Assembly (NCBI GenBank): GCA_001603505.1
Contig: LUZC01000006.1
Location: 1 to 35,217, forward strand
Reading direction: 5' to 3'
Length of the DNA: 35,217 nt
From: Bacteroidales bacterium Bact_11
GTDB lineage: Bacteria > Bacteroidota > Bacteroidia > Bacteroidales > UBA932
The notes beneath the pieces are model-generated. The model was not told the origin of the DNA. It ran no database searches and saw nothing but the letters and a program-made list of their open reading frames with translations. The translations under genes and the position numbers were made by a program. Of the stretch, positions 1 to 35,217 are shown one piece after another; within the stretch, counting starts at the first letter, position 1, and each line of letters starts with the position of its first letter.

Positions 1-982
1 CCCCTTCCTGCGGCGTGGTGATCGGGCGGAACGAATCCTTTCCGTACTTAGCCCAGTGGCCGGATGTCACGTAGAGGTCCTTGTTGCCGATGTGCGGCGT
101 GATGACCTGCAAGTAGCCGTATTCTTTCTGGACCTTGCGCAGGAACTGCTCCAGGCGCTCGCGCAGCGCGGCGCCCTTCGGCAGCCAGAGCGGCAGGCCC
201 ATGCCCACCTTCTGCGAGAAGGTGAAGAGTTCCATCTCCTTGCCGAGCTTGCGGTGATCGCGTTTCTTGGCCTCTTCGAGCAGCACGAGGTATTCGTCGA
301 GCATGCTCTTCTTGGGGAACGTAATGCCGTAGATGCGGGTGAGCTGCTTATTGTGCTCGTCGCCGCGCCAGTAGGCACCCGCGATGTTCAGCAGTTTGAC
401 CGCCTTGATGACGGAGGTATTGCGCAGGTGCGGACCACGGCACAGGTCGGTGAAATCGCCGTTCCGGTAGAACGTGATGGTGCCGTCGGCCAGGTCGCCG
501 ATCAGTTCGCACTTGTAGGGATCGCCTTTTTCGGTATAGGTCTTGAGGGCGTCGGCTTTCGACACGTCGGTGCGGACGAACGATTCGCCGCGGCGGGCCA
601 GTTCGAGCATCTTGTCTTCGATCTGCTTGAGGTCGGCCTCCACGAGCTGCCGGTCACCCAGGTCCACGTCGTAGTAGAACCCGTTTTCGATGGCCGGGCC
701 GATGCCGAACCGGACACCCGGATACAGCGCTTCGAGCGCCTCGGCCATCAGGTGGCTCGACGAGTGCCAGAACGTGGCTTTCGCCTCGCGGTCTTCCCAT
801 TTATGAAGCTTCAGGGTTGCATCCTCCAGGATGGGGCGTTCGAGGTCGTAGACTTGGTCGTTTACCGATGCACACAACACATCGTTCGCGAGTCTGGGGC
901 TGATACTCATCGCAATCTCGTAAGCGGTCGTGCCCTTCTCGAACTCTTTGACGTTGCCGTCAGGAAAAGTGATCTTGATCAT
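1..982 (-). CDS. thrS: Threonyl-tRNA synthetase, N-terminal part (cut by window start)
   Basis: Attaches threonine to tRNA-Thr in the cytoplasm. The visible 327 codons begin [14 protein letters not shown], a typical N-terminal TGS domain. They continue into the editing domain, with HSSSH near residue 75 (the HxxxH zinc/editing motif) and [10 protein letters not shown], and end inside the start of the class II catalytic core ([12 protein letters not shown]). The catalytic and anticodon-binding parts lie outside the window. The ATG at 982 starts exactly at the usual N-terminus and sits 42 bases downstream of a Bacteroidetes-type -7 element (1024-1031, minus strand). A perfect 16-bp palindrome lies in the leader. 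The gene is divergent from the lactonase-family gene. Assignment is secure; only the truncation limits it. Confidence 0.96.
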
Positions 983-1004
983 TACAAATTGATTATAGAT
1001 TACA

Positions 1005-1020
1005 GTTAAAACGTTTTAAC
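1005..1020. promoter_or_regulatory. Perfect 16-bp palindrome in the thrS leader
   Basis: GTTAAAACGTTTTAAC is its own reverse complement. It lies between the thrS -7 element (1024-1031) and the thrS ATG at 982, so it would cover or closely follow the thrS transcription start. The position suits an operator for a dimeric regulator. A short mRNA hairpin is less likely, since there is no loop. No regulator can be named from the sequence. Confidence 0.4.
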
Positions 1021-1023
1021 CTG

Positions 1024-1031
1024 CAAATATA
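1024..1031 (-). promoter_or_regulatory. Probable -7 promoter element of thrS
   Basis: On the minus strand this reads TATATTTG, matching the Bacteroidetes -7 consensus TAnnTTTG. It lies 41 bases upstream of the thrS start codon. No clear TTTG -33 element is visible about 20 bases further upstream, so this is a consensus match only. Confidence 0.5.
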
Positions 1032-1088
1032 ACCAATTTTCCGGAAGGATACACGCTACCGTGCCCCTATTAATCGACAAAAAAAGCA

Positions 1089-1096
1089 TACCTTTG
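1089..1096 (+). promoter_or_regulatory. Probable -7 promoter element of the lactonase-family gene
   Basis: TACCTTTG matches TAnnTTTG and ends 27 bases before the ATG at 1124, implying a short leader of roughly 20-25 bases. It is divergent from the thrS promoter within the 141-bp intergenic region. No convincing -33 box is seen. Confidence 0.5.
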
Positions 1097-1123
1097 TAGA
1101 AAAAGTAAAATACGTCCGGTACC

Positions 1124-2203
1124 ATGGAACTGATGATCGGAACATACGGGCAGCGGATGCGGCTGCTGAAATTGGAAGACACCACGTTGGAGGTGCTGTC
1201 CTCCCAAGAGTTTGAGTCGGAGAATTCCTCCAGTCTGACGCTGTCGCAGGACGGGCGCTATCTCTTTGCCGTTACGGAAAGCGGGGACAACTCGGGCGTC
1301 TGTTCCTTCCGGCGCAAGCCCGTCACCCGCCTGTCGGAAATCCGCGGCACCGAGCCTGATCCCTGCCACATCCTCTATCTGTCCGGCTACTACAACGAAT
1401 GCGGCGATCCGGATAACGGAGCGCTGCTCACGGCTGATTACTCCGGCGGCAGCATTTCGCTCTTTCCGGTTCAGGCCGGACGCATCCAGCCCGCATCACA
1501 GGTGGTCCGCTTCGCGGGAAGCGGTCCCGTGCCTGAGCGGCAGGAAGCCGCGCACATCCACCATCTGGTCCAGTATGGCAACTTCCTCCTGGCGGTAGAC
1601 CTGGGAGCCGACTGCATCCATGTACTGCGGATGTTCGACAGTACGGTCCGTCCGTTGTGCGACAACCGCCTCAAGCGTGAACTGCGGCTGGAACACCTGT
1701 TCGACATTCCCGCCCCGGCGGGGAGCGGTCCGCGCCACCTGGTCATCGACCCGAGCGAGTCGCACTTCTACGTCATCACTGAACTAAGCAACGAGCTGCT
1801 CGTCTATTCGTTGCCCGATTTTACCTCTCCGGAAGACCGCGCGGTGCTGCAACAGCGGCTTCCGGTCGGCGATTCCACGTTCCCCGAGCAGGCAGGCGGC
1901 GACATACAATTGAGTCCGGACGGGCGGCATCTGTACGCATCGCTGCGCAATGGCGGCGACGGGCTTGTCATCGCAGAAGTCCAGTCGGACGGAACGGTGC
2001 GGCGCATCGGATACCAGCGCACCGGCGGCCATGTCCGCGACTTCCTCTTCCTGCCCGGCGACCGCATGGTGGCCTGCTGCAAGAACGGCCGCTGCGTACA
2101 GTTCTACCACCGCAATCCTTGCGACGGCCAGCTGTCACTTCTGAAAGAGATTCCTTTCGTTGAATCCCAGGGCGAGCCTGTTTTCCCTCTTGTCCTGTCC
2201 TGA
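1124..2203 (+). CDS. Lactonase-family (6-phosphogluconolactonase-like) beta-propeller protein
   Basis: This 359-residue protein has no signal peptide or membrane segment and is probably cytoplasmic. It matches the lactonase family (YbhE/Pgl-type seven-bladed propeller). It opens with a MIGTYG strand, has GSGPVPERQEAAHIHHL near residue 130 (family hallmark GSGP..ERQ..PH.H), PAGSGPRHLVIDPSESHFY near 200, and a repeated blade motif LSPDGRHLYASLR. Family members hydrolyse 6-phosphogluconolactone in the pentose phosphate pathway, but many have untested substrates, so the specific reaction is inferred. It is a single-gene unit with its own promoter. Its TGA (2201-2203) directly abuts the stop codon of the convergent cbiJD gene, with no space between them. 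No link to cobalamin synthesis is visible. Confidence 0.85.
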   Translation: MELMIGTYGQRMRLLKLEDTTLEVLSSQEFESENSSSLTLSQDGRYLFAVTESGDNSGVCSFRRKPVTRLSEIRGTEPDPCHILYLSGYYNECGDPDNGALLTADYSGGSISLFPVQAGRIQPASQVVRFAGSGPVPERQEAAHIHHLVQYGNFLLAVDLGADCIHVLRMFDSTVRPLCDNRLKRELRLEHLFDIPAPAGSGPRHLVIDPSESHFYVITELSNELLVYSLPDFTSPEDRAVLQQRLPVGDSTFPEQAGGDIQLSPDGRHLYASLRNGGDGLVIAEVQSDGTVRRIGYQRTGGHVRDFLFLPGDRMVACCKNGRCVQFYHRNPCDGQLSLLKEIPFVESQGEPVFPLVLS

Positions 2204-4006
2204 CTAAGCGGGCGGGGTGAAAATGGCGCCAAATTCGTCAAGGAGCAGGATCGTGAGAGATGCCCGGTCATAGACCGTGGCGCAGGCGGTATAGCAGCGC
2301 GAGAGGATAGCGGAGAAGAAGCGGCGGGCGTCGTCTTCCGCGAGGGCAGTCCAGAGTTCGCGGGCAAGCGTAAGGCGGTCGATGGCTTCGGCGGCGGCCG
2401 GCGAACAGCCAGCCCCGAGGACGACTTCCTTCAGGAATGCCTTGTTCATCACCACGCTCTTGCTGTGCGTATCGAGATGGCCTTCGGCAAGCTTGACAGC
2501 CTTGCCGAGCATGATGCCCATCGTCACCCGAGGCACATGCAGGTCGGAGGCAATCCTCAGCGTCTCACCGATGAAGTTGCCGTAATGGACGAAGGCCTGC
2601 GGCGGCAGTTCAGGGAAACGGCTCTTCAAAAAGGCCTCGCTTTTGGCCCCCGAATTGATGACCAGCTGCTGTGCGCCGACAGCGATGGCCACTTCGACTT
2701 CACGCCGGATGGCATCGACGAAGGCCTCGTTGGAAAACGGACGGACGATGCCAGAGGTTCCGATGATGGAAATGCCGTCCACGATGCCCAGTTTCGGATT
2801 GAAGGTACGCTGTGCGAGTTCACGGCCTCCCGACACAGAGACCGTGACGTCAAGGCCGCCGCTGTACAGGGCGGAAAGTTCCTGCGAGATCATCTGCTGC
2901 GGCACGCGGTTGATAGCTGGGCCACCGATCGGCAGGCCCAGGCCGGGGAGCGTGACGCGGCCAACGCCCTCCCCTTGCAGGAAATGGATGCCGGGCTTGT
3001 CGCTGAAAGCGACGGTAGAAACGATAGCGCGTCCGTTGGTGATATCGGGATCGTCGCCCGCGTCCTTGATGACGGTGGCGATGGCGGAACGGGCGTCCAG
3101 GCACCGGACTTCGGTCACAGGCAAGAACAAACGCTCGCCGTCGGGAAACAATACCCCGACCGTCTCCCCCGTCTCCTGTCCCAGCAACGCCATCAGCGCT
3201 GCCTTCGAAGCTGCCGTGGCGCAGGCGCCGGTCGTGAAGCCGCTGCGCAGCGGGAAGAAGCCGGGTACCAGCCGCTCGATAGCCTTGCGCAGGCCGTGTT
3301 CACCCGTCACCACTTCAAATCCGGAAGGCAAGGCCGGCCGGCGGACAGCATACAATGGTATGCCCGCCCCTCGCGCTGCCGCCCGCTTCTGCGAAAAACC
3401 GCCTGATTCGCCGCTCTCTTTCGTCAGGATGGCCTGCGGCCGCAGTCGCGCGATGAGCGCTGCCTCGTCGTCTTCTTCGTAATACATGAGCCTTGCCGGA
3501 TCGAAGCCCTGCTGCCGCGCCTTTTCCAGCGATTCGTCACGATGCAGGATGCGGAACCAGCAGTCGTGCTTCGACCAATAGTCACGCAGCTTGCCGATCG
3601 TCTGCACGCCGGTCAAGGCCAGCAACCGGGTAATGCCGTCGGCCTCCAGACGGAGAACGGCATCGGCATAGTCGTCACACCAGCGAATCCCACCGGCTTG
3701 ACCGGGCATCTCATAAATCCGTTCCACGCGTACCGCGGGCAGATCAAGCGACTCTGCCACAGCCGCGACGGTCCGATGGAGCTCCGTAGCGAACGGATGC
3801 GCCGCGTCCACCAGCAAACGGATCCCGTGTTCCTGACAGAACGCCGACATGGCCGGCTCATCCATCGCGCCGCTGATGTGCGTGCCATGCTTGCAGTCGA
3901 TCTGCTGCAAGTCGCCCCGTGTGGAATACCAATACGGCGATCCAGCCGCATCGGCCACCCGCACCGCGAGCCTTCCTTCCGTTGTTCCGCCAAGGATGAG
4001 AATCAT
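2204..4006 (-). CDS. cbiJD: CbiJ-CbiD fusion: cobalt-precorrin-6A reductase / cobalt-precorrin-5B C1-methyltransferase
   Basis: One 600-residue polypeptide carries two corrin-ring enzymes. Residues 1-245 are CbiJ/CobK (ILGGTTEGR nucleotide-binding start, DAAHPFA near 68, LTGVQTIGKL, KESGESGG), which reduces cobalt-precorrin-6A. From about 253 the protein is CbiD, announced by LRSGFTTGACATAA. CbiD uses S-adenosylmethionine to methylate C1 of cobalt-precorrin-5B, an enzyme specific to the anaerobic pathway. It is the last gene of the riboswitch operon. A 151-bp gap holding a palindromic element separates it from cbiGF; a short frame spanning that element ends in ATGA overlap with this start. 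No terminator is visible, because its stop touches that of the convergent lactonase-family gene. In pathway order CbiD acts just before CbiJ, so the fusion joins consecutive steps. Confidence 0.95.
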   Translation of the reverse strand: MILILGGTTEGRLAVRVADAAGSPYWYSTRGDLQQIDCKHGTHISGAMDEPAMSAFCQEHGIRLLVDAAHPFATELHRTVAAVAESLDLPAVRVERIYEMPGQAGGIRWCDDYADAVLRLEADGITRLLALTGVQTIGKLRDYWSKHDCWFRILHRDESLEKARQQGFDPARLMYYEEDDEAALIARLRPQAILTKESGESGGFSQKRAAARGAGIPLYAVRRPALPSGFEVVTGEHGLRKAIERLVPGFFPLRSGFTTGACATAASKAALMALLGQETGETVGVLFPDGERLFLPVTEVRCLDARSAIATVIKDAGDDPDITNGRAIVSTVAFSDKPGIHFLQGEGVGRVTLPGLGLPIGGPAINRVPQQMISQELSALYSGGLDVTVSVSGGRELAQRTFNPKLGIVDGISIIGTSGIVRPFSNEAFVDAIRREVEVAIAVGAQQLVINSGAKSEAFLKSRFPELPPQAFVHYGNFIGETLRIASDLHVPRVTMGIMLGKAVKLAEGHLDTHSKSVVMNKAFLKEVVLGAGCSPAAAEAIDRLTLARELWTALAEDDARRFFSAILSRCYTACATVYDRASLTILLLDEFGAIFTPPA

Positions 4007-4158
4007 TCTATACTATTTGTTAAAACAGGATATGTCTCTCTTTCAAGACCGTCTGCGCCCACGCAGCCGTGAGTGGGAGGGGCCCAAGCGCCCGGCGCTT
4101 GGGAGGGATAGGCCCCGAAGGGGCCGTAGTCTTGAAAGAGAGACATTCCTGCTTTCAT
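4003..4158 (-). CDS. Possible 51-codon coupling ORF spanning the palindromic element
   Basis: This frame starts at an ATG (4158-4156) overlapping the cbiGF stop as TAATG and ends at a TGA (4005-4003) overlapping the cbiJD start as ATGA. It therefore bridges the two genes with the overlaps typical of translational coupling. The peptide begins MKAGMSLFQDYGPFGAYP and ends ETYPVLTNSIE. It is rich in Gly, Pro and Ala, is almost entirely encoded by the palindromic element, and resembles no protein I know. The likeliest role is to keep ribosomes moving into cbiJD after the insertion; a functional peptide is less likely. Chance is possible, since a 51-codon open frame in GC-rich DNA is not rare. Translation is not shown by sequence alone. 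Confidence 0.35.
   Translation of the reverse strand: MKAGMSLFQDYGPFGAYPSQAPGAWAPPTHGCVGADGLERETYPVLTNSIE
4026..4151. mobile_element. Palindromic repeat element with long terminal inverted repeats, inside the operon
   Basis: Perfect 18-bp inverted arms, ATGTCTCTCTTTCAAGAC (4032-4049) and its reverse complement (4129-4146), extend outward as CAGGA (4026-4030) / TCCTG (4147-4151) with one bulged base. Inside are three hairpins: CTGCG/CGCAG (4053-4066), CCCAAGCGC/GCGCTTGGG (4083-4103) and GGCCCC-GAA-GGGGCC (4111-4125). As RNA it would fold into a closed cloverleaf-like multibranch structure in either orientation. It lies between cbiGF and cbiJD, where the other biosynthetic genes overlap or are 2-3 bases apart. 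That pattern suggests insertion of a small non-autonomous repeat (MITE- or REP-like). No transposase, and no second copy in this window. Alternatives: an internal attenuator or an mRNA-processing site. Confidence 0.6.
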
Positions 4159-5981
4159 TATTGCCTGAACAAATGTTTGAACTCGTGGGCGTAGAGCCGC
4201 GAGAGGCCCTCGCGGTTGCCGATGGCCTCGCCCACGACCAGTAGCGTCGTGAGTGTCAAATTGTTCTCGCGGACAATCTTCGCAAGGTCCTTCAGTTCGC
4301 CGCGATAGATCCGTTCTTCTTTCCAGGTCAGCTTGTAGCAGACCGCCACCGGCGTTTCCGGCGGATATGCCTGCAGCAGCTCGGCCTGCACCTCTTCCAC
4401 AATGGCGGCACTCAGGTAGATGCACATCGTGCTCCGCGACTGCGCCAACTTGTGGAGCTGCTCCCGTTCCGGCATCGGGGTCCTCCCTTCGCCGCGCGTG
4501 AGGATGATGGTCTGTACCTTCTCCGGGATGGTGAACTGTGACCGGAGCGCGGCCGCAGCCGCCTGGAAGGCCGAGATGCCAGGCGTGATGTGGTAGTGCA
4601 TCCCGTAGCGGTCGAAGAAAGCCATCTGCTCCTGGATGGCGCCGTAGATGCACGGATCGCCGGTATGGAGTCGCACGACGAGCAGTCCGTTGTCGTAAAA
4701 CTCCTTCATCAGCGCAAACTGCTTCTCCAGTTCCATCGAAGCAGAACTGCGCACCGTACAACCCGGCTTTGCATAATAAGTCAGTTCCACCGGCACAAGG
4801 CTGCCCGCGTAAAGGATCAGGTCGGCCTGCTGCAGGAAACGCTTGCCGCGCACAGACACCAGTTCAGGATCTCCCGGCCCGGCGCCCACAATTTCGATAT
4901 GGCCGCTGCGGACGGAGGATGCATCCTGCGCCAGGGCGAAGGTAAAGTCGTTGCCTTCGGTAAGCCTTCCTTTCTGTTTCTCGATCCTTAGCGGACCGCC
5001 GTGTGAGCCGACAAGAGCCGCTGCTTCAGCCACGCCGGCACTTCCAGTGGCGGCCAAAGCCTTCTCAGATGGATTCGGCACCGCAACGGCAGCCAGCGTC
5101 TCCGTTGGATAAATGGTCCCCTGCGCCTGTGGAAGACGGGCCAACAGGGCCTGAAACAACGGTTCATCCTTCTTGAGCTCGATGGTTCCGATGCTGGCGA
5201 TGGACAGCGGCGAGAAGCCGGCTTGCTGCACTGCCGCAACGATATGATCGGGTATCCCGTTCGGATCGCAGGCCTTCCGGCAGCCGAAACCCAGATGAAG
5301 TACGGGCGGACGGTAAGTGAGGGCAAGCGGAGCACCCGGCACATCGGGCATGACGAAAGGAGTGACGGCTATCAGAAGCGCCGAATCGGTCAGATTCAAA
5401 TCCTCGCGGCGATAGCAGATGCGCACATGTTCCGGGCAGGTACGCTCCAGATAGTCCGTGCCTGCATCGCGCACTTCCAGGAGCAGGACCGTGGGCTTCT
5501 TCTCCACGAAGGCAAAGATGGCGCGGTTCATCTGGGCAGGCGTTGCATCTGTTTGCCAGCCAAACTGGCGGCACAGGGTATCGAGCGCCCAAAGGCCTTC
5601 GTTGTCGCTCTGCGTGGTAACGACGGCTTCGCCTCCGATAAGAGTGGCCAATAGGCGGGCCAGGTCGTTGGCGCCGCCGACATGGCCGGAAACCACGGGA
5701 ACGACGAACTTTCCGGTGCTGTCGACGCAGACCACGGCAGGGTCTCGGTATTTGTTTACGAGGCACGGCGCGATGCTGCGGACGCAAATGCCGAGTGCGC
5801 CGATGAAAACGACGGCGTCGAATTCGGTCCAGTGCTGTTTCAGGAACGGCCCGTACGACCTTATCGCCGTACACCCGGGCACTTCGTTCTTCGAATAGAT
5901 TACGGCATCAACCCCCGCCGCTATGTTTTGCGCCAACGGGAGCGAGGATTCTGAAACAAGTATGATGGCTGTCTTTTTCAT
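4158..5981 (-). CDS. cbiGF: CbiG-CbiF fusion: cobalt-precorrin-5A hydrolase / cobalt-precorrin-4 C11-methyltransferase
   Basis: This 607-residue protein joins two consecutive steps of anaerobic ring contraction. Residues 1-355 are CbiG: a variable N-terminal domain, GALGICVRSIAP near 61, VSGHVGGANDLA near 97, and a C-terminal domain with LGFGCRKACDPNGI near 230. CbiG opens the lactone of cobalt-precorrin-5A and releases acetaldehyde. From about 361 the protein is CbiF/CobM, a SAM-dependent tetrapyrrole methylase (IEIVGAGPGDPELVSVRG, then LHTGDPCIYGA and ITPGISAFQAAAA), which methylates C11. Its ATG overlaps the cbiET stop (ATGA, 5978-5981). CbiG shows that this is the anaerobic route; the aerobic pathway uses CobG/CobZ instead. 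The downstream junction is interrupted by the palindromic element. Confidence 0.95.
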   Translation of the reverse strand: MKKTAIILVSESSLPLAQNIAAGVDAVIYSKNEVPGCTAIRSYGPFLKQHWTEFDAVVFIGALGICVRSIAPCLVNKYRDPAVVCVDSTGKFVVPVVSGHVGGANDLARLLATLIGGEAVVTTQSDNEGLWALDTLCRQFGWQTDATPAQMNRAIFAFVEKKPTVLLLEVRDAGTDYLERTCPEHVRICYRREDLNLTDSALLIAVTPFVMPDVPGAPLALTYRPPVLHLGFGCRKACDPNGIPDHIVAAVQQAGFSPLSIASIGTIELKKDEPLFQALLARLPQAQGTIYPTETLAAVAVPNPSEKALAATGSAGVAEAAALVGSHGGPLRIEKQKGRLTEGNDFTFALAQDASSVRSGHIEIVGAGPGDPELVSVRGKRFLQQADLILYAGSLVPVELTYYAKPGCTVRSSASMELEKQFALMKEFYDNGLLVVRLHTGDPCIYGAIQEQMAFFDRYGMHYHITPGISAFQAAAAALRSQFTIPEKVQTIILTRGEGRTPMPEREQLHKLAQSRSTMCIYLSAAIVEEVQAELLQAYPPETPVAVCYKLTWKEERIYRGELKDLAKIVRENNLTLTTLLVVGEAIGNREGLSRLYAHEFKHLFRQ

Positions 5982-7165
5982 TCGGCACGCTGGATTACAA
6001 TGGGATTGAACGCGTCGACGGTCACATGCATTTCGCCCGTGATGTGGCGACCGATGGCGGCAACGCCCTCACGGAAGAGTTCCTGGCTCTGGTCGCTGAC
6101 CGCGTTGAAGACGATGACGCCGCCCGGCAGGAGCACTTCGTCGATGCGACGGAGCATGTCGGCGAGCCGGCCGCCGTGGCCGCCGATGAAGACGGCGTCC
6201 GGGGCGGACAGGCCGCCGAGGTCAGCCTCCAGAAAATCGCCGATATGGACGTCGATGCCGGGGGCGCCGAACTTGCGGGCGTTTTTCTCCATCAGCTCCC
6301 GGCCGGCCTCGCGGATTTCAAATGACGTAACCGTCAGCTGCGGAAACTGGAGACGCGCTTCGATGGAAACAGATCCGGTGCAGAAGCCCACATCCCAGAA
6401 CGACCGGCGACGCGCCAGGTCGAGCTGGCTGAGCGTCAGCAGCCGGATCGGCATCTTGGTGATCATGTTCACGCGGTCGTCGAGCAACTCGAAATCGCGT
6501 TCCGGCAGGCCGAACGGATGCGGACGCAGCGAAGTCTGTTCCAGGATCAGGCAGTTCGGAAAAGCGAATTCCGCCTCCGCCGCTTTAGCCACGGAGAAAG
6601 ACCCGACCTGCTCCTCCTCTTCATTACCCAGACATTCCCCAACCGTCATCCGGTAGTTCTCATAGCCGTAATCCAGCATCCGTCGGGCAATCATTGCCGG
6701 CGTTTTCTGCCGGTCGGTCAGGACGCCGAGCAGTTTCTCGCCCTCGATCAGCGCCCTGTCGAACGCTTCCCAGGGACGTCCGGTCAGCGACACGGCCCGC
6801 ATATCGGCATAGGGCAGCAGCATCCGGTGCGCCAGCAGCTGCAGCGAATTGAATGCAGGAAAAACGGTAAGTTCCGCGTCGGGCAGCTTACGGCGGATGG
6901 TATTGGCAAATCCGAAGAACAGGGGATCTCCCGAAGCAAATACCACTACCTCCGGATGCCCGGCGTACCTCGCGAATACCGCGTCGAGCGGCACGGTGAT
7001 GTCGATCCACAGAGCCCCTTCCGGCAGTAACGGAGAGACGATTTCGTGGTGGCGCTTTCCCCCGGAAAACACGCGTCCCGCAGCAATGGCAGCGCGAACC
7101 TGCGGCGGGAACCAGACCTCCTGGGCGTCGGTCATACCGATGACGATGAAATGCTGACTACACAT
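5978..7165 (-). CDS. cbiET: CbiE-CbiT fusion (CobL-type): cobalt-precorrin-7 C5- and C15-methyltransferase
   Basis: This 395-residue bifunctional enzyme has the CobL arrangement. Residues 1-205 form a CbiE tetrapyrrole methylase (MCSQHFIVIGMTD, FASGDPLFFGFAN near 76, VFPAFNSLQLLAHRM near 101). From about 230 follows the CbiT domain, a Rossmann-fold SAM methyltransferase with motif WDVGFCTGSVSIEA near 257 and PDAVFIGGHGGRL further on. CbiE methylates C5, while CbiT methylates C15 and decarboxylates the C12 acetate. The start overlaps the cbiHC stop by 8 bases and the stop overlaps the cbiGF start by 4, so translational coupling is likely. Length is usual for CobL. No missing motif is seen. Confidence 0.95.
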   Translation of the reverse strand: MCSQHFIVIGMTDAQEVWFPPQVRAAIAAGRVFSGGKRHHEIVSPLLPEGALWIDITVPLDAVFARYAGHPEVVVFASGDPLFFGFANTIRRKLPDAELTVFPAFNSLQLLAHRMLLPYADMRAVSLTGRPWEAFDRALIEGEKLLGVLTDRQKTPAMIARRMLDYGYENYRMTVGECLGNEEEEQVGSFSVAKAAEAEFAFPNCLILEQTSLRPHPFGLPERDFELLDDRVNMITKMPIRLLTLSQLDLARRRSFWDVGFCTGSVSIEARLQFPQLTVTSFEIREAGRELMEKNARKFGAPGIDVHIGDFLEADLGGLSAPDAVFIGGHGGRLADMLRRIDEVLLPGGVIVFNAVSDQSQELFREGVAAIGRHITGEMHVTVDAFNPIVIQRAE

Positions 7166-8576
7166 CGCGGCCGGGTTTTAACGCTTCCGCGTCGTTGAAA
7201 CACAGGATCGAATTGACCAGCGTAGCGGCCAGATTACTGCCGCCCTTGCGTCCCTCGACGATAATCTTGGGAATGTCCTTGAAAGGCTTGACCATGTGCT
7301 TGCTTTCGCGCACGTGCACAAATCCCACCGGCGCGGCGACGATCCCCGCGGGAACGGCCTTGCCTTTGCGGATGAGACTGCAAAGATCCATCAGCGCCGT
7401 CGGGGCATTGCCGAACGCGAAGAGTGCGTCGGGATGTTCTTCCACCGCCAGCCGGATGCCGGCCTGTGTGCGGGTAATCCCCTGTTCCGCCGCCAGCGCA
7501 GCCACCCGTTCATCGTGCAGATAGCACTTCACCTCCACGCCGAGCCGCTGCAGCGCTCCCTTGCGGATGCCCGCCGCCACCATCGTCACATCGGTCACGA
7601 CGGCCTTGATGCGGCCTTCCGCAAAACCCGCATAGAGCGTTTCCATCGCACCGTCGTCCACCCGCAGGATGTTCTCCATATCAAAATCGGCCGTAGTGTG
7701 GATGGCGTGGAGCAGCGCCCATTTGCGGCCCAACGGGATATCAGGATGCCGCAGCTCCTTCTCAATGGTGCGGAAGCTCTCGATCATGATTTCCTGCCCG
7801 ATGCCTTTCGCACCCGTATCGCCGGTCTCCCGGTAATAGCCGCGCGGGGTAATGAACCTGCCCTCATAAATGTAGGACTGCGAATTGCCGATGAGCACCA
7901 CGGTAAACATGTCCACCTGCTCGGGATCGAATGCCCCCAGGGTGGTGAGCGTCACCTGCTGGTCGTCGCGGCCCGCCTGACGGACGAATCCCACCGAGGT
8001 CTCAGGGCTGCGGTGCTGCAGGAAGATTTCCTTCAGGCGATAGAGCTGCCAGTAGCGACCGTTGCTCTTCGGATTGTACACCGCCGTGATAAAGTCGCCC
8101 ACGGCAGCGGCCACGATGCGCCGCTCGATCTTGTCCCAAGGCGTCATCAGGTCGGACAGCGAAAGGATGCAGAGGTCGTGGCCGATGGGCGCACCGAGCA
8201 ACGAAGCAGCCTTCTGGAAGGCGCTGATGCCTGGCAGGACCTCCACTTCGACGTCACTCCCGCGCTCGCGTTTCATCTCCCAGATAAGCGGAGCCATGCC
8301 GTAGATGCCCGCATCGCCCGAACTCACCACACATACGGTCTTCCCCTCTTCCGCCCGCAGGAAGGCCTCCTCGGCCCGCTCCCGCTCCTTTTTCATCCCG
8401 GTATCCACGCACTCGGTGCCCGGCTGCACGAAGGGTTCGATGAATTGGAAATAATACTTGTAGCCAATGATGATGTCGGACTGCCGGACGGCCTCAAGCA
8501 CGGCAGGCGTAATGTCGTCCGCGCTTCCCGGCCCGATGCCGGCGACGATGATTTTGGGAGTATGCATAGTATTCAT
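7158..8576 (-). CDS. cbiHC: CbiH-CbiC fusion: cobalt-precorrin-3B C17-methyltransferase / precorrin-8 methylmutase
   Basis: A 472-residue fusion. Residues 1-248 are CbiH/CobJ (IIVAGIGPGSADDIT, VSSGDAGIYGMA near 84, VLPGISAFQKAASLLGAP near 113, ITAVYNPKSNGRYWQ), which methylates C17 and contracts the ring. From about 255 the protein is CbiC/CobH, the methylmutase that moves the C11 methyl to C12 (HAIHTTADFDMEN near 290, VVTDVTMVAAGI, GNAPTALMDL, PVGFVHVRESK, GGSNLAATLVNSI). The two reactions are not adjacent in the pathway, so this fusion is probably about stoichiometry. The ATG at 8576 is supported by its ATGA overlap with the cbiB stop; an internal Met three codons later is the alternative. 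Confidence 0.95.
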   Translation of the reverse strand: MNTMHTPKIIVAGIGPGSADDITPAVLEAVRQSDIIIGYKYYFQFIEPFVQPGTECVDTGMKKERERAEEAFLRAEEGKTVCVVSSGDAGIYGMAPLIWEMKRERGSDVEVEVLPGISAFQKAASLLGAPIGHDLCILSLSDLMTPWDKIERRIVAAAVGDFITAVYNPKSNGRYWQLYRLKEIFLQHRSPETSVGFVRQAGRDDQQVTLTTLGAFDPEQVDMFTVVLIGNSQSYIYEGRFITPRGYYRETGDTGAKGIGQEIMIESFRTIEKELRHPDIPLGRKWALLHAIHTTADFDMENILRVDDGAMETLYAGFAEGRIKAVVTDVTMVAAGIRKGALQRLGVEVKCYLHDERVAALAAEQGITRTQAGIRLAVEEHPDALFAFGNAPTALMDLCSLIRKGKAVPAGIVAAPVGFVHVRESKHMVKPFKDIPKIIVEGRKGGSNLAATLVNSILCFNDAEALKPGRDV

Positions 8577-9547
8577 TGTACACTTGTCAACAATAGTAGA
8601 CTGCCGGCATAGACGGCCATCCAGAACGATGCGGTCAACAGGACCATCAGGATTTCTGCGCCGCGGTTGATGCGGATGGCACGGGTCATATCGTCCGTGG
8701 TCAGCAGCCGGTCGTTTTCACCGATAAAGGGTTTCCAGACCTCCTCGCCGAAATAGTTGTGCGGACCGCCGAAACGGCAGTCGAGGATACCGGCGAGCGC
8801 GGCCTCGGGATGGCCGGAATTGGGGCTCAAGTGCTGCCGGCCGTACTTGCGGACGAAAGGCAGCAGGCCCGGCCGACCGGCCACCAGCAACATCAGCAAG
8901 GCCGTCAAGCGCGCCGGAACCCATCCGGCCACGTCGTCGAGCCGCGCGGCGAAACGACCGAATTCGAGATAGCGTTCGTTGCGGTAGCCGATCATCGAAT
9001 CGAGCGTATTGATCATCTTGTAGGCCATCATCCCCGGAGCGCCCAGCAGCGCCAGCCAGAAAAGCGGGGCGATGACGCCGTCGTTCAGGTTCTCGGCCAA
9101 TGTCTCAAGGGCGGCCGTACGAATCTCCTGCGGCGTCAACTCGGATGTATCGCGGCCCACGATGCGGGCTACCCGCGCCCTGCCCTCTTCCAGCGAACGG
9201 TCCACCGCTCGGAACACTTCGCGCACCTCGCGGATCAGCGTCGTGCCAGCCAGGCAGAAAAAGATCAGCAAAGTCTCCACGATTCGCACCAGCCAAACGC
9301 CCATACCCAACACCCGGCCCAACTTCCAACTGCCGTAGAGCAACGCAGCCGTGAGCACGAAAGTCCCGAGCACCAGCACAAGGGTGAGCCAGGCGCCCTT
9401 GCGGCGGCGGTGCGCCCCCTTGTTCCAGCGCTTCTCCCCGGCAGCGATCAGCTTGCCGAAGCCCACTACGGGATGCGGCAGATGGGCCGGATCTCCAAAG
9501 ATCAGGTCGAGCAGCCATCCGGCGAGGAGGGAGAAGAGTCGGACCAT
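8573..9547 (-). CDS. cbiB: Adenosylcobinamide-phosphate synthase CbiB
   Basis: An integral membrane protein of 324 residues, the usual CbiB/CobD-family length. It joins adenosylcobyric acid to (R)-1-amino-2-propanol phosphate, or a related aminoalcohol, to give adenosylcobinamide phosphate. Family marks include GWLLDLIFGDPAHLPHPV at the start, IRTAALETLAENLNDGVIAP near 140, YKMINTLDSMIGYRN near 175, and SPNSGHPEAALAGILDCRFGGPHNYFG near 240. Several hydrophobic stretches fit a polytopic inner-membrane enzyme. It lies directly downstream of the CobD-like aminotransferase (2-bp gap), which would supply its aminoalcohol phosphate, and overlaps cbiHC by 4 bases. Confidence 0.95.
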   Translation of the reverse strand: MVRLFSLLAGWLLDLIFGDPAHLPHPVVGFGKLIAAGEKRWNKGAHRRRKGAWLTLVLVLGTFVLTAALLYGSWKLGRVLGMGVWLVRIVETLLIFFCLAGTTLIREVREVFRAVDRSLEEGRARVARIVGRDTSELTPQEIRTAALETLAENLNDGVIAPLFWLALLGAPGMMAYKMINTLDSMIGYRNERYLEFGRFAARLDDVAGWVPARLTALLMLLVAGRPGLLPFVRKYGRQHLSPNSGHPEAALAGILDCRFGGPHNYFGEEVWKPFIGENDRLLTTDDMTRAIRINRGAEILMVLLTASFWMAVYAGSLLLLTSVQ

Positions 9548-9549
9548 AT

Positions 9550-10608
9550 TCAGCGGTTCAGACAGGTTTGTATGGCTGCGGCCAGGGCGTCGTTCGCTGC
9601 CGGCGTCTGGGTGGCGATGCGGAAACAGTGCTCGTCGAGGCCTTCGAAATTGGAGGCGTCGCGGATGAGGATGCCGTGGTTTTCAGCGAGCCGCTGCTTT
9701 AAATCGGCGGCGCTTCCGCAGGCAAGACGGCAGAGGAAGAAATGGGTCTGCGTCGGCTCGGCGGTAACACCCGGGATGGCGTTGATACGCGCGCGCAGGC
9801 GCTGCGTCTCGGCGAGCAGGGCCTTCAAGTCGATGGGTGCCGTATCGGGATGCGCCACGAGATAGCGTCCTGCCTCGATGGCCAGCGCGTTGACCGACCA
9901 GGGCATGCGCACGGCGCGGATTTTTTCGATCAGCTGCGGATGCGCGGTGACATAGCCCAGCCGGAGGCCGGGCATGGCATAGCGCTTGGTCATGGAGTGA
10001 AGTTGAAAGACGTTAGGTCGACCTGCCGCTTCGGCGGGGGTCAGCAAGGCCTCCTGCGTGAAGAAACCGTAGGACTGATCGATGACGAAAACGGTGTCGG
10101 GATTCCCGTCGATGAGGTTGTTCAGGTCGCCTTTCGGTATGACGGTGCCCGTCGGATTGTTCGGATTGCAGAGCCATACCATCGCTCGCTCCGTTGCTCT
10201 GGTTTTTCGTTCCGCACGCAGAAAAAATGCTCGCGGCCCCAAAAACCACCCGCAACTAGGCTCGCTACTGATTGTATGTCCGTATATGCGGCAAGCGTCG
10301 GCGTATTCGTTGAAAGTGGGCTGGAAAACGGTGGATCGGCTGCCGGCGAATGCCTGGGCGATGAGGTAGATGGCTTCGGTGGCGCCTGCCGTGACGTAAA
10401 CGGATGCCGGATCGATGCCCAGCAGGCAGGCCAGCTCTTTCTCCAGCGTGCAGGGCTCTGGTTCGGGATAGTGCCCGATGACGTCGAGGCGACCGCACAG
10501 ATGCGCCAGCAAGGCCTCCTGATCCACATATCCATAGACATTGGAGCTGAAATCGGCTCGAATTTCCCTTTGGAACCGATAACGGTCGTCGCCGTGTCCC
10601 TGTATCAT
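9550..10608 (-). CDS. cobD: CobD-like PLP-dependent threonine-phosphate decarboxylase
   Basis: A 352-residue fold type I aminotransferase-family protein. CobD of Salmonella decarboxylates L-threonine-O-3-phosphate to (R)-1-amino-2-propanol phosphate for the corrin side chain; the homologous HisC transaminates histidinol phosphate. Visible motifs are HYPEPEP near 47, YVTAGATEAIYL near 70, WLCNPNNPTG near 144, and the Schiff-base lysine in SMTKRYAMPGLRLGYVT near 208. Sequence alone does not fully separate CobD from HisC. The position between cobQ (ATGA overlap) and cbiB makes CobD much the better reading. No C-terminal zinc-binding extension of the long CobD type is present. Confidence 0.85.
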   Translation of the reverse strand: MIQGHGDDRYRFQREIRADFSSNVYGYVDQEALLAHLCGRLDVIGHYPEPEPCTLEKELACLLGIDPASVYVTAGATEAIYLIAQAFAGSRSTVFQPTFNEYADACRIYGHTISSEPSCGWFLGPRAFFLRAERKTRATERAMVWLCNPNNPTGTVIPKGDLNNLIDGNPDTVFVIDQSYGFFTQEALLTPAEAAGRPNVFQLHSMTKRYAMPGLRLGYVTAHPQLIEKIRAVRMPWSVNALAIEAGRYLVAHPDTAPIDLKALLAETQRLRARINAIPGVTAEPTQTHFFLCRLACGSAADLKQRLAENHGILIRDASNFEGLDEHCFRIATQTPAANDALAAAIQTCLNR

Positions 10609-12101
10609 CGTTCCTCGCTCAAGATTTTGTACAACAACGGAATATCGACATATCGGCGGACATGGTCGGCCAGGCGGTCGTATTGTTCCTCCTTGAAGGC
10701 GTGGTAGTCGAATGCGGCAGCCGCTTCGGTCAGTTTCTCAACGTGCGGTGCCAGCAGTTTGTCGATGAAAGCCGGATTGTCGAGGATGCCATGAATGTAG
10801 CTGCCCATGCACTTTTCGTCCACGATGCAGCCGTCCGGCTGGCCGTCTTCCAGCCTGTTGAGCGGCGCGTAGCCACTTCCCTCTTCGGGAAGGGTTTCAC
10901 CCATATGGATTTCATAACCCTCCATCGGGCCGCCCGTTCCATCCGACAGCGTGAAGTGAACCTGGCGCGTGACTTTCCCGGGCAGCATCGCCGTGGTCAT
11001 CGGCAGCAGGCCCAGGCCAGGCATCGCTTCGATGGAGCCCTCCACGTGGTGCGGATCGCGGATCTGCACGCCCATCATCTGGTAGCCGCCGCAGATGCCC
11101 AGCACCGAAGCGCCTTCGCGGCGGGCACGCAAGACTGCCTGCGCCACGCCGTTGCGCCGCAGCTCGTAAAGATCGTCGAGGGTGCTCTTAGTGCCTGGCA
11201 GGATGATCACATCGGCCTTGGCCAGCTCATCTACATTGTTGCTGTAGAACAGATGCACCCGCGGATCGCGCTCCAACACACCAAAATCCGTGAAATTGCT
11301 GATATGTCGCAGCAGTACCACCGCCACGTTGACCTTGCCCCGCTGCGCCGCGGCGGACTTGGCCGCCAGCGCCACGGAATCCTCTTCCTCGATGTGGATA
11401 TCATGGTAGTACGGCACCACGCCCAGCACGGGGATGCCGCACAGGTCTTCCAGCATTTTGCGTCCCTCCTCAAAGAGACGCAGGTCGCCGCGGAACTTGT
11501 TGATGAGGATGCCTTTCACATACTTCCGTTCTTCCGGCCGCAGCAGCATGATGGAGCCATACACACTCGCAAACACGCCCCCGCGGTCGATGTCGCCCAC
11601 CAGGAGGATGTCCGCGCCCGCATGCAACGCCATCGGCACGTTCACCAGGTCGGAATCGCGGAGGTTGATTTCAGCAAGGCTGCCGGCTCCTTCCATTACG
11701 ACGGGATTGAATCGCGCCGCCAGGCGGTCGTAGGCAGCATACACGGCTTCGCGGAGTTCGGAACGCCCTTCCTTTCGGAAATAGTCGTACGCGTCGCGGT
11801 TGCCGATGGGCCGGCCGTTCAGCACCACCTGTGAAGTATGGTCGCTCTGTGGCTTGAGCAGCAGCGGGTTCATGTCGGTATGGCAGGGTACGCCAGCCGC
11901 CTCGGCCTGGACAGCCTGTGCCCGGCCGATCTCCAGCCCGTCGGGCGTGGCAAACGAGTTGAGTGCCATGTTCTGCGCCTTGAAGGGTGCGGGCGTGTAA
12001 CCATCCTGCTTGAAGATACGGCACAAGGCCGTGGCAAGGATGCTCTTGCCTACGTCGCTGCCGGTGCCGGCCAGCATCACGGGATGGAGGCGTTCTTTCA
12101 T
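10605..12101 (-). CDS. cobQ: Adenosylcobyric acid synthase CobQ/CbiP
   Basis: This cytoplasmic enzyme amidates four side chains of adenosylcobyrinic acid a,c-diamide using ATP and glutamine. The product is 498 residues, usual for CobQ. It has a dethiobiotin-synthetase-like N-terminal half with P-loop AGTGSDVGKS (11-20), KAQNMALNS and GAGSLAEINL. The C-terminal glutamine amidotransferase has nucleophile Cys337 in LGICGGYQMMG and His in SYIHGILDN. The frame stays open upstream to 12278. I chose ATG 12101 because it starts the P-loop fold at the normal place and gives an ATGA overlap with the adenosyltransferase stop (12098-12101); the upstream extension is low-complexity, Pro/Arg-rich sequence antisense in character. 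Confidence 0.95.
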   Translation of the reverse strand: MKERLHPVMLAGTGSDVGKSILATALCRIFKQDGYTPAPFKAQNMALNSFATPDGLEIGRAQAVQAEAAGVPCHTDMNPLLLKPQSDHTSQVVLNGRPIGNRDAYDYFRKEGRSELREAVYAAYDRLAARFNPVVMEGAGSLAEINLRDSDLVNVPMALHAGADILLVGDIDRGGVFASVYGSIMLLRPEERKYVKGILINKFRGDLRLFEEGRKMLEDLCGIPVLGVVPYYHDIHIEEEDSVALAAKSAAAQRGKVNVAVVLLRHISNFTDFGVLERDPRVHLFYSNNVDELAKADVIILPGTKSTLDDLYELRRNGVAQAVLRARREGASVLGICGGYQMMGVQIRDPHHVEGSIEAMPGLGLLPMTTAMLPGKVTRQVHFTLSDGTGGPMEGYEIHMGETLPEEGSGYAPLNRLEDGQPDGCIVDEKCMGSYIHGILDNPAFIDKLLAPHVEKLTEAAAAFDYHAFKEEQYDRLADHVRRYVDIPLLYKILSEER

Positions 12102-12700
12102 TTCTGATTCTTGTATGCGAAAGCCTGCCAGCGTTCTTCGGGCCAGTCCTGCCGGTCGAGTTCGCAGCGGGCCATCAGGAACAGCAGGTCGGAGAGGCGG
12201 TTGATGTATTGCAGGATGGCTTCCGGCAGCGGATCCTCGCGGTGAAGGGTCCAGAGGCGGCGTTCGGCGCGTCGGCAAATGGCGCGGGCCATCTGCAGGT
12301 TTGCGGCCAGCGGGGTGCCGCCGGGCAGGATGAAATGGCAGCTGGGACCGGATTCGGCCGTGAGCGCGTCCATTGTGGCCTCACAGCCGGCCACGAGGTT
12401 GTCCGGCAGCGGGTTCGGGTTCTTGTCGCGGATATCCGACGGCGTGGCCACTTGGCTCATGACGACCATCAGGTTCGCCTGAACCTCATGCAAAATATCA
12501 TCAAAAGTCCCTTTCTCCCCACCTTCCGTCATGCCCGGCTTGACCGGGCATCCCAACATCGATCGAACCACCCCGATCTGGCAGTTCAGCTCGTCGAGCG
12601 AACCGTTGGCCTCGATGCGGATATCGTCTTTCGGCACCCGCTTTCCGCCGTGGATGCCGGTCGTTCCCTTGTCGCCCGTCCTGGTGTAGATCCGGTTCAT
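12098..12700 (-). CDS. Cob(I)yrinic acid a,c-diamide adenosyltransferase, PduO type, with a repeat-encoded insert
   Basis: Transfers the 5'-deoxyadenosyl group of ATP to cobalt(I) of the corrinoid, the last step before CobQ. The 200-residue protein has PduO-family marks: MNRIYTRTGDKGTTGIHGG, RIEANGSLDELNCQIGVVRS, FILPGGTPLAANLQMARAI, CRRAERRL, and YINRLSDLLFLMAR. Residues about 50-65 (GCPVKPGMTEGGEKGT) have no counterpart of that length in the family as I know it. They coincide with a palindromic repeat (12531-12551) translated in frame. The insert lies between the first two helices, probably in a surface loop, so activity is likely kept. The gene overlaps cbiK upstream and cobQ downstream by 4 bases each. 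Confidence 0.92.
   Translation of the reverse strand: MNRIYTRTGDKGTTGIHGGKRVPKDDIRIEANGSLDELNCQIGVVRSMLGCPVKPGMTEGGEKGTFDDILHEVQANLMVVMSQVATPSDIRDKNPNPLPDNLVAGCEATMDALTAESGPSCHFILPGGTPLAANLQMARAICRRAERRLWTLHREDPLPEAILQYINRLSDLLFLMARCELDRQDWPEERWQAFAYKNQK
12531..12551. repeat. Dispersed palindrome inside the adenosyltransferase coding region
   Basis: ATGCCCGG-CTTGA-CCGGGCAT has 8-bp perfect arms and a 5-base loop. A close relative with identical arms is at 33626-33647. On the coding (minus) strand it is read as CPVKPGM. Sequences of this form recur as dispersed repeats in many bacterial genomes. Finding it in frame within a conserved enzyme is the notable point. Confidence 0.7.
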
Positions 12701-13530
12701 AGGCAGGCGCGGATATGTTCAAGATAGATGTCCTGAATCTCTGGAATCTCGCCAAGGCCTTCCAGGCGGCAGTCCACCTGCAGGCCCGCGGATTCCAGGG
12801 CTTCCTTCCAGTCCACGGCGATGTCGTTCGTGGCATGGTCGCCGGAGACGAACAGCAGCGGAACGAGCGTCACGCTGCGGGCTTTTGCCGCTTTGAGCCG
12901 GCCGAGCACCGTGTCGAAGGTAGGATAACCCTCAATGGTCGCCACGTGGAAAAGCGGACCGGCCTGCTCCGTGAACAGATAGTCCATCTGGCTGTAGGTA
13001 GCCGTAGCCGGCGTATAGGTGCCATGCCCCACCAGCACGACATGCGACCGCTTTTTCGCGTCCGCGGCATCCTGATGGCGCCCGGCCAGGATATCCGTTA
13101 CTTTCCGGCAGTCGTCCACGCTGTAGAGCAACGGTTTGCCGATGCGGATCTCGTCGAACAGATTCTCCACGCTGGCGATATCTCGGCGCAGCAGGTCCAT
13201 CTCGGCACCGTCGAGCAGCGTGGTGCTCTGCACGATCACGCGCTTATAGCCGTCGGCGCGAAGCCGGATCAGCGCCTCGACCGGCGTGCATTTTACAACG
13301 CCGCGCTTCTTCAATATGCGGATGATGATGCGCGAAGACCAGGCCTCCCGGACCTCATAGTCCGGGAAGGCCTCGCCGGCTTTCGCGTTGATGGCGTCGA
13401 TGGTCTTGGCCCGCGTTTCATCGTATGAAGTGCCAAAATGGACCATCAGCAAGGCTGACCGGCCGTCCTGTGCAGAAACGGCCCAGGCAGAAACGAGAAC
13501 CGCCACCAATAAAAGAACCCAGCGCTTCAC
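12697..13530 (-). CDS. cbiK: Exported CbiK-type sirohydrochlorin cobaltochelatase
   Basis: A 277-residue CbiK-family (class II) chelatase, which inserts Co2+ into sirohydrochlorin to start the anaerobic cobalamin route. The two histidines that bind metal in known CbiK enzymes appear to be kept: His169 in LVGHGTYTP and His232 in SGDHATND. MVHFGTSYDETR near 29 is the conserved N-terminal strand. It begins KRWVLLLVAVLVSAWAVSAQDG, a clear signal peptide with likely cleavage after SA (residue 20), so the protein would be periplasmic. That is odd for biosynthesis but has precedent in periplasmic CbiK of Desulfovibrio. The start codon is GTG (13530), 2 bases after the preceding gene's stop; it overlaps the adenosyltransferase start by 4 bases. 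Confidence 0.88.
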   Translation of the reverse strand: MKRWVLLLVAVLVSAWAVSAQDGRSALLMVHFGTSYDETRAKTIDAINAKAGEAFPDYEVREAWSSRIIIRILKKRGVVKCTPVEALIRLRADGYKRVIVQSTTLLDGAEMDLLRRDIASVENLFDEIRIGKPLLYSVDDCRKVTDILAGRHQDAADAKKRSHVVLVGHGTYTPATATYSQMDYLFTEQAGPLFHVATIEGYPTFDTVLGRLKAAKARSVTLVPLLFVSGDHATNDIAVDWKEALESAGLQVDCRLEGLGEIPEIQDIYLEHIRACL

Positions 13531-13532
13531 TG

Positions 13533-14669
13533 CTACTCCGGATTCTTGGAGTGGTAGTAATCGAGCGGCTCGCCGTTGATGGCGTTCTGGGTGTGGTTCA
13601 TCCAGATCTGGCGGATCGTGGGCAGTTCGAGCAGGCCTTTCTCGATCATCGTGGAGTTGTTGCAGGTAAAGCCGGAGCCGTTGGCGCCGAAGAACACCTT
13701 CCAGCTGCAGTCCTCGACCTCACCCTCTTCGTTGGCTTCGGCCATCAGGTCTGCAAACGTGTAGGACTTGCCTGCGAACTTCTCGGGCAGGTCGTCGCCG
13801 GCCATGTCGTTGTGGCCGTGGTCGCCGTCGATCGACATCAGCGGATGCAGATAGACCTTGAGGTTACCCTTGTTCAGGCCTGCCTCGGCCATGCGCTCGT
13901 ACACGTGGGGCTTGAAGTTCTCCATCATGTCGACGGTGCCCACGAAGTAGTGCGGGTTGATCTCCTGCAGAGCCTCTTCGAGCTGCGTGTAGCGGATGTT
14001 CGCCTTGTAGGTGTCGTAGGAGTCGGGGTTGCCGTGGCCCATGAAGGCGACGACATCCTTGGACGCCTGGTTCTTGTAGAGGGCGTCAAGCGCTTGGGCG
14101 ACGGCCTTCACATCGGAGTTCTCTTCCTGGAGAAGGGGAACGCCGAGCTTCAGGATGACACTGGAGAGATAGTCGTCGTCAAGGTCGCCGTTGGCGTTGT
14201 TGGCGAAGTCCTTGATGTAGTTGATCACGCGGGTGTATTCCTCGCCCGGGATCACCTGCAGCGACTGGACCACGATCTCCTTGTACATCACGTTCTTCTG
14301 GGCAAAAGCGGTGAGCCAGAACGGCGGAGCGTAATAGTTGCGCACCTCGGCGCCGTCGGCGGCGTTTTCACCGGCGGCAGCACGGTTGATGCAGATGGCC
14401 GATGAGAAAGAAAGGAACACGTCGTAGCTGGGGAAAGCCTTCTTGTACGCATCAACGGTCGCGTCGAACGCATCGAAAGCCTGCTGCCAGGTGGAGCCGA
14501 AAGCAACCAGGAGAATCACCTTGTTGTTCTTCTTCTGGCTCTTCACCGTCTCGTTCACCGCCCTCTGGTAGGCGTTGTAGTTGTATTGTTCGTTCATCGG
14601 ATCGCATGCCACGAGTCCGAACGTCAGTGCCGCCAGCAGGGCGGCTGCCAGGAATCTAGTTTTCTTCAT
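13533..14669 (-). CDS. CbiK-family chelatase-like lipoprotein
   Basis: A 378-residue lipoprotein: signal sequence MKKTRFLAAALLAALTFGLV with lipobox LVAC and acyl-Cys22. The mature part is a CbiK-type chelatase fold with LLVAFGSTWQQAFDAFDATV near 53, FMGHGNPDSYDTY near 209 (His212) and SIDGDHGHNDMAGDD near 279 (His284), so both candidate ligand histidines remain. It is about 100 residues longer than usual CbiK, with extra segments near 95-115 and at the C-terminus. The closest functional parallel I know is the haem-binding lipoprotein IhtB/FetB of Porphyromonas gingivalis, also CbiK-like and next to a TonB receptor. It may bind or metallate tetrapyrroles at the outer membrane. It overlaps the upstream TonB receptor gene by 14 bases. 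Confidence 0.82.
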   Translation of the reverse strand: MKKTRFLAAALLAALTFGLVACDPMNEQYNYNAYQRAVNETVKSQKKNNKVILLVAFGSTWQQAFDAFDATVDAYKKAFPSYDVFLSFSSAICINRAAAGENAADGAEVRNYYAPPFWLTAFAQKNVMYKEIVVQSLQVIPGEEYTRVINYIKDFANNANGDLDDDYLSSVILKLGVPLLQEENSDVKAVAQALDALYKNQASKDVVAFMGHGNPDSYDTYKANIRYTQLEEALQEINPHYFVGTVDMMENFKPHVYERMAEAGLNKGNLKVYLHPLMSIDGDHGHNDMAGDDLPEKFAGKSYTFADLMAEANEEGEVEDCSWKVFFGANGSGFTCNNSTMIEKGLLELPTIRQIWMNHTQNAINGEPLDYYHSKNPE

Positions 14670-16812
14670 ACTGCTTAGAATTGTAATTGTTGTTTATGGT
14701 CGAATTGAATGTGTCGCGAATTTTCTTTCCTTGATTGAATCGGACCGTGATGCCCAGATACACCGTGGTGCCGGGCGTCGTCGTGCCCAGGTGCAGACCG
14801 TGGGGAGTACGGTCCACATAATTGAAAATGTTGTCGACGCCCGCCTCGATGCGCCAGGTCGTCCGCTTGGAGTGGCCCAGATCGTGGTTGGTGGCGATGC
14901 GCCAGATCTGGTAGCCCTTGCCGTTGCCATCGTCCTGGTAATAGCGCGTGGAGGACATCCGTCCGTAGAGCCCGGCTCCCAGGCGATAGTCCGGCGAGAA
15001 GCGATGGTTCCAGGTCACGAAGCAATTCCCCTTATGGTGCGCCGTTCCGTCGATGGTAACCTGTCGCATGCGGTCATGCTCGGCGTCATACTGGTTGGCG
15101 TCGGTGTCGAGCCAGCTATACCCCAGGCCGAAGGCCCAGTCGCGGAACCCGTAGCGGATGCTCATGTCCACGCCCATCGTGCGCGCATCCTCGATGTTTT
15201 GGTACTGCCGCGTCTTCACGGGATCGTATTGGATGATGTACTCGGCCGGCGCCTGGTAGTTGGGAATGGTCACGAGCGTGATCATGTCTTTCACGCGGTT
15301 GTAGTAGCCCGTCACGTTGACGCTCAGGCCGGAGAGCGTATATTCTCCGCCCAGCGAGAAATAGTTGCTGGTCTGCGGGCGCAGGCCCGTGTTGCCCAGA
15401 TAGAGATAGGTGCCGCTCATCTGCTTGACGTAGCGGTAGTAGAGTTCCTTGGGCGTGGGCGTCTTGAAGCCCTGGCTCCACGTAGCGCGCAGGCGCCAGG
15501 GAAGCCCGAGGCCCAGCATCACCGACACCTTGGGCGTGACCTTCACGCCGAACTGGCCGTTCCAGGTGAGGCGTGCCCCCGCCGCAACATGCAGCAGGTT
15601 GCGGCCGAAGGGGTGCTTCCACTCGTCTTGTGCATACACGGCGGCCGTCCAGTCGTGGGCCGTGCCACCTTCCACGCGCGTCGAAGAACGCAGCCAGTCG
15701 TAGCGGTATTCCGCACCCGTGTTGAGCAGGTTTTCGCCGGGCAGCGAGAACACGCCCTTGACGCTGGCCATCGTGCGGCGCTGGTCGCTCTGCATCTCCG
15801 TCTGGCCTTCCAGATAGGGGTAATAGGGATAATAGAGCGTTCCCTTGCTCTTTTCGTAGTCCTCTACCAGCGTCGTCGCGGTAAAGTAGTACATATAGGC
15901 GTGGCGATTCCAGTCGAGGTCAAAAGACACCACATCGGTTTCATTGACCTTCCACTTGCCACCGGCCGAAGCCGAGGCGTTGCGGTACTGCAGGTCGTAG
16001 GTATGGACGTCGTACTGGGCGTACTTGCCGTTGGGCCGGAAGATGCGCTTGCCGTACCAGGTTCCACCGGCGTAGAATTCGAGCCGGTCGTTGGGCGCAA
16101 AAGAGATCTGCTCACCCACCTGGGCGTTGGTATGCTTGTTCACCGTCTTGTTCTGCGAATCGGTGACGGGGGGCTGGGTGCCGGTGGTATGCTCCACGGA
16201 GGTGTTCTGCCAGCCGTCGGAGTGCTGCAACTGGAAGTTGGTGAGTGAACTGAACTTCCCGTATTTCAAGCCGATGGCGTTGTGCTGGCGCAGGTCCATG
16301 TAGGAACCCACGCGGGTGGCATCCTCCAGCAGGAGACCTTCCTGCCGGTGCTTGCGCGTGATGATGTTGATGACGCCCGCGATGGCGTCGCTGCCGTAGA
16401 GCGCGGAAGAGGCGCCCTTGACGATTTCGATCTTCTCGATGTTCTGCGGATCGATGAGGGCCAGGTCGTTCTCGCCGCCCACGTCGCCGTGAATGCGCTT
16501 GCCGTCGACCAGGATAAGCACATAACCGTTGCCCAGTCCGTTCAACTGCAGGTGCGATCCCATGTCATCCTCGTTGAAGGCAAACGAAGCCGTCAGGCCG
16601 CCGAGGATATCCTCGAGCGACCTGCCGGCATAGTTCTGCAGCATCTTCGCGGTGATGACCTCCGTCTGGACGGGCACGTCTTTCAGCAGGTGGCTCGTTC
16701 CGGTGGCCGTGACCACGACCTCCGGAATCGTGTCCTGCAGATACGATTGCGCGGCCAACGTGCCGGGAAGGCACAGGGCCAAGGCGAGAAAAAATGTTGC
16801 CCGGACCTTCAT
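14656..16812 (-). CDS. TonB-dependent outer-membrane receptor (BtuB- or haem-receptor-like)
   Basis: A 718-residue outer-membrane transporter. It has a signal peptide (MKVRATFFLALALCLPGTLAAQ), a probable TonB box in EVVVTATGT near 31, and a plug domain with LEDILGGL, LVDGKRIHGD, IEKIEIVKGASSALYGSDAIAGVINIIT. A beta-barrel follows. The segment GFKTPTPKELYYRY followed by LYLGNTGLRPQTSNYFSLGG resembles the FRAP/NPDL region of haem receptors but also occurs in BtuB-like proteins. Substrate is therefore either a corrinoid (operon context) or haem or another tetrapyrrole (CbiK-lipoprotein neighbour). There is no carboxypeptidase-like N-terminal extension of the SusC type. The gene overlaps the CbiK-like lipoprotein gene downstream. 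Confidence 0.9.
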   Translation of the reverse strand: MKVRATFFLALALCLPGTLAAQSYLQDTIPEVVVTATGTSHLLKDVPVQTEVITAKMLQNYAGRSLEDILGGLTASFAFNEDDMGSHLQLNGLGNGYVLILVDGKRIHGDVGGENDLALIDPQNIEKIEIVKGASSALYGSDAIAGVINIITRKHRQEGLLLEDATRVGSYMDLRQHNAIGLKYGKFSSLTNFQLQHSDGWQNTSVEHTTGTQPPVTDSQNKTVNKHTNAQVGEQISFAPNDRLEFYAGGTWYGKRIFRPNGKYAQYDVHTYDLQYRNASASAGGKWKVNETDVVSFDLDWNRHAYMYYFTATTLVEDYEKSKGTLYYPYYPYLEGQTEMQSDQRRTMASVKGVFSLPGENLLNTGAEYRYDWLRSSTRVEGGTAHDWTAAVYAQDEWKHPFGRNLLHVAAGARLTWNGQFGVKVTPKVSVMLGLGLPWRLRATWSQGFKTPTPKELYYRYVKQMSGTYLYLGNTGLRPQTSNYFSLGGEYTLSGLSVNVTGYYNRVKDMITLVTIPNYQAPAEYIIQYDPVKTRQYQNIEDARTMGVDMSIRYGFRDWAFGLGYSWLDTDANQYDAEHDRMRQVTIDGTAHHKGNCFVTWNHRFSPDYRLGAGLYGRMSSTRYYQDDGNGKGYQIWRIATNHDLGHSKRTTWRIEAGVDNIFNYVDRTPHGLHLGTTTPGTTVYLGITVRFNQGKKIRDTFNSTINNNYNSKQYEEN

Positions 16813-16821
16813 CTCTTTCTG

Positions 16822-18327
16822 TTAAAGCAAATGCATGGAGCCGAATACATAGAGGAAGGCATACCCCAGAACGATACTGATGATGCCCACGATCAGGCCG
16901 ATCTTGGCCATGTCCTTCTGTTGCACAAGGTTCGTGGCATAGGCCAGTGCATTCGGCGGCGTAGAGATGGGCAGGATCATGGCGCTGCTGGAAGCGATAG
17001 CCACACCGATCAGCACCGTAGCGGTGCCGCCGATGGCATCGAGCTTGTCGCCCATCGCCGTACAGACAACCGCGAGAATAGGCATGAGCAGGGCTGCCGT
17101 AGCTGAATTGGAAATAAAGTTGGATAGCGCATAGCAAAGCAGGCCCGACAGAATCAGGATCAGCACCGGTGAGAACGAACCGAACGGAATGTTTTTGACC
17201 ACCAGTGAAGCCAGACCCGACACGTTCATGGCATAGCCCAGGGCGAAGCCGCCAGCCACCATCCAGATTACCGACCAGTTGATTTCCTCAAGGTCTCGCC
17301 GGTCAATGACGCCCGTAGCGGAAAACACGACCAACGGGATAAGCGCCACCGTATATGTATTGATACCGGTAAAGGAATCGAGCAGCCAAAGGAGTACCGT
17401 GACGATGAAGGTGACGATGACGATACGGGTCTTGGTATCCTTCTTCATTTCGCCTTCGATCTTCAGTTCCACGGTCTTCTGCGTAAAAGGGAATATCTTT
17501 TTGATTACGAACCAGCTGATGATGAGCAACACGGCCACGAGCGGAACCATGATCAGCATCCACTGGCCGAAACCGATGCCCAGATTCAGGCCTTCCGGAT
17601 CGTTCAGGTATTTCAAGGCGATGGTGTTCGGCGGCGTGCCGATGGGCGTTCCGATGCCGCCCAGATTGGCTGCCACAGGGATGCTGAGGGCCATGGCGAT
17701 ACGGCCCTTTCCGTTGGCGGGCAGCTGTTTGAACACAGGGGCCAGGAAGGTGAGCATCATGGCCGCCGTCGCAGTGTTGCTGATGAACATGGAGAAGAGG
17801 CCGGTGATGAGCAGGAAGCCCAGCAGCACCCGTTCACTCTTCGTACCGAAGGGTTTCAGCAGGATCTTGGCCAGATGCACGTCGAGGCCCGTCTTAGTGG
17901 CCGCAATGGCCAGCACGAAGCCGCCGATGAACAGCATGATGACCGGATCGGCAAAGCAGGCCATGATTCCCTTGTAACTCAGCACAGCGCCCACCTGTTC
18001 CGGATTGCAGAGCCACTTGACACCTGAATCCGAAGCGAACAAAAGCAGGAGTCCCATGATCGCGATGGAGGTAGCCCATGATGGAACCACCTCGAAAACC
18101 CACATCAACGTGGCAAACGCAAACACGGCGATGATGCGCTGCTGCACGATGGTCAGCCCGTCTATGCCGAAAGCCGAGGTCGGAAGGAACCATATCACCA
18201 GCGTAACCGCAGCGATGGCGATCATTTCAATTGTTTTCTTCTTAAGCCATTTGATCTGCTGACGGAACTCCACATTCATCTTATGGAGCGAATCGACCAG
18301 ATTAAAACCTGTAAAGTTTTTAAACAT
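16822..18327 (-). CDS. SLC13/DASS-family sodium:anion symporter
   Basis: A polytopic inner-membrane protein of 501 residues with about 11 hydrophobic segments. The two SNT signature motifs of the DASS family (which bind Na+ and carboxylate) are visible as FISNTATAAMML near 188 and FISNSATAALLM near 405. Each is followed by a proline-rich turn (GIGTPIGTPPNTIALKYL and LPISTPPNALAYAT). Family members import dicarboxylates, citrate or sulfate. It lies between the ABC ATPase (15-bp gap) and the TonB receptor (9-bp gap), so it is in the cobalamin operon, which is not a usual place. The transported anion cannot be read from the sequence. Confidence 0.88.
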   Translation of the reverse strand: MFKNFTGFNLVDSLHKMNVEFRQQIKWLKKKTIEMIAIAAVTLVIWFLPTSAFGIDGLTIVQQRIIAVFAFATLMWVFEVVPSWATSIAIMGLLLLFASDSGVKWLCNPEQVGAVLSYKGIMACFADPVIMLFIGGFVLAIAATKTGLDVHLAKILLKPFGTKSERVLLGFLLITGLFSMFISNTATAAMMLTFLAPVFKQLPANGKGRIAMALSIPVAANLGGIGTPIGTPPNTIALKYLNDPEGLNLGIGFGQWMLIMVPLVAVLLIISWFVIKKIFPFTQKTVELKIEGEMKKDTKTRIVIVTFIVTVLLWLLDSFTGINTYTVALIPLVVFSATGVIDRRDLEEINWSVIWMVAGGFALGYAMNVSGLASLVVKNIPFGSFSPVLILILSGLLCYALSNFISNSATAALLMPILAVVCTAMGDKLDAIGGTATVLIGVAIASSSAMILPISTPPNALAYATNLVQQKDMAKIGLIVGIISIVLGYAFLYVFGSMHLL

Positions 18328-18342
18328 AGTTATCCAGATTTA

Positions 18343-19350
18343 TTACATAGATTCAGTTATCAGTTCAAGCAGCCCGGCAATCGAACTGGTCCGGCGCACG
18401 AGACCGTCGGCGGTACGAAGTGTATAGGCATGCGGAGCCGCGGTGATCGTGCGGCCGTCAGGAGAGGTGCCCATATCGGCACGGAGGCCGTTTCGGCGGA
18501 GCGCCTTCTGCACCATGGCGCAGCACACCGGATCGCCTTCCAGTCCCACTTCGCCGCGATACACCGATTCGATGCGGTAAAGCCCTGTCTGCTTCTCGAA
18601 GGCCACGCCGGGCCGGTTGAAGAACGTGTCGAGCGTGCCGTCGAGGGCAAGGTCTTCCGGGGAACCGACCGTCACGCCGCGCCCTTTGGCCATGAGCCAG
18701 AGTTGGTCGGCGATCTGGAGAGCGAGTTCCAGGTCGTGTGTCGACAGGAACACTGTCTTGTGCATCTCCCGGGACAGCCGGTGCAGCAGGTGAAGGATTT
18801 CCACCTTGCTCGGATAATCGAGGAAGGCCGTAGGCTCGTCGAGGAAGATGATGGGAGTTTCCTGCGCCAGCGCCTTGGCTATCATCACTTTCTGTCGCTC
18901 GCCATCGCTGAGCGTCTGCACCATCCGGTCGCGCAGGGAAGCAATGCCCACCATATCGAGCGCCTCCTTCACCTTGCGACGGTCTTCTTCGGAAAGCCGC
19001 CCCCAGAAACCCGTGTATGGACTGCGTCCCATACCCACCAGTTCCTCGACCGTCATATTCTGTATGCTGGTCTTTTCGGTCAGTACAACGCCAATGACCG
19101 TGGCCAGGTCGCGCTCGCGATAGGTACGCAGCGGCCTGCCGAGAATCGTGATCTCGCCGGCGAGCGGCGGGAGGAAGCCCGACAGCGTGCGCAGCAGCGT
19201 GGACTTGCCGGCGCCGTTCTCACCGAGCAGGCATGTGAGTTCCCCGCTGCGGAGCGTATCGGTAATCCCCTCGGAAACGACCTTGACACCGTGTTTGCCG
19301 GCATAGCCGATCGAGAGGTTCACGATCCGGATGGTCTGTTCGCGTGTCAT
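18343..19350 (-). CDS. btuD: BtuD/FecE-type ABC transporter ATP-binding protein with C-terminal extension
   Basis: ATPase of a type II (BtuCD/FhuBC-like) importer, 335 residues. Walker A is LLGENGAGKST near 43; the signature QTLSDGERQKVMIAKALA near 145; Walker B IIFLDEPTAFLD near 168; H-loop LSTHD near 198. After about residue 245 comes a roughly 90-residue extension (from FFNRPGVAFEK to the end) absent from E. coli BtuD, probably an accessory regulatory or contact domain. The frame is open upstream to 19818, but ATG 19350 is chosen: it starts the domain correctly and overlaps the permease stop as ATGA. The operon position favours corrinoid import; haem or siderophore import is possible. Confidence 0.88.
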   Translation of the reverse strand: MTREQTIRIVNLSIGYAGKHGVKVVSEGITDTLRSGELTCLLGENGAGKSTLLRTLSGFLPPLAGEITILGRPLRTYRERDLATVIGVVLTEKTSIQNMTVEELVGMGRSPYTGFWGRLSEEDRRKVKEALDMVGIASLRDRMVQTLSDGERQKVMIAKALAQETPIIFLDEPTAFLDYPSKVEILHLLHRLSREMHKTVFLSTHDLELALQIADQLWLMAKGRGVTVGSPEDLALDGTLDTFFNRPGVAFEKQTGLYRIESVYRGEVGLEGDPVCCAMVQKALRRNGLRADMGTSPDGRTITAAPHAYTLRTADGLVRRTSSIAGLLELITESM

Positions 19351-20384
19351 TCGCCCGTATCCTCCTTTCTTCTTCTGAACAGTACGACCGCCACTACCGG
19401 CGCGCCGATAAGCGCCGTGACGGAATTCACGGGAAGCGCGCCCTCGAAGCCCGGCATGCGAGCGATGAGGTTGCACAGCAGGGCCAGCGCGGCGCCTGCC
19501 AGCAGCGAGGCGGGCATCAGCACGCGATGGTCCGAAGTACGGAAAATGCCCCGGCACAGATGCGGAACGGCCAAGCCCAGGAAGGCGATCGGGCCGCAGT
19601 AGGCCGTGACCACGGCCACCAGCACGCCAGCGCTGGTAATGACCCCGATGCGCGCCCGGCGGATGTTCAGGCCCAGGTTGCGGGCATAGCCGTCGCCGAG
19701 CAGCAACAGGTTCAGCGTCTTGACGAGCAGGAACGACAGGGGCAGCAGCACGGCCATGATGATCACGAACGTCATCACCTGGCCGCCCGACACGCGGGCG
19801 AAACTGCCCAGGCCCCATACCACGTAGGCCCGCACGTCTTCCTCGGCACTGAAGAACTTCAGCACGCCGATGATGGCGTTGGCCACGTAGCCGATCATCA
19901 CGCCGATAATCAGCAACGTCACGTTGCCCCGTACTTTCTGCGCCACATACACGATGAGCGCCATGATGGCCAGTGCGCCGACGATAGCGGCCATCGTCAT
20001 TGCGAATTCACCCATGTAGCCGAGACGGCTCAGGGCGACGCCGCCCAGCCTTCCGGAGAGCAGCACCACGAAGGCCACGCCCAGGCTCGCACCCGAACTC
20101 ACGCCCAGCACCGACGGACCGGCCAGCGGATTACGGAACACGGTCTGCATCTGAAGACCGGCCACCGATAGTCCGGCACCCGCCACCAGCGCCGTAAGCG
20201 CCTGCGGGAACCGAGATTTCAGCACGATGTTCTGCCAGATGGCGTTGTCGATCTCCCCGCCCCATAGCGCCTTCCAAACCTGGCCGGCCGGAATCGACAC
20301 CGAGCCCAGCAACAGGTTCAGAAAGAACAGCAGGAGGATCGACACCCCCAGCGCAACCATACCAATGACCACGGAACGTTTCAT
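19347..20384 (-). CDS. btuC: BtuC/FecCD-type ABC transporter permease
   Basis: Inner-membrane permease of 345 residues, the normal length, with about ten hydrophobic helices. Family landmarks are FRNPLAGPSVLGVSSGASLGVAF near 88 (NPLA.P..LG...GA), LLLLGDGYARNLGLNIRRAR near 225, GPIAFLGLAVPHLCRG near 268 and the coupling region ALPVNSVTALIGAPVVAVVLFRRR at the end. It works with the binding lipoprotein upstream and the ATPase downstream; all three genes are linked by ATGA overlaps (20381-20384 and 19347-19350). Confidence 0.92.
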   Translation of the reverse strand: MKRSVVIGMVALGVSILLLFFLNLLLGSVSIPAGQVWKALWGGEIDNAIWQNIVLKSRFPQALTALVAGAGLSVAGLQMQTVFRNPLAGPSVLGVSSGASLGVAFVVLLSGRLGGVALSRLGYMGEFAMTMAAIVGALAIMALIVYVAQKVRGNVTLLIIGVMIGYVANAIIGVLKFFSAEEDVRAYVVWGLGSFARVSGGQVMTFVIIMAVLLPLSFLLVKTLNLLLLGDGYARNLGLNIRRARIGVITSAGVLVAVVTAYCGPIAFLGLAVPHLCRGIFRTSDHRVLMPASLLAGAALALLCNLIARMPGFEGALPVNSVTALIGAPVVAVVLFRRRKEDTGE

Positions 20385-21523
20385 TTCAGGAGCTCGTAGA
20401 ACACGGGTTGATAGTCGTTCGGGAGCAGTTCCGGATGGAAAATATGGATCAAGTCGGCCAGCACCACATCGGGTTCGACCGGCATGCTTTCATAGAAGGG
20501 TTTTTCGCGCATGTTGCAGTACACCACCCCTTTATGCTGGAATGCATAAAGGTCGGCGTAGCGGGCGTCCTCGGCCTTGAGCGCATCATAGGAGAACGTT
20601 CCGGCGTAACTGTTGACGATGCGCCAGTAATGCGCGTGGGCCGTCTGGCTGTATACCGTCTCGAAATCGAGGTTCAGGCCGCCCGAATTCTCGTCGTCGG
20701 GCAGAAAGTATTCCCCGCCGGCGTCGCGAAAGATCTGCGCCAGGAAACTGCGGCCACCGCCCACGTACCAGTTGCCGCCGTGAAGTTCGCCACTCAGCAC
20801 CACGGGTCGCTCGGCCACGTCGGCGGTGAGCGCCTTCAAGTCGTTGTAACGGCGTTCGATGGCCTCGAATGTGGCATTGGCCTTCTCTTCCTCACCCGTG
20901 AGCAGACCTGTGAACTTGATCCACTCGGCCTGTCCCAGCGGCGTGGTTTCCTGATAGCCCAAATGCGGGATGAGGAGAATGTCGACGCCGCGGAGTGCTT
21001 CATAGCCACCGCGCTTGAAGGGGGAGATGAGAATCACGTCGGGGTTGATGCCCAGGATGACCTCATTATCGAAGTTGCCTTCGATGCCGATCTTTTGCGT
21101 ACGGCCGTCGGCCAGCCGTTGTTTCATTTCCGGATTGAAAAGATGCCGCGTGCTCGTCACGCCGACCACATGGTCGAGTTCATCCAGGCAGATGAAATTG
21201 GAGAGCTGCAGCGAGGTCATGCAGACCACCCTTTCCACCGGCACTTCGAGCCGCTCATATCCTTCCGGAGCCTTTGCCCCGGAGCCCCGGGGCACCAGGA
21301 AATAATGGAACGACTCACTTTCTTCCCGCCGCGGGTCCTGGATATCCACCAGACACCCGTCTTCCGTATAGGACACCTTGAAACCTTCTGCGTATTGCGG
21401 TGTTATCAAGCCCACTTTCGCCCCCTGCAGAGCGTCGGGTCTGGCAGGACCGGTTTTCCGGCAGGAAAGCGCCAGCGGCAGCAGCCCCGCCGCCAAAACC
21501 AGAATCAGAACAATTTTCCTCAT
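20381..21523 (-). CDS. btuF: BtuF-type substrate-binding lipoprotein of the ABC importer
   Basis: Periplasmic, membrane-anchored binding protein for the BtuC/BtuD-like pair; 380 residues. The signal sequence MRKIVLILVLAAGLLPLALS ends in lipobox LALSC (Cys21). The fold is the helical-backbone type used for corrinoids, haem and siderophores: VERVVCMTSLQLSNFICLDEL near 95, VVGVTSTRHLFN, ILGINPDVILISPFKRGG near 160, and GGNWYVGGGRSFLAQIFRDAGG near 265. The frame is open to 21559, but ATG 21523 gives a clean lipoprotein signal and an ATGA overlap with the cobB stop. Ligand is a corrinoid by context; haem (as for IhtC) cannot be excluded. Confidence 0.88.
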   Translation of the reverse strand: MRKIVLILVLAAGLLPLALSCRKTGPARPDALQGAKVGLITPQYAEGFKVSYTEDGCLVDIQDPRREESESFHYFLVPRGSGAKAPEGYERLEVPVERVVCMTSLQLSNFICLDELDHVVGVTSTRHLFNPEMKQRLADGRTQKIGIEGNFDNEVILGINPDVILISPFKRGGYEALRGVDILLIPHLGYQETTPLGQAEWIKFTGLLTGEEEKANATFEAIERRYNDLKALTADVAERPVVLSGELHGGNWYVGGGRSFLAQIFRDAGGEYFLPDDENSGGLNLDFETVYSQTAHAHYWRIVNSYAGTFSYDALKAEDARYADLYAFQHKGVVYCNMREKPFYESMPVEPDVVLADLIHIFHPELLPNDYQPVFYELLK

Positions 21524-22824
21524 GCTTCCCATAATTGCATTATATCGTTTTCTCCCCAATAAAAATGGGTATACCCCGCAAAGACGTTCCTATAGCGGTA
21601 TAGCGCCGTATCTACGCGTTCTCCGCGGGCATTGAACTGTAAGGCCACCGACGGAAGCATCGCGGGATTGTCGAGGCGGGAGTAGTGGAATTCATGGCCT
21701 TTCCACGTCCTTCCCGCCTCATCCACGATCTTACGATAACCCAGATGGAGCCGGGCCCCCTCCATCGAGGCGGCGCATGGCAGTACACCGCACATCGGGA
21801 AGGGGCCCTTTTCCACCCCCACTATCATTTGTGTAAGATAGATCATTCCTCCGCATTCAGCCAGAATGCGTCCGCCCGATTCGGCGAAACCGCGGATCTG
21901 CGCCATCGTATCGGACTTTGACGACAATTCCGCAGCGAAGAGTTCAGGATATCCGCCTGGCAGATATAAAAAATCGGTTTCCGGCAGCGGATCGCCGGCG
22001 AGCGGGCTGAAGAAAGTCACCGCTCCCAGAGAGGCAAGCCGCTCCACATTATCTTGGTAAACAAAATTGAACGCGGCGTCGCGGGCTACGGCGATCCGGA
22101 GGTTTCCGGCCGGCCGGCTGTGCCGCGCAGACTGCTTCGGGGCGGCACACTGCACCGCCTCAAGCAGGGCCTTCAGGTCGACGTGGGCGCTCACCCGGTC
22201 GGCGGCCATTCTAATCTGCCGTTCCATTTCCTTCGCAGCGCTCAGCGTCAGGCCCAGATGGCGCGACGGGATTTCCAGCCGTTTGTCGCGGGGGATCCAG
22301 CCGAAGCAGCGAAGACCGGCATCGTCGCAAGCCTGCTGCAGGAAGCGGAAGTGATTCTCGGAGGCCACCTGGTTGAACACCACACCGGCAAACTGCAATC
22401 CGGGATGGAAATGGCTCAATCCGTAGAGCTGCGCCGCCACGGTATAGGCCATCGACCGTGCATTCACCACCAGCAGCACCGGTATGTCGAGCAGCAACGC
22501 AATCTCAGCGCTGCTGCCCCGCATCCGGTCGTAGCCGTCATAGAGGCCCATCACGCCTTCCACCACGCAGGCGTCGGCGCCGGAGGCGTACCGGGCGTAG
22601 AGATCCCGGACGTGCTGCGTCGAGGCAAGCCACGTATCGAGGTTCACCGTTTCACGCCCCGTTGCCAGTGCGTGGAAACGGCTGTCTATGTAGTCGGGAC
22701 CGCACTTGTATGGCTGCACCTGCAGGCCTTGCCGTTGCAAAGCCCGCAGAATGCCCATGGTGAAAGTGGTCTTGCCACTTCCAGAGCCCATGGCGCCAAT
22801 CAGCAACTGCGGTTTCCGGTTCAT
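21520..22824 (-). CDS. cbiA: Cobyrinic acid a,c-diamide synthase CbiA/CobB
   Basis: ATP- and glutamine-dependent amidation of the a and c side chains of cobyrinic acid, the step before adenosylation. The 434-residue protein has an N-terminal P-loop (IGAMGSGSGKTTFTMGIL, 9-26), YKCGPDYIDSRFH near 39, VVEGVMGLYDGYD near 87, a middle domain with FAGVVFNQVASENH, and a C-terminal amidotransferase with LYLPGGYPELFAAEL near 285 and nucleophile Cys in AECGGMIYLTQ near 330. Length matches the family. Because this is a corrin-pathway enzyme, its place between two transport blocks shows that uptake and synthesis genes share one transcript. Confidence 0.95.
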   Translation of the reverse strand: MNRKPQLLIGAMGSGSGKTTFTMGILRALQRQGLQVQPYKCGPDYIDSRFHALATGRETVNLDTWLASTQHVRDLYARYASGADACVVEGVMGLYDGYDRMRGSSAEIALLLDIPVLLVVNARSMAYTVAAQLYGLSHFHPGLQFAGVVFNQVASENHFRFLQQACDDAGLRCFGWIPRDKRLEIPSRHLGLTLSAAKEMERQIRMAADRVSAHVDLKALLEAVQCAAPKQSARHSRPAGNLRIAVARDAAFNFVYQDNVERLASLGAVTFFSPLAGDPLPETDFLYLPGGYPELFAAELSSKSDTMAQIRGFAESGGRILAECGGMIYLTQMIVGVEKGPFPMCGVLPCAASMEGARLHLGYRKIVDEAGRTWKGHEFHYSRLDNPAMLPSVALQFNARGERVDTALYRYRNVFAGYTHFYWGENDIMQLWEA

Positions 22825-22827
22825 CGT

Positions 22828-24141
22828 CTATTCAACGTCCATTGCGCGGATGATGTCGAAACAGAAGCCTTTGGAGAGTTCCACGCCCTTCTCGACCGCT
22901 CCTGTTTTGCAATCGTAGATGTAGATGGTCGGGAAAGTGGCTTCCGCCTCACCTTCCGTCTCACCGCCCACACCGATGTAGGCCTTGCCGTTCACGACAA
23001 CGCTGCGCTGCGAGAAGCGGCCGCCGCAGTACTGCAGGTCCACGCCGTTGTATTTCACGCGCTGGCGCGTGCCGGTCGACAGGTCGATGATCGAGTAGAA
23101 GTGGCTCTTGCTGTCGGTCTTGGTGCCGAGCGATTCGTCACGCGAGTAGCAGAGGGCCTTGCCGTCGCCCAGATACTGGACGGTCAGGAGTTTGCCTTCC
23201 GGATTGGGGAAACCGTTCCAGGAGATGTCGAAGGACTTGGAACCGGCGGGGATACGGCGCAGGACACCCATTTCCTGGGCATCCAGGCCGGCCAGGTACA
23301 GGTTGTCGGCCTCATCATACATAATCATGTTCTGCATCAGCTCGCCGTAGGCGCTGCCGGCCGTCTCCATCATCACCTCGCCCGGAACTTCGGTGTTCGA
23401 CTCGACCTGCATGTTGGCCGGGTTGATGACGGCGATCCAGGTCTTCGACGTGACGGCGTCGCTCTGTCCGGATTTGGGCTTTGTGAGATAGAAGTAGTAG
23501 AGTTTCTGGTCGCTTTTGCGGAAGGTCAGCAGGCCGGCCGTGGAGAAGGCGTTGAAGCCAGTCGGGACGGTGATGTCGAACGCTCCTTCGCTCAGGATCG
23601 ACATACCGGTAGCGGAATCCGCGATCTTGGTCCAGATGATCTTCTTGGCGCTGTCGGCCGTGCCGATTACCACGAGCGTGGTGCTGTCGGCCAGCCAGGC
23701 GTGCGTATACTTGCGCGCGGCGAACACATTGTCCTTGAACGGAATCTCCGCATCTTCGACGATGGACTCTTCGCCCGTTGCACTGCGGATGATATGGAAT
23801 TTTACGAAACCACCCGTGGACTTCTGGGGCACTTGATAGTAATATTTGCCCTTAGTGATGCTTTCCAGCGTATAGTCCTGCGTGATGTCGATCCCCTGAC
23901 CGGTAAATTCGACACGCGGCTGGTCGGCTGTCAGGGACGTGACGCTGCGTACATACGTACCGTTCTTGTTCTGGGACATGCCGCCGTGCTTGACGGCGCA
24001 CACGAAGAGGTCGAAATTGTAATCCTTTACCACCGGCTCCGGATCCGGCTCCGGTTCGGGTTTTTCACAGCTGACTGCCATCGACATCATCGAGATGACC
24101 GCAATCGAGAAGATGGTTAAAAACTTTTTTAATTCTTTCAT
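22828..24141 (-). CDS. Surface-type lipoprotein, probable beta-propeller (DUF4374-like), paired with a TonB receptor
   Basis: A 437-residue lipoprotein with signal MKELKKFLTIFSIAVISMMS and lipobox MAVSC (Cys25). A Glu/Pro-rich linker follows (EKPEPEPDPEP), the acidic start after Cys seen in surface-exposed Bacteroidetes lipoproteins. The rest is made of repeated beta-rich units such as KLYYFYLTK, DNLYLAGLDA, AYIGVGGETEG and TIYIYDCKTG, suggesting a propeller; I assign DUF4374 tentatively from layout. Related lipoproteins sit on TonB receptors and capture substrate: BtuG for vitamin B12, XusB for ferric siderophores. Directly downstream of the riboswitch-led receptor, a BtuG-like role is likely. 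ATG 24141 is preferred over a TTG four codons upstream. Confidence 0.75.
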   Translation of the reverse strand: MKELKKFLTIFSIAVISMMSMAVSCEKPEPEPDPEPVVKDYNFDLFVCAVKHGGMSQNKNGTYVRSVTSLTADQPRVEFTGQGIDITQDYTLESITKGKYYYQVPQKSTGGFVKFHIIRSATGEESIVEDAEIPFKDNVFAARKYTHAWLADSTTLVVIGTADSAKKIIWTKIADSATGMSILSEGAFDITVPTGFNAFSTAGLLTFRKSDQKLYYFYLTKPKSGQSDAVTSKTWIAVINPANMQVESNTEVPGEVMMETAGSAYGELMQNMIMYDEADNLYLAGLDAQEMGVLRRIPAGSKSFDISWNGFPNPEGKLLTVQYLGDGKALCYSRDESLGTKTDSKSHFYSIIDLSTGTRQRVKYNGVDLQYCGGRFSQRSVVVNGKAYIGVGGETEGEAEATFPTIYIYDCKTGAVEKGVELSKGFCFDIIRAMDVE

Positions 24142-24169
24142 ATCAATTGTCAATGTTAGATGTGTTGGT

Positions 24170-26326
24170 TTATAAGAATAGTCTGAATTTCAAGTAAAAC
24201 GCCCGTCCGGGCTTTTGGAGCATATAGTTGTCGAACGCCAGGGCGTTCAGCAGGTTCGTGCATTCCAGCGACACGTTGTAGCGTCCGCTGCACCAGGAAT
24301 AGAGCAACGAGGCATTGGTGATGTGCTGCGTCGGCACTTTCGATTTGGAACTGGCCGAACCGTAGGCCGCCCAGGTAAGATAGAACCAGTGCACCCACTG
24401 GTAGTCGCACGAAAGGCGCAGCCGACTGTCGCGCAGCCCCACGTTGCGGAAAGTATAGGAAGCCTCCGTATTGCAATAGACCCACGGCCGGTTGGGCGTG
24501 CGGTTGCGATAAGTAATGGATTCGTCGCCCGACTGCGTGTACCGGCGCATGTCGCGGCTGTCATCGTAGCTGGCATTGGCCGCAAGATGAAGCTTGCCGG
24601 CCCAGTCGTAGCGCACTTCCCCGTCCACACCCTTGATATGGACGGCCGCCACGTTGACATATTGCATCATGCCCTCCGTCTCGGCCACCATAGCCTGGAT
24701 GAAATTGTCTACAAGCCGCATATAGCCGTTGAGCTCATAAGAAAGCACATGTCCGCCGCCCAGGTCCCACGCTCCGAACACGCCGAGATTGAAATTGTCG
24801 CTTTCCTCGGGTTCCAGCGTGAGATTGGGATATACCGTAGAGCCGTTGCCCAGCACTTCGCGTGAGATCGGAAGACGCACGCTGTGCTCGTACGATCCTT
24901 TGATCGACACCGGCGCGGAAATCTCGTAGCGGCTGCCCAGGCCGCCGCCCAGGTAGTTCTTCGTGCTTACCGGATCGACCACGGCTGAGCCGGTAGTCGA
25001 GGAAAGCTCGGTCTGCCCCACCCTTAAATGGTTCACGTAATCCTTGACAAAGAAAGCGTTCCGCATCCGTCCGTCGAAGAAAGACTGGTCGTACGACAGG
25101 CTGACCACATGCTTGGAAAGCCAGTCGCTGGTGGGCTCGAAGTCCTTGTCCCAGGCATCGGTCTGCTTGTTGCCCATCCGGTTGAGCTGGTAGTTGAGCG
25201 ACAGGTCGTGCCCCTCGGCAAGTTGGTAGCCCAGACCCGCGCGCACCACGGTCAGCGGGCGACGGTAATGGCGCCAGGTCTTGCCCCGGCGACGGATCTC
25301 GCTATAGGAGCCGTCGATATAGGTACCGTCCCAATAGTAGCGCCGGTAGGTGGTGTCGATGGTCTGGGAATGGTCCCAAGTGTGCGAAACCGTGAACTGT
25401 GCCCTGAGCCCTTCCGTCAGGAAATCCGCTTTCTCGTAACGGGCCGACACGTTGACCGATTCGGTGTGGCGCTCTGCCATGCCGATGACATGGTCCTGCG
25501 TGGCACCCGTCTGTATCTCCTTGTCAATCTTCGACACCGATGCGGATACGAAAAAGACATCCGCCCAGGAACGGTCGGCCACTCCCGCCTCCAATTGCCC
25601 GAAGAGCGAGAGGTAGTCGTCGTGGAAGCGCGGCAGATCGGTGATGATGAACGCCGTGCGTTCGGCATTACGCACCTTCACGTCGCGCATGATGTAGTCG
25701 TTTTTGGAATAATTCGCGCTGATGACGGGACGGATGATAAGGCCCGTCTTCTTTCCCGTGTAGCTGGCGCTGAAATCGGCCTTGTGGGTGTGGAAAGAAC
25801 CGATGCCGTAGGAAAAATCAAGGTAGTTGCGATGCTGTCCCCTGGTGATAATGTTGATGGCCCCGCCCAGTGCGTCACTGCCAAGGCTGGCGGGAATCAC
25901 GCCTTTGTAGATTTCAACCCGCTCGATCAGGTTGACCGGCAGGTTGGCCAACGTGATGCCGCTGCCTTTGGCATCAAGCGGCATGCCGTCCAGGAAATAA
26001 CGGATGGAATTGCCCGACATCCCGTTGATCGACAGGTCGAAATCGCTGCCTACACCACCCTCCTCGCGAATGCGGATGCCGGAAGTGCGATCGATGGCCG
26101 AAGCGATGCTGCTCAGCGTGCTGGCCTGGAGACGGATGTTGACGCCCCCTACGGCGAAGGCGCCTTCCCGGAGCAGCTGCTCCTGGCTTTTGGCCGTCAC
26201 CACCGACTGCTGGAGCGCAAGCGTATCGTCCAATGCGCCGGACACCCTCAAAGAGTCCTGTGCAAAGGCTGTCCCGCAAAGGCTCACAGCCAGAAGGATC
26301 ATTGTCCAACTATGTCTGAAACCCAT
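24170..26326 (-). CDS. TonB-dependent receptor, first gene of the riboswitch operon
   Basis: Outer-membrane active transporter of 718 residues. Signal peptide MGFRHSWTMILLAVSLCGTAFAQ; plug domain with AIDRTSGIRIREEGGVGSDFDLSI, GMSGNSIRYFLDGMPLD, IERVEIYKGVIPASLGSDALGGAINIIT; then a 22-strand-type barrel ending in an aromatic C-terminus (AFYLKFRLFL). Being the first gene after the cobalamin riboswitch, it is the best corrinoid-receptor candidate in the window. Together with the following lipoprotein it would form a receptor-lid pair like BtuB-BtuG of Bacteroides. Pairing with a DUF4374-like protein also recalls XusA-XusB, so a metallophore substrate remains a lesser possibility. Confidence 0.88.
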   Translation of the reverse strand: MGFRHSWTMILLAVSLCGTAFAQDSLRVSGALDDTLALQQSVVTAKSQEQLLREGAFAVGGVNIRLQASTLSSIASAIDRTSGIRIREEGGVGSDFDLSINGMSGNSIRYFLDGMPLDAKGSGITLANLPVNLIERVEIYKGVIPASLGSDALGGAINIITRGQHRNYLDFSYGIGSFHTHKADFSASYTGKKTGLIIRPVISANYSKNDYIMRDVKVRNAERTAFIITDLPRFHDDYLSLFGQLEAGVADRSWADVFFVSASVSKIDKEIQTGATQDHVIGMAERHTESVNVSARYEKADFLTEGLRAQFTVSHTWDHSQTIDTTYRRYYWDGTYIDGSYSEIRRRGKTWRHYRRPLTVVRAGLGYQLAEGHDLSLNYQLNRMGNKQTDAWDKDFEPTSDWLSKHVVSLSYDQSFFDGRMRNAFFVKDYVNHLRVGQTELSSTTGSAVVDPVSTKNYLGGGLGSRYEISAPVSIKGSYEHSVRLPISREVLGNGSTVYPNLTLEPEESDNFNLGVFGAWDLGGGHVLSYELNGYMRLVDNFIQAMVAETEGMMQYVNVAAVHIKGVDGEVRYDWAGKLHLAANASYDDSRDMRRYTQSGDESITYRNRTPNRPWVYCNTEASYTFRNVGLRDSRLRLSCDYQWVHWFYLTWAAYGSASSKSKVPTQHITNASLLYSWCSGRYNVSLECTNLLNALAFDNYMLQKPGRAFYLKFRLFL

Positions 26327-26368
26327 CGATTCACTGAGCCCTTATTACCCGAGCGGCTCGAAAAATCA

Positions 26369-26544
26369 ATGATTTCGGCAGGTCTTCTGGCTTGTCCCCT
26401 CTCCGGCGTCTTCCCACCTTGCGGCAGTGACTGCAGAGTGTCGGAGCGATTCACGGGACTTACAGCAGCGGTGTCTGCTCAGGATTCCCACCTGATTCCC
26501 TTTTCATCCGTGTTTCCGGCAGGAAAAACGGACACCGAAATCAT
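26369..26544 (-). promoter_or_regulatory. Cobalamin riboswitch (adenosylcobalamin-sensing aptamer)
   Basis: Read on the minus strand: AAAAGGGAATCAGGTGGGAA and further core sequence, then GCAAGGTGGGAAGACGCC, ending in the B12 box AGCCAGAAGACCTGCC. All are conserved aptamer elements. Ten perfect base pairs close P1: ATGATTTCGG (26544-26535) with CCGAAATCAT (26378-26369). The 42 bases from the aptamer to the receptor ATG hold two mutually exclusive small hairpins: CGAG/CTCG (26360-26350) and GAGCC (26359-26355) with GGCTC (26340-26336). There is no U-run, so control of translation initiation seems more likely than termination. It should lower expression of the whole minus-strand operon when cobalamin is plentiful. 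Confidence 0.96.
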
Positions 26545-26548
26545 CCCG

Positions 26549-26556
26549 CAAAGATA
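26549..26556 (-). promoter_or_regulatory. Probable -7 promoter element of the cobalamin operon
   Basis: TATCTTTG on the minus strand matches TAnnTTTG and ends 4 bases before the first base of riboswitch P1, so transcription would begin essentially at the aptamer. The placement relative to P1 makes this the most convincing promoter in the window. The upstream T-rich stretch lacks a clean TTTG -33 box. Confidence 0.65.
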
Positions 26557-26576
26557 GCAAATATTTCGAAAAAAAC

Positions 26577-26584
26577 TATTTTTG
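26577..26584 (+). promoter_or_regulatory. Probable -7 promoter element of cobUTSC
   Basis: TATTTTTG matches TAnnTTTG and ends only 4 bases before the cobU ATG (26589). With the usual Bacteroidetes spacing, transcription would start at or next to the start codon, giving a leaderless mRNA. It is divergent from, and only about 20 bp away from, the riboswitch-operon promoter, so the two promoters probably interfere or share regulation. Confidence 0.5.
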
Positions 26585-26588
26585 CAGT

Positions 26589-27101
26589 ATGAAACGCGTT
26601 GTACTCATCACCGGAGGATCACGTTCGGGGAAAAGTTCCTACGCCGAGCGTCTGGCGCTGGAACTCTCGGAAAATCCTGTCTATCTGGCCACTGCCCGAA
26701 TCTGGGACGAAGAGTTCCGGGAGCGTGTACGGCGGCACCAGGCCCGGCGCGGTCCGCAGTGGACCAATCTCGAGGAAGAGAAGTCCCTGAGCCGGCACGA
26801 CCTCTCGGGACGCGTGGTGGTGGTGGATTGCCTCACGCTCTGGTGCACCAACTTCTTCTTCGACCTGGAAAGCGACGTGGACCGGGCGCTCGAAGCCGCC
26901 AAGGCCGAATTCGACCGCCTCACGGCCCAGGACGCCACTTTCCTTTTCGTCACCAACGAAATCGGGATGGGCGGCACGTCCGACAACGAAATCCAGCGCA
27001 AGTTCACTGACATGCAGGGATGGATGAACCAGTACGCCGCGGAGCGCGCCGATGAAGTGATCCTGATGGTGTGTGGCATTCCCGTCAAAATCAAAGGATA
27101 G
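26589..27101 (+). CDS. cobU: Adenosylcobinamide kinase / guanylyltransferase CobU
   Basis: Phosphorylates adenosylcobinamide and transfers GMP to give adenosylcobinamide-GDP, in the cytoplasm. The 170-residue protein has P-loop [17 protein letters not shown] (6-22), the RHQARRG segment near 49 holding the guanylylated histidine, [12 protein letters not shown] near 80, and TNEIGMGG near 123. Slightly shorter than the usual ~180 residues at the C-terminus but with all motifs. First gene of the plus-strand set; its TAG is one base before the cobT ATG. The start is fixed by the [16 protein letters not shown]-terminus and the promoter immediately upstream. Confidence 0.95.
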
Positions 27102-27102
27102 T

Positions 27103-28149
27103 ATGCGTGGCTACTTCCATATCGAAAAGCCCGGCGAGGCCATCCGTCCCGCCCTGCAGGAGAAGATCGACAATCTCACCAAGCCCAAGGGCTCGCTGGG
27201 GCGGCTCGAAGAGATCGCCCTGCAGATCGGGCTCATCCAGCAGACACTCACGCCAACGCTGCGGCACCCGCAGAACATCATCTTCGCAGGCGACCATGGC
27301 ATCGTGGAAGAAGGCGTGAGCATCGCCCCGAAAGAAGTGACTTGGCAGCAGGTATGCCATTTCACGCATCCGCAAGGTACGGGCGGCGTCAACTTCCTCT
27401 GCCGCCAGCATGGCTTTGCGCTCAAGGTGGTCGATGCGGGCGTCGACTACGATTTGCCGCGCGACCGTGGCATCATCGACCTGAAGGTCGACCGCGGCAC
27501 CCGCAACTTCCTCCACGGTCCGGCTATGACCGAGGATGAGAGGGACCAGTGCCTCGCGGGAGGTGCGCTAGTCGTCCGCCAGTGCTTCTCGGAAGGAAGC
27601 AACGTGCTGAGTTTCGGCGAGATGGGTATCGGCAATACCTCCCCATCCTCCATCTGGATGTCGCTCTTCACCGGCATCCCGCTCGCGGAATGCGTGGGAG
27701 CCGGGAGCGGACTGGACAACGCCGGCATCCGGCACAAACTCGACGTGCTGCAGCGCGCCGTGGACAATTACGCGGGCGACGGTTCGCCCCGCGACATCAT
27801 CCGCTGGTTCGGCGGCTATGAGATGGTGATGGCCATCGGTGCCATGTTGCAGGCGGCGGAACTCAGGATGGTGATCCTCGTGGACGGCTTCATCATGACA
27901 AACTGCATGCTGGCCGCCTCCAAGCTCTATCCCGAAGTCTTGGACTACGCCGTCTTCGGCCATTGCGGCGACGAGTCGGGGCACAAGCGCGTACTCGACT
28001 TCCTCCGGGCGAAACCCCTGCTCAACCTCGGGCTGCGCCTGGGCGAAGGCACCGGCGCCATCTGCGCCTACCCCGTCGTCGAATCGGCCGTCCGGATGAT
28101 CAACGAAATGGACGATTTCCGCAGCGCGGAGATCACAAAATACTTTTAA
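27103..28149 (+). CDS. cobT: Nicotinate-nucleotide:dimethylbenzimidazole phosphoribosyltransferase CobT
   Basis: Activates the lower-ligand base by transfer of phosphoribose from nicotinate mononucleotide, giving alpha-ribazole phosphate. The product is 348 residues, standard for CobT. It shows [19 protein letters not shown] near 26, [15 protein letters not shown] near 60, [38 protein letters not shown] near 170, [14 protein letters not shown], and a C-terminal LRLGEGTGA with the conserved catalytic Glu. The frame is open 10 codons upstream within cobU, but ATG 27103, one base after the cobU stop, gives the family N-terminus. Which base it uses cannot be judged; no bluB or bza gene is nearby. 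Confidence 0.95.
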
Positions 28150-28152
28150 GCG

Positions 28153-28944
28153 ATGCGACTGCTGGCTGCCCTGACCTTTTTCACCCGCCTGCCTTTCTGG
28201 CGGATCCGGGAGATTCCTGCGGACAAATTCAAGCGCGTGGTCCCGTTGTGGCCGCTGATGGGCTGGCTCACGGGCGGCGTGACGGTCGGTGTGCTCCTGC
28301 TTTGCGCCGACTTGCTTTCCATGCCCCTTACCCTGGCTTGGATCTTCGCCATCATCGTCCGACTCCTATTGACCGGCGCGCTCCACGAAGACGGCCTCGC
28401 CGATTTCATCGATGGCTTCGGCGGCGGTACCTCCCGCGAGCGTACGCTGGCCATCATGAAGGACTCGCACATCGGCACCTACGGCGTGATCGGGCTGATT
28501 CTCTATTTCGCCTTGCTGATCTGTTTTCCTACTTTCTTTATCGATGCCTTTGCGCAACCGAAATCGGGAATCCTGTACGAATTCCCGCTCAGCCACCTTT
28601 GCTGCATCGTTTTCATCGGCGACTGCTGGGGCAAATGCTGCGCCGCACAGTTGATCAATTTCCTGCCCTATGCCCGCACGGAGGAAACGGCCAAGAACAA
28701 GACCGTCTATGAAAGGATGACATTGCCCGAGTTGCTGCTCTGCTTCTTCTTTGGACTGATGCCGGCCTTCCTGCTGCTGCCGCTGCGCACCTGGTGGATG
28801 CTGGCCGTGCCCCTCGCTGTCACAGGACTGCTCGCCCTTTTGATGAAACGCAAGATCCAAGGCTATACCGGCGACTGCTGCGGTGCGGCGTTCCTCCTGT
28901 CAGAACTCTCATTCTTTCTTACGGCCGCGTTGTCCTATTTCTGA
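28153..28944 (+). CDS. cobS: Adenosylcobinamide-GDP ribazoletransferase (cobalamin synthase) CobS
   Basis: Membrane enzyme joining adenosylcobinamide-GDP and alpha-ribazole (phosphate) to complete cobalamin. The 263-residue protein begins RLLAALTFFTRLPFW, typical of CobS. It has GALHEDGLADFIDGFGGGTSRERTLAIMKDS (split around residue 75-105; the metal-binding acidic motif), IGTYGVIGLILYF and GYTGDCCGAAFLLSE near the end. Several hydrophobic helices match the inner-membrane location. It starts 3 bases after the cobT stop, and cobC begins 1 base after its own stop. Confidence 0.94.
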   Translation: MRLLAALTFFTRLPFWRIREIPADKFKRVVPLWPLMGWLTGGVTVGVLLLCADLLSMPLTLAWIFAIIVRLLLTGALHEDGLADFIDGFGGGTSRERTLAIMKDSHIGTYGVIGLILYFALLICFPTFFIDAFAQPKSGILYEFPLSHLCCIVFIGDCWGKCCAAQLINFLPYARTEETAKNKTVYERMTLPELLLCFFFGLMPAFLLLPLRTWWMLAVPLAVTGLLALLMKRKIQGYTGDCCGAAFLLSELSFFLTAALSYF

Positions 28945-28945
28945 C

Positions 28946-29476
28946 ATGGAAGTCATCCTCATCCGCCATACCGCGCCCGACGTTCCGCCCGGAACCTGCT
29001 ACGGACAGACCGACGTCCCGTTGAAAGAGACTTTCGAAGAAGAAGCGGTCCTGGCGAAAGCCGCGCTGGAGGCCTGCGGTCCCGTCGACCACGCCTACAC
29101 CAGCCCGCTGTCCCGCTGTACCCACCTCGCCGCGTACTGCGGCTATCCCGACGCGGAACGTGACCCGCGCATCATGGAGATCGATTTCGGCGAGTGGGAG
29201 ATGAAACTGTTCGACGAGATCACCGACCCGCACCTGCAAGTCTGGTTTGCCGACCATATCCATACTAAGGTTACGGGCGGTGAGTCCTTCATCGAGCAGT
29301 ACGAACGGGTGAGCCGCTTCCTGGACGAACTCAAGCGACAGCCCTGGAAACGCGTGGTTGTCTTCGCACACGGCGGCGTATTGGTCGCTGCACAGATTTA
29401 TGCCGGTCTTATCACACCCGAAGAAGGCTTCAGCGCCCTTCCGCCTTACGGCGGACTGGTTCGAATCTCTCTTTAA
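28946..29476 (+). CDS. cobC: Alpha-ribazole phosphatase CobC (histidine phosphatase family)
   Basis: Removes phosphate from alpha-ribazole-5'-phosphate or adenosylcobalamin-5'-phosphate. At 176 residues it is a small phosphoglycerate-mutase-like fold. The catalytic start is EVILIRHTAPDVPPGTCYGQTD (RHT; YGQ.D is typical of CobC), the second arginine is in TSPLSRCTHLA near 52, the acid in MEIDFGEWE near 75 and the second histidine in VFAHGGVLVA near 148. The frame runs 21 codons further upstream into cobS, but ATG 28946, one base after the cobS stop, gives the correct N-terminus. Last gene of the cobUTSC set; no clear hairpin terminator in the 40 bases after it. Confidence 0.92.
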   Translation: MEVILIRHTAPDVPPGTCYGQTDVPLKETFEEEAVLAKAALEACGPVDHAYTSPLSRCTHLAAYCGYPDAERDPRIMEIDFGEWEMKLFDEITDPHLQVWFADHIHTKVTGGESFIEQYERVSRFLDELKRQPWKRVVVFAHGGVLVAAQIYAGLITPEEGFSALPPYGGLVRISL

Positions 29477-29502
29477 AGCTGCTATCGTAAGCGGATTATT
29501 TG

Positions 29503-29510
29503 TAACTTTG
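29503..29510 (+). promoter_or_regulatory. Probable -7 promoter element of the DUF4199 gene
   Basis: TAACTTTG matches TAnnTTTG and ends 6 bases before the ATG at 29517, in the only gap (40 bp) between cobC and the next gene. The very short spacing implies a leaderless or nearly leaderless transcript for the DUF4199-glycosyltransferase unit. Confidence 0.5.
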
Positions 29511-29516
29511 TAGTTT

Positions 29517-30071
29517 ATGGAACAGATAGCACCCAACGAAACATCCAAATGGACCCTGGCCGCTAAAGACGGCCTCATCCTTGCAGCCGTCACCGTCGTC
29601 GTTTCGACCCTGACCTTCCTGACCGAAAACACCTTCCTCAGCACCCTGCTGTGGCTGGTTAAGCTGGTGGGCAGCATCTGGCTGCTCCGCGTCATCCTGA
29701 AACGTTACGGCGATTCCCACCCCGACGAATCGACCTTCGGCTACGGCGTTATCGTGTGCGTATGTTCCGCGCTGGTGTGTGCCGTCTGGACATTCGTGGA
29801 ATTCCAGTTCTTGTTCCCCGGCTCCGTGGCTGAGGTTTTTGAACAGACCTATTCCAGCATCTCCCAAATGGGCTCCGCCATGCCCGATGAGTTCACCGAC
29901 CTGATGCTCAAGATGGAAGACAACTACGCTCAGATCAATTGCATCTCGACCTTCCTCTGGTGCTCGCTGCTGGGCGTTATCTTCAGCGCCATTCTTTCGA
30001 GAGCCGGCCGAAAGAGCGTCTTCACGGACGAAGAGATGCGGGAAAACAACGACGACGAATTTAACTTCTGA
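29517..30071 (+). CDS. DUF4199-family membrane protein
   Basis: A 184-residue protein of a Bacteroidetes-restricted family of unknown function. Four hydrophobic segments are visible at about 18-35, 41-60, 75-97 and 142-160, so it is an inner-membrane protein. It has a charged tail (EEMRENNDDEFNF). A polar stretch between segments three and four (about 105-140) includes SSISQMGSAMPDEFTDLMLKM in pieces. It lies 5 bases upstream of a GT2 glycosyltransferase, an association I have seen in other Bacteroidetes and which suggests a shared envelope role. No catalytic motif is recognised. Confidence 0.85.
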   Translation: MEQIAPNETSKWTLAAKDGLILAAVTVVVSTLTFLTENTFLSTLLWLVKLVGSIWLLRVILKRYGDSHPDESTFGYGVIVCVCSALVCAVWTFVEFQFLFPGSVAEVFEQTYSSISQMGSAMPDEFTDLMLKMEDNYAQINCISTFLWCSLLGVIFSAILSRAGRKSVFTDEEMRENNDDEFNF

Positions 30072-30076
30072 CCCTG

Positions 30077-31030
30077 ATGGACCTCTCAATCGTCATTTCC
30101 CTCTTCAACGAAGAAGAATCGCTGCCCGAGCTGGTCGAATGGATCGACCGGGCCCTTGCCCCACACCACTACGACTACGAAATCATCATGGTCGACGACG
30201 GCAGCCGCGACCGCTCGTGGGAAGTGGTTACGGAACTGGCCGAAAAATATCCGCAGATCCGTGCCATCGGTTTCCGGCGCAACTACGGCAAATCCGCTGC
30301 CCTTTACTGCGGTTTCGAAGCGGCCCGCGGCGACATCGTGGTAACGATGGACGCTGACCTGCAGGATTCTCCCGAGGAGATTCCAGAGATGATGCGGATG
30401 ATCCGTGAAGAAGGCTACGACCTGGTGTCCGGCTGGAAAAAGAAGCGCTACGACAACGTCGCCACCAAGAACCTGCCCTCGAAACTCTACAATGCCACGG
30501 CCCGCCGCGTCACGGGCATCAAGCTCCACGACATGAACTGCGGCCTGAAGGCCTACCGCAACGAGGTCGTCAAGAACATCGAAGTGTATGGCGAAATGCA
30601 CCGCTTCATCCCCTATCTGGCTAAGAATGCGGGCTTCGACAAGATCGGCGAGAAGGTGGTCCACCACCAGGCCCGCAAATACGGCAAGAGCAAGTTCGGC
30701 CTCGACCGTTTTATCCACGGATTCCTCGACCTGCTCTCCATCTGGTTCCTCCAGAAATTCGGCAAGAAGCCGATGCACCTGTTCGGCGCCATCGGCACGT
30801 TGACTTTTTTAGTCGGAGCGGTGCTTGCCATCTGGCTGATAGTAGCCAAACTCGTTGCTCAATCCCACGGCGCGCCCTTCCGCCCTGTGGCCGACCAGCC
30901 GCTCTTTTTCCTCGCGCTCGTGGCCGTCATCCTCGGCGCACAACTCTTCCTTACAGGCTTCCTTGGCGAGATGATTGCCCGAAACGCCAACGAACGCAAC
31001 AAATACAACATCCGCAGAACCATCCGGTAA
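30077..31030 (+). CDS. GT2-family polyprenyl-phosphate glycosyltransferase (GtrB/DPM1-like)
   Basis: Transfers a sugar from a nucleotide sugar to a membrane lipid carrier. It is 317 residues: a cytoplasmic GT-A domain (SIVISLFNEEESLPELVEW at 4, IIMVDDGSRDRSW near 36, VVTMDADLQDSPEEIPEM near 92 with the DxD motif, and RKYGKSKFGLDRFIHG near 205), then two C-terminal membrane helices (about 235-260 and 275-300). This matches the bactoprenol glucosyltransferase/dolichyl-phosphate mannosyltransferase group. The sugar is not predictable. It follows the DUF4199 gene by 5 bases and precedes glnN by 18, so cotranscription is possible. Confidence 0.9.
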   Translation: MDLSIVISLFNEEESLPELVEWIDRALAPHHYDYEIIMVDDGSRDRSWEVVTELAEKYPQIRAIGFRRNYGKSAALYCGFEAARGDIVVTMDADLQDSPEEIPEMMRMIREEGYDLVSGWKKKRYDNVATKNLPSKLYNATARRVTGIKLHDMNCGLKAYRNEVVKNIEVYGEMHRFIPYLAKNAGFDKIGEKVVHHQARKYGKSKFGLDRFIHGFLDLLSIWFLQKFGKKPMHLFGAIGTLTFLVGAVLAIWLIVAKLVAQSHGAPFRPVADQPLFFLALVAVILGAQLFLTGFLGEMIARNANERNKYNIRRTIR

Positions 31031-31048
31031 ATCCCGCCTGCCGATTCC

Positions 31049-33235
31049 ATGAGCAAACTTCGATTCGATGTCGTCCAGGATGCTTTCAAAAAGAAAGCCC
31101 TGGACGTGGAAACCCCTTTGAAAAGGCCGTCCGATTATTTCGGAGAGCTGGTGTTCAACCGCGACACCATGCGCAAGTATCTCGATCCCAAAATCTACGA
31201 TGCCCTCGTCGACTGCATCGACAACGGCCGCCCGCTCGACCTGTACACGGCCGACCGCGTGGCCGACGGCATGAAGGAATGGGCCGTCAGCCATGGTGTG
31301 ACGCACATTACCCACTGGTTCCAGCCCCTCACCGAACTCACCGCCGAGAAGCACGATTCCCTGCTGGAATATGATTCCCGGGGCCGGATGATCGAGAAGT
31401 TCAGCGGCAAGTCGCTCATCCAGCAGGAACCCGACGCATCGTCCTTCCCCAACGGCGGCATCCGCGCCACTTTCGAGGCCCGCGGCTACACCGCCTGGGA
31501 CCCGACCTCCCCGGTCTTCATCCAGGGCGACACCCTCTGCATCCCCACCATCTTCATCTCCTATACCGGTGAAGCGCTCGACTACAAGGCACCGCTCAAG
31601 AAAGCCCTCAAAGCCGTCTCCGACGCCGCCCTGCCCATCTGCCGGCTCTTCGATCCCGCTGTTTCGCGGGTTCATTCCTATCTGGGATGGGAGCAGGAGT
31701 ATTTCCTTGTCGACGAAGACCTGTATTCTGCACGGCCCGACCTCATCCTCACCGGACGCACGCTGATGGGGCACGCCTCTTCCAAGAACCAGCAACTCGA
31801 CGACCATTATTTCGCCGCGCTGCCCAGCCGCGTGGCCGCCTTCATGCGCGAACTCGAAATCGAAGGCTACCGGCTCGGCATCCCCATCAAGACGCGGCAC
31901 AACGAGGTGGCGCCCAACCAATTCGAGATGGCGCCCATCTACGGCGAATGCAACCTGGCCAACGACCAGAACCAGATCATCATGAACGTGATGAACCAGG
32001 TGGCCCGCAAACACCATTTTGTAGTCCTGCTCCACGAAAAGCCCTTCGCCGGCATCAACGGTTCGGGCAAGCACAACAACTGGTCGCTCGGCACTGACAA
32101 GGGCACGATGCTCCTGGCACCGGGCAAGGACCCGAAAGGCAACCTCCAGTTCATCACCTTCTTCGTCAATATCCTGGCTGCCGTTCAGCGGCACAACGCC
32201 CTGCTCAAGGCCAGCATTGCCAGTGCGACCAACGCCCATCGCCTCGGCGCCAACGAGGCCCCGCCGGCCATCGTCTCGGCCTTCCTGGGCCGCACCATGA
32301 CGGAAGTCCTGCACAAGCTGCTTGAACTGCCGTCCGGAACACCCATCGAGATCGCCGGCAAGAAAGGCACCTCGGTCGGCATCGTGGAAATCCCCGAAAT
32401 CTTCCTCGACAACACCGACCGCAACCGCACCTCGCCTTTCGCCTTTACGGGCAATCGTTTCGAATTCCGCGCGGTAGGTTCCTCGGCCAACTGCGCCGGC
32501 GCCATGACCGTGCTCAGCGCAGCCGTGGCCCAGCAGCTGGGCTTCTTCAAGCGCGACCTCGACAAGGAACTCGCCGCAGGCAAACCGCTGGAAATCGCCG
32601 TGATGGATACCCTCAAGCCCATCATCCGCTCGGTCATCGACGTAGTCTGCTTCGACGGGAACGGCTACTCCGACGAGTGGAAAAAGGAAGCGGCCCGCCG
32701 CGGCCTCGATACGGAAACCTATGTTCCCAAAATGTTCAAGGCCTTCACTACGCCGGAATCCATCGACCTGTTCACATCGCTGGGCATCTACTCGCCCAAA
32801 GAGCTGGAAGCCCGCAATGAGGTCAAGTGGGACATGTATTCCAAGAAGATCCAGATTGAAGCGCGTGTCATGGGACGGATGGCTGTCAACCATGTCATCC
32901 CTGCCGCCATCGCCTACCAGAATGCGTTGCTCGAGAATGTCACGCGAATGAAAGAGGCGTTCCCTGAAACCTGGCGGGAACACGCCTCTGTGGCCACCCG
33001 CCTCATTGAATCGATCTCCTGGCACATTTCCGACCTTCAATGGAAAGTCGACGCCATGGTTGAAGCCCGCAAGAAAGCCAACGCCCTCGAAAACGACTAC
33101 GAGAAGGCGCTCGCCTACCACGCCATCGCGGAGAGCCTTGAAGCCATCCGCCGCCCCATCGACAAGCTCGAAGAAATCGTCGACAACGACCTCTGGCCCC
33201 TGCCGAAATACCGGGAACTGCTGTTTATCAACTAA
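31049..33235 (+). CDS. glnN: Glutamine synthetase type III
   Basis: ATP-dependent synthesis of glutamine from glutamate and ammonium, the main ammonium-assimilating enzyme in many Bacteroidetes. At 728 residues it has the type III (GlnN) length, far longer than type I. Markers are the N-terminal type III region RPSDYFGELVFNRDTMRKYL near 27, THWFQPLTELTAEKHDS near 90, LGWEQEYFLVDEDLY near 213, KTRHNEVAPNQFEMAPIY near 277, GINGSGKHNNWSLGT near 335, and FTGNRFEFRAVGSSANCA near 468. No own promoter is visible in the 18-bp gap after the glycosyltransferase gene. A perfect AT-rich inverted repeat lies downstream. Confidence 0.97.
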   Translation: MSKLRFDVVQDAFKKKALDVETPLKRPSDYFGELVFNRDTMRKYLDPKIYDALVDCIDNGRPLDLYTADRVADGMKEWAVSHGVTHITHWFQPLTELTAEKHDSLLEYDSRGRMIEKFSGKSLIQQEPDASSFPNGGIRATFEARGYTAWDPTSPVFIQGDTLCIPTIFISYTGEALDYKAPLKKALKAVSDAALPICRLFDPAVSRVHSYLGWEQEYFLVDEDLYSARPDLILTGRTLMGHASSKNQQLDDHYFAALPSRVAAFMRELEIEGYRLGIPIKTRHNEVAPNQFEMAPIYGECNLANDQNQIIMNVMNQVARKHHFVVLLHEKPFAGINGSGKHNNWSLGTDKGTMLLAPGKDPKGNLQFITFFVNILAAVQRHNALLKASIASATNAHRLGANEAPPAIVSAFLGRTMTEVLHKLLELPSGTPIEIAGKKGTSVGIVEIPEIFLDNTDRNRTSPFAFTGNRFEFRAVGSSANCAGAMTVLSAAVAQQLGFFKRDLDKELAAGKPLEIAVMDTLKPIIRSVIDVVCFDGNGYSDEWKKEAARRGLDTETYVPKMFKAFTTPESIDLFTSLGIYSPKELEARNEVKWDMYSKKIQIEARVMGRMAVNHVIPAAIAYQNALLENVTRMKEAFPETWREHASVATRLIESISWHISDLQWKVDAMVEARKKANALENDYEKALAYHAIAESLEAIRRPIDKLEEIVDNDLWPLPKYRELLFIN

Positions 33236-33261
33236 GACACGGCCATCGTTTCTCTGTCATT

Positions 33262-33290
33262 CCAAATTTTAAACCTGATTTAAAATTTGG
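33262..33290. promoter_or_regulatory. Perfect AT-rich inverted repeat upstream of the HTH gene
   Basis: CCAAATTTTAAA (33262-33273) and TTTAAAATTTGG (33279-33290) form perfect 12-bp arms around a 5-base spacer. It is AT-rich in a GC-rich setting, ends 5 bases before the ATG of the small helix-turn-helix gene, and begins 26 bases after the glnN stop. It may be an operator for that protein, a hairpin masking its start, or a 3'-end structure of glnN mRNA; it lacks a U-run for a classic terminator. Confidence 0.55.
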
Positions 33291-33295
33291 AACAA

Positions 33296-33586
33296 ATGAA
33301 CAGTACTGAAATTCTCATGGATGCGTTCCGCGACCTGCTCCGGGCCATCGTCAGGGAAGTTTATGAAGAAACCAGACAGGCCATCGCGGATGAGAAAAAG
33401 AAGCACCGACGTTTTTACACGAGGCAGGAGGTCTGCGATATTCTCCACATCGGCACAACGACCTTCTACCGGCTGGCAAACAAAGGGAAAATCACCATCC
33501 TGAAAATCGAAGGAAAGACCCTGGTCGATGCGGACGACTTCGACCATCTCGTAGAAACCCGCCAGGTCTTCCGTTACCAGCACTAA
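33296..33586 (+). CDS. Small helix-turn-helix DNA-binding protein (excisionase/MerR-like)
   Basis: A 96-residue protein. The N-terminal third (about 1-40) is a charged amphipathic helix (AIVREVYEETRQAIADEKKK), possibly for dimerisation. Residues 41-90 form a winged-helix of the excisionase type: YTRQEVCDILHIGTTTFYRL, then ANKGKITILKIEGKTLVDADD, in which the wing reads the (R/K)-(I/L)-x-(V/I) pattern typical of this family. Bacteroidetes carry many such helix_turn_helix_17-like proteins, in mobile elements and as stand-alone regulators. No integrase is nearby. A TTG 3 codons upstream is open in frame, but ATG 33296 is chosen; it stands 5 bases after the inverted repeat, suggesting autoregulation. 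Confidence 0.78.
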   Translation: MNSTEILMDAFRDLLRAIVREVYEETRQAIADEKKKHRRFYTRQEVCDILHIGTTTFYRLANKGKITILKIEGKTLVDADDFDHLVETRQVFRYQH

Positions 33587-33592
33587 CAAAGA

Positions 33593-33619
33593 TGCCCGGC
33601 ATAACCCGGGCAACTTTTT
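33593..33619 (+). terminator. Probable Rho-independent terminator after the HTH gene
   Basis: TGCCCGG (33593-33599), a six-base loop, CCGGGCA (33606-33612), then ACTTTTTC with a T5 run (33615-33619). It starts 6 bases after the TAA of the HTH gene, in the right orientation to end its transcript. The stem closely resembles the dispersed palindrome next to it, so it may be derived from the same repeat family. Confidence 0.6.
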
Positions 33620-33625
33620 CTCGTC

Positions 33626-33647
33626 ATGCCCGGCTCCGACCGGGCAT
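33626..33647. repeat. Dispersed palindrome, second copy
   Basis: ATGCCCGG-CTCCGA-CCGGGCAT, 8-bp perfect arms with a six-base loop, identical in its arms to the copy inside the adenosyltransferase gene (12531-12551) and likewise preceded by GTC. It lies between the convergent HTH and lpdA genes, ending 4 bases before the lpdA stop codon. A hairpin here could also serve as the 3'-end structure of lpdA mRNA. Confidence 0.7.
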
Positions 33648-33651
33648 CTGT

Positions 33652-35040
33652 CTAGATATGGATCGCTTCGCCGTGGACCGCGGCAGCGGCTTCCATGAGC
33701 GCTTCCGACATCGTGGGATGCGGGAACATGGAGGCGGCAAGCTGCTTGGCGGTGACTCCGAGGTTGCGGGCTGCGACGATGCCGCCGATCATCTCGGAGA
33801 CGTTGTCGCCCACGAGATGGGCACCAAGCACCTTGTCGGTGGCCGCATCGACCACGAGCTTCACGAAACCGTCGCGGGCGCCAGCGGCCGTAGCCTTGCC
33901 GGAAGCCGTGAACGGGAACTTGCCCACCTTGTAATCGATGCCCAGTTCCTTCGCCTTGCGCTCCGTCATGCCGGTCGAAGCCACCTCGGGGGTGATGTAG
34001 GTGCAACCAGGGATGTTGTCGTAGTTCACAGGGGCCGGATTCAAACCGGCGATCGCCTCGACGCAGCAGATGGCCTCGGCCGAAGCCACGTGCGCCAGTG
34101 CCGGCGTGGCTATGATGTCGCCGATGGCGTACACGCCTTCAACGGATGTCCGGTAGCAGGCATCCACGGGCACCTTCCCGCGGTTAAGTTCGACGCCGAG
34201 CGCCTCCAGGCCCAGGCCTTCCGTATTCGGACGGACGCCAACCGCCGAGAGCACCGTCTCAGCTTCGACGATCTCCTCCCCTTTCTTCGTTTCGACCGTG
34301 AGCCTGCACGGGTCACCGGTGGTGTCGACGCTCTTGACGGAAGAGGAAACCATCACCTTGATGCCCGCCTTGCGGAACGAACGGCTGATCTGCGCGGAGA
34401 CTTCGTCGTCTTCGATAGGCAGCACGCGGTCCATGAACTCGATGATCGTGACATCCACTCCCAACGAACGATAGAAAAAGGCAAACTCGCTGCCGATCGC
34501 GCCGCTGCCGATGACGGCCAGAGAAGCGGGCAGTTTCTCGGGCGTCAGCGCCTGGTAGTAGCACCAGACCTTCCGGCCGTCGATGGGTGCGAACGGCAGT
34601 TCGGCCGGATGCGAACCCGTGGCCAGGATGATGTGGTCGGCATCGAAGACCTCGACGGGTCCTTCGGAACGAGTCACATCCACCTGCTTGCCGGGAAGCA
34701 CTTTTCCGCTGCCCTTGATGACCGTCACCTTGTTTTTCTTGAACAGATACTCCACGCCCTTGTTCATCGTGGCCGATACGCCGCGGCTGCGCGCGACGAT
34801 GGCGGCCAGGTCGGGCATCACGCCTTCGGCCGTAAAGCCGAATTCGGCGCCGCGCTCCGCGTAGTGCAGCGCCTGCGCGCTCTTGAGCAACGCCTTGGTC
34901 GGAATGCAGCCCCAATTGAGGCAGATACCGCCGAGTTCGCTGCGTTCGACAACCGCGGTATTGAATCCGAGCTGCGCCGCCCGGATCGCGGCCACGTAGC
35001 CTCCCGGGCCCGCGCCGATGACGATGACATCATATTTCAT
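33652..35040 (-). CDS. lpdA: Dihydrolipoyl dehydrogenase
   Basis: Flavoprotein E3 component of 2-oxoacid dehydrogenase or glycine-cleavage complexes; it reoxidises dihydrolipoamide with NAD+. The 462-residue product has FAD-binding YDVIVIGAGPGGYVAAIRAA (3-22), the redox disulfide in GGICLNWGCIPTK near 38, NAD-binding AVIGSGAIGSEFAFFYRSLG near 177, YAIGDI near 310, and the C-terminal HPTMSEALMEA with the catalytic His-Glu pair. The frame is open upstream to 35139, overlapping secA, but ATG 35040 is the family start and lies one base after the secA stop. No other complex subunits are in the window. Confidence 0.96.
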   Translation of the reverse strand: MKYDVIVIGAGPGGYVAAIRAAQLGFNTAVVERSELGGICLNWGCIPTKALLKSAQALHYAERGAEFGFTAEGVMPDLAAIVARSRGVSATMNKGVEYLFKKNKVTVIKGSGKVLPGKQVDVTRSEGPVEVFDADHIILATGSHPAELPFAPIDGRKVWCYYQALTPEKLPASLAVIGSGAIGSEFAFFYRSLGVDVTIIEFMDRVLPIEDDEVSAQISRSFRKAGIKVMVSSSVKSVDTTGDPCRLTVETKKGEEIVEAETVLSAVGVRPNTEGLGLEALGVELNRGKVPVDACYRTSVEGVYAIGDIIATPALAHVASAEAICCVEAIAGLNPAPVNYDNIPGCTYITPEVASTGMTERKAKELGIDYKVGKFPFTASGKATAAGARDGFVKLVVDAATDKVLGAHLVGDNVSEMIGGIVAARNLGVTAKQLAASMFPHPTMSEALMEAAAAVHGEAIHI

Positions 35041-35041
35041 A

Positions 35042-35217
35042 TTATGCTTCTTTTCCGTGACAATTCTTGTACTTCTTGCCGGAGCCGCAAGGGCAGGGAT
35101 CGTTGCGGCCGACCTTCTTCTCGACATGGATCGGCGCATTGGTCTTCGGCTCGGAGCTGTTGGTCAGCAGGTCGGGACGGCTCGTCTGCATCCGGCTCAT
35201 GTCGGAACGCTTCTCGT
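35042..35217 (-). CDS. secA: Preprotein translocase ATPase SecA, C-terminal end (cut by window end)
   Basis: Only the last 57 codons are present. They read as the tail of Sec[16 protein letters not shown], then [20 protein letters not shown], and the zinc-binding SEC-C motif [13 protein letters not shown] near the stop (TAA, 35044-35042). SecA drives protein export through SecYEG; the SEC-C tail binds SecB or ribosomes. The body of the gene lies beyond the window. lpdA starts one base after the stop, so the two may be cotranscribed. A SEC-C motif also occurs in small unrelated proteins, but the preceding [20 protein letters not shown] run is specific to SecA of this phylum. Confidence 0.9.

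Follow-up and report, generated by a model that had tools for sequence, protein, structure and literature searches.

What is a long palindrome doing between two genes of a tightly packed cobalamin operon, and how do its two sides stay paired? The window (the whole stretch of DNA analysed, 35,217 nucleotides) carries cbiGF, with CbiG and TP_methylase domains (4158..5981, minus strand), and cbiJD, with CbiJ and CbiD domains (2204..4006, minus strand). Between them lies a palindromic element of 126 bp (4026..4151, assigned to neither strand), delimited by the arms read from the sequence and by the fold. Upstream in the cbi run (ORFs from 4158 to 12278), neighbouring genes share 4-8 nt or stand 2 nt apart, in keeping with the close packing that the initial annotation described. 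A frame of 51 codons on the minus strand (4003..4158) runs through the element and bridges the two genes, starting in a TAATG overlap with the cbiGF stop and ending in an ATGA overlap with the cbiJD start, as was first reported.

Structurally, the element consists of two perfect 18-bp arms around a core. The left arm, P1 (4032..4049, plus strand), has an outer part unlike the arms at other loci, and pairs with the right arm, P1' (4129..4146, plus strand). Beyond a one-base bulge (T4031), the outer extension CAGGA (4026-4030) pairs with TCCTG (4147-4151), which brings the total to the 126 bp originally estimated. The core of 79 nt (4050..4128, plus strand) is conserved across copies and inverted between species at other loci. 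It contains the inner hairpins P2 (CTGCG-CCCA-CGCAG; 4053..4066), P3 (CCCAAGCGCC/GGCGCTTGGG; 4083..4103) and P4 (GGCCCC-GAA-GGGGCC; 4111..4125), and the superfamily module GGGAGGGGCCC-hairpin-GGGAGGG (4075..4107), all given on the plus strand. Covariation supports P3 and also P4, the latter mainly through one pair, while P2 is nearly invariant and therefore receives no covariation support. All three hairpins of the initial annotation can be drawn, but the minimum-energy fold keeps P3 and P4 and replaces P2 with the alternative pairing CCCAC/GTGGG. As RNA, the element folds at -76.3 kcal/mol on the minus strand and -78.3 kcal/mol on the plus strand (z about -7.8), and 0 of 200 shuffles were as low.

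A dispersed repeat family and its empty sites

The left part of the core has 50 matches in 11 of the 40 genomes of the genus, and a wider (superfamily) pattern is present in 10 of the 25 genera of the family. Window-type matches number 11 per genome at most, below typical REP numbers. The core measures 73-84 nt across copies and is nearly invariant in sequence, a conservation to which gene conversion between copies may contribute. No plasmid match of the element was found, viral contigs held 0 window-type cores, and the open-licence library searched yielded no description of this element. Two of the 50 core matches, with 3 mismatches (G032:C7 and G034:C2:63078), stand outside the 48 copies, of which 45 were analysed. 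The three rows left out, L004 (an incomplete copy), L177 (mis-registered by a one-base arm shift) and L179 (core interrupted), are absent from alignment A1 and from the stop-frame, orientation-flip and outer 10-mer counts; L209 and L116 are one copy, counted once.

The cbiGF-cbiJ junction was compared in 23 genomes, its own included. The genes overlap or leave a gap of 1-3 nt in 17, leave 9 nt in G003, and are separated by longer spacers in five; the sister species G028 is without the element at this junction. Where cbi and hydF junctions are empty in relatives, the genes abut with 0-3 nt between them. The reading that took in the hydF junctions covers 18 of 28 matches, all but ten weak ones (E above 1e-4), and a start was obtained in 14 of those 18; the cbi tree was built on DNA, and 12 of its 20 inner branches are open. 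Palindromes consisting of arms alone occur in G018, G039 and G011, and we infer that they are scars. Relatives thus carry either empty sites or arms-only palindromes, and therefore the arms arrived with the element. The initial annotation had proposed an inserted non-autonomous repeat, and both the multiple copies and the junctions empty in relatives bear this out. With regard to MITE-type features, the outer arms are not common to loci, and ATG stands on both sides at several junctions as judged by eye, for example ACGATG at the hydF junction of G011.

Covarying arms and inverted cores

The arms differ from locus to locus and stay paired. Of the 1834 cells of alignment A1, which covers 45 window-type copies, 98.6% are paired, with two-sided change in 28 pairs and 345 cells. 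Four of five measures were reached by 0 of 500 shuffles and the fifth by 1 of 500, and slid controls paired at 35.5-45.1%. Across 48 copies, three of them mis-registered, the two arms of one copy pair at 0.85 at least out to bp 25, and arms of different copies pair at 0.28-0.41 from bp 18 on. Arm length has a median of 26 bp and lies between 25 and 28 in 33 of 45 copies. The inner part of about 9 bp is largely common between loci, and a residual consensus reaches to about bp 17. The outer 10-mers, 42 distinct ones among 45 copies, are shared in three cases, all orthologous pairs. No outer 10-mer was common to non-orthologous copies among the 45, and therefore recent transposition with the arms carried along is not seen.

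Between orthologues, the two arms change in concert. Over 44 orthologous pairs, which are not independent inside one set and include no entry from set I (L177), arm positions differ in both arms 305 times, in one arm 31 times and in neither 632 times. The same pairs show 0-3 differences in the 36-nt P2 block. The core is inverted in 22 of the 44, and its orientation is opposite between species at 6 of 11 orthologous loci; the genomes are MAGs or drafts, so that a mis-assembled inversion is possible at any single locus. In sets D and J, from the sister species G028 and G039, the core is reversed and 20 of 22 arm positions are kept. Because the arms are nearly unchanged, the core flipped in place, and in set J an arm mismatch swapped together with it. 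This flip of a segment between inverted repeats is seen between species only. Neither the locus-specific, covarying arms nor the in-place inversion figured in the initial annotation.

Proposed template switching and alternative explanations

We lean, with moderate confidence, towards a joint reading in which the element belongs to a family of REP-like palindromic repeats scattered through gut Bacteroidales and arrived by insertion, with template switching homogenising the arms and inverting the core, and perhaps a putative hairpin-binding protein keeping the core constant. In every copy, a constant and structured core of 73-84 nt is enclosed by a stem of about 26 bp; the stem sequence is largely unconstrained, and its two sides remain complementary. 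The hairpin would extrude during replication, and the polymerase would change template between the two arms. Such a switch would correct one arm from the other, and a switch between strands would turn the spacer round and flip the core. That the arms stay matched while the core flips would thus be explained by template switching at the extruded hairpin. The inversion could alternatively arise through homologous recombination or through a protein that acts on the core. The constancy of the core would reflect a protein that recognises it as folded DNA whichever way round it lies; a Y1/HUH (RAYT-like) enzyme, which would once have spread the element, is a possible candidate. Against such a link, no window-type core was present within 400 nt on either side of 35 Y1 genes (best score 11.5 vs 62 further away). 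Of 40 Y1 loci, 4 had a wide-pattern match at a distance of up to 3 kb, with 897 nt as the shortest, and in G021 there are 22 superfamily matches and no Y1 match. The flanks and the distance of the nearest match do not support a direct linkage of the element to Y1 genes. Of the suggestion that a RAYT/Y1-type transposase might be encoded, the occurrence of such genes in the genus stands, but none adjoins the element in the Y1 loci examined.

More tentatively, and as a proposal that we would rate below even chances, the family may represent a class of bacterial repeat that inherits its information mainly in the loop, with a self-templating stem and a loop that flips. Nearly any stem sequence would serve, because each arm would be rewritten from the other, and that same mechanism would turn the loop round in place at many loci. 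The core might act as an active protein site and favour switching, and thereby the persistence of the element, with recognition through the spacer in a reversal of the inverton design.

Unlikely, though the strongest of the alternatives, is an enzymatic inverton: the core would be recognised and flipped by a site-specific recombinase or HUH nuclease, and the arms would only be the region of exchange. In-place inversion at several loci and the conserved core are in its favour, as are Y1 genes, which are present in 27 of 40 genomes and tend to co-occur with the superfamily (Fisher p 0.0011, phylogeny ignored). However, invertases are reported to bind motifs inside inverted repeats (PMC11892184), and the repeats here vary by locus.

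A structured regulatory RNA, with arms that covary for folding of the transcript and an element that sets mRNA stability or the level of the last gene, is improbable. The very stable fold, the strong covariation and the position between operon genes would all suit it, but strong covariation does not by itself imply a functional RNA. Against it, both orientations of the core are read at orthologous loci, the sister species lacks the element at the same junction, and G-T occupies just 9 of 990 stem cells vs 5 for A-C. These few wobbles and the lack of a clear strand bias in the stem are as DNA-level correction predicts. Rfam 15 left the element unmatched, both in the window at gathering score, where a cobalamin riboswitch elsewhere was matched, and in ten related loci at E up to 1, where the 5S rRNA in L097 was matched. 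These searches give no support to a known RNA family.

The initial annotation itself had proposed a selected translational linker, whose copies persist where the coupling frame stays open, and this we regard as somewhat less probable again. The cbi junction is bridged in four of the five species with a spacer of at least 28 nt (G000, G039, G018 and G007, and not G011), with chances of a bridging frame in shuffled spacers of.024 in G000,.031 in G039,.155 in G018,.80 in G007 and.133 in G011. In set A, the element is read in frame into the next gene in all six species (class 'fused'), and these copies lead into a signal-peptide-like start. In 37 of 45 copies, none of the three frames on the minus strand of the core contains a stop, which could help a linker and for the same reason makes the 51-codon frame alone weak evidence. 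As a general rule, though not at the cbi junction, the linker fails by the refuting condition that the initial annotation had set: bridging frames are found in 23 of 69 locus-and-strand rows in the real orientation vs 25 after in-silico flipping of the core, so that copies have no preference for open frames. Of 21 orthologous copies in five sets (A-E), 12 have '+' as the sense strand and 9 the stop-free '-', and at the hydF junction stops lie within the core in G028 and G007 (L202, L208). What stands of the proposal is the bridging at the cbi junction, and this frame probably came about incidentally, from a core with few stops and from retention of the start codon at the former overlap; it may allow coupling and does not require selection for it.

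Finally, insertion into pre-existing palindromes such as terminators, with arms that belong to the target, would account for arms unique to each locus, but is rejected as extremely improbable, since the empty cbi and hydF junctions leave no room for a palindrome, most arms share a length of 25-28 bp, and the residual arm consensus extends across loci.

Comparison with known systems and significance

Like REP, BIME and REPIN sequences with their RAYT (TnpA_REP) transposases, the elements are short, dispersed, non-autonomous, intergenic palindromic repeats kept over speciation, in a genus where Y1 genes are present. They differ in size, at about 126 bp vs 20-40 bp for REP (PMC3733652), in having no Y1 gene found alongside, in their locus-specific, covarying arms, and in their invertible core. 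A REP carries GTAG or GGAG at the foot of a 20-40-bp hairpin, whereas the 126-bp, multi-branched element has GGAG before P3 and GTAG after P4. TnpA_REP subclass 2.6 of Bacteroidetes (RAYT group 5) shares the host phylum and the 'atypical secondary structures', which are reported to flank the Y1 genes and have copies elsewhere in the genome (PMC6006769). Its proteins are given there as 179 aa with NH[LIV]H and YIH[QN]NP (PMC6006769), while most of the nine Y1 proteins compared here measure 303-312 aa; DHIH occurs in six of the nine and YLYNNP in seven, and no window-type core was found in their flanks.

Invertons of Bacteroidales likewise place inverted repeats of 10-40 nt around an invertible segment (PMC11892184), but the present element has the reverse design, a conserved spacer between locus-specific repeats. 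No recombinase motif common to the inverted repeats was found among the 45 copies, where outer 10-mers are shared by orthologues only. Rickettsia palindromic elements are also palindromic repeats and may sit within genes in the reading frame, a likeness to the copies of set A. They differ from the present family, which belongs to another phylum and has locus-specific arms and a core that flips.

A further parallel is found in template-switch quasipalindromes. Template switching between inverted repeats is reported to homogenise arms and invert spacers in yeast (PMC8604942), and the creation of hairpins, compensatory change and rare loop inversion are described in PMC8794818. The concerted arm change and the spacer inversion with arms kept are the same. 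Those cases are isolated events in the coding DNA of yeast, or concern rRNA genes and loops that mostly have four bases, whereas the present element forms a repeat family with a core of 73-84 nt at many loci in many species. According to PMC8794818, no evidence for template switching could be stronger than compensatory change together with loop inversion, and such cases were extremely rare in that study. The present repeat family combines the two at several loci of related species, and its constant core serves as an internal ruler. It is therefore well suited, as a natural test case, to asking how pairing in DNA hairpins is kept perfect, and makes testable how frequently bacterial DNA flips in this manner and whether HUH proteins are involved.

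The element and its dispersed family

The palindromic element (126 bp, 4026..4151) lies between two minus-strand genes, cbiGF (4158..5981), with CbiG and TP_methylase domains, and cbiJD (2204..4006), with CbiJ and CbiD domains. The architecture first described for it is all present, namely perfect 18-bp arms, an outer extension that contains a single bulge and brings the total to 126 bp, and three inner hairpins (P2, P3 and P4) in the core between the arms. The fold of this stretch is far below that of shuffled sequences on both strands. A cobalamin riboswitch (26360-26554, minus strand) stands upstream of the element on the same strand, directly upstream of a minus-strand ORF starting at 26326.

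The element is a member of a family of dispersed hairpins in which the core is fixed but flips and the arms are free in sequence yet matched to each other. That it is an inserted repeat, as the initial annotation held, is borne out by its further copies in its own genome and genus and by empty junctions in relatives. A sequence search of its own genome (G000) gave two more copies that are nearly complete, another that is truncated, and some weaker fragments, and matches at E <= 0.001, many of them short and weak, occurred in 19 of 100 genomes (own included), every one in the same genus. When the left part of the core served as a pattern (at most three mismatches), it matched 50 times in 11 of the 40 genomes of the genus, and its reversed control did not match. 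A wider pattern, GGGAGGGGCC-N4-34-GGGAGGG, which defines a superfamily, was present in 27 of these 40 genomes (two control matches) and, across the family, in 33 of 119 genomes and 10 of 25 genera (control matches 0). The nearest named records are MAGs titled Bacteroidales bacterium, and the labels of several mention rumen, omasum, reticulum or red deer. No published description of the hairpin family was found by title or abstract opening within an incomplete coverage of the literature.

Three superfamily copies follow one another at G028:C5:68435-68832, spaced 186-187 nt, and a close (window-type) copy at G028:C39:174370 (L179) breaks off after P3 begins, where roughly 100 nt of different sequence precede GGGATAGGCCCC, possibly a nested insertion. 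Five viral contigs (L371, L403, L347, L350, L333; GC 0.67-0.73) carry a module GGGAGGGGCCC-hairpin-GGGAGGG, with TGAGGG or AGAGGG after it and a CCCCTCTCCC/GGGGAGAGGG-like hairpin before it, in up to 6 copies per 14 kb and mostly lacking long outer arms; in such GC-rich, phage-like DNA the module may be either shared or convergent with the superfamily.

Gain and loss are visible at two junctions. At the cbi junction the genes overlap or lie 1-3 nt apart in 17 of 23 genomes; G000 and G039 carry full elements, G018 has a palindrome made up of arms only, G011 has a different palindrome, and G007 has a remnant of the left half. The DNA tree places G018 together with G028 and G039 (100/99), and G028 has no element here. 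At the hydF junction, where the gene was named from the sequence MERIHIAFFGPTNSGKS rather than by family search, five species have full elements, G039 and one G018 contig have scar-like short palindromes, and G036 and G027 have different short spacers. The junction is empty (overlap or 1-2 nt) in the other G018 contig, G008, G034, G001 and G024, and no start was called in G033, G004, G000 and G023. Since relatives have empty cbi and hydF junctions, arms and core arrived together. The short palindromes are probably deletion products, and they could instead be other insertions or earlier states. The two G018 hydF contigs, L320 and L297, of which one bears the arms-only palindrome and the other is empty, belong to a single MAG and may reflect a mix of strains, contamination or a further copy of the gene.

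Matched arms and an inverting core

Of 48 window-type copies gathered, 45 were used for core, arm and alignment counts. Their cores (73-84 nt) are nearly invariant, and their arms are locus-specific, with a median of 26 bp and 25-28 bp in 33 copies. In the alignment, 98.6% of 1834 cells are paired, with two-sided changes in 345; among 500 shuffles, four of five measures were reached by none and the fifth by one, and sliding the partners by 1-3 columns lowered paired cells to 35.5-45.1%. Arms taken from different copies pair at 0.28-0.41 from bp 18 outward (48 copies, three mis-registered), and the arm consensus TGTTTCT persists in part up to about bp 17 and is almost gone further out. Stem cells (n=990) comprise 964 Watson-Crick, 9 G-T, 5 A-C and 12 other combinations. 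Covariation also extends to P3 and P4; P2 scarcely varies, so that covariation speaks neither for nor against it.

Eleven sets of orthologous loci (A-K) were obtained from blastn of flanks, the grouping being our own. Species differ in core orientation in six of them (A, B, C, D, F, J), and the other five (E, G, H, I, K) show no difference. Between the sister species G028 and G039 the core is reversed in sets D and J while 20 of 22 arm positions are kept; in sets A and I both share a single orientation. The arm mismatch of set J travels with the core, which would place the exchange point further out in the arm. Over 44 orthologous pairs, not independent within a set, 305 arm positions changed on two sides and 31 on one, and in the P2 block 0-3 of 36 positions changed.

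A long P3 hairpin, shared by five of six set A copies and present in no other of the 45, speaks against wholesale conversion from other window-type copies; the argument is only modest because P3 hairpins resembling it are seen elsewhere in the superfamily (matches G011:C24 and G024:C148). Other subfamilies (L019-L036, L071-L097) also have long, locus-specific arms and conserved inner loops, such as TTGCAGG/CCTGACGCG and GCGCGGGTGGG/CCCAGAGCGC; two of their four between-genome orthologous pairs are inverted (L089/L091 and L090/L147, each by one flank only).

Reading frames through the element

The 51-codon minus-strand frame, with its TAATG and ATGA overlaps, is indeed present, and it had been proposed to act as a translational linker. 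A bridging frame does exist in four of five cbi spacers, but across the tested copies flipping the core in silico makes no difference to bridging (23 of 69 rows as found vs 25 of 69 flipped, the rows covering both strands at many loci and hence including some that do not represent real gene pairs). In 37 of 45 copies the core's minus strand is open in every frame, which amounts to about one fact rather than 45 because the cores are near-identical; the plus strand is stop-free in none of the 45. In set A the frame through the element continues into a signal-peptide-like start in six of six species (class 'fused'), and this reading is kept after the core flip. The insertion itself is real, and it is of more interest than a linker role.

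Y1 genes and probable template switching

Genes for Y1 (PF01797), a RAYT-like transposase, occur in 27 of the 40 genomes of the genus, 25 of them above the family cut-off. Y1 and the superfamily are both present in 23 genomes, only one of them in 4 and 4, and neither in 9 (Fisher p 0.0011, phylogeny not corrected). Among the 70 flanks belonging to 35 Y1 genes, 21 contain a perfect inverted repeat of at least 12 bp (vs none of 33 random stretches), and none holds a window-type core. At L136, L137, L159 and L174, Y1 genes of about 305-330 aa have complex inverted-repeat structures on one or both sides, unlike the window type. Among published accounts, long inverted repeats are described on the flanks of RAYT genes (PMC3733652), and subclass 2.6 of Bacteroidetes is reported to have flanking structures of an atypical kind (PMC6006769). 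The conservation of the core would fit best with a putative protein that reads the folded DNA in either orientation.

For the concerted arms and the inversion of the core, we infer that template switching is the likeliest cause; switching between the arms would yield both matched arms and an inverted core. PMC8794818 ascribes new and maintained hairpins to template switching and names compensatory change with loop inversion as what would be its strongest support, yet found that combination extremely rare. In yeast, template switching between inverted repeats is reported to give concerted arms and spacer inversion (PMC8604942), and both of these products are shown by the element family.
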